Shown: positions 1 through 64,000 of the stretch, piece after piece
How positions within the stretch are numbered: the stretch's first letter is position 1
How the letters are laid out: every line of letters starts with the position of its first letter
NCBI RefSeq assembly: GCF_014775655.1
Contig: NZ_CP061274.1
Location: forward strand, 248,001 to 312,000
Length of the DNA stretch: 64,000 bases
DNA from: Clavibacter zhangzhiyongii
GTDB taxonomy: Bacteria; Actinomycetota; Actinomycetes; Actinomycetales; Microbacteriaceae
Direction: 5' to 3'
Translations under genes and position numbers: made by a program
Notes under the pieces: model-generated
Seen by the model: the letters and a program-made list of their open reading frames with translations, nothing else
Databases searched by the model: none
What the model was told of the DNA's origin: nothing

Positions 1-2354
1 TGACCGGGGCGGAGACGGCCCCCGGCGCCGTCGCGCTGCCCGAGGTGTCGGACCGCGTGCGCGAGCTGCATGCGCGCATGACCCTCGAGGAGAAGCTCGC
101 GCAGATCGTCGGCTACTGGGTCGACCAGGGCGGCGAGGTCGTCGCGCCCATGCAGGGCGAGATGGCCACGACCGGCCGCTACGAGGAGGCGACCGAGCAC
201 GGCCTCGGGCACCTCACCCGCGTGTACGGCACGCGTCCCGTGGATCCGGTCGAGCGCGCGTCCTGGCTCTGGGCCGAGCAGAGGCGGCTCCAGACGGAGA
301 CGCGGCTCGGGATCCCGGCGCTCGTGCACGAGGAGTGCCTCACCGGGCTCGCCGCGTGGCAGGCCGCGACCTTCCCCACGCCGCTCGCGTGGGGCGCGTC
401 CTTCGACCCGGGTCTCGTGGAGGAGATGGCCGGCCTCATCGGCGGGTCGATGCGGGAGCTCGGCGTGCACCAGGGCCTCGCGCCCGTGCTCGACGTGATC
501 CGCGACGCCCGCTGGGGCCGCGTCGACGAGTGCATCGCCGAGGACCCGTACGTGGTCGGCACCATCGGCACGGCGTACGTCCGCGGGCTCCAGTCGGCCG
601 GGATCCACGCCACGCTCAAGCACTTCGTCGGCTACTCGGTCTCGCAGTCCGGACGCAACCACGCGCCCGCGCACGTCGGCCCGCGCTTCGTGGAGGACGT
701 GCTGCTGCCGCCCTTCGAGATGGCGGTGCTCGACGGCGGCGTGCGCTCGGTCATGAACTCGTACGCCGAGATCGACGGCGCGCCCGTCGGCGCGACGCCC
801 GAGTACCTCACCGACGTGCTCCGCGGCCGCTGGGGCTTCGACGGCGTCGTGGTCTCCGACTACTTCTCCGTGGCGTTCCTCCAGGTGATGCACGCCGTCG
901 CGGGCGACCGCGGCGAGGCGGCGGCGCTGGCCCTCGAGGCCGGCATCGACGTGGAGCTGCCCACCGGCGACGCGTACCTCGCGCCGCTGGCGGAGCGGAT
1001 CCGCGCCGGGCTCGCCGACGAGTCGCTCGTCGACCGCGCGGTGCTCCGCGTGCTCGACGAGAAGGAGGAGCTGGGGCTCCTCGACGCTACCTTCGACGAG
1101 CCGCCCGCGCACATCGACCTCGACACCCCGGCCCACCGGGACGTCGCGCGCCGGCTCGCGGAGGAGTCGGTGGTGCTGCTCGCGAACGACGGCACGCTGC
1201 CGCTCGCGTCGGGCGACCGCACGGCGCCCGGGCGGATCGCGCTCATCGGCCCCAACGCCGACAGCGCCGAGGCGCTCATGGGCTGCTACTCGTTCGCGAA
1301 CCACGTGCTCGCGCACCACCCGGGCACGCCGCTCGGGTTCGCGATCCCGACCGTCGCCGAGGCCCTGCGCCTCGAGCTGCCCGACAGCGAGCTCGTGCTC
1401 GTGGAGGGCGCCGACGTCGAGGGCGACGACCGCTCCGGCATCGACGCCGCGGTCGAGGCGGCGCGCGGATCCGACCTCGCGGTCGTGGTCGTCGGCGACC
1501 GGGCGGGCCTCTTCGGCCGCGGCACCGTCGGCGAGGGCAACGACGTCGAGAGCCTCGACCTCCCGGGCGTCCAGCGCGAGCTGGTCGAGGCCGTGCGCGC
1601 CACCGGGACCCCCGTGGTCCTGGTGCTGCTCACCGGCCGGCCGTACGCGGTGGCGTGGGCTCTCGAGGGCGAGACCGCTCCGGCGGCCGTGCTCCAGGCG
1701 TTCTTCCCGGGCGAGGAGGGCGGATCCGCGATCGCGGGTGTGCTCTCCGGCCGGGTGTCGCCGTCGGGCCGCCTGCCGGTCTCGCTCCCGCGCTCCGCGG
1801 GCGCGCAGCCGTTCTCGTACCTGCACCCGATCCTCGGCGGCCCCTCGGAGGTGACGAGCGCGGACCCCACGCCCGTCCTCCCGTTCGGGCACGGCCTGTC
1901 GTACACGACCTTCGCGCGCACCGGCCTCGCGGTCGAGGCGCCCGAGGTCACGGCGGGGGAGTCGTTCACGGCGACCGTCGTGGTGCGCAACACCGGCGAC
2001 CGAGACGGCACCGACGTCGTGCAGCTCTACGCCCGCGACGTGCAGGGCAGCGTGACGCGGCCCGTCGCGCAGCTGCTCGGCTACCTGCGTCTCGACCTCG
2101 CGGCCGGCGAGGCGGCGGAGGTCACCTTCACGGTGCCCACCTCGCGCCTCGCCTTCACCGACCTGCGGTACCGCCGCATCGTCGAGCCGGGCGCGGTCGA
2201 GCTGTGGGTCGGCCCGTCGAGCGCGGTGAAGGAGACGGAGGCCGCGATCGCGATCACCGGATCCGTGCACCACGTCACGACCGCGGACGAGCGGTACGTC
2301 GGCACGTCCGTCGCGCCGGTCACGGCATCGGAGCGGGTGCTCGAGCCGAGCTGA
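1..2354 (+). CDS. Glycoside hydrolase family 3 (beta-glucosidase/beta-xylosidase type), 5' end open
   Basis: This GH3 enzyme would remove non-reducing terminal beta-linked sugars such as glucose or xylose from plant oligosaccharides. The N-terminal barrel carries KHFVGYS and the nucleophile motif VVSDY (Asp272 counted from the GTG at 45). A second alpha/beta domain follows, then a fibronectin-III-like C-terminus. The frame stays open through base 3. Bases 1-2 (tg) would complete an ATG if the preceding base is A, so the real start is probably just outside the window and the GTG at 45 is internal. No signal peptide is visible in the part seen, so it may act on imported sugars. Substrate specificity cannot be read from the sequence. 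A strong terminator hairpin follows. Confidence 0.9.
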   Translation, partial: TGAETAPGAVALPEVSDRVRELHARMTLEEKLAQIVGYWVDQGGEVVAPMQGEMATTGRYEEATEHGLGHLTRVYGTRPVDPVERASWLWAEQRRLQTETRLGIPALVHEECLTGLAAWQAATFPTPLAWGASFDPGLVEEMAGLIGGSMRELGVHQGLAPVLDVIRDARWGRVDECIAEDPYVVGTIGTAYVRGLQSAGIHATLKHFVGYSVSQSGRNHAPAHVGPRFVEDVLLPPFEMAVLDGGVRSVMNSYAEIDGAPVGATPEYLTDVLRGRWGFDGVVVSDYFSVAFLQVMHAVAGDRGEAAALALEAGIDVELPTGDAYLAPLAERIRAGLADESLVDRAVLRVLDEKEELGLLDATFDEPPAHIDLDTPAHRDVARRLAEESVVLLANDGTLPLASGDRTAPGRIALIGPNADSAEALMGCYSFANHVLAHHPGTPLGFAIPTVAEALRLELPDSELVLVEGADVEGDDRSGIDAAVEAARGSDLAVVVVGDRAGLFGRGTVGEGNDVESLDLPGVQRELVEAVRATGTPVVLVLLTGRPYAVAWALEGETAPAAVLQAFFPGEEGGSAIAGVLSGRVSPSGRLPVSLPRSAGAQPFSYLHPILGGPSEVTSADPTPVLPFGHGLSYTTFARTGLAVEAPEVTAGESFTATVVVRNTGDRDGTDVVQLYARDVQGSVTRPVAQLLGYLRLDLAAGEAAEVTFTVPTSRLAFTDLRYRRIVEPGAVELWVGPSSAVKETEAAIAITGSVHHVTTADERYVGTSVAPVTASERVLEPS

Positions 2355-2362
2355 TCCCGCAC

Positions 2363-2422
2363 CGCACGACGGAGCCCCGGCGCCGCGTCCTCGAGACGCG
2401 GCGGCCGGGGCTCCGTCGTGCG
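2363..2422. terminator. Bidirectional intrinsic terminator hairpin
   Basis: The arms 2363-2380 and 2405-2422 are an 18-bp perfect inverted repeat. Nested inside is a second pairing, gccgcgtc with gacgcggc, around the loop ctcga. It lies between the convergent ends of the GH3 gene and the NmrA-like gene and can serve both. There is no T-run, as is usual at this GC content. Confidence 0.8.
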
Positions 2423-2435
2423 CGGCAGCCGCGGG

Positions 2436-3284
2436 TCAGGCGCGCGCGAGGTGGTCGCGCACGCTCTCCGGCTCGCGGCCGAGGAGCCGGGCGAGCAGCG
2501 GGTCCGTGCCCGCGAAGAACCCGCCGGCGGCGGCCAGCGGCAGCCCGAGGAGGAATCGCGCGACGGGCTCGGGCGTGCCGACGGCGACGAGGCCGGCGAT
2601 CCAGTCCTCGGCGTCGACGAGCTCGAGGCGCACGTCGCGTCCGGCGACCTCGGAGGCCTGCTCCGCGACCTCGGCCATGGTCGGCGCCGCGCTGGCGGTG
2701 AGGGTGACCGGGCCGTCGAGCGGCGCGTCGGCGAGCAGGATCCGCGCGGCGCCCTCCGCGGCGTCGGCACGCGACGTCCACGAGACGCGGCCGTCGGCGG
2801 GCACGCGGATCACGCCCGTCTCCCGCCACGGCCCGAGCAGCAGGTCGATGCTGTGCAGGTAGAAGCCGTTGCGGAGCGCGGTCCACGGGATGCCGCAGCC
2901 CGCGAGGATCCGCTCGGTCGCGATGTGGTCGCGCGCGGGGGCGAAGGGGGAGTCCGCGGCCGCGCCCTGGTGGCTCGTGTAGAGGATCCGGCCGACGCCC
3001 GCCTCGGCCGCGGCCTCGATCGCCGTGCGGTGCAGCGCCACGGCGTCGGCGCGCGGGTCGCTGGAGGAGACGAGCAGGAGCTGGTCGGCGCCCGCGAAGG
3101 CCGTGGGCAGGGAAGCCGCGTCGGCGTAGTCGCCGCGGCGGACCTCGACGCCGCGGTCGAGGAAGGACCGCGCCCCGTCGGGATCGCGGGCGACTACGAC
3201 GAGCTCGGTCGCGGGGATCCGCTCGAGCAGGTGCTCGGCGGTGGCGCCGTTGAGCGCGCCGGTGGCTCCGGTGATGACGATCAT
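2436..3284 (-). CDS. NmrA-like NAD(P)-binding oxidoreductase (SDR family)
   Basis: This 282-residue protein begins with MIVITGATGALNGAT, the glycine-rich nucleotide-binding loop of atypical short-chain dehydrogenases of the NmrA/QorB type. VVVARDP and a YTSHQG segment match this subfamily. Such proteins bind NAD(P)H and act as quinone reductases or redox sensors. The ATG at 3284 is followed at once by the Rossmann beta strand, which supports the start. It is divergent from a TetR regulator that probably controls it. The actual substrate is unknown. Confidence 0.8.
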   Translation of the reverse strand: MIVITGATGALNGATAEHLLERIPATELVVVARDPDGARSFLDRGVEVRRGDYADAASLPTAFAGADQLLLVSSSDPRADAVALHRTAIEAAAEAGVGRILYTSHQGAAADSPFAPARDHIATERILAGCGIPWTALRNGFYLHSIDLLLGPWRETGVIRVPADGRVSWTSRADAAEGAARILLADAPLDGPVTLTASAAPTMAEVAEQASEVAGRDVRLELVDAEDWIAGLVAVGTPEPVARFLLGLPLAAAGGFFAGTDPLLARLLGREPESVRDHLARA

Positions 3285-3299
3285 GGATCTGCCTCTCGT

Positions 3300-3361
3300 G
3301 TTAGCGGTGGAAACGTCTCAACGGTAGCACGGGAAGCAGTGCGCTAACAGAGGTGCGTTAT
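3300..3361. promoter_or_regulatory. Divergent regulatory region with TetR-type half-sites
   Basis: The gap between the NmrA-like and TetR genes carries gttagcg (3300-3306) facing cgctaac (3342-3348), plus a further gcgttatcg at 3356-3364. The repeated inverted gcgtta/taacgc half-sites suggest operators for the adjacent TetR protein acting on both promoters. The assignment rests on position and symmetry only. Confidence 0.45.
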
Positions 3362-3370
3362 CGTCGTTCC

Positions 3371-4108
3371 GTGACCGCTGAGACCCCCGCCCCGGCCGAC
3401 CCGCGCGCCGGGACCCGCGACCGCATCGTCGACGTGGCCGCCGACCTGCTGCGCGCCGAGGGTCGCGCTGCGGTCACGACGCGTGCCGTGGCCGAGGCCG
3501 CCGGCGTCCAGGCGCCCACCATCTACCGGCTCTTCGGCGACAAGGAGGGCCTCCTCGATGCCGTCGCCGAGACCGAGATGACGCGGTTCTCCGCACGCAA
3601 GGCCGTCGCGCTCCGCGCCGCCGCCGAGGACGCGGTGGACGCGGTCGACGACCTCCGCGCGGGCTGGGACGCGACGATCGCGTTCGCGCTCGACAACCCC
3701 GAGCTGTACGCGCTGATGAGCGACCCCGCCCGCGGACCGGGATCTCCCGCGGTGCGCGCCGGCGTCGCGCTGCTCGAGGAGCGCGTGCACCGCGTCGCGC
3801 TCGCCGGGCGCCTGCGTGTCGCCGAGCCGCTCGCGGTGGAGCTGATCCACGCGGCCGCCACGGGCGCGCTCCTCTCGACCATCCGCCGCCCGGCCGCGGA
3901 GCGCGACCACGCGCTCGTCGACGCCATGTGGGAGGCGGTGCAGGAGCGGATCCTCACGCCGCCGGCGCGCGGCCGCACCCGGCACGAGCCCGGCCTCGTC
4001 GAGCGCGCCGTCGCCCTCCGCGCCCACGTGGCCGACGCGGACCGCCTCAGCGCGGGCGAGCGGTCGCTCCTCGCGGAGTGGCTGGACAGGATCGCCGCGG
4101 CACGCTGA
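3371..4108 (+). CDS. TetR/AcrR family transcriptional regulator
   Basis: The protein has about 245 residues. Its N-terminal helix-turn-helix reads VTTRAVAEAAGVQAPTIYRL followed by FGDKEGLL, the classic TetR DNA-binding domain. The rest is a helical ligand and dimerisation domain that cannot be assigned a ligand. I place the start at the GTG at 3371. The in-frame GTG at 3353 falls inside the presumed operator and promoter region, and neither has a clear ribosome binding site. It is divergent from the NmrA-like oxidoreductase, its likely target. Confidence 0.85.
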   Translation: MTAETPAPADPRAGTRDRIVDVAADLLRAEGRAAVTTRAVAEAAGVQAPTIYRLFGDKEGLLDAVAETEMTRFSARKAVALRAAAEDAVDAVDDLRAGWDATIAFALDNPELYALMSDPARGPGSPAVRAGVALLEERVHRVALAGRLRVAEPLAVELIHAAATGALLSTIRRPAAERDHALVDAMWEAVQERILTPPARGRTRHEPGLVERAVALRAHVADADRLSAGERSLLAEWLDRIAAAR

Positions 4109-4132
4109 CCCGGATCCTCCCGGCCGGCGCCG

Positions 4133-4990
4133 TCAGGCCCCCGCCACCTCCACGGGCGCCGTCGTCAGCGCCTGCAGGCCCGTGACCCGCAGCAGGTCGA
4201 GCCGCGCCTCGTCGGTGCTGCCGGGCTCGGCCGTGTAGACGACGATGCGGAGGTCGCTGCCGGGCACCGAGAGGGTGTCGCAGTCGATCGTGATGGGGCC
4301 GACCGGCGTGCTCGTGACGGTCTTCCGGCTCGACCGGTGCTCGGCGACGCGCGCCTCGCTCCAGCGCCGTTCGAACTCCGGCGCCTCGGCGCGCAGCCGC
4401 GCGACGAGGCGGGCGAGCGCGCGATCCGCGGGGTAGCGGCCGACGGCGGTCCGCAGGTCGGCGGCGAGGTCGCGCGCGAACTCCTCCTCGTGCACGGCGT
4501 CGAAGTCGGTGCCCCCGTGCCCTTGCGTGAAGTAGGTCCAGACGAGGTTGCGGTCCCAGCCGGTGCGCTCCGACGGGTCCCCGTTGAGCGCCGCCCACAG
4601 CGGGTTCCAGAGCAGCATGTCGTGCGTCGCCGTGAACACCGCGATCGGCACGTCGCCCAGCCGGTCGACGATGCGGTGCACGCCCGGCGTGATGTGGCGC
4701 GGCACCTCGCCGCGGCCGGGCGGGGCGACGCCCGCCACCCGGTGGAGGTGGTCGCGCTCGTCCTCCGTGAGGCGGAGCGCGCGGGCGAGCGCCCCGAGCA
4801 TCTGCGGCGACGGATTCACGGACCGGCCCTGCTCGAGCCGCACGACGTAGTCGACGCTCACGCCCGCGAGCGCGGCCAGCTCCTCACGGCGGAGGCCCGC
4901 GGTGCGGCGGTGGGATCCCGCGGGCAGGCCCACGTCCGCCGGCTGCACGCGCTCGCGCCAGGAGCGGAGGACGCTCGCGAATTCGGTCAT
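4133..4990 (-). CDS. XRE family regulator with MmyB-like ligand-binding domain
   Basis: About 285 residues. The N-terminal HTH contains RRTAGLRREELAALAGVSVD and YVVRLEQGR, typical of the actinobacterial XRE/MmyB family. The C-terminal region (WNPLWAALNGDPSERTGWDRN onward) is the MmyB-like ligand-binding domain seen in fatty-acid or redox-responsive regulators. The open frame extends 38 codons upstream, but the methionine at 4990 begins the conserved domain and leaves a normal intergenic gap. It is divergent from an SDR gene, a common pairing for this family, and is presumed to repress it. Confidence 0.85.
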   Translation of the reverse strand: MTEFASVLRSWRERVQPADVGLPAGSHRRTAGLRREELAALAGVSVDYVVRLEQGRSVNPSPQMLGALARALRLTEDERDHLHRVAGVAPPGRGEVPRHITPGVHRIVDRLGDVPIAVFTATHDMLLWNPLWAALNGDPSERTGWDRNLVWTYFTQGHGGTDFDAVHEEEFARDLAADLRTAVGRYPADRALARLVARLRAEAPEFERRWSEARVAEHRSSRKTVTSTPVGPITIDCDTLSVPGSDLRIVVYTAEPGSTDEARLDLLRVTGLQALTTAPVEVAGA

Positions 4991-5091
4991 GTGCCCATCC
5001 TCCGCGCCCGCGGGCGGATCAGCCTGGTACCGCCGGTCCTCCCGTCGACCGGTGCCTGGGCGACGCGGCGGGCAGGGCGCAGGCTCGACCC

Positions 5092-5772
5092 ATGACCACC
5101 ACACTGATCACCGGAGCCAACCGCGGCCTCGGACTCGAGACCGTCCGCCGCCTCGTCGAGGCCGGCCACACCGTCCACGCCGGCATGCGCGACACCGCCG
5201 ACGGCGACGCCGCCCGCGCCGTCGGCGCCCACCCCGTCCAGCTCGACGTCGACGACCAGGCGAGCGTCGACCGCGCCCTGGCGTCGCTGCCGGAGCTGGA
5301 CGTGCTCGTCAACAACGCCGGGATCCTCGGCACCGCGCTGGGCGTGGACGACCTCACGCCCGAGGCCATGCTCGCGGTGCTGCAGACCAACGTGGTCGCC
5401 GTGGTGCGCATGACGCAGGCCGCGCTGCCGCTGCTGCGCGCCTCCGCGGCCCCCGTGATCGTGAACGTCGCCTCCGGTGTCGGCTGGCCGCGCGCGCTCC
5501 GCGGCGAGGGCACCGACGAGAGCCACGTGCTCGCCATCCCCTACACGGCGTCGAAGGCCGCCCTCATCACCGCGACCGTGCAGTACGCGAAGAACCTGCC
5601 GGCGTTCCGGATCAACGCCACCGACCCCGGCTACACGGCCACCGAGTTCAACGGCAACGCGGGCCACCAGACCGTGACCGAGGGCACCGACGCGACCGTC
5701 GCGATGGCGCTCGTCGGACCGGACGGGCCGACGGGCGAGTTCCACAGCCGGCACGGGCGCATCGAGTACTGA
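5092..5772 (+). CDS. Short-chain dehydrogenase/reductase
   Basis: A classical SDR of 226 residues. TGANRGLG at the N-terminus binds NAD(P), LVNNAG follows strand four, and YTASK is the catalytic Tyr-Lys pair. The catalytic serine region reads NVASGVG. The C-terminus is short (ends GRIEY), so substrate choice is not evident. It starts 101 bases from the divergent XRE/MmyB regulator. It probably reduces a small carbonyl compound in the cytoplasm. Confidence 0.88.
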   Translation: MTTTLITGANRGLGLETVRRLVEAGHTVHAGMRDTADGDAARAVGAHPVQLDVDDQASVDRALASLPELDVLVNNAGILGTALGVDDLTPEAMLAVLQTNVVAVVRMTQAALPLLRASAAPVIVNVASGVGWPRALRGEGTDESHVLAIPYTASKAALITATVQYAKNLPAFRINATDPGYTATEFNGNAGHQTVTEGTDATVAMALVGPDGPTGEFHSRHGRIEY

Positions 5773-5808
5773 GGCGCGGCGCGGTCGGCCGGCGGCCGCG
5801 GCTCGGCC

Positions 5809-6219
5809 TCAGTCGAGCACCGCGGTCGCCTCCACCTCCACGAGCACGTCCGGCTCGAACAGGATCTCCACGCCGATGAGCGACGCGGGCGGCATCGGGC
5901 TCGGCATCCCGAGCTCGGCGGCCACCGACTCGACGCCCGCCAGGAAGGGGCCCATGCGGTCGGGCGTCCAGCCGGTCACGTAGAAGGTGAACCGGACGAC
6001 GTCGCCGAAGCCCGCGCCGACGCTCGCGAGCCCGGCGTGCGCGTTGCGGAGGGCGTGCGCGACCTGGCCCGCGAGGTCGCCGGGTGCCACCGGGGACCCG
6101 TCGGCCGTGCGGGCGATCTGGCCGGACACGTGCACCTGGCGGGACCCCGTCGCGACGGCGACGTGATGGTACGGGACCGGCTGCATCAGGCCGGCGGGGG
6201 AGGAGAGATGGACGGGCAT
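5809..6219 (-). CDS. RidA (YjgF/YER057c/UK114) family protein
   Basis: A 136-residue Rid-family protein with the conserved core QVHVSGQIARTADGSPV, VAPGDLAGQVAHALRN and the VEVEATAVLD ending. Archetypal RidA deaminates reactive enamine/imine intermediates. Many paralogues have other or unknown roles, and the canonical RidA arginine motif near the C-terminus is not clear here, so this may belong to a different Rid subgroup. The long open frame upstream is a composition shadow; the start at 6219 begins the domain. It is divergent from an HxlR regulator with a shared operator. Confidence 0.82.
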   Translation of the reverse strand: MPVHLSSPAGLMQPVPYHHVAVATGSRQVHVSGQIARTADGSPVAPGDLAGQVAHALRNAHAGLASVGAGFGDVVRFTFYVTGWTPDRMGPFLAGVESVAAELGMPSPMPPASLIGVEILFEPDVLVEVEATAVLD

Positions 6220-6255
6220 GGGGCTCCTTGGGTCGGTTCCGGCCGCGGATCGGAC

Positions 6256-6274
6256 GGGTATCTCCTGGATACCC
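6256..6274. promoter_or_regulatory. HxlR-type operator palindrome
   Basis: GGGTATC (6256-6262) and GATACCC (6268-6274) form a perfect 7-bp inverted repeat around a 5-base spacer. It sits in the 90-base gap between the divergent RidA and HxlR genes. The GTATC-N5-GATAC layout is typical of operators of HxlR/YodB-type redox regulators, so autoregulation and control of ridA are likely. Confidence 0.65.
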
Positions 6275-6309
6275 GGTACCGGGCGGTCGCTTCCACGAGA
6301 CTGGGTGTC

Positions 6310-6720
6310 GTGACGGATACCGCGGAGCCCACGCACGACCACGCCCTGCACGACCCCGACGACCGGTTCGCCATCGCGGCGCCGCACCGCGAGCTGCTCG
6401 ACCAGGTGCTCGACAAGTGGTCGCTCGAGGTCCTCGACCTGCTCTGCGAGCGGCCGCGCCGCTTCTCCCAGCTGCGTCGCGCGATCCCCGCGGTCACGCA
6501 GAAGTCGCTCACCGCGACCCTGCGCCGGCTCGAGCGGAACGGCATCGTCGAGCGGGTCGTCCTGAGCACCCGGCCCGTGGCGGTCGAGTACCGCATCACG
6601 CCGCTCGGCAAGTCGATGCGCGCGCCCGTCGAGGCGATCCTCGCCTGGGCCGCCGTGCACATGCCGCGCATCGAGGCGGCCCGCGAGCGGTACGACGACG
6701 GCCTCGACGGGGTCCGCTGA
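6310..6720 (+). CDS. HxlR family winged-helix regulator
   Basis: A 136-residue winged-helix protein. DKWSLEVLDLLCERPRRFSQ, then LRRAIPAVTQKSLTATLRRL and the YRITPLGKSM wing are diagnostic of HxlR. I start it at the GTG at 6310, since the upstream extension runs through the operator palindrome. A cysteine lies in the first helix region (LLCERP), as in thiol-sensing members, but oxidant sensing is only an inference. It is divergent from ridA. Confidence 0.88.
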   Translation: MTDTAEPTHDHALHDPDDRFAIAAPHRELLDQVLDKWSLEVLDLLCERPRRFSQLRRAIPAVTQKSLTATLRRLERNGIVERVVLSTRPVAVEYRITPLGKSMRAPVEAILAWAAVHMPRIEAARERYDDGLDGVR

Positions 6721-6721
6721 A

Positions 6722-7264
6722 GTGGGCGGCCCGCATCTCCGCGCGTGGACCGCGGCGGACGCTCCCGCCCTCCGCGACGCCTTCCTCACCACGCCGGACC
6801 TCCTGACCCAGCTCGGCGGTGCTGACCTCGCGACGGTCGCGGCGGCGGATGCGCACATCGCGGGTCCGCTCGCGTCCGATGACGCCCACCGCATCTGGGC
6901 GATCGTCGACGACGGGGTCGCGGTCGGCAGCGTCGGCGTGTCCGCGATCGACCGTCGGCACGGCACGGCCTGGCTCCACTACTGGCTGGCAGCGGCCGGT
7001 CGCGGTCGCGGACTCGCGACCCGCGCACTCGCGGCCGCAGCGGACTGGGCCTTCGCCGACGGCCTCTACCGTCTCGAGCTAGGGCATCGGGTGAACAACC
7101 CCGCGTCGTGCCGTGTCGCGACGCGCGCCGGGTTCGTCCCGGAAGGGATCGAGCGGGCGAAGCTCCGGTACGGGAATGCGCGGTTCGACGTGGAGACACA
7201 CGCGCGGCTCGCGACGGATCCGTCTCCCTCCCTTGCGCCGCTGCCCGGTACCGTCGGAGCGTGA
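6722..7264 (+). CDS. GNAT family N-acetyltransferase (RimJ/RimL-like)
   Basis: A 180-residue GNAT protein. It has LRAWTAADAPALRDAF at the N-terminus, the acetyl-CoA loop in AAGRGRGLATRAL and the terminal LGHRVNNPASCRVATRAGF motif seen in RimJ/RimL-type N-acetyltransferases and self-resistance enzymes. The GTG at 6722 lies one base after the HxlR stop. The next gene overlaps its stop by 4 bases (GTGA), implying co-transcription. The acceptor substrate is unknown. Confidence 0.82.
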   Translation: MGGPHLRAWTAADAPALRDAFLTTPDLLTQLGGADLATVAAADAHIAGPLASDDAHRIWAIVDDGVAVGSVGVSAIDRRHGTAWLHYWLAAAGRGRGLATRALAAAADWAFADGLYRLELGHRVNNPASCRVATRAGFVPEGIERAKLRYGNARFDVETHARLATDPSPSLAPLPGTVGA

Positions 7265-7659
7265 CCTGGCCCGCGCTGCACATCACCCGTTCCGTCGACG
7301 CCGACGTGGCGTCCGTCGTCGCCGTGGCGGGGGATCCCGCGCGGCTGCCCGAGTGGGCGGCGGGCGTCAGCTCGGGCATCCGGCTCGAGGGCGGGCGCTG
7401 GCTGTCGGACTCGCCGATGGGCGCCGTCGAGATCGCGTTCACCGGGCCGCGCGAGCTCGGGATCCTCGACCACGACGTGACGCTCCCCGACGGCACCGTG
7501 GTCCGCAACCCGTTGCGCGTCCTCCCGAACGACGAGGGCAGCGAGGTCGTCTTCACCCTCTTCCGCCGGCCGGGCATGACCGACGTCACGTTCGCGGAGG
7601 ACGCGGCGCTCGTCGCGGCCGACCTGGAGCGGCTCGCGGCGCTGGTGGCCGGCGGCTGA
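7261..7659 (+). CDS. SRPBCC-like (polyketide cyclase/dehydrase fold) protein
   Basis: A 132-residue protein starting with the GTG that overlaps the acetyltransferase stop. LHITRSVDADVASVVAVAGDPARLPEWAAGV resembles the first helix and strand of START/SRPBCC ligand-binding proteins, and VVFTLFRRPGM resembles the last strand. The fold call is by pattern only and no catalytic residues are evident. It is probably cytoplasmic and co-expressed with the preceding acetyltransferase. Confidence 0.55.
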   Translation: MTWPALHITRSVDADVASVVAVAGDPARLPEWAAGVSSGIRLEGGRWLSDSPMGAVEIAFTGPRELGILDHDVTLPDGTVVRNPLRVLPNDEGSEVVFTLFRRPGMTDVTFAEDAALVAADLERLAALVAGG

Positions 7660-7697
7660 TCCGGGCCGGGTCGCCGCGGCGCCGCCACACTGGACCC

Positions 7698-8612
7698 ATG
7701 AGCACCGCCGCCACCGCCCTCGCCCGCCTCGTCGAGGGGATCGACCGCGAGCGGCTCGGCGCGTACGGCGTCGTCGTGCGGATCGGCGACGACGAGGTCG
7801 CGCACCGCTGGCGCAGCGACGATCGCGAGAACCTCTACTCGGTGTCGAAGGGCGTGTGCGCGCTCGCCGCGGGCATCGCCGTCGACGAGGGGATCCTCCG
7901 CCTCGACACGCGCGTCCCCGAGCTGCTGCCGGATCTCGACCTCGGCCCGGGCGTCGACGGCGTCACCGTCGAGCATCTCCTCACCATGACCGGCGGCATC
8001 GACTTCGCCTGGTTCGGCGACGAGCCCGTGCCCGGTCCCGACCTCGCGCAGGCGATGCTCGGGCTCCCGACCCACGGCCCCGGGGCGGTGTTCCGCTACA
8101 GCGACGCCAGCCCCTACGTCGCCATGCGGATGCTCGCCGCCGCGGTCGGCGACGTGCGCGACTGGCTCCTCCCGCGCCTGTTCGCACCGCTCGGCATCGA
8201 GAACCCGCAGTGGCACCGCTGCCCGCTCGGCTTCATCGTCGGCGGCAGCGGCCTGGAGCTGCGCACCGGCGAGCTCGCGCGCATCGGCCGGCTGCTCCGC
8301 GACCGAGGCGCCTGGGAGGGTCGACAGCTCGTGAGCGCGGAGTGGATCGACCGGATGCACGGCAGCTGGGTTCCGACCGGCGCCGACGACCCCGCCGCCC
8401 CCTTCGCCCGCTACGGCCTCGCCACCTGGGACGGCCCCGGCGACGCGTGGCGTCTCGACGGCCGGTACGGGCAGTACGTGCTTGTGGACGGATCCCGCGA
8501 CGCGGTCGTCACCATCACGGCGCACGAGGAGGAGCGCGACCACCTGCTCGCGGAGCTCGCGGCGGCGGCCGTCGCGGCCAGCGCGCCCGTCGTCAGCCGG
8601 CCGGTGCCGTGA
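7698..8612 (+). CDS. Serine hydrolase, beta-lactamase/penicillin-binding-protein fold
   Basis: A 304-residue protein of the class C/AmpH-like superfamily. The nucleophile motif SVSK is at residues 48-51, the second motif is YSDAS in place of YxN, and the domain continues to ITAHEE near the end. No signal peptide is visible, so it is probably a cytoplasmic esterase or peptidase rather than a cell-wall enzyme. It starts at the ATG at 7698. Its 3' end overlaps the convergent rhodanese gene by 20 bases. Confidence 0.8.
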   Translation: MSTAATALARLVEGIDRERLGAYGVVVRIGDDEVAHRWRSDDRENLYSVSKGVCALAAGIAVDEGILRLDTRVPELLPDLDLGPGVDGVTVEHLLTMTGGIDFAWFGDEPVPGPDLAQAMLGLPTHGPGAVFRYSDASPYVAMRMLAAAVGDVRDWLLPRLFAPLGIENPQWHRCPLGFIVGGSGLELRTGELARIGRLLRDRGAWEGRQLVSAEWIDRMHGSWVPTGADDPAAPFARYGLATWDGPGDAWRLDGRYGQYVLVDGSRDAVVTITAHEEERDHLLAELAAAAVAASAPVVSRPVP

Positions 8613-9021
8613 GCGGATCCGGCGCCCGCCGCGTGCGCCCCGTGTCCGTGACCACCGCGTAGCCCTCGCGCGCCCAGTACTCGAACCCGCCGATCAGCTC
8701 CTGCACGCGCGTGTAGCCGAGCGTCGCGAGCGTGAGGGCGGCGCGCGTGCTCCCGTTGCACCCGGGACCCCAGCAGTAGACGACGACGCGCGCGTCCCGG
8801 TCGGGCACCTCGGCGGCGGCGCGCGCGGCGAGCTCGGCGCCGGGGATGTGGAGGGCTCCCGGGATCCGCCCCTGGCGCCACGACGCGTCGGATCGCACGT
8901 CCACCACGAGGGGCGCGGCGCCGCTCGCGCGGTCGGCGGCGAGGTCGGCGGGATCCGTCTCGTAGGTCAGCTTGGCGGCGAAGAAGTCGGTCGCGGTGAG
9001 GCTCGTCTGCATGCCCTCCAT
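8593..9021 (-). CDS. Rhodanese-like sulfurtransferase domain protein
   Basis: A single rhodanese domain of 142 residues. LVVDVRSDASWRQGRIPGALHIPG is the conserved cradle. The active loop reads VVYCWGPGCNGSTRAA, with the first cysteine as the likely persulfide carrier; this CxGPxCNxS variant occurs in a known subgroup. The start may be 9021 or 9012; upstream methionines lie outside the domain. It is divergent from an Lrp/AsnC regulator and converges, with a short overlap, on the serine hydrolase gene. Confidence 0.85.
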   Translation of the reverse strand: MEGMQTSLTATDFFAAKLTYETDPADLAADRASGAAPLVVDVRSDASWRQGRIPGALHIPGAELAARAAAEVPDRDARVVVYCWGPGCNGSTRAALTLATLGYTRVQELIGGFEYWAREGYAVVTDTGRTRRAPDPLTAPAG

Positions 9022-9107
9022 CGAAGCGGCCGGGCATGGGGACGGGGAAGGGCCGTCGCGCGGCATCGGGGCCGTCGCGCCGCGGATCGCCCGGTAGGTT
9101 CGGCCGC

Positions 9108-9566
9108 ATGCCGACGAATCCGCCGCTGAGCCTCGACGCCACCGACCACGCGATCATCGCCGAGCTCCAGGGCGACGGCCGGATGAGCGTCGCGCAGCTC
9201 GGCCGCGCGGTCTCGCTCTCGGCGAGCGCGACCGCCGAGCGGGTCCGCCGGCTCACCGAGGCCGGGATCATCACGGGGTACTCCATCACGGTGGATCCCG
9301 AGGCGCTCGGCTGGGCCGTCACCGCCTTCGTGCGGCTGGCCTACCCGTCGGGCGACTACCGGCCGTTCCACGCGCTGGTCGCGGAGCTGCCGGAGATCGT
9401 CGAGGCGCACCACGTGACGGGCGCCGACTGCTTCATCGTCAAGGCTTACGCCCGCTCGATGCGCGACCTCGAGCGCATCACCGGTCGCCTCGCCGTCCTC
9501 GGCGGGATCACGACCCACGTCGTGTACTCGAGCCCGGTCCCGGGGCGGCACGTGGGGCCGGCGTGA
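9108..9566 (+). CDS. Lrp/AsnC family transcriptional regulator
   Basis: A 152-residue feast/famine regulator. LDATDHAIIAELQGDGRMSVAQL starts the winged HTH, with LSASATAERVRRLTEAGII as the recognition helix. The RAM (ligand) domain contains VEAHHVTGADCFIVKAYA. It is divergent from the rhodanese gene across about 90 bases. Effector and targets cannot be read from the sequence. A hairpin made of two near-palindromic arms lies just after the stop. Confidence 0.9.
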   Translation: MPTNPPLSLDATDHAIIAELQGDGRMSVAQLGRAVSLSASATAERVRRLTEAGIITGYSITVDPEALGWAVTAFVRLAYPSGDYRPFHALVAELPEIVEAHHVTGADCFIVKAYARSMRDLERITGRLAVLGGITTHVVYSSPVPGRHVGPA

Positions 9567-9594
9567 GCGAGGACTCGAGCCGCCGCAGCGCGTT

Positions 9595-9634
9595 GATGAC
9601 ATCATCAGCCGCTGATCGGCTTGATGATGTCATC
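9595..9634. terminator. AT-richer inverted repeat between convergent genes
   Basis: gatgacatcatca (9595-9607) and tgatgatgtcatc (9622-9634) are a perfect 13-bp inverted repeat with a 14-base loop. The right arm runs over the stop codon of the minus-strand kinase-like gene. It could be a bidirectional terminator. Each arm is also nearly self-palindromic (tgatgacatca, tgatgtcatc), so operator function is an alternative. Confidence 0.55.
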
Positions 9635-10193
9635 GAGCGGGCCCAGGAGCAGCGAAGTCGCCCGTCGCGCACCACCCGCTGAGCGCCACCACCTCCGCCG
9701 CGATCTCCGCGACGGTGCGGCCGTCGGTCGCCACGCGGTGCACCGCGTCCGGCGCGCCCGCCTCGAGCCGTGGTGCCGCGGCCGCGCTGCGCTCCACCGC
9801 CTCGGCGAGCCCCGACCCGATCTCGCGCCCGGCGAGGCGCGCGGCCGCGGTCACGTCGTCGGCCGTGAGCAGCACGGCGACCGCGTCGACCTCGCCGCCG
9901 AGCGCCGCGGTGAGGGCCGGCAGCTCGAGCACGCTGACGGTGTTCGCGTAGACCACCCGCGTCCAGCCCGCCTCGCGGTAGTTCCGCCACATGGCCGCCA
10001 GGTTCCGCTCGGCCAGCGGGATGCCGTGCCGCCACGGCTCCGGGTGAGCCTGGTCGAGCGCGTCGCCCTCGATGAGCGCGTGCGCGACGTCGGCCGCCGT
10101 GAGGATCCGCGCCACCTCCGCCGCCACCGTCGACTTGCCGACGCCCGAGCGCCCGCCGAGGAACAGGGCCTGCGTGCGGGCGGGAGTGGGCAT
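9630..10193 (-). CDS. P-loop nucleotide kinase-like ATPase
   Basis: A 187-residue protein with Walker A GGRSGVGKST near the N-terminus, a HALIEGDALDQAH segment resembling a kinase lid or acceptor region, and VLLTADDVTAAARLAGRE toward the C-terminus. It fits small AAA/zeta-toxin or adenylylsulfate-kinase-like proteins that phosphorylate small molecules. The acceptor is unknown. The start at 10193 begins the P-loop domain; the long open frame upstream is the shadow of GH51. No operon partner is apparent. Confidence 0.75.
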   Translation of the reverse strand: MPTPARTQALFLGGRSGVGKSTVAAEVARILTAADVAHALIEGDALDQAHPEPWRHGIPLAERNLAAMWRNYREAGWTRVVYANTVSVLELPALTAALGGEVDAVAVLLTADDVTAAARLAGREIGSGLAEAVERSAAAAPRLEAGAPDAVHRVATDGRTVAEIAAEVVALSGWCATGDFAAPGPAR

Positions 10194-10237
10194 CGGGCCA
10201 GCGTGGCACGCGATCGCCCGCCGCGCCCGCATCCGCG

Positions 10238-10267
10238 TTGACACCGCGCGCACACCCCCGGGAGAAT
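10238..10267 (+). promoter_or_regulatory. Probable promoter of the GH51 gene
   Basis: TTGACA (10238-10243) is followed after 18 bases by GAGAAT (10262-10267). The -35 is a perfect match and the -10 is weak. The LacI-type operator lies just downstream, where bound repressor would block initiation. Confidence 0.5.
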
Positions 10268-10282
10268 GGGGTGACGTTGCTC

Positions 10283-10296
10283 TTACAACGTTGTAA
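10283..10296. promoter_or_regulatory. LacI-type operator upstream of GH51
   Basis: TTACAACGTTGTAA is a perfect 14-bp palindrome with a central CG, the standard form of LacI/GalR-family operators. Its 12-bp core TACAACGTTGTA differs by one base from the site at 48258-48269 in front of the sugar ABC importer, so the LacI regulator at 51578 is a good candidate to bind both. Confidence 0.7.
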
Positions 10297-10364
10297 CGGC
10301 TCGGATCCACCCGGCACCCCCGGCGTCGATCGGCCCCATTCCCGATGAAGTGAAGGACCACTCC

Positions 10365-11906
10365 ATGACCGACGCCCCCTCGACGACCGACGCCTTCCCG
10401 TCGGCCGACGCACGGATCGCCATCGACCGCACCGCGGTCGTCGCGCCCGTCAACCGCCGCACGTTCGGCTCGTTCGTCGAGCACCTCGGCCGCTGCGTCT
10501 ACGACGGCATCTACGAGCCCGGCCACCCCACCGCGAACGCCGACGGCTTCCGCGGCGACGTCGTCGACCTCGTCAAGGAGCTCGGCACGAGCACCATCCG
10601 CTACCCCGGCGGCAACTTCGTCTCCGGCTACCGCTGGGAGGACGGGGTCGGCCCGCGCGCCCAGCGCCCGAAGCGCCTCGACCTGGCCTGGCACTCGCTC
10701 GAGACCAACGAGGTCGGCCTCGACGAGTTCGCGCGCTGGTGCGAGCTCACCGGCAGCGAGCTGATGATGGCCGTCAACCTCGGCACGCGCGGCGTGCTCG
10801 AGGCGCTCGACATCCTCGAGTACTCCAACCACCCCTCCGGCACCGCGCTCTCCGACCTGCGCATCGCCAACGGATCCCCCGAGCCGCACAACGTGAAGAT
10901 GTGGTGCCTCGGCAACGAGATGGACGGCGACTGGCAGGTCGGCAACATGACCGCCGAGGACTACGGCACGCTCGCCGGCCGCACCGCCCGCGCCATGAAG
11001 ATGGTCGACCCGACCCTCGAGCTCGTCGCGTGCGGCAGCAGCGGATCCGGCATGCCGACGTTCGGCGAGTGGGAGCGGATCGTCCTGGAGAAGACCTACG
11101 ACTCGGTCGACTTCATCTCCGCCCACGCCTACTACCAGGAGCGCAAGGGCGACCTCGGCAGCTTCCTCGCCTCCTCGCTCGACATGGAGTACTTCATCGC
11201 GACGGTCGTCTCCACGGCCGACCACGTGAAGCACCGCCTGAAGAGCGACAAGACGGTCAACATCTCCTTCGACGAGTGGAACGTCTGGTACCTCGACGAG
11301 CACCAGGAGTCGGGCGTCATCACCGAGGGCTGGCCCTACGCGCCGCACCTGCTCGAGGACGTCTACTCGGTCGCCGACGCGGTCGTGCTCGGCAACCTCA
11401 TGATCACGCTGCTCAAGCACAGCGACCGCGTCACGTCGGCCAGCCTCGCGCAGCTCGTGAACGTGATCGCGCCGATCATGACGGAGACCGGCGGCGGCGC
11501 CTGGCGCCAGACGACGTTCTTCCCGTTCTCGGTCACGAGCCGGCTCGCGCAGGGCGAGGTGCTGCGGCCGCGCGTCGACGTCGGCACGTACGAGACCGCG
11601 GTGCACGGCACGGCGCCGCTCGTCGACTCCGTCGCGACCTTCGACGAGGCCACCGGCCGCGCCGCCGTCTTCCTCGTGAACCGCAGCATCACGGACGCGC
11701 TCACGATCGAGGTCGACGTCGCCGGCCTCGCGGTCTCCGAGGTGCTCGAGGCCGCGGGCATCCACGACGAGGACGTCTACGCGAAGAACACGTTCGAGGA
11801 CCGCGAGCGCGTGGGCCTCACGCCGAACTCCTCGGCGTCGCTGACGGACGGCACGCTCACGATCACGCTGCCGCCCGTGTCGTGGACGGCCGTGTCGCTC
11901 GGCTAG
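10365..11906 (+). CDS. Alpha-L-arabinofuranosidase, GH51
   Basis: A 513-residue GH51 retaining enzyme that releases L-arabinofuranose from arabinan, arabinoxylan or arabinooligosaccharides. The general acid/base is Glu185 in CLGNEMDG and the nucleophile Glu304 in SFDEWNVWY. FGSFVEHLGRCVYDGIYEPG is the family N-terminal signature. There is no signal peptide, so it acts on imported oligosaccharides. The ATG at 10365 sits 7 bases after AAGGA, so it is preferred over the in-frame GTG at 10350. An operator palindrome upstream suggests sugar-induced expression. Confidence 0.93.
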   Translation: MTDAPSTTDAFPSADARIAIDRTAVVAPVNRRTFGSFVEHLGRCVYDGIYEPGHPTANADGFRGDVVDLVKELGTSTIRYPGGNFVSGYRWEDGVGPRAQRPKRLDLAWHSLETNEVGLDEFARWCELTGSELMMAVNLGTRGVLEALDILEYSNHPSGTALSDLRIANGSPEPHNVKMWCLGNEMDGDWQVGNMTAEDYGTLAGRTARAMKMVDPTLELVACGSSGSGMPTFGEWERIVLEKTYDSVDFISAHAYYQERKGDLGSFLASSLDMEYFIATVVSTADHVKHRLKSDKTVNISFDEWNVWYLDEHQESGVITEGWPYAPHLLEDVYSVADAVVLGNLMITLLKHSDRVTSASLAQLVNVIAPIMTETGGGAWRQTTFFPFSVTSRLAQGEVLRPRVDVGTYETAVHGTAPLVDSVATFDEATGRAAVFLVNRSITDALTIEVDVAGLAVSEVLEAAGIHDEDVYAKNTFEDRERVGLTPNSSASLTDGTLTITLPPVSWTAVSLG

Positions 11907-12072
11907 TCGCATCCGCTCGACCACGCGCCCGTCGCGCCGCACCCGCGGCCGGCGGGCGTCGTGCGTGGCGGGGTGGGCGCGGTCCACCAGCGGGATCTCG
12001 GCGCGCGGGCGCTGCCGTCGTCCCGGTCCGGTCGCGCCCGTCGCGCTCCGCGCGGAGCCGGACGAGGCCGGA
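11907..12072. other. Intergenic region between convergent genes
   Basis: These 166 bases separate the convergent GH51 and acetyltransferase genes. Short self-complementary stretches are present (for example ctccgcgcggag near 12047), but there is no hairpin as strong as elsewhere in the window and no credible coding frame. Confidence 0.5.
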
Positions 12073-12666
12073 TCAGCCCCGCGGATCCGTGCGGAGCAGC
12101 GCCATGACGATCACGTCGACCGGCTCGCCGTCGAAGCGGAAGCCCGCGCGGAGGCGGCCCTCCTCGACGAAGCCCGCGCGCGCGTAGACGCGGTGAGCGC
12201 GGGGGTTGACGTCCAGGACCTCGAGGGAGATGCGCGCGAGGTCGGTCGCGGCGAACGCGTGGTCGACCAGGAGGCGCACGGCCTCCGAGCCCAGCCCGCG
12301 ATCGCGGCCGGCGGGGCCGATGAGGATGCGGAGGTTCGTGCTGCGGTCCTCGGGGCTCCACTCGTTGAGCACGGCCTCGCCCACGCACGCATCGGTCGCG
12401 CGGTCGACGAGCGCGAGGTCGACGCGATCGGGCTGGTCGGCGCGCGTCGCGTACCAGGTGCGGGTGCGGTCGTCGAGCTCCGGGCGGGCGGCCATCTCCT
12501 CGACCTCGGCCGTGGTGTGCGCGGATCCGGTGAGGCGGATGACGTCGGGGTCGGCGAGGACCGGCCCCATCGCGTCGACGTCGGCGGGGGTGAAGGGGCG
12601 GAGGATCACGCGCTCGCCCTCGAGGCGCGGGAGGGAGGGGAGGAGGCGGGGATCGGCGGTGCTCAC
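12073..12666 (-). CDS. GNAT family N-acetyltransferase (RimJ/RimL type)
   Basis: A 197-residue GNAT. LEGERVILRPFTPADVDAM starts the domain, RDRGLGSEAVRLLVDHAF is the acetyl-CoA loop, and EVLDVNPRAHRVYARAGFVEEGRLR is the C-terminal motif. The GTG at 12666 gives a normal N-terminus; the upstream open frame has no domain content. The substrate is unknown. It lies 26 bases after the stop of the Lsr2-like gene on the same strand and may be co-transcribed with it. Confidence 0.82.
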   Translation of the reverse strand: MSTADPRLLPSLPRLEGERVILRPFTPADVDAMGPVLADPDVIRLTGSAHTTAEVEEMAARPELDDRTRTWYATRADQPDRVDLALVDRATDACVGEAVLNEWSPEDRSTNLRILIGPAGRDRGLGSEAVRLLVDHAFAATDLARISLEVLDVNPRAHRVYARAGFVEEGRLRAGFRFDGEPVDVIVMALLRTDPRG

Positions 12667-12692
12667 GCGTCCATGGTGCCGGAGCCGGCGGG

Positions 12693-13052
12693 TCAGCGCC
12701 CGTCGCGCCCGCGGTAGAGCGTCATGAGCGTCGCCGAGATGCGGCCGCCGGGGCCCAGCCGGTGCCCGTTCGCCTCGAGCCACGCGCGGGCGGCGGCGCG
12801 TTCGCCGGTCGGGGCGGAGCCGGGGGCGGAGCCAGCGCCGGCGCCCGGGGTCGCGGCGTCGTCGCGGATGGGCGTGATGGTCACCGCGGTGCGGCGGCCG
12901 GCCGCCACGTAGGGGGCGAGCGCGTCGCGCAGCTCCCGGGCCGCCGATGCGTCGAGGTCGATCTCGTGCACGATGCCGTCGAGGCCGAAGCGCACCGTCT
13001 CGGTCGTCTCGTCCAGGCGGTCGTCCCCGCGCGGATCCACGTGCTCGGCCAT
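12693..13052 (-). CDS. Lsr2-like nucleoid-associated protein
   Basis: A 119-residue protein with Lsr2 architecture. The N-terminal dimerisation strands read ETVRFGLDGIVHEIDLDASAA followed by LRDALAPYVAAGRR. A low-complexity Ala/Gly/Pro linker leads to a C-terminal helix pair ARAWLEANGHRLGPGGRISATLM. Lsr2 binds AT-rich DNA in the minor groove through an RGR motif. Here that position reads GGR, and the basic linker of mycobacterial Lsr2 is replaced by an Ala/Gly/Pro stretch, so DNA binding may be weaker or altered. Confidence 0.8.
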   Translation of the reverse strand: MAEHVDPRGDDRLDETTETVRFGLDGIVHEIDLDASAARELRDALAPYVAAGRRTAVTITPIRDDAATPGAGAGSAPGSAPTGERAAARAWLEANGHRLGPGGRISATLMTLYRGRDGR

Positions 13053-13120
13053 GCCGTCTCCCTGCTCTCGAGTCCCCTCTCGCAGCCTAGGTCGCCCCGC
13101 CGACGTGGTCGTGCGCTAGA

Positions 13121-13135
13121 TGAGAACGGTTCTCT
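13121..13135. promoter_or_regulatory. Zur-like operator upstream of the CobW-C protein
   Basis: TGAGAACGGTTCTCT contains the perfect inverted repeat GAGAAC-G-GTTCTC (13122-13134), ending 15 bases before the CobW-C gene. It shares the TGAnAAnCGnTTCTC pattern with the box at 14953-14967 in front of the zinc importer, matching actinobacterial Zur boxes. Confidence 0.7.
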
Positions 13136-13149
13136 TCTAGGATCGGGGC

Positions 13150-14223
13150 ATGGATCCCCACGCCGACTTCCCCGACCCCGCCGTCCGCCGCGGCCTCGCC
13201 GTGACCCTCGTCTCCGCGAGCGACCTCACGACCGCCTCGCGCGTCGCCGCCGCGACGACCGGGGCATCCGCGGATGCCGCGCCGTCCGTGGTCGAGGCGC
13301 CGGGCGGCGACAGCGGCGACCTCGGCGCGGACCTCGCCGACGGCCTCATCGCCGACGCCGACGACGGGCGCATCGGGCTCGCGGTCGTCGCGCTCGAGCC
13401 GGCCGCGGATCCCCTCGAGGTCGCGCTGGTTCTGGAGCACGTCGTCGAGGCCCGGCATCCGGGGGCGACGCCCATCGGGATCCTCGACGTGGTGGCGGTC
13501 TCCTCGGTGGCCGAGATCCGCGACCTGCTGCTCGACCCCGACGGCGAGGACCGCGTCCCGTTCGACGCCGCCGAGCGGCTGGCCGGCCGGCTCGAGTGCG
13601 CGAGCGTCGTGGTGCTCGGCGACCTGGATCCCGCGCGCCCGACGCCCGACGGCCACCGCGTCCGGGCGCTGCTGGCGCTGCTCGCGCCCGACGCGCGGGT
13701 CGTGTCCGTGGGCGACCGGGAGTCGCTCGCGACCGGGCGCCTGCGGATCCGGCTGCAGCGGGCGCGTCGGCTGGCGGCCGGCATGGGCTGGCAGGTCGCG
13801 CTCGCGGGGGAGGGGCCCGCGCGGGCCGACGGCGCGATGGGCGTCCACGTCTTCCGCGACCCGCGCCCCTTCCACCCGGGCCGCCTGCACGCGGCCGTCG
13901 CGCACGACCTCGTGCCCGGCGAGGTCGGCCGCATCGCGCGCTCCCGCGGCCTCGTGCGCCTCGCGACGCGGCCCGCGACCGTCGGCTCGTGGGCCACCGC
14001 GGGCGACGTGCTGAGCCTGGATCCCACCGGCATGCTCAGCTGGGACGCCGACTCGCCCGCGGGCCAGGAGATCGCCTTCGTCGGCGAGGGCCTCGACGGC
14101 GCCCGGCTCGACGCGGTCCTCGGCGCGTGCCTGCTCGCGCCGGGCGAGCTCGTGGAGGGGCCGGAGGCGTGGCACGGCTACGCGGATCCGTTCCCCGCCT
14201 GGGACGCCGAGCACCGGCACTGA
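13150..14223 (+). CDS. CobW C-terminal domain protein lacking a GTPase P-loop
   Basis: A 357-residue relative of CobW/COG0523 zinc chaperones. The C-terminal half matches the CobW-C domain: FRDPRPFHPGRLHAAV, a GLVRLATRP strand and a GQEIAFVGEGLD ending. The N-terminus (LAVTLVSASDLTTASRVA) aligns where GxxGxGKT should be but has no Walker A. The base-recognition position reads VVVLGDLDP instead of NKxD, so GTP hydrolysis is unlikely. The ATG sits behind a Zur-like box next to the zinc importer, so it is probably a zinc-starvation protein. Its exact role is unknown. Confidence 0.75.
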   Translation: MDPHADFPDPAVRRGLAVTLVSASDLTTASRVAAATTGASADAAPSVVEAPGGDSGDLGADLADGLIADADDGRIGLAVVALEPAADPLEVALVLEHVVEARHPGATPIGILDVVAVSSVAEIRDLLLDPDGEDRVPFDAAERLAGRLECASVVVLGDLDPARPTPDGHRVRALLALLAPDARVVSVGDRESLATGRLRIRLQRARRLAAGMGWQVALAGEGPARADGAMGVHVFRDPRPFHPGRLHAAVAHDLVPGEVGRIARSRGLVRLATRPATVGSWATAGDVLSLDPTGMLSWDADSPAGQEIAFVGEGLDGARLDAVLGACLLAPGELVEGPEAWHGYADPFPAWDAEHRH

Positions 14224-14249
14224 GCGCGGCCGGCCCGGGCGGCGCGGCC

Positions 14250-14269
14250 GGATCGGATCGGATCGGATC
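14250..14269. repeat. Short tandem repeat (GGATC)4
   Basis: Four perfect copies of the pentamer ggatc lie in the 53-base gap between the convergent CobW-C and AztA genes. It is a simple sequence repeat outside coding sequence, with no obvious hairpin. Confidence 0.7.
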
Positions 14270-14276
14270 AGCCTCG

Positions 14277-14933
14277 TCAGTCGGCCGGGTCGGCGACCAC
14301 GCGCCCGTCGTCGAGCCGCACGACGCGGTCGGCGTCGGCGAGCACCAGGGGGTCGTGCGAGACGGCGACCACGGCGACCCCGCGGTCGGCCTCGGAGCGC
14401 AGGATCGCGCGGATCCACCCGGCGCTCGCGGCGTCGAGCCCGGTGGTCGGCTCGTCGAGGAGCAGCAGCCCGGCACCGCGCGCGATGCCCTGCGCGAGCA
14501 GGGCGCGCTGGCGCTGGCCGCCCGAGAGCGCGGCGAACCCCTGCCCCGCGAGAGGGATCAGGCCGAGCCGGTCGAGCGCGTCGTCGACGGCCCGCCTCGC
14601 CTCCGCGTCGAGCCGGCGCCAGCGGCCCGTCCTGCCCCATGCGCCCACCGTGACGACGTCGCGCACGGTGACCGGCAGGCCGTCGGGGACGGCGGCGCGC
14701 TGGGGCACGAAGGCGGCGGGATCCGCGGCGGTCCGGGTCCCGGAGGCGAGCGGGCGGGTGCCCGCGATCACCTCGAGGAGCGTCGACTTGCCCGCGCCGT
14801 TCGGGCCGGCGATCACGGTGACGGCCCCGCGGCGCACGTCGAGGTCGACCCCGTCGAGGGCGCGGCGGTCGCCGAAGTCGACCCGGGCGGCGCGGAGGGA
14901 GGCGGCGGGAGCGGTCGTCGTCGCGGAGGGCAT
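14277..14933 (-). CDS. aztA: Zinc ABC transporter ATP-binding protein AztA
   Basis: A 218-residue ABC ATPase. Walker A is GPNGAGKST (about 43-51), the signature LSGGQRQR and Walker B LLLLDEPTTGLD, followed by the switch histidine in VVAVSHDP. It powers zinc import with the divergent permease and the downstream solute-binding protein. I choose the ATG at 14933. The ATG at 14951 would place the start almost inside the Zur-like box. The name rests on the neighbouring aztBCD-type genes, since ZnuC would look similar. Confidence 0.85.
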   Translation of the reverse strand: MPSATTTAPAASLRAARVDFGDRRALDGVDLDVRRGAVTVIAGPNGAGKSTLLEVIAGTRPLASGTRTAADPAAFVPQRAAVPDGLPVTVRDVVTVGAWGRTGRWRRLDAEARRAVDDALDRLGLIPLAGQGFAALSGGQRQRALLAQGIARGAGLLLLDEPTTGLDAASAGWIRAILRSEADRGVAVVAVSHDPLVLADADRVVRLDDGRVVADPAD

Positions 14934-14952
14934 GGGGTCGATCCTATCCATT

Positions 14953-14967
14953 TGATAAGCGTTCTCA
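14953..14967. promoter_or_regulatory. Zur-like operator between aztA and aztB
   Basis: TGATAAGCGTTCTCA is an imperfect 15-bp palindrome (TGA-n-AA ... TT-n-TCA around CG) in the divergent aztA/aztB gap. It has the same pattern as 13121-13135. One site could repress both divergent promoters when zinc is sufficient. Confidence 0.7.
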
Positions 14968-14989
14968 TTCTCGACTACGGTCGGGGATC

Positions 14990-15901
14990 GTGCCCTTCCT
15001 CACCTCCGGGATCCTCGAGCCCTTCGCCCTCGACTTCCTCCAGCGCGCCCTCCTCGGCGGCGCGCTCGTCGCGATCCTCTGCGGCGTCGTGGGCACCTGG
15101 GTCGTCATCCGCGGCATGGCGTTCCTCGGCGAGGCGCTCGCCCACGGGATGCTGCCCGGCGTCGCGCTCGCCACGGTGCTCGGGCTGCCCGTGCTCGTCG
15201 GCGGCGCGCTGAGCGCGGTCGCGATGAGCCTCGGCATCGCCGCCCTCCAGCGCCGCGGCCGGCTCTCCTACGACACGAGCATCGGCCTGCTCTTCGTCGC
15301 GATGCTCGCCCTCGGCGTCGTCGTGATCTCGCACTCGGGCAGCTTCGCCACGGATGCGACCGCCATCCTCTTCGGCGACATCCTCGCCATCACCCCGCTC
15401 GACATCGCGCTGCTCGGCGGCGCCGTCGTCGTGGGGCTCGGCACGGCGTGGGCGTTCCACCGGCCGCTCGTGGCGCTCGCGCTGGATCCCCGCATCGCCG
15501 CCGTGCTGCGCCTCGGCCCCCGCTCGGCGCAGGCCGCGCTCGTCGGGCTCGTGACCCTCGCGGTCGTCGCGTCGTACCAGGCCGTCGGATCCCTGCTGGT
15601 CGTCGGCCTGCTGCTCGCGCCGGCCGTCGCCGCCGGGCACTGGACCGCCCGGATCCCCACGCGGATGGCGCTCGCGGCGGTGCTCGGCATCGCGTCCGTG
15701 CTCGTCGGCCTCCTCGTGTCGTGGCACGCGGCGACGGCGGCGGGTGCCTCGGTGGCGGTCACCGCGATCGCCGTGGCCGCGCTCTCGGGGGCGGCCCGGG
15801 CGGGCCTCACCGCGTGGCGCTCCCGCGGAGCCGCCGCCGACCGCGGCCGCGCCGCCGCCGAGCCGCCCGCCCGCTCCCCGGCGGGCGTGCCCGCCTCGTG
15901 A
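14990..15901 (+). CDS. aztB: Zinc ABC transporter permease AztB
   Basis: A 303-residue ABC-3 family (ZnuB/MntB-like) permease with about eight hydrophobic segments, starting with FLQRALLGGALVAILCGVVGTW. GTWVVIRGMAFLGEALAHGMLPG is the family motif around the second membrane segment. It forms the zinc channel with AztA. The GTG at 14990 lies 22 bases after the Zur-like box. The C-terminal tail is rich in Ala/Arg/Pro and cytoplasmic. It is first in an operon with aztD-like, aztC and aztD. Confidence 0.87.
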   Translation: MPFLTSGILEPFALDFLQRALLGGALVAILCGVVGTWVVIRGMAFLGEALAHGMLPGVALATVLGLPVLVGGALSAVAMSLGIAALQRRGRLSYDTSIGLLFVAMLALGVVVISHSGSFATDATAILFGDILAITPLDIALLGGAVVVGLGTAWAFHRPLVALALDPRIAAVLRLGPRSAQAALVGLVTLAVVASYQAVGSLLVVGLLLAPAVAAGHWTARIPTRMALAAVLGIASVLVGLLVSWHAATAAGASVAVTAIAVAALSGAARAGLTAWRSRGAAADRGRAAAEPPARSPAGVPAS

Positions 15902-15971
15902 CCACCGCATGACCGCCGCGACGGCCGACCGCCGCGATCCCGCCCCGACCCCACCCCGACGGAAGGACCCC

Positions 15972-17204
15972 GTGCGCTCCCGCATCCCCGCCATCCCCCT
16001 CCTGGCCGGCCTCGCGCTCGCCCTGACCGCGTGCGCCGCCGGCCCCGCGGCCGAGCCCGCCGCCGAGCCCACCACCGACGAGCAGGGGGAGGGTCACGGC
16101 GAGGTCGCGGGTGCCGCCGAGCTCTCCGAGCCGCGCCTCGGCCTCACCTCCGTCGACCCGAACGGCGCCGTCTCGCACCTCGACCTCCTCGACGGGTCGG
16201 TCGCCGACCTCGGCGGCATCGGCGCCCCGACGGCGATGGACACCGACGGGCGGTACCTCTTCGCGCAGACGGACGCGGGCGTCGAGATCGTCGACAGCGG
16301 CGTCTGGACCTGGGACCACGTCGACCACTTCCACTACTACCGGGCGGATCCGCGCCTCCTCGGCACGGTCGAGGGCGGCGGCACCGCGACGGTCGCGACC
16401 ACCAACCTCTCCACCACCGGCGGCACGGGGCTCTTCTTCCCCGGGTCCGGCGAGGCCGTGCTGCTCGACACCGAGGCCCTCTCGAAGGGCGAGGTCGAGG
16501 AGCGGTTCCGCCTCGACGGCGAGCCCGGGCCCGGCATGGTCGTGCCCGTAGGATCCCTCGCGCTCGTCACCGAGGGGCAGGGCGCCGACGCCACGGTGGC
16601 CGGGTACACGGCCGACGGCGAGCGCACCGGCCTCGTCGAGCCGTGCCCGGACGCCGCCGGCACCATCACGACGCGCGTGGGCGCGGTCATCGGCTGCTCC
16701 GACGGCGCCCTCCTCGCGAGCGTGGACGGCGACGAGCTGAGCGTGGAGCGGATCCCCTACCCCGACGGCACGACGGCCCCCGCCGCCACGTCCTTCGACA
16801 ACCGCGAGGGCCGCCCGACGGTCGCCGCCCTCGCCGGCGACCAGGGCATCTGGCTGCTCGACACCCGCGAGCGCTCCTGGCAGCTGCTCCCGGCACCCGC
16901 GCCGCTCGTGCACGCGACCGCGGTCGACGACGCGGACGAGCACCTGCTCGCGCTCGCCCGCGACGGCCGCGTGCTCGTGCTCTCCGGCGAGGACGGCGCC
17001 GTGCTCTCCGACAGCGGACCGCTCGTCGCCGACTCGATCGCGGCCGGTCGGATCCCGACCCTCGTCGCCGACCAGCAGCGCGCCTACCTCGCGGGTCCGG
17101 TCGAGCGCCGGCTGCACGAGATCGACTACGCCGACGGCGCCCGCGTCGCGCGCACCTTCGACACCGCGGCGGAGCCCGCCTTCACCGCGGAGACCGGCCG
17201 ATGA
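15972..17204 (+). CDS. AztD-like periplasmic-type zinc chaperone, lipoprotein, copy 1
   Basis: A 410-residue exported lipoprotein with signal peptide and lipobox LTAC (Cys21), then a beta-propeller-like chain of Asp/Gly-rich blades. It resembles AztD, which hands zinc to AztC. A histidine cluster HVDHFHYY (His116, His119, His121) is a plausible metal site and is not shared with the second copy. The GTG at 15972 follows GGAAGGA by six bases and begins the signal peptide directly, so it is preferred to the ATG at 15909. Its stop overlaps aztC by ATGA. Confidence 0.72.
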   Translation: MRSRIPAIPLLAGLALALTACAAGPAAEPAAEPTTDEQGEGHGEVAGAAELSEPRLGLTSVDPNGAVSHLDLLDGSVADLGGIGAPTAMDTDGRYLFAQTDAGVEIVDSGVWTWDHVDHFHYYRADPRLLGTVEGGGTATVATTNLSTTGGTGLFFPGSGEAVLLDTEALSKGEVEERFRLDGEPGPGMVVPVGSLALVTEGQGADATVAGYTADGERTGLVEPCPDAAGTITTRVGAVIGCSDGALLASVDGDELSVERIPYPDGTTAPAATSFDNREGRPTVAALAGDQGIWLLDTRERSWQLLPAPAPLVHATAVDDADEHLLALARDGRVLVLSGEDGAVLSDSGPLVADSIAAGRIPTLVADQQRAYLAGPVERRLHEIDYADGARVARTFDTAAEPAFTAETGR

Positions 17205-18127
17205 GCGCCCGCCGGATCGGCACGGCGCTCGCGGGCGCCGCCGCGGCCGCCGCGACCGTGCTCGCCCTCACGGGCTGCGCGACCGCGGGGGACGGCCGGC
17301 CGACCGTCTACGTGTCCACCAACATCCTCGGCGACGTCGTCGAGGAGCTCGTGGGCGACGAGGCCGAGGTCGTCACCCTGATGAAGCCGGACGCGGATCC
17401 GCACTCCTTCGAGATCTCCGCGCAGGAGGCCGCGCGCCTCCGCTCGGCGGACCTCGTCGTCTCCAACGGCCTCGGCCTGGAGGAGGGCCTGCAGCAGCAC
17501 CTCGACGCGGCGACCGCCGCCGACGTGCCGAGCTTCGTGGCGGGCGACGCCATCGAGGTCCTCGACTACGCCGAGGGCGACGCGGAGGGCATGCCCGACT
17601 CGCACTTCTGGACGGATCCGGCGCGCATGGTCGACGTGGTCGACGCGCTCGAGCCGGTGCTCGCCGGGATCGACGGCGTGGATCCCGCCGCCGTCGCCGC
17701 GCACACGGCCGGGTACCGCGCCGAGCTCGAGTCGCTGGATGCGGAGATGACCGCCGCGTTCGGCGCGATCCCCGCCGAGCGCCGCGCCCTCGTCACCAAC
17801 CACCACGTCTTCGGGTACCTCGCCGACCGCTTCGACTTCGAGGTCGTCGGCGCCGTGATCCCCGGCGGCACCACCCTCGCCGCGCCCTCCGCCAGCGACC
17901 TCGCCGACCTCGTGTCGGCGGTCGAGGAGACCGGCGTCCCCACGATCTTCGCGGAATCCTCGTCGCCCGACCGCCTCGTGCAGGCGCTGGCGAGCGAGGC
18001 CGACATCCGCGTGGAGGTGGTCGAGCTGTTCACGGAGTCCCTCACGGGTCCCGAGGGCGGCGCCCCCGACTACCTCGCCATGATGCGCGTCAACACGCAG
18101 CGCATCGCCACCGGGCTCTCCCCCTGA
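17201..18127 (+). CDS. aztC: Zinc-binding lipoprotein AztC (ZnuA-like solute-binding protein)
   Basis: A 308-residue cluster A-I solute-binding lipoprotein. The lipobox is LTGC (Cys26). Likely metal ligands are His68 (DPHSF), His135 (DSHFW), His201 or 202 (NHHVFGY) and an acidic residue around AESSSPD. ZnuA proteins carry a His-rich loop before the second ligand. Here that stretch (DYAEGDAEGMPDS) is acidic with no histidine, consistent with AztC-type proteins that receive metal from AztD. It overlaps the upstream aztD-like gene by 4 bases. Confidence 0.87.
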   Translation: MSARRIGTALAGAAAAAATVLALTGCATAGDGRPTVYVSTNILGDVVEELVGDEAEVVTLMKPDADPHSFEISAQEAARLRSADLVVSNGLGLEEGLQQHLDAATAADVPSFVAGDAIEVLDYAEGDAEGMPDSHFWTDPARMVDVVDALEPVLAGIDGVDPAAVAAHTAGYRAELESLDAEMTAAFGAIPAERRALVTNHHVFGYLADRFDFEVVGAVIPGGTTLAAPSASDLADLVSAVEETGVPTIFAESSSPDRLVQALASEADIRVEVVELFTESLTGPEGGAPDYLAMMRVNTQRIATGLSP

Positions 18128-18162
18128 GCGCCTGCGATCCACCCACACAGAGAAGGAACACC

Positions 18163-19374
18163 ATGCGCACCCCCCGCCTCCGACGGACCGGCCACGCCGC
18201 CGTCGCCCTGGGCCTCGCCGCGACGCTCGCGGCCTGCTCCACCCCCGCCCCCGAGGGATCCGCGTCCTCCGACGGCGCGGCCGCATCCGGCGAGGCAGCC
18301 GGATCCCGCGTCGCCGTCTCGTACGAGGGCGGCATCCTCGTGCTCGACGGGACGAGCCTCGAGACCGTCTCGGACTTCGACTCCGAGGAGTTCACCCGCC
18401 TCAACCCCGCGGGTGACGACCGGCACGTCATGGTCACGATGAGCGACGGCTTCCAGGTGCTCGACACCGCCGCCGGCAGCTCCGACGAGGCCGAGCTGAC
18501 CGACACGGTGTTCCCCGCCGACACCCCCGGCCACGTCGTCCGGCACGCGGGCAAGACGATCCTCTACGCCGACGGCACGAGCGACACCACGGTCTTCGAC
18601 ACCGCGGCCCTCGCCTCCACCGACGGCATGCCCGAGACGGAGACCATCGAGGGCGTCGAAGCGCACCACGGCGTCTCGATCGTGCTCGAGGACGGCACGT
18701 TCCTCACGACCGTCGGGAACGCGGACGGCCGCAACGGCATCGAGGTCAAGGACGCGTCCGGCGCGGTCATCGCGCAGAGCGACCAGTGCCCCGGCGTGCA
18801 CGGCGAGGGCACCGCGGCCGGCGAGGTCGTCGTCTTCGGCTGCGAGGACGGCGCGCTCGTCTACGACGACGGCGCGATCACCAAGCTCAGCGCGCCCGAC
18901 CAGCCCTACGGCCGCATGGGCAACGCCTACGTGAGCGAGACCAGCCCGATCATCGTCGGCGACTACAAGTCCGACCCGGACGCCGAGGGCTACCTACTGA
19001 ACGCCGTCACCCTGATCGACACGGAGGCCGAGACCCTCCGCGTCGTCGACCTGCCCGAGGGCGTCGGCTACACGTTCCGCGACGTCGCGCGCGGCCCGGA
19101 TGACAAGGCGTACATCATGGGCTCGGACGGCGCGATCCACGTGCTCGACCCCGCCACCGGCGAGCTGACCGACTCCTTCCCCGTCATGGACGCGTGGGAG
19201 AGCCCGGTCGAGTGGCAGGACCCGCACCCCGCGATCGTCGTCGCCGACGGCGTCGGCTACGTCACCGAGCCGGCCGCGAAGCAGGTCCACGCGGTCGACC
19301 TCACGACGGGCGACGTGCTCTCCAGCACGACCCTCGAGGTCACGCCGAACGAGCTGGCGGTCGCCGCGGGCTGA
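18163..19374 (+). CDS. aztD: Zinc metallochaperone AztD, copy 2
   Basis: A 403-residue exported lipoprotein (lipobox LAAC) of the AztD family. It has seven-bladed-propeller-like repeats and histidines in VEAHHGVSIV, CPGVHGEG and WQDPHPAIV, the pattern expected for AztD zinc sites. AztD delivers zinc to AztC outside the membrane. AGAAGGA lies 5 bases before the ATG. It is the last gene of the zinc operon, 35 bases after aztC, and is followed by a strong terminator. Two AztD-like genes in one operon is unusual. Confidence 0.83.
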   Translation: MRTPRLRRTGHAAVALGLAATLAACSTPAPEGSASSDGAAASGEAAGSRVAVSYEGGILVLDGTSLETVSDFDSEEFTRLNPAGDDRHVMVTMSDGFQVLDTAAGSSDEAELTDTVFPADTPGHVVRHAGKTILYADGTSDTTVFDTAALASTDGMPETETIEGVEAHHGVSIVLEDGTFLTTVGNADGRNGIEVKDASGAVIAQSDQCPGVHGEGTAAGEVVVFGCEDGALVYDDGAITKLSAPDQPYGRMGNAYVSETSPIIVGDYKSDPDAEGYLLNAVTLIDTEAETLRVVDLPEGVGYTFRDVARGPDDKAYIMGSDGAIHVLDPATGELTDSFPVMDAWESPVEWQDPHPAIVVADGVGYVTEPAAKQVHAVDLTTGDVLSSTTLEVTPNELAVAAG

Positions 19375-19396
19375 TCCCCGCCCGCGGCACGCATGA

Positions 19397-19432
19397 GGAA
19401 GGCCCGCCACCCGAGAGGGCGGCGGGCCTTCC
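19397..19432. terminator. Intrinsic terminator after the zinc operon
   Basis: ggaaggcccgcc (19397-19408) pairs perfectly with ggcgggccttcc (19421-19432), with further accc/gggc pairing toward the loop. It lies between the convergent aztD and LPXTG genes and can end both transcripts. Confidence 0.8.
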
Positions 19433-19469
19433 GCGCATCCGGCGCCGGAGCGGCGGCCTGCGTGGACCG

Positions 19470-20642
19470 CTACGCGGAGCGGTGGCGACGGCGGGCGACG
19501 AGCGCCCCGCCGGCCAGCAGCATCAGCGCGCCGAGGCCGCCGAGCGCGAGGGCGGAGTCGCCGCCGCCCGTGACGGGGAGGGAGTCCCGGCCCGAGGTGC
19601 GGAGCCGCGCGGCGGCGGCGACGCCGGCGTGGTGGTCGCCGTCGCTGCTCGTGTCCGAGACGCCCGCGACGGTGAAGGCCTGCGTGAGGACGAGGCCGGA
19701 GCGCTCGCCCGTGAGCGTGAGGACGTAGTCGCCGTTCGGGGCGTAGTACACGCCCTCCAGGACCGCGGCGTACGCCCAGCGGCCCCGCTCGTCGGCGGTC
19801 TGCGTGCGGCCGATGCTGGTGGGATCGCCCGCGCGTCGGAGCGCGAAGCCGTCGCCGATGCCCGACGGCCCGCGGAGCGACGCCGTGACCCCCTCGCCCC
19901 GCAGGAAGCCCGTCGCCGTGACCGGGACGCCGGGACGCACGAGGTCGTCGGGGGTGATGGTGGTGCGGGGGATGCTGATGGCCGCGTCCTCGGGGAGGGG
20001 CAGGTCGGAGTCCGGGCTGGTGTTCGACACCCCGGAGATGGAGAGGTCCTTCGAGAGGACGAGGCCGGACTCCTCGCCGGTCAGATGCAGCGTGTAGGCG
20101 CCGTTCGTCGCGAAGTACACGCCGGCGAAGGCGACGCGGTGCGAGACGCGCCCGCGGTCGTCCGCGGGATGGGTGAGGCCGTACTTCGTCGGCTCCCCGA
20201 CCCGCGTGGCCAGGTCCAGGTCGACCTGCACGCCGGCCGGCGCCGTGATCGAGACGGTGACGGGCTCGCCGGGCAGGAAGCCCGTTGCCTCGAGCGCGAT
20301 GCCCGGGGAGACGGGCTGGTCGGGGTCGAGGGTGTCGTCGTCCACGGTGATGCTCGCGCGCTCGCGGACCGGGGCCTCGGCGGCGGGCGTCGCCGCGGCG
20401 GCCTCCGGCGCGACGGGCTCCGACGGGATCACCGCGGGGGACGCGTCCGCCGACGCCGCGTCCACCTGCGGGGCGGTCACGTCCGCGGGCTCCGTCTGCG
20501 TCGTGCCGGTCGCGGGATCCACGGCCGCGTGCGCGGCGGGCGCCCAGGCGAGGGGGGCGGCGACGAGCGCGGCCGTGAGGCACAGCGCGGTGACGGGGCG
20601 TCGCAGTCGCGTGGTGCGGGCTGCGGCGGGCGTGAGGTCCAT
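19470..20642 (-). CDS. LPXTG-anchored surface protein with two repeat domains
   Basis: A 390-residue wall-anchored protein. It has a Sec signal (LTAALVAAPLAWAPAAHA), a Pro/Ala-rich linker and two related domains of about 100 residues. Each domain has the pattern TPDD-V-PG-P-ATGFL-GE, -RAGDPT--G-T--DERGR, -GVY-A-NG-Y-L-LTGE-SGLVL. It ends in LPVTG, a hydrophobic stretch and RRRHRSA for sortase. Function is unknown; adhesion or surface display is possible. The methionine at 20642 begins the signal region, and the frame upstream has no signal peptide. Confidence 0.85.
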   Translation of the reverse strand: MDLTPAAARTTRLRRPVTALCLTAALVAAPLAWAPAAHAAVDPATGTTQTEPADVTAPQVDAASADASPAVIPSEPVAPEAAAATPAAEAPVRERASITVDDDTLDPDQPVSPGIALEATGFLPGEPVTVSITAPAGVQVDLDLATRVGEPTKYGLTHPADDRGRVSHRVAFAGVYFATNGAYTLHLTGEESGLVLSKDLSISGVSNTSPDSDLPLPEDAAISIPRTTITPDDLVRPGVPVTATGFLRGEGVTASLRGPSGIGDGFALRRAGDPTSIGRTQTADERGRWAYAAVLEGVYYAPNGDYVLTLTGERSGLVLTQAFTVAGVSDTSSDGDHHAGVAAAARLRTSGRDSLPVTGGGDSALALGGLGALMLLAGGALVARRRHRSA

Positions 20643-20743
20643 GGGGCTCCTGATCGAGGTGAGCCGGTCCCGGAGGACGCGGCGGTAGGGCGGACCCGAG
20701 CGGATCCGCGGGGATTCCTCCCGTGTGGGAAACGTATCGGAGT

Positions 20744-20810
20744 CCCTGATCAGGGCGGATAACGAATGACTACGCGCGTGCCCGGCCGCACCCCCACTCC
20801 GGGTGGGGGT
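20744..20810. promoter_or_regulatory. Divergent control region with a palindrome and a hairpin
   Basis: CCCTGATCAGGG (20744-20755) is a perfect 12-bp palindrome. Further on, acccccac (20790-20797) pairs with gtgggggt (20803-20810). Both lie in the 233-base gap between the divergent LPXTG and flavoprotein genes. The palindrome may be an operator; the hairpin would be in the leader of the flavoprotein mRNA. Confidence 0.4.
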
Positions 20811-20875
20811 CCGTGCGTCTTGCTGATTTCGCAAGGACTCGTGCGCGTGACGACGCGACCGGCGAGAGTCGAGGC

Positions 20876-21883
20876 ATGGACATCGCACAGGGCATCGCAG
20901 GTCGGATCGAGTGGGACGCGGTCGTCGTCGGCGGAGGCGTGGCGGGATCGAGCGCGGCGCTCATGCTGGCACGCGCCCGCCGGAGCGTGCTCGTGGTCGA
21001 CGCCGGCCAGCCGCGCAACGCGGTCGCCGCGCACATGCACGGCGTGCTCGGCCACGACGGGAAGCCGCCGCGGCAGCTCGTCGCCGAGGGGCGTCGCGAG
21101 ATCGAGGGCTACGGCGGCGTCGTGGTCGACGGGCGGGTCGAGGGGATCACCGCGGTCGACGACCCGGCCGGCCCGCGCTTCCGGGTGACGCTCGACGGCG
21201 GCGCCGAGGTCCGCGCCCGCCGCGTGATCCTCGCCACCGGCCTCGCCGACGTCCTCCCCGAGGTCCCCGGCCTCGCCGCGCACTGGGGCGCCGGCGTCGT
21301 CGTCTGCCCGTACTGCGACGGCTACGAGGTGCGCGACCGCCGCATCGGCGTGCTCGCCACCGGGCCCGGCAGCCTCCATCACGTGCAGATGCTGCGCCAG
21401 TGGTCGCCCGACATCACGTTCCTCGTCGCGGGCGGCACGGCGGACGGCCGGCCGCTGGAGATCGACGCCGCGACCCGCGCCGGGATCGACGCCCGCGGCA
21501 TCCGCGTGGAGGAGGCGGCCGTCGTCCGCGTGCTCGGCGAGCGCGGCGCGCTCGAGGGCGTCGAGCTCGCCGACGGCCGGATCCTCCCGCTCGACTCGCT
21601 CTTCGCGATGCCGGGCGTCGCACCGCGCGACGGGTTCGCCCGCGCGCTCGGGGCCGACGTCGAGGAGACGCCGTGGGGTCCGTTCGTCGCGGCGGACCCG
21701 ATGGGCCGGACGAGCGTCCCCGGCCTCCTCATCGCGGGCAACGCGTCGAGCGGATCCGCGAACGTCCCGGTCGCGATGGCCGCCGGCACCATGGCGGGCG
21801 CGATGGCGAACGCGGACATGGTGACGGAGGACGTCGCGCGGGCGGTGACCGCCGCGGCCGGGCCCGTCACCGCCGGCCGGTAG
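20876..21883 (+). CDS. Thioredoxin-reductase-like FAD/NAD(P) oxidoreductase
   Basis: A 335-residue flavoprotein. VVVGGGVAGSSAALMLARA binds FAD, the redox-active disulfide is CPYC (Cys144, Cys147) in the class II thioredoxin reductase position, and IAGNASSGSANVPVAMAAG is the C-terminal FAD motif. The NAD(P) region is divergent (VLATGPGSLHH instead of GGGDSA), as in ferredoxin-dependent or gliotoxin-reductase-like relatives. The partner thiol protein is unknown and no thioredoxin gene is adjacent. The ATG at 20876 is chosen because the FAD fold begins shortly after. Confidence 0.82.
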   Translation: MDIAQGIAGRIEWDAVVVGGGVAGSSAALMLARARRSVLVVDAGQPRNAVAAHMHGVLGHDGKPPRQLVAEGRREIEGYGGVVVDGRVEGITAVDDPAGPRFRVTLDGGAEVRARRVILATGLADVLPEVPGLAAHWGAGVVVCPYCDGYEVRDRRIGVLATGPGSLHHVQMLRQWSPDITFLVAGGTADGRPLEIDAATRAGIDARGIRVEEAAVVRVLGERGALEGVELADGRILPLDSLFAMPGVAPRDGFARALGADVEETPWGPFVAADPMGRTSVPGLLIAGNASSGSANVPVAMAAGTMAGAMANADMVTEDVARAVTAAAGPVTAGR

Positions 21884-21907
21884 CGGTCCGCGCCCGCCTC
21901 GCGTAAA

Positions 21908-21928
21908 CTTGAGTCACAGAGACTCAAG
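21908..21928. promoter_or_regulatory. HAIR element (HspR operator) upstream of clpB
   Basis: CTTGAGT (21908-21914) and ACTCAAG (21922-21928) are separated by 7 bases, exactly the HspR-associated inverted repeat. It lies 20 bases before the clpB start and overlaps a likely -10 (TAAACT, 21904-21909). HspR would repress transcription until heat shock. Confidence 0.9.
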
Positions 21929-21948
21929 TACCTGAAGGAAGGAACGCA

Positions 21949-24141
<2,193 letters not shown>

Positions 24142-24162
24142 TCCCGGCGCCTGATGCCGATG

Positions 24163-24204
24163 CGGCCCGCCGTGCGCTCCCGTCAGGGGACGCACGGCGG
24201 GCCG
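24163..24204. terminator. Bidirectional terminator between clpB and GH36
   Basis: cggcccgccgtgcg (24163-24176) and cgcacggcgggccg (24191-24204) are a perfect 14-bp inverted repeat with a 14-base loop, between convergent stops. Confidence 0.8.
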
Positions 24205-24225
24205 TCGTCGTGCGTCCGCCGCGGA

Positions 24226-26409
24226 TCAGACCGCCGTCACCCGCAGGATCGCGATCGACTCCGGCATCATCGCGGGCGCGTGCAGGCCCGAGGCGGCGAG
24301 CGCGCGGCCGGTCAGCTCGACGCCGTCCCACCAGGCCGGGGCCGTGAAGCCGGGCTCGGGGGTGCCGACGCGCACGGGCTCCACGCGGTAGCGGCGCTCG
24401 GGATCCAGGCCCGGCAGCAGGAAGCGGCCGCGCGGCGAGACCTCGGAGCGGCCGATCGACGCGAGGAAGAACAGCGCGGAGGCGGCGTCCGACGCGACGG
24501 CGCCGTGCACGAGCAGGGTCGGGTCGCTCTCGTCGGCGCGGACGACCGTGCCCGTGTGCATCAGTGCGCGCTCCTCCTTGTAGAGGGCGATCCACGCGGC
24601 GAGGTCGGCGTTCTCCTCGTCGCTGGCCTGCGCGAGGTCCCACTCGATGCCGAGGTGGCCGTAGAGCGCCGAGCCCGCGCGGAACGCGAGGCGGTGCGCG
24701 CGGCCCGTGGTGTGGCTGACGCCCGAGGCGATGTGGGAGCCGAGCAGCTCGGGCGGGAGGAGCTGCATGGTCCAGCGCATCATCGTCTGGCGGTCGAGCG
24801 GGTCGATGCAGTCGGAGACCCACACGCGGTCGGTGCGCTCGAGCACGCCGAGGTCGACGCGGGCGCCGCCGGACGCGCATGCCTCGATCTCGAGGCCCGG
24901 GAAGCGGGCCCGCAGCTCGTCCATGAGCCGGTACGCGGCGAGCGTCTGCAGGTGCACGCCCGCCTCGCCGCGCGGGTGGATGCCGGCGTCGACGAGGTCG
25001 CGGTTGTGGTCCCACTTGACGTACGCGATGTCGTGGGCGGAGAGGATCGCGGTCATCCGCTCGAGCACGTACGCGTACGCCTCGGGGATCACCAGATCGA
25101 GCACCTGCTGGTCGCGGGCGCGCACCGGGAGGCGGCCGCCCGTGGCGAGGATCCACTCGGGGTGCGCGCGGGCGAGGTCGGAGTCCTCGTTCACCATCTC
25201 GGGCTCGAACCAGAGGCCGAACTCCATTCCGAGGCCCGTGACGTGGTCGATGATCGGGTCGAGCCCGTCCGGCCACACCGTCTCGTCGACGTACCAGTCG
25301 CCGAGACCCGCGTGATCGTCGCGGCGGTGGCGGAACCAGCCGTCGTCGAGCACGTACCGCTCCACGCCGAGGGCCGCGGCGCGATCCGCGAGGTCGGTGA
25401 GGCGCGCGAGGTCGTGGTCGAAGTAGACGGCCTCCCACACGTTGATCGTCATGGGCCGGTCGCGGCGCGGGTGCGACTGGCGGGCGCGCAGGAAGCGGTG
25501 GAAGCGGGCGGCCTGGTCGTCGAGGCCGTGGCCGAACGCGGCGTAGACCCACGGGCTCGCGTACGCCTCGCCCTGCGCGAGCCGCACCTCGCCGGGCAGC
25601 AGCAGCTCGCCGCCGCCGATGACCTGGCGGCCGGTCGACAGGCGCTCGGCGTAGTGGCGGTGGTTGCCGCTGAACGCGACGTGCACGCCGCGGACGTCGC
25701 CGTGGCGGAAGCCGAAGCCGGGCGTGCCGACGGTGAGGAGCGTCGCCGCGTCGGGGCCGGTGCGGCCCTTGCGGCCCTCGCGCTCGTGGATCCCGACCAC
25801 GAGCTCCCGGCGCTGCGGCGTGCGCTCGAGGCCCCACCGCCCGGCGAAGTCGAGGATCTCGCGGGCCTCGGCCGGGAGGGGCAGCGCGAGCATCAGGCTG
25901 CCGACGGCGTAGGTGGCGGCGTGCAGGTTGCGGACCTCGGCGCGCGTGCGGACGAGGCCGGAGGGCAGCAGCTCGACGTCGAGCGCGAGCGCGAGGCCCG
26001 CGACGTCGTCGACCGCGTCCACGTGCACGAGGGCGGGGCCGACGGACGCGGATCCGGGGCGGCCGTCGGCGCCCGCGGGCAGCGGGTCGCCGTCGACGGT
26101 CGCGGCGGTCACGCGGAACAGCGGCGACCAGTCGGCGCCGTCGCGGTGGCCCTCGAGGCCCGGCTTGCCGAGCCACGCCGTGTGCGCCTCGGGGAGGATC
26201 GCGAGCCGGACGGGCTCGTCGGCGACGCTGCCGACGAGCGGCTCGACGGCCGCGAGCACCATCGTCTCGAGGTCGGCCGCGGTGGTGGCGCCGAGGTCCG
26301 CGCCCCAGTGCACGACGGCCGGCAGGCGGCCGTCGACGAGGTCGAGCACGAGCGAGACGCCGGACGCCCGCAGGTGGAGGAGGGCGGACGGGACGGCGGT
26401 GTCGGGCAT
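24226..26409 (-). CDS. Alpha-galactosidase, GH36
   Basis: A 727-residue GH36 enzyme that would release alpha-1,6-galactose from raffinose-type oligosaccharides or galactomannan. The nucleophile is Asp467 in AYVKWDHNRDL and the acid/base Asp533 in WVSDCIDPLDRQ. CASGGARVDLG binds substrate and WYVDETVWPDG lies in the barrel. Full-length with an N-terminal beta-supersandwich and no signal peptide, so it acts on imported sugar. No transporter is adjacent and no operator was recognised upstream, so its regulation is unclear. Confidence 0.92.
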   Translation of the reverse strand: MPDTAVPSALLHLRASGVSLVLDLVDGRLPAVVHWGADLGATTAADLETMVLAAVEPLVGSVADEPVRLAILPEAHTAWLGKPGLEGHRDGADWSPLFRVTAATVDGDPLPAGADGRPGSASVGPALVHVDAVDDVAGLALALDVELLPSGLVRTRAEVRNLHAATYAVGSLMLALPLPAEAREILDFAGRWGLERTPQRRELVVGIHEREGRKGRTGPDAATLLTVGTPGFGFRHGDVRGVHVAFSGNHRHYAERLSTGRQVIGGGELLLPGEVRLAQGEAYASPWVYAAFGHGLDDQAARFHRFLRARQSHPRRDRPMTINVWEAVYFDHDLARLTDLADRAAALGVERYVLDDGWFRHRRDDHAGLGDWYVDETVWPDGLDPIIDHVTGLGMEFGLWFEPEMVNEDSDLARAHPEWILATGGRLPVRARDQQVLDLVIPEAYAYVLERMTAILSAHDIAYVKWDHNRDLVDAGIHPRGEAGVHLQTLAAYRLMDELRARFPGLEIEACASGGARVDLGVLERTDRVWVSDCIDPLDRQTMMRWTMQLLPPELLGSHIASGVSHTTGRAHRLAFRAGSALYGHLGIEWDLAQASDEENADLAAWIALYKEERALMHTGTVVRADESDPTLLVHGAVASDAASALFFLASIGRSEVSPRGRFLLPGLDPERRYRVEPVRVGTPEPGFTAPAWWDGVELTGRALAASGLHAPAMMPESIAILRVTAV

Positions 26410-26547
26410 GCTGCTCCTGGTCGGGCGGGTCGGGGAGGGGGCGGATCCATCCTCCCGTGCCCGGAGCCGCCCGGAGCGTGCGGCACCGGCGCGGCGGCGA
26501 GCGGGCCGCGGCGAGGCGCGCCCTCCGCACCGGCGGCCGGCGCGGAG

Positions 26548-26901
26548 CTAGCGGTCGAGGTCCTCGAAGCCGGGCACGGAGGCGCCGTCCTGGTGGTGCT
26601 CCGACACGCGCGTGCCGCTCTGCTGGTAGCGGGCGCGCACGGTGGCCTGGCGGATCCGCTCGACGAGCTCCGGGTCCAGCAGCTCGTCGTCGGAGGGGGC
26701 GCCCGCCTCGACCACGATCTGGCTCGCCGGCCCGATGAGGAGCTCCACGCGCTGGACCGACCCGTCGTCGGCGCGCACCGGGATCACGACCGTCGCGGCG
26801 GCCGTGCCCTCGCGGGCGAGCGCCTCCGCGTAGTCGACGACCGCGACCGCGACCTCGTCACCCGTCAGGTACCGTCCGTCGGCGTAGTGGATGATGTGCA
26901 C
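26548..26901 (-). CDS. Hypothetical small protein
   Basis: I do not recognise this 117-residue protein. It starts with VHIIHYADGRYLTGDEVAVAVVDYAEAL from a GTG at 26901, is rich in acidic residues, and has a central strand VELLIGPASQIVVEAG and a polar tail. There are no membrane segments, cysteines or nucleotide-binding motif. Codon and GC3 usage look like a real gene. Longer readings of this frame upstream lie under the aldo/keto reductase and are shadows. It is divergent from that reductase. Confidence 0.6.
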   Translation of the reverse strand: MHIIHYADGRYLTGDEVAVAVVDYAEALAREGTAAATVVIPVRADDGSVQRVELLIGPASQIVVEAGAPSDDELLDPELVERIRQATVRARYQQSGTRVSEHHQDGASVPGFEDLDR

Positions 26902-26994
26902 CCCTCCAGTGAAGGCCCTCGGCCGTCCGCCGCCTAGGGGGTGGACACGACCGGACATCGCCGTCGCGCCGAGCGCCCTCGGTACGCTCGGCGG

Positions 26995-27999
<1,005 letters not shown>

Positions 28000-28006
28000 T
28001 CCGCCC

Positions 28007-29224
28007 GTGACCGCCGACGACGCCCTGGCCCCCCTGCACCCGACGACCGCCGCGCGCGTGGTCCGCGTCCTCGAGGGCCAGGGGATCGTCGACGGCCACG
28101 ACGACCTCGCCTGGGCGCTCCGCGAGCGCGCGGTGCGGGAGGGCGGGCCGAGCGCGTCCGTCGGCGACGACGTGCTCGCGCGCCTCGCCGTCGAGGACGC
28201 CGTGCCCGGGCTGCACACCGACCTGCCGCGCCTCGAGCGCGGCCGGGTCGCGGCGCAGTTCTGGTCGGTGTGGGTGCCCGACCTCCCGGGCGTCGACCCG
28301 GTGCGCTCCGCCATCGAGCAGGTGGACGTGGTGCGGCGGCTCGTCGCCGCGCACCCGGATCGGCTCGCGCTCGCCGTGACCGCCGACGACGTCGCGCGCG
28401 TCGTCGCGTCGGGCCGCATCGCGTCGCTGCTCGGCATGGAGGGCGGCCACTCGATCGGCGGCTCCCTCGGCGCGCTGCGCACGATGCGCGCGCTCGGCGT
28501 CCGCTACATGACGCTCACGCACAACGCGAACGTCGCGTGGGCCGACTCCGCGACCGACGCGCCCGTGCTGCACGGGCTGAGCGCCTCGGGGGAGCGCGTG
28601 GTGGCCGAGATGGAGCGGATCGGCATGGTCGTCGACCTCTCGCACGTGTCGGCCGACGTGATGCGGCACGCGCTGCGGATCGCCCGCCGACCGGTGCTGT
28701 TCTCCCACTCGGGCGCGCGGGCCGAGTGCGACGTGCCGCGCAACGTGCCCGACGACGTGCTCCAGTCGCTGCCCGCGAACGACGGCGTCTGCATGGCGAC
28801 GTTCGTGCCGCAGTTCGTGTCGCCCGCCGTGGCGGAGTGGCACGACGAGACGCTGATGCTCGCGATCGCGGAGGGCGTGGACCCGCGCGACCACGAGGGC
28901 GTGCAGGCCGTCGCCGCCCGGCGCCCGGGGGAGCGGCCGCGCGCGACGCTCGCCGACGTCGTGCGGCACGTGGAGCGGATCCGCGAGGTGGCCGGCCCCC
29001 GGCACGTGGGCCTCGGCGGCGACTACGACGGCGTCGACCGCACGCCCGACGGGCTCGAGGACGTCTCGCGCTACCCGGCGCTCATCGCGGCGCTCGCCGA
29101 GCGCGGCTGGTCGGACGACGACCTGCGGGCGCTCGCGGGCGGCAACGCGCTGCGGGTGCTGCGGGCCGCGGACGCCGACGACGAGGTGTCGCGCGGTCCG
29201 GCGGACGCGGGGCCGCTGGCGTGA
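28007..29224 (+). CDS. Membrane dipeptidase-like metallopeptidase (M19)
   Basis: A 405-residue M19 (renal dipeptidase) enzyme. Zinc ligands are visible as DGHDDL (His31, Asp33), the Glu in GMEGGHSIGG, the histidines in VDLSHVS and FSHSGAR, and Asp in GLGGDYDGVD. It cleaves dipeptides, with tolerance for D-residues in some homologues. No signal peptide or anchor is seen despite the family name. The GTG start lies 7 bases after the aldo/keto reductase stop. The next gene overlaps its stop by GTGA, so the three probably form an operon. Confidence 0.9.
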   Translation: MTADDALAPLHPTTAARVVRVLEGQGIVDGHDDLAWALRERAVREGGPSASVGDDVLARLAVEDAVPGLHTDLPRLERGRVAAQFWSVWVPDLPGVDPVRSAIEQVDVVRRLVAAHPDRLALAVTADDVARVVASGRIASLLGMEGGHSIGGSLGALRTMRALGVRYMTLTHNANVAWADSATDAPVLHGLSASGERVVAEMERIGMVVDLSHVSADVMRHALRIARRPVLFSHSGARAECDVPRNVPDDVLQSLPANDGVCMATFVPQFVSPAVAEWHDETLMLAIAEGVDPRDHEGVQAVAARRPGERPRATLADVVRHVERIREVAGPRHVGLGGDYDGVDRTPDGLEDVSRYPALIAALAERGWSDDDLRALAGGNALRVLRAADADDEVSRGPADAGPLA

Positions 29225-30072
29225 CGGGGGAGCCGGGCGCATCCGCGGCGCCGGCGGCCGCGTCCGTGCGCGGCATGGACCCGCGCGCCGCGGCCGCGCT
29301 GCTCGACGACCTGGCCGACCGCGGCTGGCCCGCGGATGCTCGGGAGCGGCACGGCGGCTGGCTCCTCCGCGCGGCCGGCGGCGTGACCAAGCGTGCCAAC
29401 TCGGCGCTCCCCGCCGGTCCCGTCGCCGACGCCGAGGGCGCGCTCGACGCGGTCGAGGCCTTCGCGCGCGCCCACGGGATCGCCCCCTGCGTGCAGGTGT
29501 CGCCCGCGTCGGAGCCGGCGGACCTCGCGGCGCGGCTGGCGGCGCGCGGCTACGCGGCCGAGGCGCGCACGCTCGTGCAGGTGGCCGACGCGCGCGCGGT
29601 GGCCGACCGGCTGGGGGACGCGTCGACGGATCCCGCGCTCGCGGTCACGGTCGCGGACGCGCCCGACGACGCCTGGCTCGACGCGTGGTGGAGCGTCGAC
29701 GGGCGCGGCGGATCCGCGGAGCTGTGGGTCGCGCGCGGGATCCTCGAGCGCGGCCCCGCCCTGTACGCCGCGGTCCGCGAGCGCGAGGCCGCCGCCGACG
29801 GATCCGCGCCCCGCGTCCTCGCGACCGCCCGGCTCGCGCTCGTCGACGGCTGGGGCGGCCTCTTCGCGGTCGCCACCCGGCCCGAGGCGCGGCGCCGCGG
29901 CCTGTCGCGCGCGGCCATGGGTGCCGTGGTGCGCGCCGGGCTCGACCGCGGGATCAGCGCGCTCTGGCTCCAGGTCGTCGAGGAGAACGCCGGCGCCCGC
30001 GCGCTCTACTCCGGGCTCGGCTTCGCGCCCGTCTCGCGCTACGCGTACTGGACGCGGCCCACCGCCGGCTGA
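29221..30072 (+). CDS. GNAT family N-acetyltransferase (two-domain)
   Basis: A 283-residue GNAT. The C-terminal half has VATRPEARRRGLSRAAMGAVVRAGL as acetyl-CoA loop and LWLQVVEENAGARALYSGLGFAPVSRYAYW as the terminal motif. The N-terminal half (GGWLLRAAGGVTKRANSALP) matches a degenerate first GNAT domain found in actinobacterial two-domain proteins. It overlaps the dipeptidase stop by 4 bases. The acceptor is unknown; a role in modifying products of the upstream peptidase is speculative. Confidence 0.82.
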   Translation: MTGEPGASAAPAAASVRGMDPRAAAALLDDLADRGWPADARERHGGWLLRAAGGVTKRANSALPAGPVADAEGALDAVEAFARAHGIAPCVQVSPASEPADLAARLAARGYAAEARTLVQVADARAVADRLGDASTDPALAVTVADAPDDAWLDAWWSVDGRGGSAELWVARGILERGPALYAAVREREAAADGSAPRVLATARLALVDGWGGLFAVATRPEARRRGLSRAAMGAVVRAGLDRGISALWLQVVEENAGARALYSGLGFAPVSRYAYWTRPTAG

Positions 30073-30105
30073 CCCGCGCGGCGTCGGGATCGGACCCCGC
30101 CGGGA

Positions 30106-31890
30106 TCAGACGCCGCCGCCCCCGCCTCCTCCACCGCCGCCGCCGGACGTGGTCCCTCCCGTGGATCCGCCGCTCGAGCTCGACCCCGAGTACGTGCCGT
30201 GCATGCTCGACGACACCGACCCGAGGCCGCTCGCGAAGGAGGCGGGGGCGAAGGGCGCGCTGCCGGAGTACCAGCCCGGCTCGCGCCGCTGGTGCTCGTA
30301 CCGGCGCCCGAGCTCGTCGGCCCACTCGCGCTCCAGGCCGAACATGGCGGCGTAGGGCAGCAGCTCCTCGGTGAGGCACAGCATGTCGCGGTCGTCGCGC
30401 GGGAGGTCGGTGCGCAGGGCGCCCTCGGGCGACTGCAGCATGCGGATCCGGTCGGCCTCGGCCAGCCGGATGAACTCCCGGAGCCCCGCGAGGTGGTCGC
30501 GCAGCGCGACGCCCCGCTCCGTGAGGGGGTGCTTCACGAGCGCGAGGATCGTCACGGCCAGCGCCAGCACGGCCGTCACCAGGAACGCGACCGTCACGAG
30601 CCCGCCGTACGCGCCCACGAGCGACAGCACCGCGAACGCGATGGCCGCCGCCATGCCGATCGACGCCGCGACGATGAGCAGCACGATCGGCCCCACGGGC
30701 ACGGGCTTCCGCAGCCCGTCCGCCACCGTGCGCTTCGCGACGCCCGCCATCACCTTCTGGATCCGCGTGGCCGCCTTCGCGTCCGTCCGCTTCAGCTCCA
30801 CCGCCGTGCCGGGCCCGCCGTCGCGGAAGACCGCGGCGACGAAGCGGCGCTCGTCGGGGTCGACGACGCGCGACGGATCCACCAGCTCCAGCGACGAGAC
30901 CGGGCCGAGCGTCGCGTCGCGCTGGAGGATCCGCACCGCGCCGCGCACCGCGAGGTCGAGCAGGAGCGCGGTGGTCGCGCGCCCCGCGTTGCCCGAGACC
31001 ACGGCGGAGACGAGCACGCCCACGCCCTCCGGGGCCTCGTACTCGGCGACGATCGTGCCGCGACCGGGCGCGTCCGACAGTCGGCGGCGGCGCAGCACGA
31101 CGGCGCCGACGGCGGCGGCCACGGCCAGCAGGGCACCTGCGAGCGAGAGCGCCGGCCACGGCGCCGCGAGGAACGAGGAGTCGCGCGGGGTGAACGTGCC
31201 GGGCTCGAAGCCGAGCGAGATGCTCAGGTTCTCGCGCGGGCCGAGGTCGACGACGCTCGCCGTGAAGCCCGCGTCGGTGCGCGTGATCTCCGCGGGCCCG
31301 TCCGCGCCGGCCGGACCGGAGGCGGCGTCCGCGCCGCCCGTGAGCCCGTCGAGGAGCGCCGGCGCGATCTCCACGGTCGCGGTCACGCGCTCGAACGGCT
31401 GCTGCCAGCCGAGGCCGTTGACGTCCCAGTAGAACTCGTCGGCGTCCGTGTCGCCGTAGGGGCGGATCACGTCGCGCTGCTCGTAGTCGATGACGTAGGT
31501 CTGCTCGCCGCGCACGTAGTCGTCGTCAGCGATGGTGAGCACGAGGGCGCCGTCGTCGGACTCGCTCTCGTACGCGCGCGGGTTCCCGGCGCCGTCCGTC
31601 ACGGAGATCACGCGGAGGCCGGTGGGGTGGCCGTCGTAGTCCTCGACGAGCTCGCGGCGGATCCCGCGGTTCTGGTCCTCGTCGGGGAACTCGGCCACGA
31701 GCGTCTCGGTGGTGCGGAGCACGGCGCGGCCGTCGGCGTCGGCGGACAGCCGGTAGAGGGCGTCGAAGGACCGGAAGGAGAAGTCGTCCACGTCGGCGTG
31801 CGCGGGCGCGGCGAGGCCGAGCGGGATCGCGAGCGCGGTCAGCAGCGCGGCGACGAGCGCGAGGCGGACGCGGGCGGCGCGCTCACGCAT
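30106..31890 (-). CDS. DUF2207 membrane protein with glycine-rich tail
   Basis: A 594-residue exported membrane protein. Signal peptide (LALVAALLTALAIPLGLAAPAHA), an extracellular DUF2207 beta domain (about 35-235), a transmembrane segment near 245-265, a cytoplasmic domain with two more membrane segments (about 400-450), and a tail SGGSTGGTTSGGGGGGGGG. DUF2207 proteins are widespread in Actinobacteria and have no established function. It overlaps the upstream 131-residue gene by 8 bases on the same strand. Confidence 0.85.
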   Translation of the reverse strand: MRERAARVRLALVAALLTALAIPLGLAAPAHADVDDFSFRSFDALYRLSADADGRAVLRTTETLVAEFPDEDQNRGIRRELVEDYDGHPTGLRVISVTDGAGNPRAYESESDDGALVLTIADDDYVRGEQTYVIDYEQRDVIRPYGDTDADEFYWDVNGLGWQQPFERVTATVEIAPALLDGLTGGADAASGPAGADGPAEITRTDAGFTASVVDLGPRENLSISLGFEPGTFTPRDSSFLAAPWPALSLAGALLAVAAAVGAVVLRRRRLSDAPGRGTIVAEYEAPEGVGVLVSAVVSGNAGRATTALLLDLAVRGAVRILQRDATLGPVSSLELVDPSRVVDPDERRFVAAVFRDGGPGTAVELKRTDAKAATRIQKVMAGVAKRTVADGLRKPVPVGPIVLLIVAASIGMAAAIAFAVLSLVGAYGGLVTVAFLVTAVLALAVTILALVKHPLTERGVALRDHLAGLREFIRLAEADRIRMLQSPEGALRTDLPRDDRDMLCLTEELLPYAAMFGLEREWADELGRRYEHQRREPGWYSGSAPFAPASFASGLGSVSSSMHGTYSGSSSSGGSTGGTTSGGGGGGGGGGGV

Positions 31891-32278
31891 CGGTCGCGTC
31901 CGTGCCCGTGCCGGTGCCGGTGCCGGTGCCCGGATCCGCGTCGACCCGCCGCCAGTCGGCGACGAAGTCCGCCACGCTCCGGGTCTCGAGGTCCAGCCGC
32001 ACGCGCTGGAGCAGGAGGTCGGCCTCGGCGAGGCTGCCGGCGTTCGTCCGCAGGACCTCGCGTCCCGTGTCGATGCGCCGGACGACCAGGTCCGACTCCC
32101 GGCCGAGGTCGCCCCCGTCGGCGCCGACGGCCGCGAGGGCGATCGCGCCGATCGCGCGCACCGCCTGCCGCACGGGCCGTCGCGGGCCGATCTCCAGCCG
32201 CGCCTCGAGGACCTCGGCGGCGACCGCCGGACCGGCGTCCCGTTCCCCGTCCCCGGCGGATGCGTCAGCGCTCGTCAT
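31883..32278 (-). CDS. Hypothetical protein co-encoded with DUF2207
   Basis: An unrecognised 131-residue protein. It is mostly helical and charged (EVLEARLEIGPRRPVRQAVRAIGAIALAAVG, then LLQRVRLDLETRSVADFVADW), with no signal or clear membrane helix. The C-terminus is a GTGTGTGTGTD run encoded by a tandem ggtgcc repeat. Its last 8 bases overlap the DUF2207 start, so translation is likely coupled and the two proteins may work together. The start at 32278 is chosen; an in-frame extension of 10 codons exists. Confidence 0.65.
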   Translation of the reverse strand: MTSADASAGDGERDAGPAVAAEVLEARLEIGPRRPVRQAVRAIGAIALAAVGADGGDLGRESDLVVRRIDTGREVLRTNAGSLAEADLLLQRVRLDLETRSVADFVADWRRVDADPGTGTGTGTGTDATDA

Positions 32279-32314
32279 CGTGCTCCCCTCGCGCGGCCCC
32301 CGCCGCATGTGGAG

Positions 32315-33733
32315 TCAACCACGGGATCCGGCCGCCAGCAGGGCTGCGGCGTCGGCCGCGAGGCCCGCGTACGCCGACTGCCGCTCCAGCCCCGACGCCT
32401 CGCGCGCGGCCGCCTGCACCACCACGGTCCACGCATCGTCGCCGCGCTCCACGAGGTGCGCCAGCGCGAGGGTGCCCACCGAGCTGCCGCCCTTGAACGC
32501 CACGTGGTCGAACCGCTCGGGCTCCGGCAGGCCGGGGTTCGCCGCGAGGATCCCGCGCACGGGCTCCCCGGCGGGCGTCGCCGCGAGCTCGGCGAGGCGC
32601 ACGTGCGCGCGGGCGATGTCGTCGGGCGTCGCGAACCAGTCGGCGCCGTCGGTCCACGCGACGTCGGCGACGGCGCTGACGGGCAGGTCGAGGGCGCCGC
32701 CCGGCAGCCCGTCGAGGAGCGCGCGGCGCTCGTCGGCGTCGGCGTCCGCCCAGCGGGCGCGCAGCGCGCCGTCGTCCTGCCAGCCGACGCGGAAGAGGTC
32801 GCGCGTGGTCATGAGCGGCACGTTCCGCGGCGGATCCGAGTGGCCGAGGTCCGCGAGCGCCGCCTCGACGGCCTCCCGCCCGAGCGCCCGGATGAGCATG
32901 TCGGTGGCCGTGTTGTCGCTGAGGGAGATCATCTTGCCTGCCGACTCGCGCACGCTCACGACCGTGCCGGTCGGGGCGTCCTGCAGCTCGCCGGAGGGGA
33001 GGCTGCGCACGTCGTCGGTGACGGTGAGCGGGTCGTCCCAGCCGATGCGCCCGTCCTCCACGGCCCGCACGAGCGCGCCGAGCACGTAGAGCTTGACGAT
33101 GGATCCGACGGGCCGCGCATCGGTCGCGGCCACGCCCTCCGGCAGCACCTGCAGGATCCGCTCGCCGAGCGCCCCGTCGGCGACGCGCGTGACCGTGAGC
33201 GAGACGTCGCCGCCGAGCGCCGACGCCTGCTCCTCGAGCTCCGCCCAGCTGGTCGCGGGCTCCCGGTCGGGCTCCGGCTCGCCGAAGAACAGGCCCTCGA
33301 TGAGGCCGTCGGCGTCGACCGCGACCTGCATGTCGAACGTCCCGGCGTCGGCGCTCACGATGGTGGTGACCGACTGCCCGTCCTGCTCCTCGTGCGCGGT
33401 CGGGGTCCACGGGCGGCCCTCGCGCACCTGCTCGAGCACGCCGGCGAGCTCCTCCGCGGGCGCCGCGTCGAGCATCACCTGCGCCAGGCGCTCGCCGGTC
33501 TCCTGCACGGGGACGGCGTCCTCCGCGTTCACCGTGTCGAGGAGCCACTGCGCCTGCTGGCCGACCACCGAGCCCGGCAGCACCACGGGCTCGGCGACGG
33601 GCGCGTCCGCGGCGGGATCCGCGGGAGGAGCGGAGCAGGCGGACGCGAGCGCCGTGACGGCGGCCACCGCGAGGGCGATCGCCGTGCGGGCCGGGCGGGA
33701 TGGACGGGTCGGTCGGTGCGGTGACGGGGCCAT
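32315..33733 (-). CDS. Class A beta-lactamase-like lipoprotein
   Basis: A 472-residue exported protein with signal peptide ending LASAC and an N-terminal region of about 150 residues unlike beta-lactamases. A serine beta-lactamase fold follows: GSIVK (SxxK), LSDNTAT (SDN) and FKGGSSVG (KTG equivalent KGG). The architecture resembles mycobacterial LpqF-type lipoproteins. It could be a D,D-peptidase or esterase; resistance activity should not be assumed, as the Omega-loop glutamate motif is not evident. Confidence 0.82.
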   Translation of the reverse strand: MAPSPHRPTRPSRPARTAIALAVAAVTALASACSAPPADPAADAPVAEPVVLPGSVVGQQAQWLLDTVNAEDAVPVQETGERLAQVMLDAAPAEELAGVLEQVREGRPWTPTAHEEQDGQSVTTIVSADAGTFDMQVAVDADGLIEGLFFGEPEPDREPATSWAELEEQASALGGDVSLTVTRVADGALGERILQVLPEGVAATDARPVGSIVKLYVLGALVRAVEDGRIGWDDPLTVTDDVRSLPSGELQDAPTGTVVSVRESAGKMISLSDNTATDMLIRALGREAVEAALADLGHSDPPRNVPLMTTRDLFRVGWQDDGALRARWADADADERRALLDGLPGGALDLPVSAVADVAWTDGADWFATPDDIARAHVRLAELAATPAGEPVRGILAANPGLPEPERFDHVAFKGGSSVGTLALAHLVERGDDAWTVVVQAAAREASGLERQSAYAGLAADAAALLAAGSRG

Positions 33734-33750
33734 GCCCCCATCCGACCGGA

Positions 33751-33802
33751 ACGGGGCCGCCCGGGCGTCCCCCAGGAGGGGGAATCGTCCGGACGGCCCC
33801 GT
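33751..33802. terminator. Terminator hairpin after the DUF1906 gene
   Basis: acggggccgcccgg (33751-33764) pairs with ccggacggccccgt (33789-33802), with one G:T wobble. It lies just downstream of the DUF1906 stop on the minus strand and upstream of the beta-lactamase-like gene. Confidence 0.7.
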
Positions 33803-33826
33803 GTCGGTCGTCGCGTCGGGTGCGGA

Positions 33827-35056
33827 TCAGCCGCGCGGCTGGACCCGGCTCTGGCCCGGGTCGCGGCCGGACACGACGTTCGTGTCGACGTCGAACGCCT
33901 GGTCGCCCTCGCCGACGCTGTGCTCGAGGATCTGGTCGAACGCCCAGTTCTCCGGGATGCGCGCACCGAGGTTCGCGCCCCACCCGGTGGACATGTCGGC
34001 CACGTAGCTGAGCTCGGTGAGGTGCGCGGCCGCGAGGTTCGCGCAGATGCGGCGGCCGGCGTAGACGCCCACCCGGTACGCGCTGCCGCGGCGCTTCAGC
34101 TCGGCGTGGATGCCGCGGAAGTACGGCTGGAGGTAGGTCTCGACCTCGGTGGGCGTGGCGTCGAAGTCGATGGCGTAGTAGATGACCGTGCCGGGCAGGA
34201 AGCCGAGGCGGGTCGCGGCGTCGACGGCCCGGCCGGCCGCGCGCACGCCGAGGTTGTACGAGAAGTACGTGGTGTCGGTGCCGCCCTCCTGGAAGATCGG
34301 GAAGACCTTGAGGCCGCCGGCGAAGATGGCCTGCAGCTCGCCGTCCTGGATCCGCTTCGCCAGCGCGTCCGGCCGGTCGGAGTCGGTGAGGTAGCGGCCG
34401 ACGACCGTGAAGCCGGCGTCGCGGAGGGTCTTCGCCCGGGCGGCGTCGATGACGGCGATGCCGTCGACCGCCGCGCCGGGACGCGTCGGGTCGCCGTTGC
34501 TCGCGAGCAGCGCGGCCCAGGTGCGGTAGTCGCCCACGCCCGTCTCTGGCAGGGCGACGGTGCGCTGGAACTGCGAGAGGCGCGTGGCCTGCTCGGCGGA
34601 GAACCGACCGTCGACGGGGCCGTCCCATGTGCTCATGACCACGAGCGAGGCCTGCAGGAGGTGGCCGAGGTAGCCGGTGGTGTCGGCGGATCCGACGGTG
34701 AGGGCCGGCTGCTTCTGCAGGGTGCTGCGCGTCAGCGGGCCGAAGGCGCCGTTGGCGGTCGTCTCGGCGATGCCGATCTCGAGCTGCAGCGCGTGGATGA
34801 GCGCCTTGTGGGCGTCGCCGGTCCAGACGCCGTCGGTCGTGACGACGGGGAAGCCGGCGCGGGTGCCGTAGCGGGCGACCAGCTGCTGCTGGATCTCGCG
34901 CACGATCGGGCGCCCGTTGGACGCCAGGGGCGCCGACGCGGGGGTGGCGGGTGCAGCGGGCGCGGCCTCGTCGGCGTGCGCCGGGCCTGCGGCGAGCAGG
35001 GTGACGGGGACGGCGGCGAGTGCGCCGCCCAGGACGGAGCGTCGGGACAGGTTCAT
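33827..35056 (-). CDS. Tat-exported DUF1906 (glycoside hydrolase-like) protein with peptidoglycan-binding repeats
   Basis: A 409-residue secreted protein. MNLSRRSVLGGALAAVPV is a twin-arginine signal. Two peptidoglycan-binding-like modules follow (about 50-120 and 120-170: VVTTDGVWTGDAHKAL, GPVDGRFSAEQATRLSQFQ). Then a DUF1906/Rv2525c-like barrel (GIAVIDAARAKTLRDAGFTVVGRYL, YYAIDFDATPTEVETY, YRVGVYAGRRICANL), related to GH25 lysozymes. The Asp in YAIDFD sits where GH25 enzymes keep a catalytic acid. GGAGG precedes the ATG at 35056. Likely acts at the cell wall; activity of this family is unproven. Confidence 0.83.
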   Translation of the reverse strand: MNLSRRSVLGGALAAVPVTLLAAGPAHADEAAPAAPATPASAPLASNGRPIVREIQQQLVARYGTRAGFPVVTTDGVWTGDAHKALIHALQLEIGIAETTANGAFGPLTRSTLQKQPALTVGSADTTGYLGHLLQASLVVMSTWDGPVDGRFSAEQATRLSQFQRTVALPETGVGDYRTWAALLASNGDPTRPGAAVDGIAVIDAARAKTLRDAGFTVVGRYLTDSDRPDALAKRIQDGELQAIFAGGLKVFPIFQEGGTDTTYFSYNLGVRAAGRAVDAATRLGFLPGTVIYYAIDFDATPTEVETYLQPYFRGIHAELKRRGSAYRVGVYAGRRICANLAAAHLTELSYVADMSTGWGANLGARIPENWAFDQILEHSVGEGDQAFDVDTNVVSGRDPGQSRVQPRG

Positions 35057-35255
35057 CGGTGGGCCTCCCATGCCGGTCCGACGGGTCGACCGGTCCGCAG
35101 GGCGGCACGGTCGTCCGGGGGACGGCGGTCTGCGGTTGTCCGTGGGCCGGATGGCGACGCGTGGTGCCGCCAGGCCGAGCGGGCGTGAACGGTCACCGTA
35201 GGCGAGCGGCGGCGCCGACGGCTCCGGGCGTCCACAGGCAGCGCCGTGCGGCGGG

Positions 35256-35708
35256 TCAGTCCGACGCGGAGGCGGAGGCGCCGGGTGCGGCGGATCCGTC
35301 CCGGTCGTCGCCGCGGTCGCCCGGCCGCATGCGGTCGCGCGCGTGGTGCAGCGTGTCCGTCGGCACGGGCGGCACGCCGCGCGAGAGCCGGGCGATCCCG
35401 AGCCGCACGACGACCGCGGTCGCGAGCGCGAAGAGCGCCAGCGCGATGAGCGCGGACGCCCACAGCGGCAGCGCGAGCAGGAGGAGCGCCACGACCAGCG
35501 TGGCGAGCAGCCCGAGGGAGACGAGCGCGAGGGCGACGCCCGCGCCGAGCAGGATCGCGCCCGTCCGCGCGGATCGGGCGCGCTCGCCGATCTCGCGCTT
35601 GGCGGAGTCGATCTCGGCGCGCACGGCGCGGAGCAGGGGGTCGACGGCCTTCTGGGCGAAGGACCCGCCGAGCCAGCCGCCGCGGGAGGGGCTGTCGTCG
35701 TCGGTCAT
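35256..35708 (-). CDS. Actinobacterial Holin-X/DUF1469-type membrane protein
   Basis: A 150-residue protein with an amphipathic N-terminus (LLRAVRAEIDSAKREIGERA), two membrane helices (AILLGAGVALALVSLGLLATLVV and ALPLWASALIALALFALATAVVV) and a polar Asp/Arg-rich tail. This layout matches the so-called phage holin family/Holin-X proteins found on actinobacterial chromosomes next to envelope-stress genes. There are no phage genes nearby. It is separated from the upstream AmaP-like gene by a strong terminator, so it may have its own promoter. Confidence 0.75.
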   Translation of the reverse strand: MTDDDSPSRGGWLGGSFAQKAVDPLLRAVRAEIDSAKREIGERARSARTGAILLGAGVALALVSLGLLATLVVALLLLALPLWASALIALALFALATAVVVRLGIARLSRGVPPVPTDTLHHARDRMRPGDRGDDRDGSAAPGASASASD

Positions 35709-35745
35709 GGTGCGTCTCGTTCCGTCGGTGGTGCAGGGATGGGGA

Positions 35746-35790
35746 CGGCCGCCCCGGTCCGGATCGCGGGGATCCGGACCGGGGCGGCCG
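35746..35790. terminator. Strong terminator after the AmaP-like gene
   Basis: The arms 35746-35765 and 35771-35790 are a perfect 20-bp inverted repeat with a 5-base loop, seven bases beyond the AmaP-like stop. It is one of the most stable hairpins in the window. Confidence 0.85.
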
Positions 35791-35796
35791 CGGGGA

Positions 35797-36402
35797 TCAG
35801 GCGAGTCGCGTCTCGCTCGACATGCTCGAGCGCAGCCCGCCGGTGATCTGGATGACGACCGGCACCTCGGCGCCGAGCACCGCGTCGAGCCGTCCCACGG
35901 CCTCGTCGACCGTGCGGCGCACCGCGACGGGCGAGACGCCGCGTCGGGCGACCGCGGTGACGCGCAGCGTGCGGGTGCGCTTCACCTCGAACGCCGTCAC
36001 GTCGACCGAGACGATCGCCGGGTCGTCGTGCAGCGCGTCGACGAGCAGCTGCTCGGCGACCTTGGCGTCGATGACGACGGATCCGCCCGTGGGCGTCGAC
36101 GCGTCGCGCCCGCCCTCGAGCCGCACGAGCGTCCCGGTGCGGCCGTGCCCCTGACGGAGCGCGAACCACGCCAGGACCACGATGAGCACGAGCGCGGCGA
36201 GCGCGACGACCCAGAGGATCCACGGCTGGCCGCCGGAGAGCGCGTCGCCCACCGGCTGCTCCGCGTCGGACGCGGCGCCGGAGACGGTGGACCGGACGTC
36301 CGGCAGCAGGCTGCCCGCGCCCAGGGCGACGCCGACCGCGATCAGGACGAGCCCGACCACGATGACGAGGAGGCGGTTGAGCGCCCGGTTCGTGCTGGTC
36401 AT
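35797..36402 (-). CDS. AmaP-like envelope stress membrane anchor
   Basis: A 201-residue membrane protein with two helices (LLVIVVGLVLIAVGVALGAGSLL and ILWVVALAALVLIVVLAWFALR), then an Asp23-like alpha/beta domain (VVIDAKVAEQLLVDALHDDPAIVSVDVTAFEV). In Firmicutes, AmaP tethers Asp23 to the membrane, and this gene occupies the same role by layout. It overlaps the upstream DUF6286 gene by 4 bases and is the last gene before a strong terminator. Confidence 0.78.
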   Translation of the reverse strand: MTSTNRALNRLLVIVVGLVLIAVGVALGAGSLLPDVRSTVSGAASDAEQPVGDALSGGQPWILWVVALAALVLIVVLAWFALRQGHGRTGTLVRLEGGRDASTPTGGSVVIDAKVAEQLLVDALHDDPAIVSVDVTAFEVKRTRTLRVTAVARRGVSPVAVRRTVDEAVGRLDAVLGAEVPVVIQITGGLRSSMSSETRLA

Positions 36403-36977
36403 GCGCCCACCTTCCCGTCCTTCGCGAGCGTCACCTTGGCGGTGAGCGCGGGCGTGCAGTCGTATCCCGCGAGCTCCGCGCGGACGGCCTCCTCGATCGC
36501 GGCCCTGTCCGGCGTGTAGCCCGAGGAGGGCGTGAGGCGGACGAGGGCACGGCGCTTGGAGACGGACACGTCGACCTGGTCGGGCGACACGTCGCCCGCG
36601 TGGCTGGCCGTGAGGGCGAGCGAGCGGGCGATCACGCGGTCGTCGACGACGGCCGCGGTGCGTCCGATGCTCGCGCCGCGACGGCCGCGGCCGCCGGGCG
36701 CGATGCCCACGATGACGAGGATCAGCCCGACGAGCGCCACGACCGCGCCGATCGCGACGAGCGCGCCGGCCGGCGCGGACGCCGCCTGCAGCGCCGACGA
36801 CGCGAGGTCGGCGGGCGCGAGCAGCAGCGGCGCGACGCCGAGCGCCGCGAGCACCGCCTCGGTGCCGAGCCAGGCGAGCACGAGGATCAGCAGCACGGCG
36901 ATCGTGATGGCGATGCCCGCGCGCGACGAGTGCGTCTCCCGCCGCACGAGGCGGCGGTACGTGCTCTCGGTGCTCAT
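36399..36977 (-). CDS. DUF6286-type membrane protein of the Asp23 cluster
   Basis: A 192-residue protein with two hydrophobic helices (ITIAVLLILVLAWLGTEAVLAAL and LVAIGAVVALVGLILVIVGI) and a C-terminal alpha/beta domain (AVVDDRVIARSLALTASHAG...VRLTPSSGYTPDRAAIEEAVRAEL) resembling the Asp23 fold. ATGA overlaps on both sides link it to its neighbours. Function is not established. It is probably a second membrane component of the envelope-stress complex. Confidence 0.75.
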   Translation of the reverse strand: MSTESTYRRLVRRETHSSRAGIAITIAVLLILVLAWLGTEAVLAALGVAPLLLAPADLASSALQAASAPAGALVAIGAVVALVGLILVIVGIAPGGRGRRGASIGRTAAVVDDRVIARSLALTASHAGDVSPDQVDVSVSKRRALVRLTPSSGYTPDRAAIEEAVRAELAGYDCTPALTAKVTLAKDGKVGA

Positions 36978-37348
36978 GACACCCTCCTGCGTCCCTGGAT
37001 GCGGGCGCCCGTGATGCGGAGGTCGACCCGGCCCACGGTGGATCCCGTGAGGTCGAGCACGCGCTCGCGCACCTCGGTCTGCGCCCGGGTGAGGCGCTCC
37101 ACCAGCGACCCCTCGGCGACCGGACGGTCCGAGAGCGCGGGGACGCGGATGGGGGTGCGCGCCTCGACGGCGAGCTTCCCGCCGCCGTCCGTCAGCGTGA
37201 CCGTGACGTCGGATGCGGGCACCTCGAGGGCGTCCGCGGTGACGGCCGAGACCACGCGGCGGACCGCGCGCGACGTGATGGTCGTGCGGCCCCGCGTCGC
37301 CCGGGAGGCGGTGCCGGGCGTTCCGGGCTCCGCCAGCGCGGAGCTCAC
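36974..37348 (-). CDS. Asp23/Gls24-like small protein
   Basis: A 124-residue soluble protein. SRAVRRVVSAVTADALEVPASDVTVTLTDGGGKLAVEARTPI and RAQTEVRERVLDLTGSTVGRVDLRITG follow the Asp23/Gls24 helix-strand pattern. It overlaps the next gene downstream by 4 bases (ATGA) and the DUF2273-like gene upstream by 4 bases. It probably assembles with the Asp23 protein encoded at 37530-37976. Confidence 0.72.
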   Translation of the reverse strand: MSSALAEPGTPGTASRATRGRTTITSRAVRRVVSAVTADALEVPASDVTVTLTDGGGKLAVEARTPIRVPALSDRPVAEGSLVERLTRAQTEVRERVLDLTGSTVGRVDLRITGARIQGRRRVS

Positions 37349-37533
37349 GACGACCGGCGCCCGCGGAGGGCGTCGGCGAGGCCGCGGACGTCCAGCTTGC
37401 CCTCGAGCACGCGGCCGACGCCGAAGCCCACGGCCATGAAGATCAGGACGAGGAGGAAGCCGCCGAAGCCGAAGGCGAGCCCGGAGAGGGCGAGGACCGC
37501 CCCGACGAGGAGGCCCGTGACGGTGGGGGTCAC
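37345..37533 (-). CDS. DUF2273-like small integral membrane protein
   Basis: A 62-residue protein starting at a GTG that overlaps the asp23 stop. It is almost entirely hydrophobic (VTGLLVGAVLALSGLAFGFGG and FLLVLIFMAVGFGVGRVLEG), with a basic C-terminus. DUF2273 proteins sit between Asp23 genes in many Gram-positive clusters and are thought to be membrane partners. Without the overlap logic it would be missed as a short frame. Confidence 0.75.
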   Translation of the reverse strand: MTPTVTGLLVGAVLALSGLAFGFGGFLLVLIFMAVGFGVGRVLEGKLDVRGLADALRGRRSS

Positions 37534-37976
37534 TGGACGCGCTTCTCGGCCGCGTCGTCCTCGGACGGCTTGTCGGACGGCAGGTTCACGTCGGTGATCG
37601 TGACGTTGACCTCGGTGACCTCCATGCCGACGACCTGGTCGATGGCGTCGGTGATGGCCTGGCGGACGTCGTCGGCGACCTGCTGCAGGTCGACGGGGTA
37701 CTCGGCGATGAGCGTGACGTCGACGGCCACCTGGGTCTCGCCGACCTCGACGGAGATGCCCTGGCCGCGGTCCTGCTGGCCGATGACGTTGCGGATCGCG
37801 CCGACGGCACGGGCCGCGCCGTTGCCGAGGTCGTGGACGCCGGCCACCTGGCGCGCGGCGATGCCGGCGACCTTCTCGATCACGCCGTCGGCGATGGTGT
37901 TCTTGCCGCCGGGCGTGCCGGTGCTGCCGGTGCCGGTGACGCCGGTGGACGAGGACGTGGGGGTGATGCTCGACAT
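37530..37976 (-). CDS. Asp23/Gls24 family envelope stress response protein
   Basis: A 148-residue Asp23 protein. After a Thr/Gly/Ser-rich leader it reads IADGVIEKVAGIAARQVAGVHDLG, then VAVDVTLIAEYPVDLQQVADDVRQAITDAIDQVVGMEVTEVNVTITDV, the family core. Asp23 forms a protein layer at the inner face of the membrane and responds to cell-wall or alkaline stress in Firmicutes. It leads a five-gene minus-strand run with 4-base overlaps at every junction, ending at 35797. Confidence 0.88.
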   Translation of the reverse strand: MSSITPTSSSTGVTGTGSTGTPGGKNTIADGVIEKVAGIAARQVAGVHDLGNGAARAVGAIRNVIGQQDRGQGISVEVGETQVAVDVTLIAEYPVDLQQVADDVRQAITDAIDQVVGMEVTEVNVTITDVNLPSDKPSEDDAAEKRVQ

Positions 37977-38208
37977 GGTGTCTCTCTCTCGTGGTGGTGG
38001 GTCGGGATGGTGCCGCTGCTGACGCGGGATCCGAGGGTGCCTCGCGATCCCGCCTCGTCATTCAGACGCATCGAGCGGCCCGTTCGGCACGTGGCTCAGC
38101 CGACTCCCAGGGTGGTCGGACGGCGCTTCGCCTGCGGGACACGGGCCGGGGCGCGAGCGGATAGGCCGCGCATCCGGACCCGTGCCGGGGGCCCGTGCGG
38201 GGCGCCGG
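37977..38208. other. Intergenic region upstream of the Asp23 operon
   Basis: These 232 bases must hold the promoter of the minus-strand Asp23 operon and the 3' end of the AraC gene. I could not identify a convincing -35/-10 pair or a stress-sigma motif, and I see no coding frame of credible composition. Confidence 0.4.
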
Positions 38209-39378
38209 TCAGCCGCGCAGCGTCGCGCTCGGCAGCTCGCCGAAGCGCTCGGAGTACGACGCCGCGAACCGGCCGAGGTGGCCGAAGCCCCACTGCTCGG
38301 CGACGGCTCGCACGGTCGTCGTGGTGGGCGACGCGTCGCGCAGCTCGGCGTGCACGCGGTCGAGGCGGATCCCGCGGAGCAGCGCGCTCGGCGTCGTGTC
38401 CTCGTGGCGCCGCACGGCGAGCTGGAGCACGCGCGTGCTGATGCCCGCGGCCCGGGCCGCATCCGCCGGCGTGATGGGCCGGTCGGCGTGGTGGTGGAGG
38501 TACTCGATGGCGGCGCGGACGGCGCTCAGCCGCGGCGCGCGCATCCCGGCGCTGAACGGCACGTCGTGCCACGGGAAGAGCTGGAGGGTGGCGCGCGCGA
38601 CGAGGAGGCCGGCCTGCATCCGCAGCAGCGGGCTCGACGCCGCGTCCTGCAGCACGGGGCTCGCCTCGCCGACGGCCCGCCGCCACGCGGACGCCTGCTC
38701 GACGCCGGGCGCGCGCGCGTGGTCGAACACCAGGGGCTGCGAGCGGCCGTCGTGCAGCTCGGCGGCGGTCTCCTCGAGGAAGCGCGCGTCGATGTGCACG
38801 AGGTTCTGCACGCCGGGGGCGAAGCGGAAGGGGAAGGCGCGGCCGGAGGGCAGGAGGAAGGGACGGGATCCGCTCGAGCGCACCTCGTGCGAGCCCGCGT
38901 CGACCGCGCCGGACCCCTCGCGCCACCACGCGACGACGTAGCCGGGCACCGCGGGCACCCGGCCCCAGTGCTCGGCCGGGAAGCTCGAGGAGCGCAGGGT
39001 CACGTTCTCGTCGCCGACGAAGGAGTAGCGGTACGCGAACTCGCCCGGTCCCCGCTGCGCGTGGAACTCGAGGCCCGGGTGGAGGGAGGAGTACCGCTCG
39101 ACGGCCTCGTCGAGGTCGGTGCCGGACATGTGGCCGCGGCGGAGCGCGGGGGCGGCGGCCGCGTCGCCCGGGTCCGCGGACCGGGGCGCGTGCGGGGGAT
39201 CGTCGGCGCCGCGGTCGTCGCGGTCGTCGGGGAGGCTCGCGCCGGGCGCGATCGTGTCGACGGTCGCGTCGGCGTCGTCGCCGGCGTCGTCGCCGGGCGG
39301 TCGGCCGCCGAGCGCGGGGATCGCGTGCAGTGGGGGCGCCGTGCGGCGTCGGCCGTCGGGCGCGGGAGCGGTGCTCAT
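38209..39378 (-). CDS. AraC family transcriptional regulator
   Basis: About 389 residues. The C-terminal double HTH reads RPITPADAARAAGISTRVLQLAVRRHEDTTPSALL then VRAVAEQWGFGHLGRFAASYSERFGELPS. The middle domain (about 90-270) resembles the cupin-like AraC-binding-type domain of the AraC_binding_2 group. The first 80 residues are disordered Asp/Pro/Ala-rich sequence. I use the ATG at 39378 because GGAGG precedes it; the methionine at 39129 would give a conventional 306-residue protein and is a real alternative. Targets are unknown. Confidence 0.83.
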   Translation of the reverse strand: MSTAPAPDGRRRTAPPLHAIPALGGRPPGDDAGDDADATVDTIAPGASLPDDRDDRGADDPPHAPRSADPGDAAAAPALRRGHMSGTDLDEAVERYSSLHPGLEFHAQRGPGEFAYRYSFVGDENVTLRSSSFPAEHWGRVPAVPGYVVAWWREGSGAVDAGSHEVRSSGSRPFLLPSGRAFPFRFAPGVQNLVHIDARFLEETAAELHDGRSQPLVFDHARAPGVEQASAWRRAVGEASPVLQDAASSPLLRMQAGLLVARATLQLFPWHDVPFSAGMRAPRLSAVRAAIEYLHHHADRPITPADAARAAGISTRVLQLAVRRHEDTTPSALLRGIRLDRVHAELRDASPTTTTVRAVAEQWGFGHLGRFAASYSERFGELPSATLRG

Positions 39379-39485
39379 GGATCCTCCGTCCTGCGCGACC
39401 GGGGACCGATCGCGTGTCAGGGAGTGGACGTGCCCGGCGTCGGGTTCGTCACGCTCCGGACGGCGATCGGCGTCGGGAACGTGCA

Positions 39486-39530
39486 CGGGCGGGACGGCCG
39501 GGGCGCCTCCGCGGCGCCCCGGCCCGCCCG
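39486..39530. terminator. Terminator hairpin after the ferritin-like gene
   Basis: ccggggcgcc (39498-39507) pairs with ggcgccccgg (39513-39522) around a 5-base loop. The outer cgggcggg (39486-39493) pairs with cccgcccg (39523-39530), leaving a 4-base bulge. It lies a few bases past the ferritin-like stop at 39537 on the minus strand. Confidence 0.75.
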
Positions 39531-39536
39531 TCGCCG

Positions 39537-40478
39537 CTAGTTCGCGGCGCTGGTGTTGACGGATCCGTTGACGCCGTTCGGGTAGAACCCGCCCTTCGTC
39601 ACGGCCTTGTTGTTCAGGTACACGATGTTCAGCACCTGGCCGGGGGTCCGGCTGAAGGCGATCGCGTTGGCGTCGGTCGGCACGAGGTTCGCGCCGCCCG
39701 AGACCGTGACGCCCTGGTCGAGGTCCGTGGGGCCGTCGAGCGAGTCGCGCGCGTTCGAGATCGCGTTGGCCGGCTCGGCCAGGCCGCGGGCGAACAGCTG
39801 CGAGCGGATGATGCCCGCGTGGTACGCCTCGACCGCGAGGATGCCGGCGGCCGCCTCGAGGTACGTCTTGTTGGTGATGAGGGGCGCGGCGCCCTTGTAC
39901 GCCGTGACTCCCACGTCCTCGAAGATGAACGAGGCCAGCAGGAAGTTCTCCTGGTTGGCGAACGCGTCGAACTTCTCGCCCGGCTTGATGAGGCCCGCGG
40001 CGGTCGCGGCGGCGGAGAACGCGGCGTCGAGGTCGATCGCGGGACGCGCGACCTTCGCCGAGCCGAGGGCGGCGCGCAGGAACTTGACGTGCGCCTTCTC
40101 GTCCTGCGCGATCTCGTACGCGTACTGGCGGATCGCGTAGTCCTTGAACTGCACCGCGCGGCCGCCGGTCACGTTGCCGGGGGTCCCGACGCCCGAGATG
40201 TCGTTCGGCACGAGGCCGTTGCCGGTGACGGCGCGGAGGTAGAACTCGGCCTCGAGGTACTCGAGGTTGAGCGCGAAGTTGAGGACGGCGGCGTCGGTGA
40301 CCGCGCCCGCGTCGGCCTCGGCCTGCGCGTCGGCGGCCTGGGCGCCCGTCGCGGGGATGAGGGCGGCGGCGCCGACCCCGAGACCGGCGACGCCGGCCGC
40401 GCTGAAGAAGCGGCGGCGGTCGAGCGGCGACTGCGCGCTCTTGTCGATGGCCTGGGTGATGAACTTCCTGTCGAACAT
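39537..40478 (-). CDS. Exported ferritin-like domain protein (desiccation-related type)
   Basis: A 313-residue protein with a Tat-like signal ([22 protein letters not shown] ending TGAQA). A four-helix ferritin-like domain follows with [13 protein letters not shown] and [14 protein letters not shown], and later [13 protein letters not shown] and [14 protein letters not shown]. The paired Glu/His motifs could hold a di-metal site. This family (ferritin_2, plant desiccation-related Pcc13-62 type) has no firm enzymatic role. GGAG lies 6 bases before the ATG. The gene is alone on its transcript. Confidence 0.85.
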
Positions 40479-40666
40479 GTGACGCTCCGGAGGTCTCGGC
40501 GGTGGGCATGGCTCTTCCATGAGCATCCGCTCGGCTCACGATCCGCTCGCGGCCTCCCGTGCGCAATGGCAGCGCCCCCGCATCACCACGGGGATTCGCT
40601 CCGGGGCTACGGGGATCCGGCTCCTGACCCGCGTCCGGGGGGCATCGAGGACGCGCGGTCGTCCGC

Positions 40667-41248
40667 TCAGCCCGCGGCGCGCGCCTGCGCCGCGGCGAAG
40701 GCGGCGAAGGCGGCGTCGACGCGGTGCCGGTCGCCGGTGAGGAGCAGGTCGACCATGAGGCCGCGCATCACGCCGAGGATCACGGTGGCCGCGGCCGTGG
40801 CCTCCGCGGGCGGCCGTCCCGCCGCCTCGAGCGCCCCGGCGATGAGGGCGGTGCGCTCCCGCACGGAGCGCGCCACCGCGGCCGCGAAGGGCGGGTCGCC
40901 GTGCAGGCTGCGGCCGGTGATCGCGACGAAGAGCCGCACGTGCCGGCGGCCCTCGGGATCCGTCGCCCGCGCCCACAGCGCACGCAGCGGGTCGTCCGCG
41001 CCCGCCACGAGATCCGGGGACGCGAACGTCTCGGCGAGCACGCGCTCGACGATCTCGGCGATGAGCGCGTCGCGGGTCGCGAAGTGGTGCACGAGGGTGG
41101 CGTGGCTCACCCCGACGCCGTCGGCGATGCCGCGCAGGGTGAGGTCGTCGAGGCCGCGGTCGAGGACGTGCTCGGTGGCCGCGCGGAGCAGCTCGCCGCG
41201 GCGGTGGGCGTAGCGCAGCCGGCGTCCGTCGATCGCGTCGTCGTCCAT
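40667..41248 (-). CDS. TetR family transcriptional regulator
   Basis: A TetR protein of about 193 residues. RGELLRAATEHVLDRGLDDLTLRGIADGVGVSHATLVHHFATRDALIAEIVERV is the DNA-binding domain. The C-terminal domain (RRHVRLFVAITGRSLHGDPPFAAAVA) is of unknown ligand. The in-frame ATG at 41314 lies inside the operator and promoter region, so I prefer the ATG at 41248, which has GGGAGG upstream. It is divergent from the secreted polyester hydrolase and probably represses it. Confidence 0.85.
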   Translation of the reverse strand: MDDDAIDGRRLRYAHRRGELLRAATEHVLDRGLDDLTLRGIADGVGVSHATLVHHFATRDALIAEIVERVLAETFASPDLVAGADDPLRALWARATDPEGRRHVRLFVAITGRSLHGDPPFAAAVARSVRERTALIAGALEAAGRPPAEATAAATVILGVMRGLMVDLLLTGDRHRVDAAFAAFAAAQARAAG

Positions 41249-41302
41249 GCGCTCGTCGCCTCCCGCCTCGCCCGACGCGGTCGCGGGGGCGCCGCCGGGA
41301 GA

Positions 41303-41335
41303 TTGCTTGACCATCCGGTAGAGCAAATGTAGCGT
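41303..41335 (+). promoter_or_regulatory. Promoter and TetR-type operator in front of the polyester hydrolase
   Basis: TTGACC (41307-41312), 17 bases, then TAGCGT (41330-41335) make a credible promoter for the plus-strand hydrolase. The inverted repeat TTGCT (41303-41307) and AGCAA (41322-41326) brackets it, so a dimer of the divergent TetR protein could block RNA polymerase. Confidence 0.55.
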
Positions 41336-41419
41336 GCGGGGCATGACGCGCCCGCGGGGCCCGGGATCGTGTTCCCGGAGGATCGGGCGGGCGCACGGAC
41401 CGTCCCCGGGGAGGGCACG

Positions 41420-42310
41420 ATGACCATGACCATGACCACGAGGAGCGGCCGGCGAGGCCTGCTCATGACCACGGCGACGATGCTGGTGGCGGCGGGGGCC
41501 GCCCTCGGCCTCACCGCCCCCGCGCAGGCGGCGGCCGTCAACCCGTACGAGCGCGGACCCGAGCCGAGCACCGCGAGCATCGAGGCCGCGCGCGGCTCGT
41601 TCGCGGTCTCGGAGACCTCGGTGTCCCGCCTGGCGGTGCGCGGCTTCGGCGGCGGCACCGTCTACTACCCGACCACCACGAGCGCCGGCACCTTCGGCGC
41701 GGTCGCGATCGCGCCCGGCTACACGGCGCGCCAGTCGAGCATCGCGTGGCTCGGCCCGCGCCTCGCGTCGCAGGGCTTCGTCGTGTTCACCATCGACACG
41801 ACCACCACCTCCGACCAGCCGAGCTCGCGCGGCGACCAGCTCCGGGCGGCGCTGTCGTACCTCGCCACGAGCAGCTCCGTGCGCGACCGGGTCGACGGCT
41901 CGCGGCTCGCGGTCATGGGCCACTCCATGGGCGGCGGCGGATCCCTGCAGGCGGCCAAGGACGACCCCGCCATCCGCGCGGTCATCCCCATGACGCCGTA
42001 CAACCTCGACAAGACCTGGCCGGAGGTCGTGGCGCCCACGCTCATCATCGGCGCGGAGGACGACCGCACGGCGCCGGTCGACCGCCACGCGGAGCCCTTC
42101 TACGAGTCGCTGACGCGGGCCTCGGAGAAGGCGTACCTCGAGCTGCGCGGGGCGAGCCACTTCGCGCCGAACGTCTCGAACACGACCATCGCGAGCGCGA
42201 GCATCGCCTGGCTGAAGCGCCACGTCGACGGCGACCTCCGGTACGAGCGCTTCATCTGCCCCGCGCCGCCGGTGAGCCTCACCATCAGCGAGCAGCGCAG
42301 CACCTGCTGA
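41420..42310 (+). CDS. Secreted polyester hydrolase (cutinase / PET hydrolase family)
   Basis: A 296-residue secreted alpha/beta hydrolase closely resembling Thermobifida cutinases and IsPETase as I recall them. Signal peptide ends AQA, mature NPYERGPEP. Catalytic Ser169 (GHSMGGGG), Asp215 (GAEDDRTAP), His247 (GASHFAPN); oxyanion Tyr101 in PGYTARQSSIAWLGPRLAS. The substrate-cleft Trp of TfCut2/IsPETase (TPW or APW) is Tyr194 here (TPYNLDKTW). C-terminal cysteines (FICP, RSTC) match the conserved disulfide. In a plant-associated bacterium the natural substrate is probably cutin. GGGGAGGG lies 5 bases before the ATG. A TetR gene is divergent. Confidence 0.92.
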   Translation: MTMTMTTRSGRRGLLMTTATMLVAAGAALGLTAPAQAAAVNPYERGPEPSTASIEAARGSFAVSETSVSRLAVRGFGGGTVYYPTTTSAGTFGAVAIAPGYTARQSSIAWLGPRLASQGFVVFTIDTTTTSDQPSSRGDQLRAALSYLATSSSVRDRVDGSRLAVMGHSMGGGGSLQAAKDDPAIRAVIPMTPYNLDKTWPEVVAPTLIIGAEDDRTAPVDRHAEPFYESLTRASEKAYLELRGASHFAPNVSNTTIASASIAWLKRHVDGDLRYERFICPAPPVSLTISEQRSTC

Positions 42311-42364
42311 GCCGGGCGGCCGCGGGCCGGCGGCGATGTCGGGGGTGGTGGGTAGAACGGACCC

Positions 42365-43459
42365 GTGACCACCCCCGCTCCCGTCGCCGACCCGCGGCCG
42401 CGCCGCGCGCTGCTCGACATCACGCGCATCTACGCGGAGCCCGCCGCCCTCGAGCTGCCGCGCGGGCAGGAGATCGTGGCGGCGTGGCCCGACGCCACCA
42501 TCGTCGAGGTGGCCTCGCACTGGCAGATCCCCGAGGTGCACGGCGACGAGGCCAACGTCGCGCGCTGGGTGCGCATCAAGACGGAGGCGCTCGTCGTGGG
42601 CGTCAAGAAGTCGCTCGTCACCCGGCCCAACGGGCGCTCGGCCGACTTCATCGCCCCGTCCACCGCCAACGGCTGCGCCATGGCGTGCGCGTACTGCTAC
42701 GTGCCGAGGCGCAAGGGCTACAGCAACCCCATCACCGTGTTCGCCAACATCGAGCAGATCCAGCGCCACGTGGCCCGGCACATCGCCAAGCAGGGGCCCA
42801 AGGTCGAGCCGAACCAGTGCGATCCGGAGGCCTGGGTCTACGACATCGGCGAGAACAGCGACTGCTCGGCCGACGCGCGCGTGAGCGCGAACGTGCGCGA
42901 CCTGGTCGACCTGTTCCGCATGTCGCCCACGGCCAAGGCCTCGTTCGCCACCAAGCACGTCAACCGCGAGCTGCTGGAGTGGGATCCGATGGGCCGCACC
43001 CGCGTGCGCTTCTCGCTCATGCCGGAGGCCATCGCGCGCGTCACCGACATCCGCACGTCGCCCATGCCGGAGCGCATCGCCGCCATCGACGACTTCGTCG
43101 AGGCCGGCTACGAGGTGCACCTCAACTTCTCGCCCGTCATCCTCACGCCGGGCTGGCGCGCCGAGTGGGAGCAGCTGCTCCGCACGCTCGACGACACGCT
43201 CGCGCCCGCCACCAAGGCGCAGCTCGCGGCCGAGGTCATCCTGCTCACGCACAACGAGCAGCTCCACGAGGTCAACATGGGCTGGCACCCGAAGGCCGAG
43301 GAGCTCATCTGGCAGCCGGGCATGCAGGAGCGGAAGGTCAGCGAGAACGGCGCCGTCAACGTGCGCTACCGCCGCGGCCTCAAGGGCGACGCGGTGGCCG
43401 AGTTCACGGCGCTGGTGCGCCGGATCATGCCGTACTGCCGCATCCGCTACGCGTTCTGA
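42365..43459 (+). CDS. Spore photoproduct lyase-like radical SAM protein
   Basis: A 364-residue radical SAM protein. The cluster motif CAMACAYC (Cys104, Cys108, Cys111; CxxxCxxC) and the SPL-like framework (LVTRPNGRSADFIAPSTANGC, FSLMPEAIARV, VILTHNEQLHEVN) place it in the spore photoproduct lyase family. Classical SPL repairs UV-induced thymine dimers in spores. The host is not expected to sporulate, so another DNA-repair or unknown radical reaction is likely. The GTG start is 54 bases after the polyester hydrolase stop; no terminator was seen between them. Confidence 0.85.
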   Translation: MTTPAPVADPRPRRALLDITRIYAEPAALELPRGQEIVAAWPDATIVEVASHWQIPEVHGDEANVARWVRIKTEALVVGVKKSLVTRPNGRSADFIAPSTANGCAMACAYCYVPRRKGYSNPITVFANIEQIQRHVARHIAKQGPKVEPNQCDPEAWVYDIGENSDCSADARVSANVRDLVDLFRMSPTAKASFATKHVNRELLEWDPMGRTRVRFSLMPEAIARVTDIRTSPMPERIAAIDDFVEAGYEVHLNFSPVILTPGWRAEWEQLLRTLDDTLAPATKAQLAAEVILLTHNEQLHEVNMGWHPKAEELIWQPGMQERKVSENGAVNVRYRRGLKGDAVAEFTALVRRIMPYCRIRYAF

Positions 43460-43535
43460 GGGCGGTCGCATCGGCCACTCCGACGCCATGATGGACAGGA
43501 GGCGGGCGTCGATCGTCCGCGCGGAGGGACGGGGA

Positions 43536-43841
43536 ATGATCACCAGGTTCGCGAAGGAGATCACCTCGCCGGGTGGGGCGATCGGGGGCGGGGTCTTCTT
43601 CCTCGTGTTCGGCCTGATCGCGACCCTGCAGACGCTGGCCGACCCCGGTCGGGTCGGCTACCGGGGCACGCCGTTCGCGGTGCTCGCCGGCGGGATGCTG
43701 CTCGTCGGCCTCGTCACGCTCCTCGCCGGTCTGAAGGCCCGGCGCATGCGCCGGGCGGCGCAGGAGGAGGCGGACCGCGTGAGCTCCACCGCCCCCGGGC
43801 AGCACGACGGCGGGGCGCCCGGAGGCACCCCGCCGTCGTGA
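43536..43841 (+). CDS. Small two-helix membrane protein
   Basis: A 101-residue protein of unknown function. MITRFAKEITSPGG leads into two hydrophobic segments (IGGGVFFLVFGLIATLQTL and FAVLAGGMLLVGLVTLLAGL) and a charged tail rich in Arg, then Gly/Pro. GGAGGGACGGGGA before the ATG at 43536 favours this start over the ATG at 43488. Its last codons form half of a terminator hairpin. Confidence 0.68.
   Translation: MITRFAKEITSPGGAIGGGVFFLVFGLIATLQTLADPGRVGYRGTPFAVLAGGMLLVGLVTLLAGLKARRMRRAAQEEADRVSSTAPGQHDGGAPGGTPPS
43803..43840. terminator. Terminator hairpin overlapping the end of a coding region
   Basis: cacgacggcggggcgcc (43803-43819) pairs with ggcaccccgccgtcgtg (43824-43840) with one mismatch. 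The right arm includes two bases of the stop codon, so the hairpin is partly coding. It can serve both convergent genes. Confidence 0.65.
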
Positions 43842-43851
43842 TCGATCGGGT

Positions 43852-44394
43852 CTAGCCCTTGAAGCGGTCGATCCAGCCGGCTACCGGGCGCTGCTGCTCG
43901 CCCTGCTGGGCGGCGAGGACCACGAGCACCGAGGTCAGCGCGGGGATCGCCCACTGGAGCGCCTTCTGCTGCTTCTGCGCGCCCTCGAGCTCCTTCGACG
44001 CACCGGCGCCGGGCTCGGTCGTGCCCTCGGCGCCCTCGTCGGCGTGCTTCGCCATCTTGGATCCGATGATCGCCGAGTAGAGCGTCGTGCCGGCGGCGAC
44101 GATGGTCAGCACGGCCTTGACGTTCGTGTTCGAGCGGGCCTCGCCCTGCGACGCGAGGCGTCCCTTGTTGGCGTAGATGAGGCCGAGGCCGCCGACGGCG
44201 TGCGCGCCGAGGGCGGCGAGCTGCACGGGCGCCCAGCGGGCCCAGCCGATGGAGGACAGGCGCAGGCGCTCCTGCGGCTGCTTCGCCTTGGCGGCGGCGC
44301 CGTTCAGGCCGACCGCGCCCATGAGGGATCCGCCGAACCAGGCCGCGAGGCCGAGGTCGTGCATGCTCCTGATGACGGTGTTGCGTTCTGACAT
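43852..44394 (-). CDS. Hypothetical membrane protein
   Basis: A 180-residue protein that I do not recognise by family. MHDLGLAAWFGGSLMGAVGLNGAA is a hydrophobic N-terminal helix, and further helices are WAPVQLAALGAHAVGGLGLIYA and VLTIVAAGTTLYSAIIGSKMA, with a last one at WAIPALTSVLVVLAA. An acidic/Gln-rich loop separates the last two. GGAG precedes the ATG. It is divergent from another small membrane protein, and an inducible stress role is only a guess. Confidence 0.7.
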   Translation of the reverse strand: MSERNTVIRSMHDLGLAAWFGGSLMGAVGLNGAAAKAKQPQERLRLSSIGWARWAPVQLAALGAHAVGGLGLIYANKGRLASQGEARSNTNVKAVLTIVAAGTTLYSAIIGSKMAKHADEGAEGTTEPGAGASKELEGAQKQQKALQWAIPALTSVLVVLAAQQGEQQRPVAGWIDRFKG

Positions 44395-44643
44395 GTGCTT
44401 CTCCGAGTCGTCGTCCGTGGCCGCCCGCGGGCCGGCCGGTGTCCTGTGAGCTGGACGCTACGCCCGGGATCGAGCAGTGTGTCGGCGGTCGGCGGATGTT
44501 CAGGATCCCGCGGCCGGGCGGGGTCCGCGAGGTCCTCAACGGATCCTGGGAGTCGCACCGCGCGACCTTGGCGCAGCCCCCGCAGCCGGGTTCGGTGGAC
44601 ATGGTGCCCGTCGAGCGGCGGGCCGGGAACGAGGGGACGTGTC
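44395..44643. other. Divergent intergenic region
   Basis: These 249 bases separate two divergent small membrane-protein genes and must hold both promoters. I saw no clear operator palindrome and no coding frame with a plausible start and composition. Confidence 0.4.
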
Positions 44644-45036
44644 ATGGGCAAGGCGTGGATGGTGATGGTCGCGGCGGTTCTCGGCGGCCACGGGTTCGTG
44701 GGCCTCTTCATCGAGGGGTCGCACCTCCTCGGGATCCTCAACGTCGACTTCTTCGTCGACGTCCTCTACCTGCTGAGCGCGATCGTGCTGCTCCTGGCCG
44801 GCACCCGGCAGATCGGCCCCGGCGCGATCCGCGGCACGCTCACGGCGTTCGGCGGCCTCTTCACGCTCATGGGCGTCCTCAGCTTCCTCGACAACGAGCT
44901 CGGCGGCCTCACGCCCACGGGCTTCACCATCGTCGACGACTTCCTCTTCTTCGGGATCGGCCTCTCGGGCCTTGCGCTCGCGCTCACGCCCAGCTCGGTC
45001 GAGCCGCTCACCACGGGCGGCAAGGCGCTCAACTAG
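44644..45036 (+). CDS. Small four-helix membrane protein (DUF4383-like)
   Basis: A 130-residue protein with four hydrophobic segments (MVMVAAVLGGHGFVGLFI, FFVDVLYLLSAIVLLLAG, TAFGGLFTLMGVLSFL, FLFFGIGLSGLALAL). The arrangement and the phrase HLLGILNVDFFVDVLYLLSAIVLL resemble DUF4383 proteins of Actinobacteria, whose function is unknown. The ATG at 44644 begins the first helix. Confidence 0.68.
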   Translation: MGKAWMVMVAAVLGGHGFVGLFIEGSHLLGILNVDFFVDVLYLLSAIVLLLAGTRQIGPGAIRGTLTAFGGLFTLMGVLSFLDNELGGLTPTGFTIVDDFLFFGIGLSGLALALTPSSVEPLTTGGKALN

Positions 45037-45138
45037 CGGGTCTCGCCCGCCGGCTGTCCGCTCCCGGCTCGCGTCCGGCCGCCGCCGCTAGGCTCCATGC
45101 GCGCGCATGGAACTGATCCGTGCGGGAAGGAACGCACC

Positions 45139-45711
45139 ATGAGCAGCACGTACCGCGTCGGCTACCTCGTCGGCAGCCTGTCGTCCACCTCCATCAACCG
45201 GGCCCTGTCGCTGGCGCTCACGCGCCTCGGCGCCCAGGCCGGCCTCGAGCTCACCGAGATCCCGATCCAGCCGCTGCCCTTCTACAGCGCGGACATGGAC
45301 GGGGACTACCCCGAGGTCGCGAACGCGTTCAAGGCGGCCATCGCCGACGCCGACGCGATCATGATCGTCACGCCCGAGTACAACCGCTCGGTGCCCGGCG
45401 TCCTGAAGAACGCGCTCGACTTCGCGAGCCGCCCCTATGGCGAGAACGCGTTCCAGGGCAAGCCGAGCGCCGTCATCGGCACGTCCATCGGCTCGGTCGG
45501 CACGGCCGTCGCGCAGCAGCACCTGCGCAGCATCCTGTCGTTCCTCGCGTCGCCGGAGCTGTCGCAGCCCGAGGCGTACATCCAGACCACCGAGGGCCTC
45601 ATCTCGCCCGATGGCGCGATCTCGAACGCCGGCACCGAGGAGTTCCTCCTCACCTGGCTGCAGGCGTTCCACGCGCACATCGAGCGGAACCTGCAGGCCG
45701 TCTCCGCGTAG
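45139..45711 (+). CDS. NADPH-dependent FMN reductase
   Basis: A 190-residue flavodoxin-fold reductase. VGYLVGSLSSTSINRALSLAL is the phosphate-binding loop, IMIVTPEYNRSVPGVLKNALDFASRP the family signature, and SAVIGTSIGSVGTA the second flavin loop. It uses NADPH to reduce FMN or quinones and azo compounds. GGAAGGA lies 8 bases before the ATG. It is monocistronic with a strong terminator after the stop. Confidence 0.9.
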   Translation: MSSTYRVGYLVGSLSSTSINRALSLALTRLGAQAGLELTEIPIQPLPFYSADMDGDYPEVANAFKAAIADADAIMIVTPEYNRSVPGVLKNALDFASRPYGENAFQGKPSAVIGTSIGSVGTAVAQQHLRSILSFLASPELSQPEAYIQTTEGLISPDGAISNAGTEEFLLTWLQAFHAHIERNLQAVSA

Positions 45712-45724
45712 CGGACGCGATGCG

Positions 45725-45763
45725 CGACGAGGGGCCCGGGCGGATCGTCCGGGCCCCTCGTCG
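45725..45763. terminator. Bidirectional terminator between FMN reductase and GH127
   Basis: cgacgaggggcccgg (45725-45739) and ccgggcccctcgtcg (45749-45763) are a perfect 15-bp inverted repeat with a 9-base loop, between convergent genes. Confidence 0.82.
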
Positions 45764-45777
45764 TGCGCGGCCGCGGG

Positions 45778-48138
45778 TCAGGCGCGCAGCTGGATCCCGA
45801 GGACGTCCCGCGTGCGCCCGCCCGGCACCGCGTGCACGGACACCGCGACCGCGCCGTCGGGGGATCCCGCGCGCATGGCGTCGGTGATGGGCACGTCGAC
45901 CGCGTCCTCGCCCACCTCGCCGCCGAGCTCGACGGGATCCGCGGCGGGCGCCTCCACGCCGCCGACCCGGACGACCTGGCCGACGCCTCCGTCCGCGGGA
46001 GCTCCCGCGCCCGTCGCGTCGCCCAGCACGGCCTCGCGCCGCAGCCGCACGCGCACCACGGTGGCCGTGCCCACGGGGTCGCGCAGCTCGTAGGAGAACC
46101 AGCCCGTCGCGCTCCGCCAGTGCACGCCGTCGGCGCCGCCCGCGCGCGTGCCCTCGCCGCGGAAGCCGTGGTCGACCTCGGGCTGCTGCTCGCCGGAGAC
46201 GACCTCGTCGACCACGTCGCCGTCGGTGCCCGCGGCGTCCATCGCGCGCAGCTCGGCCGCCCGCGCGACGGGATCCGCGCCGGTCGGCCAGACGAGCGTC
46301 GTGCGCTCGTCGTGGATCCCCGCGAACGGCTCCAGCTCCACGGCCACGCGCTCGCCCTCCCGCGACGCGTCGAGCCGGAACGCGAGCGCCGCGCGGTCGA
46401 CGAGCGTCACGGCGTCGGCGGGGTCGGCCGCGGTGACCACGGGCGTGCGCTCGAGCGGCACCTTCGGCGCGGGCGTCACGTGGCCCATGCGCGAGTCCTC
46501 CGCGAGCGATCCGGCGATCCCGTCCCGGCCGTCGCGCGAGGCGAGCGCGAGCGGGCCGTACGCGTACGACGTCCACGCGGATCCGTCGGGCAGGCGCTCG
46601 GCCCGCACCTCCATGCCGAGGTAGACGGTGACCGCGGTCGTGCCCGACCAGGTGCGGCGGATGGCCGGGGCGTCCGCGCCGGGGGCGGGACCGGACACCG
46701 GGCGCCCGTCGACGAGCACCGCCATCGACGTCGCCCAGCCCGGCCGCCGCAGCCGCAGCTCCAGCTCGACGGGCGCGTCGGCCTCGATCGTCACGGTCAC
46801 CTCGCCGGTGCGCACCACGTCGCCGTCGATGCGCGCGCGGACGCCCCGCTCGGCCCAGTCGAGCTCGGCCGGCACGTACATGCCCACGAGCAGCGCGTCG
46901 TCCGCGTGCGCGAACACCTGCTCGCCGTAGCGCGCGTGGTCCTCCATCCCGGTGCCGACGCAGCACCACATCGACTCCTCGGCCACGGAGTAGACGCGCG
47001 GGTGCGCGGGCCGCAGGGACGTGAAGTACACGAGCCCGCCGTGCTCCGGGTGCTGCGTGGAGAGGATGTGGTTGAGGGTGGTGCGCTCGACCTGGTCGAG
47101 GATCGACGCGTCGCCCGTGCGCTCGAACCGCAGCCGCGCGAGCTCGAGCATGTTGTAGCTGTTGCAGGTCTCGGGCCCCTGCTCGTCGAGCACCATCGGC
47201 GCGAAGTCGCGCGAGGGGTGGAAGTGCTCCCGCACGCTGTTGCCGCCGATCACGACGCTCCGCCGGTGGGCGACCGACTCCCAGAACGCGTCGGACGCGG
47301 CGAGCAGGCGCGCGTCGCCCGTCATCCGGCCGAGCCGCTCGAGGCCGATGACCTTGGGGATCTGCGTGTTCGCGTGCAGCCCGTCGAGCTCGTCGCGGCC
47401 GGCGGCGAGCGGATCCACCAGGGCGCGCTGCGCGAACCGCCGCGCCTCGGCGAGCAGGTCGGCCCGGCCGGTGATGCCCGCGAGCGTCGCGAACGCGTCG
47501 CACATGCCGCCGTGCTCGGTCGCGAGCATGCCCTCGAACGCGTCGTCGTCGAGATGCGCGGAGACGCCGAGCCACCAGTCGGCCATGCCCTCGGCCAGTC
47601 GCAGCGCGCGGGCGGATGCCGTGTGCTCGTGCGCGTCGAGCAGCCCGCCGAGCGTCTTGTGCAGGTTGTAGAGCGGCACCCACCGGCCCTCGAGGTCGAA
47701 GGTGTCCGCATCGATCCGCCCCTCGGCGATGGTGCGGCCGAACTCGCGGCCGTCCGGCACGCCGCCGAGCCACCCGTCGCCGGCCGCCTCCTGGCAGCGC
47801 TCCAGCACGTCGAGCATGTACTCGAGGCGGGGGAGGAGGCGCGGGTCGCCCGTCGCGGCGTGCAGCTGCGCGAGCGCGGACAGGAGGTGGCCGCCGATGT
47901 GCCCGTCGAGGCCGATCTCCTCCCAGCTGCCGTAGCTCGGCACGGGGGACTCGAGCCCGGCCTCCCGGAGGAAGGGCGCGAGCAGGCGGTCCGGATCCAG
48001 GCGCAGCACGTACTCCACGTCGGTGAGCTGCGCATGCCGGAGCGGGCCGTCGCCCAGGCGGACGGCGGAGAGCGGGAAGGACCGGACGGCGCCGGGGAGG
48101 TCGGCGGCGGGGCGCGGGGTGGCGGGGGCGACGGTCAT
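45778..48138 (-). CDS. Beta-L-arabinofuranosidase, GH127
   Basis: A 786-residue GH127 enzyme. The unusual zinc-cysteine active site is visible: Glu323 and Cys325 in GPETCNSYN, and Cys392-Cys393 in MWCCVGTG. By analogy with HypBA1, Cys392 is the nucleophile. The family releases L-arabinose from beta-1,2-linked arabinooligosaccharides such as those on plant hydroxyproline-rich glycoproteins. An (alpha/alpha)6 barrel is followed by beta domains. No signal peptide is evident. It is divergent from a sugar importer, its probable supplier. ATG at 48138; an in-frame GTG at 48150 is possible. Confidence 0.9.
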   Translation of the reverse strand: MTVAPATPRPAADLPGAVRSFPLSAVRLGDGPLRHAQLTDVEYVLRLDPDRLLAPFLREAGLESPVPSYGSWEEIGLDGHIGGHLLSALAQLHAATGDPRLLPRLEYMLDVLERCQEAAGDGWLGGVPDGREFGRTIAEGRIDADTFDLEGRWVPLYNLHKTLGGLLDAHEHTASARALRLAEGMADWWLGVSAHLDDDAFEGMLATEHGGMCDAFATLAGITGRADLLAEARRFAQRALVDPLAAGRDELDGLHANTQIPKVIGLERLGRMTGDARLLAASDAFWESVAHRRSVVIGGNSVREHFHPSRDFAPMVLDEQGPETCNSYNMLELARLRFERTGDASILDQVERTTLNHILSTQHPEHGGLVYFTSLRPAHPRVYSVAEESMWCCVGTGMEDHARYGEQVFAHADDALLVGMYVPAELDWAERGVRARIDGDVVRTGEVTVTIEADAPVELELRLRRPGWATSMAVLVDGRPVSGPAPGADAPAIRRTWSGTTAVTVYLGMEVRAERLPDGSAWTSYAYGPLALASRDGRDGIAGSLAEDSRMGHVTPAPKVPLERTPVVTAADPADAVTLVDRAALAFRLDASREGERVAVELEPFAGIHDERTTLVWPTGADPVARAAELRAMDAAGTDGDVVDEVVSGEQQPEVDHGFRGEGTRAGGADGVHWRSATGWFSYELRDPVGTATVVRVRLRREAVLGDATGAGAPADGGVGQVVRVGGVEAPAADPVELGGEVGEDAVDVPITDAMRAGSPDGAVAVSVHAVPGGRTRDVLGIQLRA

Positions 48139-48224
48139 CGGGATCCTCACGTGGCGGCGGCGTCGTCCGCGGCGACGGTGCCGCGGACGGGGCCCGGACG
48201 CGATCCGGGCGCATCGATCCGCCC

Positions 48225-48269
48225 TTGACGAGCAGTACATCGATGCACATAATCTAGTACAACGATGTA
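48225..48269 (+). promoter_or_regulatory. Promoter with twin LacI-type operators for the sugar importer
   Basis: TTGACG (48225-48230), exactly 17 bases, then CATAAT (48248-48253) form a near-consensus promoter. TACATCGATGCA (48236-48247) fills the spacer and TACAACGATGTA (48258-48269) covers the start region. Both are 12-bp CG-centred palindromes (each with one mismatched pair), 22 bp apart centre to centre, two helical turns. The LacI protein at 51578-52597 is the probable ligand. Confidence 0.8.
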
Positions 48270-48345
48270 GAAGGCACCAGGGCGGTGCGTGCGGCCACGC
48301 GGCCGAGCCCCGACGGGCCGACACGTCACGGACACGAGGAGCGCG

Positions 48346-49635
48346 ATGAAGCGGACCACGAGGAGGCTGGTCGCCGCGGCGACCCTCACGATCACCAGGC
48401 TCGCGCTCAGCGGCTGCTCCGCCGGATCCGGCGGCGGCGGGGGCGACGGCACCGTCGAGCTCTGGATCCGCGACTACGAGAAGGCGCTCGTCGAGCCGCT
48501 CGCCGAGGCCTACAACGCCTCGCACGAGACGCAGGTCGAGATCACGCTCGTGCCGTCGCCCAGCTACGTGCAGAAGCTCGCTACCTCGATCGCCGGCGGC
48601 GACCCGCCCGACGCGGCCGCGCTCGACCTCGTCTTCACGCCGTACTTCGCGCAGGCCGGCGCGCTCGTCGACATCACCGACCGGGTCGACGCGCTCGGCT
48701 ACGCCGACGACTTCAGCCCCGCGCACGCGTCCGTCTCGTCCTTCGACGGTCGCACCTACGCGGTGCCGTTCACCGGCGACGCGTCGGTGCTCTTCTACAA
48801 CAAGGAGCTCTTCGCCGAGGCCGGGCTCGACCCGGAGGACCCGCCGACGACGCACGCGGAGATCCGCGCGGCAGCGAAGGCCATCACGGCGCTCGGCGAC
48901 AGCACCTACGGCTACTCCATCCCCGGCGCGTGCGGCGGCTGCCTCATCTTCGGCTTCACCCCGCTCATCTGGGGCGGCGGCGGCGACGTGCTCTCCGCCG
49001 ACGGCCGCACCGCGACCCTCGACAGCCCGGAGGTCGCCGAGGGGCTCGAGCTGCTGCGCGGCATGTGGACCGACGGCAGCATGCCGTCGCTCGCGCAGAC
49101 CGACGCCGGCCCGAACACCGCGACCGCGTTCCAGCAGGGCACGGTCGGCATGATCGCCGACGGCACCGCCACCATGGGCGCGCTCGTGGCCGGGGGCACG
49201 GTCGACTTCGGCGTCACCCCGCTGCCCGGCAGGGACGGCGGATCCGCGTCCTTCGGCGGCGGCGACACCCTCGCCATCCTCGACGGCGCGGAGGACGCCG
49301 ACGCGGCGTGGGAGTTCGTCGAGTGGGCGACGGGCGAGGAGGCGCAGACCATCCTCGCCGAGCAGTCGGTCGTGCCCATCCGCACCGACCTGCTCGACGA
49401 GGTCTACGTGCCGCAGGACCCGCGCTACAGCGTGTTCGCGGACGCGCTCCGGGTCGGCCACGTGCCGTTCAGCCCGGTGGAGAACGAGCTGTTCAACGAC
49501 AACAACGGGGTCTGGGTCAACCTGATCTCGCAGTCCGTGTTCGGCGGCGGGATCCCGGAGGCGCAGCGCGAGGCCCAGGCCGAGGCGCAGCGCATCCTCG
49601 ACTCCGTCGTCTACGTCGAGGAGGACGAGAAGTGA
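48346..49635 (+). CDS. Sugar ABC transporter substrate-binding lipoprotein
   Basis: A 429-residue family 1 solute-binding protein. The signal peptide ends at lipobox LSGC. TVELWIRDYEKALVEPLAEAYNASHETQVEITLVPSPSYVQKLATSIAGGDPPD and AVPFTGDASVLFYNKELFAEAGLDPEDPPTT are family hallmarks. It captures an oligosaccharide, plausibly an arabinose-containing one given the divergent GH127. GAGGAGC precedes the ATG. It is first in a three-gene importer operon with overlapping genes and no ATPase gene, so a shared MsiK-type ATPase elsewhere is expected. Confidence 0.9.
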   Translation: MKRTTRRLVAAATLTITRLALSGCSAGSGGGGGDGTVELWIRDYEKALVEPLAEAYNASHETQVEITLVPSPSYVQKLATSIAGGDPPDAAALDLVFTPYFAQAGALVDITDRVDALGYADDFSPAHASVSSFDGRTYAVPFTGDASVLFYNKELFAEAGLDPEDPPTTHAEIRAAAKAITALGDSTYGYSIPGACGGCLIFGFTPLIWGGGGDVLSADGRTATLDSPEVAEGLELLRGMWTDGSMPSLAQTDAGPNTATAFQQGTVGMIADGTATMGALVAGGTVDFGVTPLPGRDGGSASFGGGDTLAILDGAEDADAAWEFVEWATGEEAQTILAEQSVVPIRTDLLDEVYVPQDPRYSVFADALRVGHVPFSPVENELFNDNNGVWVNLISQSVFGGGIPEAQREAQAEAQRILDSVVYVEEDEK

Positions 49636-50582
49636 CCGCACCCGTGATCACCCGGCTGGAGGGCGCCGTCGCGTCGCCGGCCCGCAGCGCGGTGCGCGAC
49701 CGCGGCGGCATGGCGAGGAGGCGGCGCCGCACCGGGATGCTGCTGGTGCTGCCGGCCCTCGTGATGCTCGTCACCTTCTTCATCTGGCCGCTGATGCGCA
49801 CCGTCGCGATGAGCACCTACACCTGGCCGCTGCTCGGCAACCGCGCCTTCACCGGGCTCGCGAACTACGTCGAGGCGTTCCAGGACCAGGCGTTCCTCCG
49901 GGCGGTCGGCTTCACGCTCGTGTACACGGCGGTCGTGACCCCGGTGCTCCTCGTGATCGGCCTCGTGCTGGTGCTGCTCATCCAGCGCCGCACGCGCACC
50001 GCCCGGGTCTTCCAGTCGATCTTCTTCCTGCCGGTCGTGGTGGGCCTCGCCTCCGCGAGCTACCTCTTCCTCTTCATGTGGCAGCCGGTGATCGGGCCGA
50101 CCATGAAGGCGCTCGCCGGGATCGGCCTGCTCGACGTGTCGACGAACATGTTCGGCGGCAACGTGACCGCGTTCCTCGTGGTCGTGAGCATGGTCGCGTG
50201 GAAGTCCGCGGGCCTGCAGATGCTGCTCCTGCTGTCGGGCTTCCAGTCGATCCCGCAGGAGGTGAACGAGGCGGCCGAGGTGGACGGGTCGACGCGCTGG
50301 CAGCGGTTCTTCCACATCACGCTGCCGCTGCTGCGCCCGACGCTCGCGCTCGTGCTGGTGTTCAGCGTGGCCGGGTCGCTGCTGGCGTTCGACCAGTTCT
50401 ACATCATGACCGCGGGCGGGCCGGACAACGGCACCATCACGGCGGTCTACGAGATCTACCGCTCCTCGTTCATCCGGCTCGACCTCGGCTACGGGGCCGC
50501 GCTCTCCATCATCCTCATGGTCGTCCTCGGCCTCGTCAGCGCAGCCCAGATGCTGCTCCTCCGGAACTCGGACCACTCATGA
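49632..50582 (+). CDS. Sugar ABC transporter permease, first subunit
   Basis: A 316-residue MalF/UgpA-type permease with six membrane helices (first at TGMLLVLPALVMLVTFFIWPL). The EAA loop reads EVNEAAEVDGSTRWQRFFHITLPLLRPTLA and contacts the ATPase. The GTG at 49632 overlaps the stop of the binding-protein gene (GTGA), and the second permease overlaps its own stop (ATGA), so translation is coupled. Confidence 0.9.
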   Translation: MTAPVITRLEGAVASPARSAVRDRGGMARRRRRTGMLLVLPALVMLVTFFIWPLMRTVAMSTYTWPLLGNRAFTGLANYVEAFQDQAFLRAVGFTLVYTAVVTPVLLVIGLVLVLLIQRRTRTARVFQSIFFLPVVVGLASASYLFLFMWQPVIGPTMKALAGIGLLDVSTNMFGGNVTAFLVVVSMVAWKSAGLQMLLLLSGFQSIPQEVNEAAEVDGSTRWQRFFHITLPLLRPTLALVLVFSVAGSLLAFDQFYIMTAGGPDNGTITAVYEIYRSSFIRLDLGYGAALSIILMVVLGLVSAAQMLLLRNSDHS

Positions 50583-51487
50583 GCACCTCCGCCCCCGCCC
50601 GCCCCGCCTCCTCCGTCCCCGCCGCGGGCGCGTCCCCGGAGCGCGCCGTCCGCGGCCGCGACGCCCGCGGCCTCGGCGCGGTCCGCGCCTCGATGCCGCG
50701 CCTCGCCTGGTACGTGGCGTGCGGCTGCGTCGCGCTCCTCTTCCTCTACCCGCTCGGGATCATGCTCGGCACCGCGCTCACGGCGCAGGACGGCTCGGTC
50801 GGCCTGGGCAACCTGCAGCGGCTCCTCACGCCGACGGGCGGCCTCGACCTCGTGACGAGCCTCCGCAACAGCGTCTTCGTGTCGCTGCTGGTCACGGCGC
50901 TCACGGTCGTGGTCTCGACGCTGGCGGGCTACGCGTTCGCGCGCCTGCCGTTCCGGGGGAGCGACGTGGTGTTCTTCGTGGTGCTGATCACGTTCATGAT
51001 CCCGTTCCAGGCGATCATCACGCCGCTGTTCCTGACGCTCATCGAGCTCGACCTCGACAACACCCTCGTGGGCCTCTCGCTCGTGCTCGCCACCTTCAAC
51101 CTGCCGTTCGGGATCTTCCTCATGCGGAACTCCTTCGCAGCGGTGCCGGCGAGCCTGGAGGAGGCCGCGCTCATCGACGGCAACACGCCGCTGCAGGCGA
51201 TGCGGCGCGTGATGCTGCCCATCGCGATCCCCGGCGTCGTCTCGACCGCGCTCCTCACGTTCTTCTCGGCGTGGAACGACTTCTTCGCGACGCTCATCCT
51301 CATCACCGACCAGAGCCTCTACACGCTGCCGGTGAGCCTCAACATCCTCTCGGCCGGCCAGAACAACACGGTCGACTGGGGGCTGATGCAGACGGGCGTC
51401 GCCGTGACGGTGCTCCCGTGCGTCGTGCTCTACCTGCTGCTGCAGCGGTACTACGTGGCGGGGCTGATCAGCGGCGCCGTGAAGTAG
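50579..51487 (+). CDS. Sugar ABC transporter permease, second subunit
   Basis: A 302-residue MalG/UgpE-type permease. After a Pro/Ala-rich N-terminus come six helices, with the EAA loop SLEEAALIDGNTPLQAMRRVMLPIAIPGVVST. FFSAWNDFFATLILITDQS is the typical MalG segment. It completes the membrane channel with the preceding permease. The stop lies 91 bases before the LacI regulator start, with no terminator seen between. Confidence 0.9.
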   Translation: MSTSAPARPASSVPAAGASPERAVRGRDARGLGAVRASMPRLAWYVACGCVALLFLYPLGIMLGTALTAQDGSVGLGNLQRLLTPTGGLDLVTSLRNSVFVSLLVTALTVVVSTLAGYAFARLPFRGSDVVFFVVLITFMIPFQAIITPLFLTLIELDLDNTLVGLSLVLATFNLPFGIFLMRNSFAAVPASLEEAALIDGNTPLQAMRRVMLPIAIPGVVSTALLTFFSAWNDFFATLILITDQSLYTLPVSLNILSAGQNNTVDWGLMQTGVAVTVLPCVVLYLLLQRYYVAGLISGAVK

Positions 51488-51577
51488 GGCCGCCGCCCGG
51501 CCCGCATGCCAGGCTGGGGGCGGCGCGCACGGCCGGACGAGGATCCGCGGCGGGAGCGCCCAGTCGAAGGGGAGCGC

Positions 51578-52597
51578 ATGGCGGCCACGATGAGCGACGT
51601 CGCGCGCGCCGCGGGCGTCTCCATCAAGACCGTCAGCAACTACTTCAACGGCTACCCGTACATGCGCGACGGGACGCGGGCGCGGATCGAGGCCGCCGTC
51701 GCCGAGCTCGGCTACCGCATGAACGTCTCCGCCCGGAACCTGCGCTCGGGGCGGTCGCGCATGATCGCGCTCGTGATCCCCGAGCTCGACAGCGCGTACC
51801 TCGCGCCGCTCGCGCAGGACGTGATCGACGCGGCCGACGAGCTCGGCCTCAGCGTGCTCGTCGAGACGACGGCGGGGCGGCGCGACCGCGAGATCGGCGC
51901 GCTCTCGGGCCTGCACCGGCAGGTGCTCGACGGCGTGATCTACGAGCCGCTCGCGCTGCACCAGGAGGACGCCGGCGTCATCGACCTGAACGTGCCGCTC
52001 GTGATGATCGGCCAGCGCTTCCTCGAGGGCCTCGCCGACCAGGTGCTCATCGCCGACCGGGACGCCGCGCACGCCGCGGTCGCGCACCTCGTCGAGACGG
52101 GCCGGCGCCGCATCGCGCTCATCGGCGTGCGCGACGCGGACGAGCCGTCGGGCTCGGCGCTCCGCCGGCGCGGCGCGGAGGACGCGCTCACCGCGGCCGG
52201 CATCCCGCTCGACCCGCGCCTCCAGGTGGATCCCGGCCCCTGGCGCCGCGAGGCCGGCGCCGCCGCGATGGCGCGCCTCCTCGACGACGGGGTCGAGCTC
52301 GACGCGGTCTTCGGCTTCAACGACTCGCTCGCGCTCGGGGCCCAGTGGATGCTCCAGGAGCGCGGCCTCCGCGTGCCCGAGGACGTGGCCGTGGCGGGCC
52401 TCGACGACACGGCAGACTCCCGCTTCGCGCAGCCGCCGCTCACCACCGTGTCGCCCGGCCGCCGCGCCATCGCGCGCCGCGCGGTCGCGATGCTGGCCGA
52501 GCGGATCGACCGCGGCGCCGACGCGGGCGCCTTCCGCACCGAGACGATGGGCTTCGAGCTGCTCGTGCGCGGGTCGACGGTGGCGCGCGGGCGCTGA
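51578..52597 (+). CDS. LacI/GalR family transcriptional repressor
   Basis: A 339-residue LacI regulator. The HTH and hinge read MSDVARAAGVSIKTVSNYFNG and ARNLRSGRSRMIALVIPEL; the periplasmic-binding-like core ends with DVAVAGLDDTADSRFAQPPLTTV. The ligand is likely a sugar released from arabinosylated substrates. GAAGGGGAG precedes the ATG at 51578. It is downstream of the sugar importer and probably binds the twin sites at 48236-48269, and possibly the matching palindrome before GH51 at 10283-10296. Confidence 0.92.
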   Translation: MAATMSDVARAAGVSIKTVSNYFNGYPYMRDGTRARIEAAVAELGYRMNVSARNLRSGRSRMIALVIPELDSAYLAPLAQDVIDAADELGLSVLVETTAGRRDREIGALSGLHRQVLDGVIYEPLALHQEDAGVIDLNVPLVMIGQRFLEGLADQVLIADRDAAHAAVAHLVETGRRRIALIGVRDADEPSGSALRRRGAEDALTAAGIPLDPRLQVDPGPWRREAGAAAMARLLDDGVELDAVFGFNDSLALGAQWMLQERGLRVPEDVAVAGLDDTADSRFAQPPLTTVSPGRRAIARRAVAMLAERIDRGADAGAFRTETMGFELLVRGSTVARGR

Positions 52598-52647
52598 TCC
52601 CCGGGGGCGGCCGACGTGCGGGGGACGGAGGTCGAGCCGAGTGGTGA

Positions 52648-52665
52648 GGTAAGGCTATGCTTACC
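52648..52665. promoter_or_regulatory. DtxR/IdeR-like iron box
   Basis: GGTAAG (52648-52653) and CTTACC (52660-52665) flank GCTATG, giving an 18-bp near-perfect palindrome close to actinobacterial iron boxes of the TTAGGTnAGnCTnACCTAA type. It lies 53 bases upstream of the iron ABC operon and may overlap a -10 (TATGCT, 52656-52661). Confidence 0.75.
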
Positions 52666-52718
52666 CGCGGCCCGGCTCCCCACCGGGCCCGACACCGGCC
52701 TCGACCTCCTGGAGACCC

Positions 52719-53768
52719 ATGCCCCGCGCCCTCGCCCGCCTCACCGCCGCCTCGGTCACGGGCCTCGTGCTCGTCGCCCTCACCGGATGCGGGGCCTCCG
52801 AGGAGGTGCCGGTGGCGTCCGTCGCCGACGCGGGGGAGGGGTCGACGACCTACCCGCTGACGCTGTCGAACTGCGGGCACGACGTCACCGTCGACCAGGC
52901 GCCCTCGCGCGTGGTGTCGCTCGACCAGGACTCCACGGAGATCCTGCTGTCGCTCGGCCTCCAGGACCGCATGGTCGGCACGGCGTCGTGGACGGATCCC
53001 GTGCTCGACTCCCTCGCCGACGCGAACGCCCAGGTGCCGCGCCTCGCCGACAACGCGCCCACCTACGAGGTGCTCATGGGCGCGGATCCCGACTTCGTCA
53101 CCGCGTCCTTCGGCCGGCACTACGGCACGGGCGGCGTCGTCACGCGCGACCGGCTCGCCGAGACGGCCATCCCCTCCTACCTGTCGCCCACCGACTGCGA
53201 CTCCGACGTGAGCATCAACGGCGGCGGTCAGCGCACCACGCCGCTCACGGTCGACGCGCTGTACCAGGAGATCCGCGAGATGGCGGAGGTGTTCGACGTG
53301 AAGGACCGCGGCGAGGCGCTCGTCTCCTCGCTCCAGCAGCGGGCGGCCGCGGCCACCGACGGCATGGACCTCGGCGGCGCGAAGGTCATGTACTGGTTCG
53401 CGGACACCAAGACGCCGTACATGGGCGGCGGGTTCGGCGCCACGTCGCTGCTCTCGCGCCAGGTCGGCCTCACGGACGCGTTCCCCGAGGTGCGCGACGA
53501 CTTCATCGCCACCGGGTGGGAGACCGTCGTCGACCGCGACCCGGACATCCTCGTGCTCGGCGACCTGCAGCGGAACCGGTTCCCCGGCGACAAGCTGCAG
53601 GACAAGATCGACTTCCTCACGAGCGACCCGCTCACCCGCGACCTCACCGCCGTGAAGGAGGACCGCACGATCGCGCTGCACGGCGCCGAGATGAACCCGT
53701 CGATCCGCTTCGTCGACGGGCTCGAGAAGATCCGCGCCTGGTGGGACGCGCGCGGGGGGAAGCTCTGA
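52719..53768 (+). CDS. Iron-siderophore ABC transporter substrate-binding lipoprotein
   Basis: A 349-residue cluster A-II (FepB/FhuD-type) binding protein. The lipobox is LTGC. TLSNCGHDVTVDQAPSRVVSLDQDSTEILLSLGL is the family signature, then VPRLADNAPTYEVLMGADPDFV. Two further cysteines (SNCG, TDCD) could form a disulfide. The ligand could be a ferric siderophore or haem; the iron box upstream favours iron. TGGAGA precedes the ATG. The permease and ATPase follow at once. Confidence 0.88.
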   Translation: MPRALARLTAASVTGLVLVALTGCGASEEVPVASVADAGEGSTTYPLTLSNCGHDVTVDQAPSRVVSLDQDSTEILLSLGLQDRMVGTASWTDPVLDSLADANAQVPRLADNAPTYEVLMGADPDFVTASFGRHYGTGGVVTRDRLAETAIPSYLSPTDCDSDVSINGGGQRTTPLTVDALYQEIREMAEVFDVKDRGEALVSSLQQRAAAATDGMDLGGAKVMYWFADTKTPYMGGGFGATSLLSRQVGLTDAFPEVRDDFIATGWETVVDRDPDILVLGDLQRNRFPGDKLQDKIDFLTSDPLTRDLTAVKEDRTIALHGAEMNPSIRFVDGLEKIRAWWDARGGKL

Positions 53769-54841
53769 GCGCCGGGGCCCTGCGGGCGCCGTCCGGCTCG
53801 CTCGCGGCCCGGGTGCTCGGCCTGCCGCACGCGCTCCGCGTCGCGGTGCTCCTCGCGCTCGGGGTCGTCGCGCTCGCGCTCTCGGTGGGCGTCGCCGTGA
53901 CGCTCGGGCCGGCCGACGTGTCGCTCGTGAACGTGCGCGACATCCTGCTCAACCACGCCGGGCTCGCGAGCATCCCGGTGCGCGTCTCCGAGGACGCCAT
54001 CGTCTGGCAGGAGCGCATGCCCCGCGCGCTCGTGGCGGCGGCCTGCGGCGCGGGCCTCGGCCTCTGCGGCGTCGTGCTCCAGTCGCTCCTGCGGAACCCG
54101 CTCGCGGATCCGTTCGTGCTCGGCGTCTCCTCCGGCGCGTCGACCGGCGCGGTGCTCATCGGCGTGCTCGGCCTCGGCGGCGGCGTCATCGGCATGTCGG
54201 GCGGCGCCTTCATCGGCGCGCTCGTGGCGTTCGGCTTCGTGCTCCTGCTCGCCCGGTTCTCCTCCGGCGGCACGGCGGGCGTGATCCTCGCGGGCGTCGC
54301 CAGCACGCAGCTCTTCTCCGCGCTCACCTCGCTCGTCGTCTTCGCGTTCGCGGACTCCGACGAGACGCGCGGCATCATGTTCTGGCTCCTCGGATCGCTC
54401 GAGGGGATGCGCTGGGACGAGGTGGGGCTCAGCGTCTCCGTGGTCGCGGTCGGCGCGGTCGTCTGCCTCGCCTACGCCCGCTCGCTCGACGCCTTCGCGT
54501 TCGGGGAGGACGTCGCGTCGTCGCTCGGGATCCACGTGGGCCGCACCCGCACGATCCTCCTGGTGGTCACCGCGCTCCTCACCGCGACCCTCGTGAGCAT
54601 CGCGGGCGCCATCGGCTTCGTCGGCCTGGTGCTCCCGCACGCCGCGCGCCTGCTGTTCGGCCAGCGGCACTCGCGGGTCGTGCCCGCGACGATCGTGCTC
54701 GGCGCCGTCTTCATGGTGTGGGTCGACGCGTTCTCCCGCATCGCCTTCGCGCCCACGCCGCTGCCCGTGGGCGTCGGCACGGCGCTCGTCGGCGTGCCCG
54801 TGTTCATGCTGCTGCTCATGCGCAACCGGGGGCGCGCATGA
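53765..54841 (+). CDS. Iron ABC transporter permease (FecCD family)
   Basis: A FecCD/BtuC permease with multiple membrane helices. VWQERMPRALVAAACGAGLGLCGVVLQSLLRNPLADPFVLGVSSGAS is the family hallmark, and AIGFVGLVLPHAARLLFG lies near the coupling region. The start is uncertain. A CTG at 53765 overlaps the binding-protein stop (CTGA) and has GGGGGAAG just before it, giving 358 residues. A GTG at 53813 would leave almost no N-terminal tail, and a GTG at 53741 is also in frame. Its stop overlaps the ATPase start (ATGA). Confidence 0.85.
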   Translation: MSAGALRAPSGSLAARVLGLPHALRVAVLLALGVVALALSVGVAVTLGPADVSLVNVRDILLNHAGLASIPVRVSEDAIVWQERMPRALVAAACGAGLGLCGVVLQSLLRNPLADPFVLGVSSGASTGAVLIGVLGLGGGVIGMSGGAFIGALVAFGFVLLLARFSSGGTAGVILAGVASTQLFSALTSLVVFAFADSDETRGIMFWLLGSLEGMRWDEVGLSVSVVAVGAVVCLAYARSLDAFAFGEDVASSLGIHVGRTRTILLVVTALLTATLVSIAGAIGFVGLVLPHAARLLFGQRHSRVVPATIVLGAVFMVWVDAFSRIAFAPTPLPVGVGTALVGVPVFMLLLMRNRGRA

Positions 54842-55608
54842 CGCTCGAGGCGCGGGGCGTCAGCTGGTCGCGGGGCGGGCGGCTCGTGGTCGACGACGTC
54901 ACCCTCGAGCCCGCACCCGGATCCACCGTCGGGCTCCTCGGGCCGAACGGCTCGGGCAAGTCGTCGCTCCTCAAGCTGCTGCAGGGCGCCGCGGCGCCGG
55001 ACTCCGGCCGCGTCACGCTCGACGGCGCCGACCTCGCGGGGCTCCGCCGGCGCGAGGTCGCCCGGCGCGTGGCGACCGTGACCCAGCACGGCGAGACCGA
55101 GGTCGACATCGTCGTGCGCGACGTCGTGCGCCTCGGCCGCACGCCGTACCGCACGCTGCTCGGCGGCGACACGGCGGAGGACACGGCGGCCATCGACCGC
55201 GCGATCGCGCACGTCGGGCTCGAGGCGAAGGCCGACCGCGCGTGGCGCACGCTCTCCGGCGGCGAGCGGCAGCGGGCGCACATCGCGCGCGCCCTCGCGC
55301 AGGAGCCGCGCGAGCTGCTGCTCGACGAGCCGACGAACCACCTCGACATCCGCCACCAGCTGGAGCTGCTCGCCCTCGTGCGGGACCTGCCGGTGACCAC
55401 GGTCGTCGCGCTGCACGACCTCAACCTCGCGGCGATGTTCTGCGACAGCGTGCTCGTGCTGCGCGAGGGGCGCGTGGTCGCGGGCGGGCATCCGCGCGAC
55501 GTGCTCACGCCGGAGCTCATCGCCGACGTCTACGGGGTGCGCGCGCTCGTCACGCACGATGCGGCGCGCGGATGCTCGCAGGTGCTGTTCGACGCGGCGC
55601 CGCTCTAG
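54838..55608 (+). CDS. Iron ABC transporter ATP-binding protein (FepC-like)
   Basis: A 256-residue ABC ATPase. Walker A is GPNGSGKSSLL, the Q-loop follows in VATVTQHGE, the signature is LSGGERQRAHIARAL, and Walker B is ELLLDEPTNHLDI with switch His in VVALHDLNLAA. DVVRLGRTPYR is typical of FepC/FecE ATPases. It completes the iron importer and is translationally coupled to the permease by a 4-base overlap. Confidence 0.92.
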   Translation: MTLEARGVSWSRGGRLVVDDVTLEPAPGSTVGLLGPNGSGKSSLLKLLQGAAAPDSGRVTLDGADLAGLRRREVARRVATVTQHGETEVDIVVRDVVRLGRTPYRTLLGGDTAEDTAAIDRAIAHVGLEAKADRAWRTLSGGERQRAHIARALAQEPRELLLDEPTNHLDIRHQLELLALVRDLPVTTVVALHDLNLAAMFCDSVLVLREGRVVAGGHPRDVLTPELIADVYGVRALVTHDAARGCSQVLFDAAPL

Positions 55609-55682
55609 GCGGGCGCCCGCTCGCCGCCCAGGATGGGAGGACGGCCACGGCGGCCGGCGCGTCGACGACGAGGGGATCCGAC

Positions 55683-56483
55683 ATGGGCACGATCACGATC
55701 ACGGGAGGATCCGGCCGGATCGCCACGAGCATCCGCCCCCTGCTCCTCGCCGCCGGGCACGAGCTGCGGCTGCTCGACGTGGTGGAGCCGCCCACGCCGC
55801 TGGCCGAGGGGGAGACCGCCGCGATCGTCGACACCACCGACGTCGACGCCTGCACGGAGGCGTTCCGTGGATCCGACCTCGTCGTGCACCTCGCGGCGCA
55901 CGCGTCGGAGCGCTCGTGGGAGGCGATCCAGCGGGTGAACGACGACAGCTCGCACGCGGTCCACGAGGCGGTCGTGCGGGCGGGGGTCCCGCGGATCCTC
56001 GCCGCCAGCTCCGTCCACGCCGTCGGCTTCCTGCCCGCGACCGAGGCCGCGCGCGAGGACGTGCCCGTCGCCCGGCCCGACACCTTCTACGGCCTCAGCA
56101 AGGTGCTGCTCGAGGGGCTCGGCAGCCTCTACGCCGACCGGCACGGGCACGTCGTCGTGAGCGTGCGGATCATGACGGCCGAGCCCGAGCCGTCCGCCGC
56201 CCGCAGCGTCTCCACCTGGCTCTCGGCGGGTGACGCCGCCCGGCTCGTGGAGGCGGTGCTCCGCCTCGACGAGCCCGGCCACCGGATCGTGTGGGGCGTC
56301 TCGCGGAACACGCGCCGCTGGGTGTCGCTCGCGGCCGGCGAGGCGATCGGGTTCCACCCCGAGGACGACGCCGAGGTCTTCGCGCACCGCTTCCCGGAGC
56401 TCGGCGCGGACACGTCGCCGCCCGCGGGCGTGCTGCTCGGCTCGATCTTCACGGAGGTCGAGCTGGGCTCCGACATGGGGTGA
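55683..56483 (+). CDS. NAD-dependent epimerase/dehydratase, uronate dehydrogenase-like
   Basis: A 266-residue extended SDR. ITGGSGRIATSIRPLLLAAG binds NAD, the catalytic Tyr-Lys is FYGLSKVLLEGL, and SSVHAVGF supplies the serine. The compact size and RPDTFYGLSKVLLEGLGSLYADRHG resemble uronate dehydrogenases, which oxidise galacturonate or glucuronate, a sensible activity on plant pectin sugars. The assignment to uronate is inference. A perfect 16-bp palindrome at 56492-56507 may terminate it. Confidence 0.78.
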   Translation: MGTITITGGSGRIATSIRPLLLAAGHELRLLDVVEPPTPLAEGETAAIVDTTDVDACTEAFRGSDLVVHLAAHASERSWEAIQRVNDDSSHAVHEAVVRAGVPRILAASSVHAVGFLPATEAAREDVPVARPDTFYGLSKVLLEGLGSLYADRHGHVVVSVRIMTAEPEPSAARSVSTWLSAGDAARLVEAVLRLDEPGHRIVWGVSRNTRRWVSLAAGEAIGFHPEDDAEVFAHRFPELGADTSPPAGVLLGSIFTEVELGSDMG

Positions 56484-56648
56484 CGGCGGCGCCGGGCGGC
56501 CGCCCGGAGGCCGAGATGTCTGCTCTTCCATACAAGTTCACAGCCGCGCCATCTGGACGGCACGGCGCTTCCATCGCGCGTTCCTAGCGTCGAGCACGAC
56601 CCGCGGATCCCCACACCGCTCGCGGGTACCGACTCGAGAGGCACGCCC
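56484..56648 (+). promoter_or_regulatory. Leader and promoter region of the phosphonate importer
   Basis: The gap starts with the GC palindrome ccgggcggccgcccgg (56492-56507), a possible terminator. GTTCACAGCCG (56536-56546) resembles one unit of an actinobacterial PHO box, though the following 11-mers match poorly. A possible -10, TAGCGT, lies at 56587-56592. Phosphate control is plausible, not shown. Confidence 0.35.
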
Positions 56649-57623
56649 ATGTCCCCGTCCCCCCGCACCCGCATCGGAGCCCTCGCGGCCTCGGTGCTCA
56701 TCACCGCCCTCGCGCTCACCGGCTGCTCCGCCGGCGCGTCCGACTCCGCCTCCGGATCCGGCTCCACCGGCGAGGGGACCTGGGCCAAGTCCGAGGGCAC
56801 CCTCGTCTTCGGCGCCGTGCCGGACCAGGCCGGATCCGACTCCAACAACAAGCCGCTCGAGGAGTACATCGCCAAGGAGACCGGCATGAAGGTGGAGTAC
56901 TACCCGACCGCCGACTACACCGCGCTCATCGCCGCGGCCGTCGCCGGCAAGGTCGACATGATGAGCTCCGGCGCGCTGCAGTACGTCATGGCCACCAACA
57001 AGGGCGCGGAGATCGAGCCGGTCGCCGCGACCCTCAGCTCCGAGGACGTGACCGACCCCGGCTACTACTCCGAGGCGATCGTCCCGAAGGGCTCGGACAT
57101 CACCGAGCTCGCGGGCGCGAAGGGCAAGACGGTCTGCTTCGTCGACCCGAACTCCACCTCCGGATTCCTCTTCGGCCTGTACCAGCTGCAGAAGGCGGGC
57201 CTCGACGTCGAGAGCACCGGCGCCGACGCGAACGGCAACCCGCAGTTCGCCGACTTCACGCCGTACTTCGCGGGCGCGCACGACAAGTCCGCCCAGGCGG
57301 TCGCGTCCGGCCAGTGCGACGTCGGCTTCGCCGAGGACTCGATCGCCGAGCCCGCGGCGACGGCGGGCGACGTGGCGGTCATCGGCAAGGAGTACGTGCC
57401 CGGCGGCCCGCTCTCGATCTCGTCGACGCTGCCGGCGGACGTCAAGGAGAAGCTGACCACGGCCCTCCAGGGCGCGTCGCTCGAGGCCATCCAGGCGTCC
57501 GGCGTCGAGATGACGGACGGCTTCACCAAGGGCTACTTCGGCGCCCAGGCCGAGGACGCCTCGTACTACGAGTCGATCGCGGACCTCTGCGACTCCATCG
57601 CCGCCGCCAAGTGCGCGAAGTGA
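56649..57623 (+). CDS. phnD: Phosphonate ABC transporter substrate-binding lipoprotein PhnD
   Basis: A 324-residue PhnD-type binding protein. The lipobox is LTGC. LVFGAVPDQAGSDSNNKPLEEYIAKETGMKVEY and GKTVCFVDPNSTSGFLFGLYQL are the PhnD/phosphite-binding signatures. It captures phosphonates or related organophosphorus compounds outside the membrane. It is followed after 21 bases by phnC and shares an operon with the fused permease. Phosphite or phosphate-ester binding cannot be excluded from sequence. Confidence 0.88.
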   Translation: MSPSPRTRIGALAASVLITALALTGCSAGASDSASGSGSTGEGTWAKSEGTLVFGAVPDQAGSDSNNKPLEEYIAKETGMKVEYYPTADYTALIAAAVAGKVDMMSSGALQYVMATNKGAEIEPVAATLSSEDVTDPGYYSEAIVPKGSDITELAGAKGKTVCFVDPNSTSGFLFGLYQLQKAGLDVESTGADANGNPQFADFTPYFAGAHDKSAQAVASGQCDVGFAEDSIAEPAATAGDVAVIGKEYVPGGPLSISSTLPADVKEKLTTALQGASLEAIQASGVEMTDGFTKGYFGAQAEDASYYESIADLCDSIAAAKCAK

Positions 57624-57644
57624 CCCGGACGGACTGAACCGACC

Positions 57645-58544
57645 ATGACCGGCACGACGACCTCCCCGCTCGTCTCCGTCGCAGGGCTCACCAAGTCCTT
57701 CGGCGCCACGCGGGCGCTCCACGACGTCGACCTGACCGTCGAGCGCGGGGAGGTCGTCGTGCTCCTCGGCCTGTCCGGCTCGGGCAAGTCGACCCTCCTC
57801 CGCCACCTCGACGGCCTCGAGATGCCGAGCGCGGGCACCGTCCGCGTCTTCGACCAGGACGTCGCGTCCCTCGGCCAGCAGGGGCTCCGCGCCCTCCGCG
57901 GCCGGGTCGCGATGATCTTCCAGCAGTTCGAGCTCGTGCCGTCGTTGACGGTGCTCGAGAACGTGCTCACCGGCGCGCTCGGCCGGCTCCGCGGCCCGCG
58001 CCTCGGGATCTGGACGTACCCCCGCGCCGCCCGCACCGAGGCGCTCGGCCACCTGAACCGCGTGGGCCTGCTCGAGAAGGCCTACGAGCGGGCCGACCGG
58101 CTCTCCGGCGGGCAGCAGCAGCGCGTCGCCATCGCGCGGGCGCTCATGCAGCGGCCCGAGATCCTGCTCGCCGACGAGCCCGTCGCGAGCCTCGACCCGG
58201 AGTCGAGCGAGCAGGTGATGCGGCTGATCCGCGAGATCGCCGCGGACGACGGGCTCACCGTGGTCTGCAGCCTGCACCAGGTCGACCTCGCGCTCGGCTG
58301 GGGCGACCGCATCGTCGGCCTCCGCCACGGCGAGGTCGTGCTCGACACCCCCACGCGCGGCATCGGCAAGGCCCAGGTGATGGAGATCTACGGGCGGGTG
58401 GCGTCGACGACGTCGGCGCTCGCCGCCATCGCGACCGAGCTCGGCGGCGGCATGCCGCTCGAGGAGGCGGCCCCCGTGGGTGCGCTGGGCGCGCTCGGGC
58501 GGCTCGGCTCCGCCGGTCCGTCCGCTCCGGACGGCCCCCGGTGA
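57645..58544 (+). CDS. phnC: Phosphonate ABC transporter ATP-binding protein PhnC
   Basis: A 299-residue ABC ATPase. Walker A GLSGSGKSTLLRHLDGL, the signature LSGGQQQRVAIARALMQRPEILLADEPVASLDPES and VCSLHQVDLALGWGDRIVGLRHG fit PhnC. Beyond the usual core of about 250 residues there is an Ala/Gly-rich tail (GGMPLEEAAPVGALGALGRLG). Its stop overlaps the permease start by 4 bases (GTGA). Confidence 0.9.
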   Translation: MTGTTTSPLVSVAGLTKSFGATRALHDVDLTVERGEVVVLLGLSGSGKSTLLRHLDGLEMPSAGTVRVFDQDVASLGQQGLRALRGRVAMIFQQFELVPSLTVLENVLTGALGRLRGPRLGIWTYPRAARTEALGHLNRVGLLEKAYERADRLSGGQQQRVAIARALMQRPEILLADEPVASLDPESSEQVMRLIREIAADDGLTVVCSLHQVDLALGWGDRIVGLRHGEVVLDTPTRGIGKAQVMEIYGRVASTTSALAAIATELGGGMPLEEAAPVGALGALGRLGSAGPSAPDGPR

Positions 58545-60289
58545 CCGCGGTCGCCGAGCGCCCGGGCGGGGCCCCTCCCGGCGTCCGGCCGGACGTCGAG
58601 GCGCGCGCGCCCCGCCGGCCCCCGGAGCGGCAGCGGGCGCTCGCGCTGGTGGTCGTCCTCGCGATGGCGGCCTTCGCCGTCCACGCGCTGACGACCCTCG
58701 ACTTCTCCTGGTCGGACATCGCCCGCAGCACCGAGAACGCCGCGAAGGTGTTCTCGCGCATGGACCCGATCAGCTTCCCGGCGCCCGCCGACCTCGTCTA
58801 CCTCATCGGCCTGACGCTCGGCATCGTCGTGCTCGGCACGCTCGCCGCGGCCCTCGTCTCCATCCCCGTCGCGTACGCGTCGGCGGCGAACACGACGCCG
58901 GCGCCGTGGCTGCGCTGGCTCGGCCGCACGATCGGCGTCGTCACCCGCGCCATCCCCGACGTCGTGCTGGCGCTGGCGTTCGCGCTCGCCTTCACGCTGG
59001 GGAGCCCGCTGCCCGGCATCCTCGCCATCGGGATCCACTCGATCGGCATGATCTCGAAGCTCTTCGCCGACGCCATCGAGCAGGTCGACGAGGGCCCCCA
59101 GCGGGCCATCCGCACCACGGGCGGCACGCGCGCGCAGGAGTTCTGGTCGGGCGTCTTCCCGCAGGTGCTGCCGTCGTGGATCGCCACGGTGCTGCACCGC
59201 TTCGACATCAACCTGCGCGGCTCCGCGATCCTCGGCTACGCCGGCGTGGGCGGGCTCGGCTACGCGATGAAGGTCGCGTTCGGCCAGTTCCCCACCGGGT
59301 ACGGCCGGGGACTCGGGATCGCGATCGTGATCTTCCTGCTGTGCGTGCTCGTGGAGATCGTCTCGTCGTCGATCCGCCGCAGCGTGCTCGGCGTGCGGCC
59401 CGCCGGGCGCGGGCCGGGCGACCGCATCGTGCGGTGGATCACGCGGGGCCGCGCGGCACCCGACCGGTCCGCGGACCCGGCCGTCGCGCGCGCCGTGACG
59501 ATCGACTCCATGCAGCGTCGGCCGTGGACGCCCGACCGCGTGCGCACCGCGATGTGGTCGGCGCTCGCCGTGGCGGTCGTCGTCGGCGGCTGGCTCGCGG
59601 CCGACATCGACCTCGACCAGATCACGTGGGAGTACGTCGCGCCCACGTTCCAGAGCTTCTGGCCGCCGAGCCTCGGGACGCACACGTTCACCGAGTTCGC
59701 GGAGGCGCTGCTCGTCACGATCCAGGTGGCCTTCGCGGCCGCGCTCCTCTCGGTCGTGCTGGCGCTCGTCGTCGGATCCCTCGCCGCGCGCAACGTCGCG
59801 CCGAGCCCGGGCGTGCGGAACGGCGCGCGCGTGCTGCTCGTCGTGTTCCGCGGCGTGCCCGAGCTGGTGCTCGCGATCCTGCTGATCATGATCACGGGGC
59901 TCGGCAACCAGGCCGGCGTGGTCGCGCTCGCGTTCGGCGGCGTCGGGCTCCTCGGCAAGCTCATCGCCGACTCCTTCGAGGAGGTGGACGCGGGGCCCGA
60001 GCGTGCGCTGACGGCGATCGGCGCGACCCGCGGGCAGCGGTTCCTCGCGGCCACCTGGCCGCAGGGGCTGCCGTCGCTCGTCGGCAACTCGCTGTACCTC
60101 GTCGACACGAACATCCGCGCGGCCACGATCCTCGGCATCGTCGGCGGGAGCGGGATCGGCTTCCACCTGACCAACGCGTCGTCCGTGATGACGCTGCACG
60201 GGCAGGTCACGACCCTCGTCGCGATGGTGTTCGTGAGCGTGCTGGCGGTCGAGGGCCTCGCGGCGTGGCTGCGGCGCGTGTTCCGGTGA
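58541..60289 (+). CDS. phnE: Phosphonate ABC transporter permease, two PhnE domains fused
   Basis: A 582-residue permease carrying two PhnE domains in one chain. The first coupling region reads EQVDEGPQRAIRTTGGTRAQEFWSGVFPQVLPSW and the second EEVDAGPERALTAIGATRGQRFLAATWPQGLPSL. Each half has about six hydrophobic segments. In many bacteria two PhnE chains are separate genes. Here the linker (about 290-360) is charged and continuous, so this is a real fusion and not a frameshift. The following oxidoreductase overlaps its stop by 4 bases. Confidence 0.9.
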   Translation: MTAVAERPGGAPPGVRPDVEARAPRRPPERQRALALVVVLAMAAFAVHALTTLDFSWSDIARSTENAAKVFSRMDPISFPAPADLVYLIGLTLGIVVLGTLAAALVSIPVAYASAANTTPAPWLRWLGRTIGVVTRAIPDVVLALAFALAFTLGSPLPGILAIGIHSIGMISKLFADAIEQVDEGPQRAIRTTGGTRAQEFWSGVFPQVLPSWIATVLHRFDINLRGSAILGYAGVGGLGYAMKVAFGQFPTGYGRGLGIAIVIFLLCVLVEIVSSSIRRSVLGVRPAGRGPGDRIVRWITRGRAAPDRSADPAVARAVTIDSMQRRPWTPDRVRTAMWSALAVAVVVGGWLAADIDLDQITWEYVAPTFQSFWPPSLGTHTFTEFAEALLVTIQVAFAAALLSVVLALVVGSLAARNVAPSPGVRNGARVLLVVFRGVPELVLAILLIMITGLGNQAGVVALAFGGVGLLGKLIADSFEEVDAGPERALTAIGATRGQRFLAATWPQGLPSLVGNSLYLVDTNIRAATILGIVGGSGIGFHLTNASSVMTLHGQVTTLVAMVFVSVLAVEGLAAWLRRVFR

Positions 60290-61182
60290 CGCCGGGCGCT
60301 CCGCTCCGCGTGGCGGTGGTCGGGCCGGGCGCCATCGGCACGGCCGTCGCGGCCGCGCTGCACGAGGCCGGGGTGCCGGTGCTCCTGTGCGGGCGGACGC
60401 CCCGCGACCGGCTCGTGCTGGTCGCGGGCGACGCGACCGTCGTGGTCCCCGGTCCCGTGCACGTCGACCCGGCGGGCGTCGCGGGCCCGGTCGACCTCGT
60501 GCTCCTCGCCGTGAAGGCGACGCAGGTCGAGGCGGCGGCGCCGTGGCTCGCGGCGCTCTGCGACGCGGGCACCGTCGTCGGCGTGCTGCAGAACGGCGTC
60601 GAGCAGGTGGCGTCCGTCGCGCCGCACGTGCCGGGGTCGGCGGTGGTGCCCGCGGTGGTGTGGTTCCCGGCGGAGGCGCGGGCCGACGGGTCGGTCCTCC
60701 TCCGCGGCGCCGCGCGCCTCACGCTGCCGGACGTGCCGGCGGCCCGGGTCGTCGTGCAGGCGCTCCACGGCAGCCGGTGCGCGGTCGAACTGACGGCGGA
60801 CCTGCCCACGGTCGCCTGGCGGAAGCTCGTGCAGAACGCGGTCGCGGGGATCATGGCGCTCACCGGTCGACGCGCCGGCGTCTTCCGCCGGGACGACGTC
60901 GCCGACCTGGCCCGGGCGTACGCGCTCGAGTGCCTGGAGGTGGCGCGAGCCGAGGGCGCGGACCTCGGCGACGAGGTGGCGGACGCGATCGTCGACGCCT
61001 TCCGCGCGGCTCCCGCCGACATGGGGACCTCGATCCTCGCCGACCGCGCGGCGGGCCGCCCCCTCGAGTGGGAGGCGCGCAACGGCGTGGTCCTCCGCCG
61101 CGGCCGGGCGCACGGCCTGCCGATGCCCGTCAGCGCGGTGATCGTGCCGCTGCTGGCCGCGACGGGCGACGGGCCGGGCTGA
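60286..61182 (+). CDS. Ketopantoate reductase-like NAD(P) oxidoreductase
   Basis: A 298-residue protein of the PanE/ApbA family. VVGPGAIGTAVAAALHEAG binds NADPH, KATQVEAAAPWLAAL and LQNGVEQV are typical, and WRKLVQNAVAGIMALTGRRAG starts the C-terminal helical domain with the catalytic lysine. PanE makes pantoate for CoA. Its overlap with phnE suggests instead a role in reducing a phosphonate-derived keto acid, or it may be an unrelated passenger. PanE paralogues commonly have other substrates. Confidence 0.78.
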   Translation: MTPGAPLRVAVVGPGAIGTAVAAALHEAGVPVLLCGRTPRDRLVLVAGDATVVVPGPVHVDPAGVAGPVDLVLLAVKATQVEAAAPWLAALCDAGTVVGVLQNGVEQVASVAPHVPGSAVVPAVVWFPAEARADGSVLLRGAARLTLPDVPAARVVVQALHGSRCAVELTADLPTVAWRKLVQNAVAGIMALTGRRAGVFRRDDVADLARAYALECLEVARAEGADLGDEVADAIVDAFRAAPADMGTSILADRAAGRPLEWEARNGVVLRRGRAHGLPMPVSAVIVPLLAATGDGPG

Positions 61183-61210
61183 TCCGGCGCCGCCGGCCGT
61201 CGCCGCGCGG

Positions 61211-61828
61211 TCAGCCCTCGTACCGCTCCAGGAACTCCACGGTGGACAGCGCGCGGAAGTCGTCGAGGCGGGCGCGGAGGGTCGCGTGGTCCCAGTCCCA
61301 CCAGGCGAGGCGCTGCAGGCGCGCGGCGATCTCCGGGGGCTGGCGGAAGCGGATCACCGTCGCGGGCACGCCCGCCACGATCGCGTAGTCCGGCACGTCG
61401 CGCGTGACGACCGCCCCCGAGGCGACGACCGCGCCGTCGCCGACGCGCACGCCCGGCTTGATCATGGCGCCGTGCCCGATCCACGTGTCGTGGCCGATGG
61501 TCGTGCGGCGCGAGCGGCGGTGCGCGAAGAACTCCGCGTCGTCCTCCGCGTCGTCCCAGTACAGGGTGCTGCGGTACATGAAGTGGTGCAGCGTCGCCCG
61601 GTCGAGGGGGTGGTCGGTGGCCCCGACGCGGACCGCGCTCGCGATGTTGGCGAACCGGCCCACGGTCGTGTGGGCGAGATCGCACAGGCGGTCGCAGTAG
61701 CTGTAGTCGCCGATCACGGTGTCGAGCAGGCGCGTGCCGGCGCCGATCTCCGTCCAGCGGCCGACCTCGCTGCCCGTCATCGTGACGTCGGGGCCGATCG
61801 CCGGCTGCTCCGAGAGGCGCGTGGTCAC
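61211..61828 (-). CDS. Phosphonate-associated hexapeptide-repeat transferase
   Basis: A 205-residue left-handed beta-helix protein. Repeats include [35 protein letters not shown] and [37 protein letters not shown], with a loop [24 protein letters not shown] typical of the phosphonate-locus subgroup of acyltransferases (TIGR03308 type, from memory). Its biochemical step in phosphonate use is not established. The stop of phnN overlaps its start by 4 bases. Confidence 0.85.
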
Positions 61829-62472
61829 GGGGTCTCCGTCCTGCCGCGGGACGCGGGGTCGAGGGGATGGGGGTCGTCGGGGCCGGCCGGGTCGTCGCCG
61901 GGGGTGATGCCGCGCACGTCGGCGAGGGCCGCGCGGATCACGCGGAGCAGCGCCGCGCCGCCCTCGGCGACCGTGCCGTCGTTGCGGAGCTCGTGGTCGG
62001 CGACGCGGTCGGGCGCCGGGTCCGCGCGGGCCAGCCGCCGGGCGATGTCGGCGGCGGGTTCGCGTCCCCGCTCGCGGAGGCGGGCGGCGCGCACCTCGTC
62101 GGACACGGTGATCCGCACCACGACCAGCCGCGCGTAGCGCGCCTGGAGCACGTCGAGCATGCCGCGGGAGACGTTCGCGACCACGGCGATGCCCGCGCGC
62201 GACGCGTCGTCGGCGGTCGCGGGGATCCCGTAGCGGAGCCCGTGCGCCTCCCAGGTCACGGCGTAGGCGCCGCGCGCCGCGGCCGAGGCGAACGCCTCCT
62301 CGCCGACGGCGTCGAAGTCCTCGCCGGGTCCGGGCGGGCGGGTGATGGCGCGGCGGGGGAAGAACGCGTCCGGGCCTCCGTCCGCGCGGGCGGCGGCGAG
62401 GAGGGCGTCCTTGCCGACGCCGCTCGCGCCGACGACGGCGACGAACGGGCCGGGGCCCACGGGCTCCCTCAC
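61825..62472 (-). CDS. phnN: Ribose 1,5-bisphosphate phosphokinase PhnN
   Basis: A 215-residue guanylate-kinase-like protein. Walker A is [17 protein letters not shown] (about 13-29); [24 protein letters not shown] is the acceptor-site region and [22 protein letters not shown] the lid. PhnN phosphorylates ribose 1,5-bisphosphate to PRPP, salvaging the sugar left by C-P lyase. It overlaps phnM upstream and the transferase downstream by 4 bases each. The C-terminus has a Pro/Asp-rich extension. Confidence 0.88.
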
Positions 62473-63650
62473 GAGACGCGCGCCCCGGCGCGGAGCACGG
62501 CGCGGACGACGGGCACGGTGCGCCCGCCCGGGTGGCGCTCGCTCGCGGCGATGCCGTGGCGGTGCACGCGCACGAGGTCGGCGCGGGCGCCCACGCGGAT
62601 CACGCCGCGGTCGACGAGGCCCACGGCCCGGGCCGGGTTGCCGCTGACGAGCTTCACGCCCGCGGTGAGGGGGAGGATCCCGTCGGCGTCGAGCTGCACG
62701 ATCGCCTGCAGCGGGCTCGCGGGGACGTAGTCGGAGGACAGGATGTCGAGCAGCCCGAGCGCGAGCAGCTCGGTGGCCGCGACGTTGCCGGACTGGCTGC
62801 CCCCGCGCACGATGTTCGGCGCGCCCATGACGATGAGCTGGCCGTGCGCGCGGGCCGCGCGGGCGGCGACCACGGTGGTCGGGAACTCGGAGATGCGGAC
62901 GCCGAGCGCCGCCGACTCCTCGACGTGGGCGACGGTCGCGTCGTCGTGGGCGGCGAGCGCGACCCCGCGGGCGGTCGCGAGCGCGGCGATGGCCGTGCGG
63001 TTGGGCTCCGAGTGCTCCGCGGCGACGGTCCTCAGCTCCTCCATGAGGGCGCCGATCCCGCTCGCCTGCACGCGGCCCTTGCCGACCATGTAGCGCGTGA
63101 ACGCCTCGACGTCCGCGTACTGGCGCTGGCCCGGCGTGTGGTCCATGAGCGACGCGAGGCGGAGCGACGCGATGCCGTCGAACGCCTCGAACTCGGCGAC
63201 CGTGGCGGGCGCCGCGACCTCGCAGCGGAGGTGGATGAAGTGCTCCGCGCGCACGAGCCCCGCGCGTCCCGCGTGCTCGATGGCGTCGGCGAGCGAGCGG
63301 GACAGCGTGGTGGCGTCGTCCCGGCCCTCGAGGGTGCCGATGCGGATCGCGTCGAAGACCGTGGTGACGCCGGCGCCGCTCAGCTGCGCGTCGTGGGCGA
63401 GGACGGCGGGCACCGGATCCCAGCGCGTGCCGGGCCGGGGCTGGGCGTGCGACTCGAGGTGGTCGGTGTGCAGCTCGACGAGGCCGGGGATCAGGGTGTC
63501 GCCGTCGAGGTCGTCGCCGGTGCCGCCGACCTGGCCGGGAGCGCCGGGGGAGACGTCGGCGACGAGGCCGTCGCGGATCAGGACGGATCCGTGCAGCACC
63601 TCGTCGTCCAGGACGATGCGGGCGTTGCGCAGGACGGTCTCGCGGCTCAT
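62469..63650 (-). CDS. phnM: Alpha-D-ribose 1-methylphosphonate 5-triphosphate diphosphatase PhnM
   Basis: A 393-residue amidohydrolase. [20 protein letters not shown] holds the metal-binding His61 and His64 (HxxH), [14 protein letters not shown] a later His/Asp pair, and [17 protein letters not shown] the C-terminal metal Asp region. PhnM removes pyrophosphate from the C-P lyase intermediate before the radical cleavage step. The core phnGHIJKL genes are not in the window and should lie past the right edge or elsewhere. Confidence 0.92.
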
Positions 63651-64000
63651 CGGGTTCCTTCGGGGTCGGGCGCCGGGGCGGCGCCGGGGATGTGCGGGAG
63701 GGGGAGGTCGGGCGAGGTGCCGTCGAGCGCGGCGCCGGGGATGTGCGGGAGGGGGAGGGCGGGCGAGGTGCCGTCGAGCGCGGCGCCGGGGGCGTGCGGG
63801 GTGGGGAGGTCGCGGAGCGGGTGGACCGCGTGCAGGCGGAACGGGGATCCGGGCGCGTCCTCGATCAGGACCGCGAGCGCGTCGACGGCGAGGGGCCGGT
63901 CGGTGCAGCCGGCGAACCAGGCGGCGAGGGCGGCCTCGGCGCGGGGGCGCTCGGCGGCGGGGATCCGGTCGGTGAGGGTCAGGTGGAAGCGGAACCCGTC
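63647..64000 (-). CDS. DUF1045 phosphonate-metabolism protein, C-terminal part only
   Basis: The minus-strand frame ends at a TGA (63647-63649) overlapping the phnM start. The visible end reads FRFHLTLTDRIPAAERPRAEAALAAWFAG, with the HxT motif of 2H phosphoesterase-type DUF1045 proteins, found in C-P lyase operons. After ALAVLIEDAPGSPFRLHAVHPLRDL the normal fold ends. A Pro-rich tail then repeats PGAALDGTSP-LPLPHI, encoded by 51-bp tandem repeats. The N-terminus lies outside the window. Confidence 0.75.
   Translation of the reverse strand, partial: DGFRFHLTLTDRIPAAERPRAEAALAAWFAGCTDRPLAVDALAVLIEDAPGSPFRLHAVHPLRDLPTPHAPGAALDGTSPALPLPHIPGAALDGTSPDLPLPHIPGAAPAPDPEGTR
63678..63830. repeat. 51-bp tandem direct repeat in coding sequence
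   Basis: The unit beginning gcggcgccgggga recurs at 63678, 63729 and 63780. The first two copies are nearly identical over 51 bp and the third is degenerate. The period is exactly 17 codons, so copy-number change keeps the frame of the DUF1045 protein tail. Confidence 0.85.

What the first reader, a model, noticed from the sequence alone, without database searches (positions are those of the whole stretch)
41420..42310. Secreted PET-hydrolase/cutinase-family enzyme with a Trp-to-Tyr change in the substrate cleft
The protein keeps a full catalytic triad (Ser169, Asp215, His247), the oxyanion Tyr101, a Sec signal and the C-terminal cysteines of Thermobifida cutinases. The segment PGYTARQSSI-W-GPRLAS-GFVV is strikingly like IsPETase. 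The mobile cleft tryptophan of that family is Tyr194 here, and the residue before Ser is His as in cutinases. Such enzymes are expected in soil thermophiles, less so in a plant-associated Microbacteriaceae. Cutin is the likely natural substrate.
Basis: partly seen in the sequence, partly recalled or inferred. Interest (0 to 1): 0.75.

Follow-up and report, generated by a model that had tools for sequence, protein, structure and literature searches.

The report
TetR-linked secreted cutinase, tyrosine cleft variant
A plant-associated Clavibacter bacterium carries a secreted enzyme of the family that digests plant cutin and some plastics, with one unusual cleft residue and, newly noticed here, a neighbouring repressor-type gene and a conserved switch-like DNA site; the enzyme is a known kind, the apparent switch is the more interesting part.

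Summary
Window 41420-42310 (+) encodes a 296-residue member of the bacterial cutinase/PET-hydrolase family (Pfam PF12740, 384 bits, cut-off 28) with intact triad, oxyanion residues and C-terminal cysteines. Tyr194 replaces the cleft tryptophan.

The Tyr is a branch trait: of 140 distinct homologues at least 55% identical in the loci I fetched, 131 have Trp and 9 Tyr, the 9 being the Clavibacter and Rathayibacter ones. It has a precedent in PET30 of Kaistella, a weak PET hydrolase (PMC8767016).

A divergent TetR-type gene is in exactly the 7 of 18 Clavibacter genomes that have the enzyme. A palindrome-like T[T/A]GACC-N4-GGT is in 19 of 23 TetR-linked upstream regions and 1 of 117 unlinked ones; in all 19 a TAnnnT follows at 17-18 bases, as in a promoter. 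The pair is present or absent as a unit at one site.

Best reading: an inducible secreted polyesterase, probably for cutin, repressed by its own TetR. Activity, binding and repression are untested. The enzyme is ordinary; the regulator-enzyme cassette is the new part.

The parts
41420..42310 (+). Cutinase/PET-hydrolase-family enzyme, 296 aa, stop TGA at 42308-42310
   Evidence: dN/dS 0.21-0.27 against five Clavibacter orthologues
41420..41536 (+). Likely N-terminal export signal (residues 1-39, hydrophobic core, ...APAQAAA); Sec or Tat not decided
   Evidence: sequence and alignment; no predictor run
41924..41926 (+). Codon of nucleophile Ser169 (GHSMGG)
41999..42001 (+). Codon of Tyr194, at the place of the mobile cleft Trp (IsPETase W185)
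42062..42064 (+). Codon of Asp215 of the triad
42158..42160 (+). Codon of His247 of the triad
40667..41248 (-). Divergent TetR-type regulator (193 aa if it starts at the Met at 41248; the longer frame to 41311 would start inside the motif)
   Evidence: Pfam TetR_N 38.2 bits, cut-off 24; in exactly the Clavibacter genomes with the enzyme; start codon inferred
41307..41322 (+). Putative TetR operator TTGACC-ATCC-GGTAGA
   Evidence: motif in 19 of 23 TetR-linked and 1 of 117 unlinked upstream regions; only match in the window; 4 sites in the genome
41307..41312 (+). Presumed -35 box TTGACC of the enzyme's promoter, inside the motif
   Evidence: the strict sigma-70 scan found no promoter, so inference
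41330..41335 (+). Presumed -10 box TAGCGT, 17 nt downstream of the -35 box
   Evidence: TAnnnT at 17 or 18 nt in 19 of 19 motif-bearing regions; 2 of 190 at ten control spacings
39537..40526 (-). Ferritin-like protein, left border of the cassette's site (context only)
   Evidence: PF13668
42365..43459 (+). Spore photoproduct lyase family protein, right border in some genomes (context only)
   Evidence: TIGR03886 615.7 bits, cut-off 437.55

Best explanation
A two-gene cassette: a secreted serine polyesterase of the bacterial cutinase/PET-hydrolase family and, divergently, its own TetR-type repressor. With no inducer a TetR dimer would sit on TTGACC-N4-GGT at 41307-41322, cover the -35 box of the enzyme gene and keep it (and probably itself) off. 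A product of ester-polymer breakdown, most likely a cutin-type hydroxy fatty acid, would release it. The exported enzyme then cuts ester bonds by the Ser169-His247-Asp215 triad with the oxyanion hole at Tyr101 and Met170; Tyr194 forms the cleft wall in place of Trp, with His223 and Phe227 beside it as in cutinases. Shown: family, intact catalytic residues, Tyr194 and its restriction to one branch in the sample, TetR linkage, conserved motif with promoter spacing, presence or absence as a unit. Inferred: binding, repression, inducer, substrate, export route, effect of the Tyr.
For: Family and residues. TetR gene in 7 of 18 Clavibacter genomes, the same 7 that hold the enzyme, with a second pair in G001; divergent TetR at 23 of 140 homologues of at least 55% identity. 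Motif T[T/A]GACC-N4-GGT in 19 of 23 linked (18 by the stricter TTGACC-N3-Y-GGT), 1 of 117 unlinked (>=55%) and 0 of 32 (<55%) upstream regions; letter-shuffled regions give 0.0013-0.0014 each. Arms TTGACC/GGTCAA exact in L025 and L046. TAnnnT at 17-18 nt in 19 of 19, against 2 of 190 at control spacings. TetR and enzyme distances correlate, r 0.79, 0 of 5000 permutations as high, 23 pairs. Gap from the inferred TetR start to the enzyme start is about 170 bp, within the '200 bp rule' for divergent TetR targets (PMC3511530, abstract and passages). Pair absent with preserved flanks in G008, G010, G013 and G014.
Against: No binding, expression or activity data. The strict promoter scan found nothing. 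117 of 140 close homologues lack a TetR of this kind next door (4 of them had under 700 bases upstream), so the regulator is not needed for the enzyme's function. Three linked regions (L157, L159, L164) lack the motif; the fourth miss, L146, is a shortened copy. The motif was chosen after looking at 18 of these regions, and the linked loci are related, so the 19 are neither blind nor independent. One unlinked region, L155, has the motif without a TetR. In 9 of 23 pairs the hit-to-hit gap is over 200 bp. The inducer is a guess: the C-terminal domain matches only sub-cut-off TetR_C models.
Confidence: 0.72

Rival explanations
1. The enzyme is a general lipase/esterase (triglycerides, small esters or surface lipids) and the TetR senses fatty acids or another lipid; polyester is incidental.
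For: Of the eight best PDB matches two are deposited as lipases (1jfr 'LIPASE', 7ykq 'Triacylglycerol lipase'). A Streptomyces BHET-degrading esterase is annotated LipA (PMC11169514, start of abstract in the listing, and passages; not compared with this protein). The best TetR structure match is KstR2 (4w1u, E 5.9e-10), over residues 35-114 only, mainly the DNA-binding part.
Against: The six best PDB matches are named PET hydrolases. The named TetR-linked carriers outside the family are soil or plant-litter genera (Promicromonospora, Kineosporia, Nocardioides; habitats recalled).
Confidence: 0.4
2. The Tyr marks loss of aromatic polyester activity: the branch has specialised on aliphatic plant polyesters and would not degrade PET usefully.
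For: Tyr in 9 of 9 members of the branch, gene under purifying selection; PET30 with Tyr is a weak PET hydrolase, the abstract putting another enzyme (from context PET27) 38 times above it (PMC8767016, passages).
Against: In PET30 the change to Trp lost activity instead of raising it (same paper, data not shown there), so the residue alone does not decide; the rest of the cleft here is of cutinase type.
Confidence: 0.45
3. The TetR regulates only itself, the motif is its own operator, and the enzyme is not under its control.
For: In the Streptomyces survey, of four regulators more than 200 bp from the neighbour two bound the intergenic DNA without regulating the neighbour, one did not bind and one activated (PMC3511530, passages); 9 of 23 pairs here have hit-to-hit gaps over 200 bp.
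Against: In the window the gap is about 170 bp, and the motif coincides with a -35-like TTGACC reading towards the enzyme with a TAnnnT at 17-18 nt in 19 of 19.
Confidence: 0.15

Closest known systems
Actinobacterial cutinases / PET hydrolases (Pfam PF12740; PDB 8etx, PET40 8a2c, 1jfr)
   Same: Whole mature chain aligns (393.7 bits to 8etx); triad, Tyr/Phe-Met, His/Phe beside the cleft, C-terminal cysteine pair
   Different: Tyr194 instead of Trp; divergent TetR with a conserved motif
IsPETase (PDB 5xg0)
   Same: GxSMGGGG motif; 40% identity over 113 residues of the compared segment
   Different: His168, His223, Phe227 and Tyr194 where IsPETase has Trp, Ser214, Ile218 and Trp185 (the numbers 185, 214 and 218 from PMC10080609)
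PET30 of Kaistella jeonii (Bacteroidota)
   Same: Tyr at the position of the cleft Trp (PMC8767016)
   Different: PET30 has Phe-Met-Tyr, this has Tyr-Met-Tyr; other phylum, with a Por domain; sequences not compared here
BHET hydrolase BdeA (NCBIfam NF051441)
   Same: Full-length match, 474.4 bits
   Different: Below the curated cut-off of 520, so not called a member
Divergent TetR regulator/enzyme pairs of actinobacteria (PMC3511530)
   Same: Divergent orientation, short gap, operator between the genes
   Different: Target is a secreted cutinase; none such stood among the listed papers of searches (20 of 137 shown; 20 of 1,057 shown)

Membership tests
Bacterial cutinase / PET hydrolase family (PF12740) | Profile match above the curated cut-off | tested here: met
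   384.3 bits, cut-off 28
Bacterial cutinase / PET hydrolase family (PF12740) | Ser-Asp-His triad with G-x-S-M-G | tested here: met
   Ser169, Asp215, His247
Bacterial cutinase / PET hydrolase family (PF12740) | Tyr/Phe and Met of the oxyanion hole and clamp | tested here: met
   Tyr101, Met170
Bacterial cutinase / PET hydrolase family (PF12740) | Trp at the third clamp position (usual, not universal, so not decisive: PET30 has Tyr) | tested here: not met
   Tyr194; 131 of 140 homologues have Trp; PET30 exception
Bacterial cutinase / PET hydrolase family (PF12740) | C-terminal cysteine pair | tested here: met
   Cys280 and Cys296 as in 8etx; the disulphide itself not testable
Bacterial cutinase / PET hydrolase family (PF12740) | Hydrolysis of cutin or polyester | not testable with these tools
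   needs an assay
IsPETase-type PETase | Ser and Ile (214, 218) freeing the cleft Trp | tested here: not met
   His223 and Phe227
BdeA BHET hydrolase (NF051441) | Score at or above 520 bits | tested here: not met
   474.4 bits
TetR-type regulator | TetR_N DNA-binding domain above cut-off | tested here: met
   38.2 bits, cut-off 24 (searches used a wrong frame for this protein and found nothing)
TetR-type regulator | Binds a palindromic operator in the shared promoter and is released by a ligand | not testable with these tools
   conserved palindrome-like motif found; binding untested

The most novel reading that the evidence does not exclude
A dedicated, portable bacterial cutinase switch: the TetR senses a cutin or suberin monomer and, through TTGACC-N4-GGTCAA-like sites, turns on a secreted polyesterase; in Clavibacter and Rathayibacter the enzyme has fixed a Tyr clamp suited to aliphatic plant polyester rather than aromatic substrates. 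Presence or absence of this unit would mark which strains can use plant cuticle.
Probability: 0.3. Interest if true: 0.55.

Novelty: new variant of a known kind. Interest (0 to 1): 0.38.

Why it matters
PET hydrolases are mined heavily as enzymes, while what turns them on in nature seems little described: no regulator of an actinobacterial cutinase stood among the papers listed by searches (14 of 14 shown; 20 of 137; 1 of 1; 20 of 1,057), of which I saw titles and the starts of abstracts. A conserved regulator and site give a direct handle: the regulator's ligand would point to the natural substrate. The natural Tyr variant, kept in one branch, is a clean comparison for what the cleft Trp does.

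Tried and rejected
Dienelactone hydrolase or unrelated lipase: rejected, DLH scores 27.2 bits against 384.3 for PETase. Special kinship to IsPETase: rejected, the shared segment is near the family consensus. One-off mutation or sequencing error at Tyr194: rejected, 9 of 9 in the branch. Opposite strand as the real gene: its frame is open too and was not searched against databases; the family match is on the + strand. A strict sigma-70 scan of 40600-42400 found no promoter and no terminator. The AlphaFold model had mean pLDDT 70.4 and under 50 at residues 194-198 and 212-249, so I used no geometry from it and ran no fold search. The three other motif sites of the genome were not followed; the backwards-read control gives 2, so they may be chance. 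Searches gave the TetR in a wrong frame; repeat it rightly. One search for W185Y with PETase found 0 papers. Counts of residue 194 cover only fetched loci: one search kept the best 80 of 425 relatives, and made loci for the best matches only, the later rows of both tables not being read; alignments under about 150 residues and copies alike in a 160-residue slice were dropped before the count. The tree (quick method) used 99 chosen rows: 9 Tyr rows of the branch, 74 Trp rows, 16 distant rows.

Full report
What is there. Window 41420-42310 (+) is an open frame of 296 residues with a likely export signal, followed by a mature domain that matches the bacterial cutinase/PET-hydrolase family over its whole length: Pfam PF12740 at 384.3 bits, PDB PET hydrolases up to 393.7 bits. 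NCBIfam's nearest curated model, the BHET hydrolase BdeA, scores 474.4 bits, under its cut-off of 520. Ser169, Asp215, His247, Tyr101, Met170, His168, His223, Phe227 and the cysteines 280 and 296 are as in the Trp-bearing homologues. Tyr194 stands where a solved relative and IsPETase have Trp.

Where it is. The window lies in a 3,098,336-base single-contig genome. The species was not established. Within Microbacteriaceae, matches at E <= 1e-20 are rare: 11 of 398 genomes, 2 of 85 genera, and above 80% identity in 3 genomes, all of the window's genus. In the order, 36 of 396 genomes, and in the class, 78 of 394, have a match at E <= 1e-40, so the family is widespread in actinobacteria at large.

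The tyrosine. Over the fetched loci I counted 172 distinct homologues. Of 140 that are at least 55% identical, 131 have Trp and 9 have Tyr: seven Clavibacter copies of at least 86%, one second Clavibacter copy of 70% (G001) and one Rathayibacter (L003). Among 32 more distant ones, nearly all from Clavibacter genomes, 16 have Tyr, 15 Phe and 1 Trp. On a quick tree of 99 rows built without that column, Trp versus not-Trp needs 2 changes, which fits one Trp-to-Tyr change in the Clavibacter/Rathayibacter branch and one on the way to the distant relatives; several forks are weakly supported, so that grouping is not firm. Tyr at this place was described before in PET30 of Kaistella jeonii, a weak PET hydrolase whose authors called Phe-Met-Tyr unique and whose change to Trp lost activity (PMC8767016, abstract and passages). 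PMC10495362 also gives Trp/Tyr at this place for active enzymes (passages). The Tyr is therefore a lineage trait with a precedent, and its effect cannot be read off from sequence.

The neighbour that was missed. On the other strand, ending at 40667, lies a TetR-type regulator (TetR_N 38.2 bits, cut-off 24). Its likely start is the Met at 41248, about 170 bases from the enzyme's start, since the longer frame would begin inside the motif described next. Of 18 Clavibacter genomes, 7 have the enzyme at 70% identity or more (G000, G001, G003, G006, G007, G011, G017) and the same 7 have this TetR, divergently beside it; G001 has two pairs, in two contexts. Outside the genus the same divergent pair occurs in Rathayibacter, Promicromonospora, Nocardioides, Kineosporia, an actinomycete MAG and unnamed members of the order: 23 of the 140 homologues in all. 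No fetched Streptomyces locus has it beside the enzyme.

The switch-like site. The upstream regions of the linked genes share one block, T[T/A]GACC-N4-GGT; in L025 and L046 the arms are exact, TTGACC-N4-GGTCAA. It is in 19 of 23 TetR-linked regions, 1 of 117 unlinked ones and 0 of 32 regions of distant homologues; letter-shuffled regions give 0.0013-0.0014 each. The pattern was drawn up after looking at 18 of these regions, so this is not a blind test. Of the four misses one is the shortened copy in G001, and three are other linked pairs (L157, L159, L164). In 19 of 19 motif-bearing regions a TAnnnT follows 17 or 18 bases after the first arm, against 2 of 190 at ten control spacings: the first arm is placed like a -35 box of a promoter reading into the enzyme. 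The strict sigma-70 scan did not report it. In the window the motif is at 41307-41322, the only match there even with one mismatch allowed; the genome has four matches, with 2 for the backwards control. TetR and enzyme distances across the 23 pairs correlate (r 0.79), which fits joint descent but also reflects shared species history.

A unit in the genome. The site is AraC-type regulator, ferritin-like protein, [TetR-enzyme], [spore photoproduct lyase family], DUF. In G008, G010, G013 and G014 the pair is missing between preserved flanks: homology to the window stops at 40641-40642 and resumes at 42317-42385. In G004, G005 and G012 the DUF gene follows the ferritin-like gene at once, and in G016 after a longer gap. 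In G015 neither TetR nor enzyme was found in the stretch beside the ferritin-like gene; G002 and G009 were not resolved. G003 has TetR and enzyme at the site but no match to the ferritin-like gene. In G001 the 91% copy lacks the motif and matches the enzyme only from about residue 77 on, while its second, 70% pair looks whole. I cannot say whether the unit was lost several times or gained. Between whole Clavibacter copies dN/dS is 0.21-0.27 for the enzyme and 0.13-0.28 for TetR, five comparisons each; against L002, L003 and L004 it is 0.35-0.36 and 0.22-0.58.

Mechanism. The '200 bp rule' for divergent TetR regulators (PMC3511530, abstract and passages) and the position of the motif over the presumed -35 box make repression of the enzyme by this TetR the likeliest reading. 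The ligand is unknown. The genus is plant-associated and several other carriers live on plant matter (recalled), so a cutin-type monomer is the natural guess. None of binding, repression, induction or hydrolysis is shown. The predicted structure was too weak round the cleft to use.

Verdict. An ordinary enzyme family, a lineage-kept clamp variant with one published parallel, and a newly noticed, conserved regulator-motif-enzyme cassette that makes the natural role testable.

Noticed in passing
Own genome G000 C1:228300-229175 (-) and 2058632-2059471 (+), L111 and L112: Two further PETase-family relatives, about 40% identical, with GYS instead of GHS and Tyr or Phe at the cleft Trp; 17 of 18 Clavibacter genomes have at least one family match at E <= 1e-20. 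A Clavibacter-typical branch of unknown substrate.
   Followed up: partly
window 42365-43459 (+): Spore photoproduct lyase family protein (TIGR03886) in a genus not known for spores (recalled); present in 7 of 18 Clavibacter genomes, 3 of them shared with the enzyme's 7.
   Followed up: partly
L208 (G001) 7617-8917: Shortened enzyme copy without the motif beside a TetR in which no break was seen, in a genome with a second pair: looks like decay after replacement.
   Followed up: partly
window 39537-40526 (-): Ferritin-like protein (PF13668); 15 of 18 Clavibacter genomes have two matches at E <= 1e-60.
   Followed up: no
L155 upstream of its enzyme: The only unlinked close homologue with the motif; no TetR of this kind was found beside it.
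   Followed up: partly
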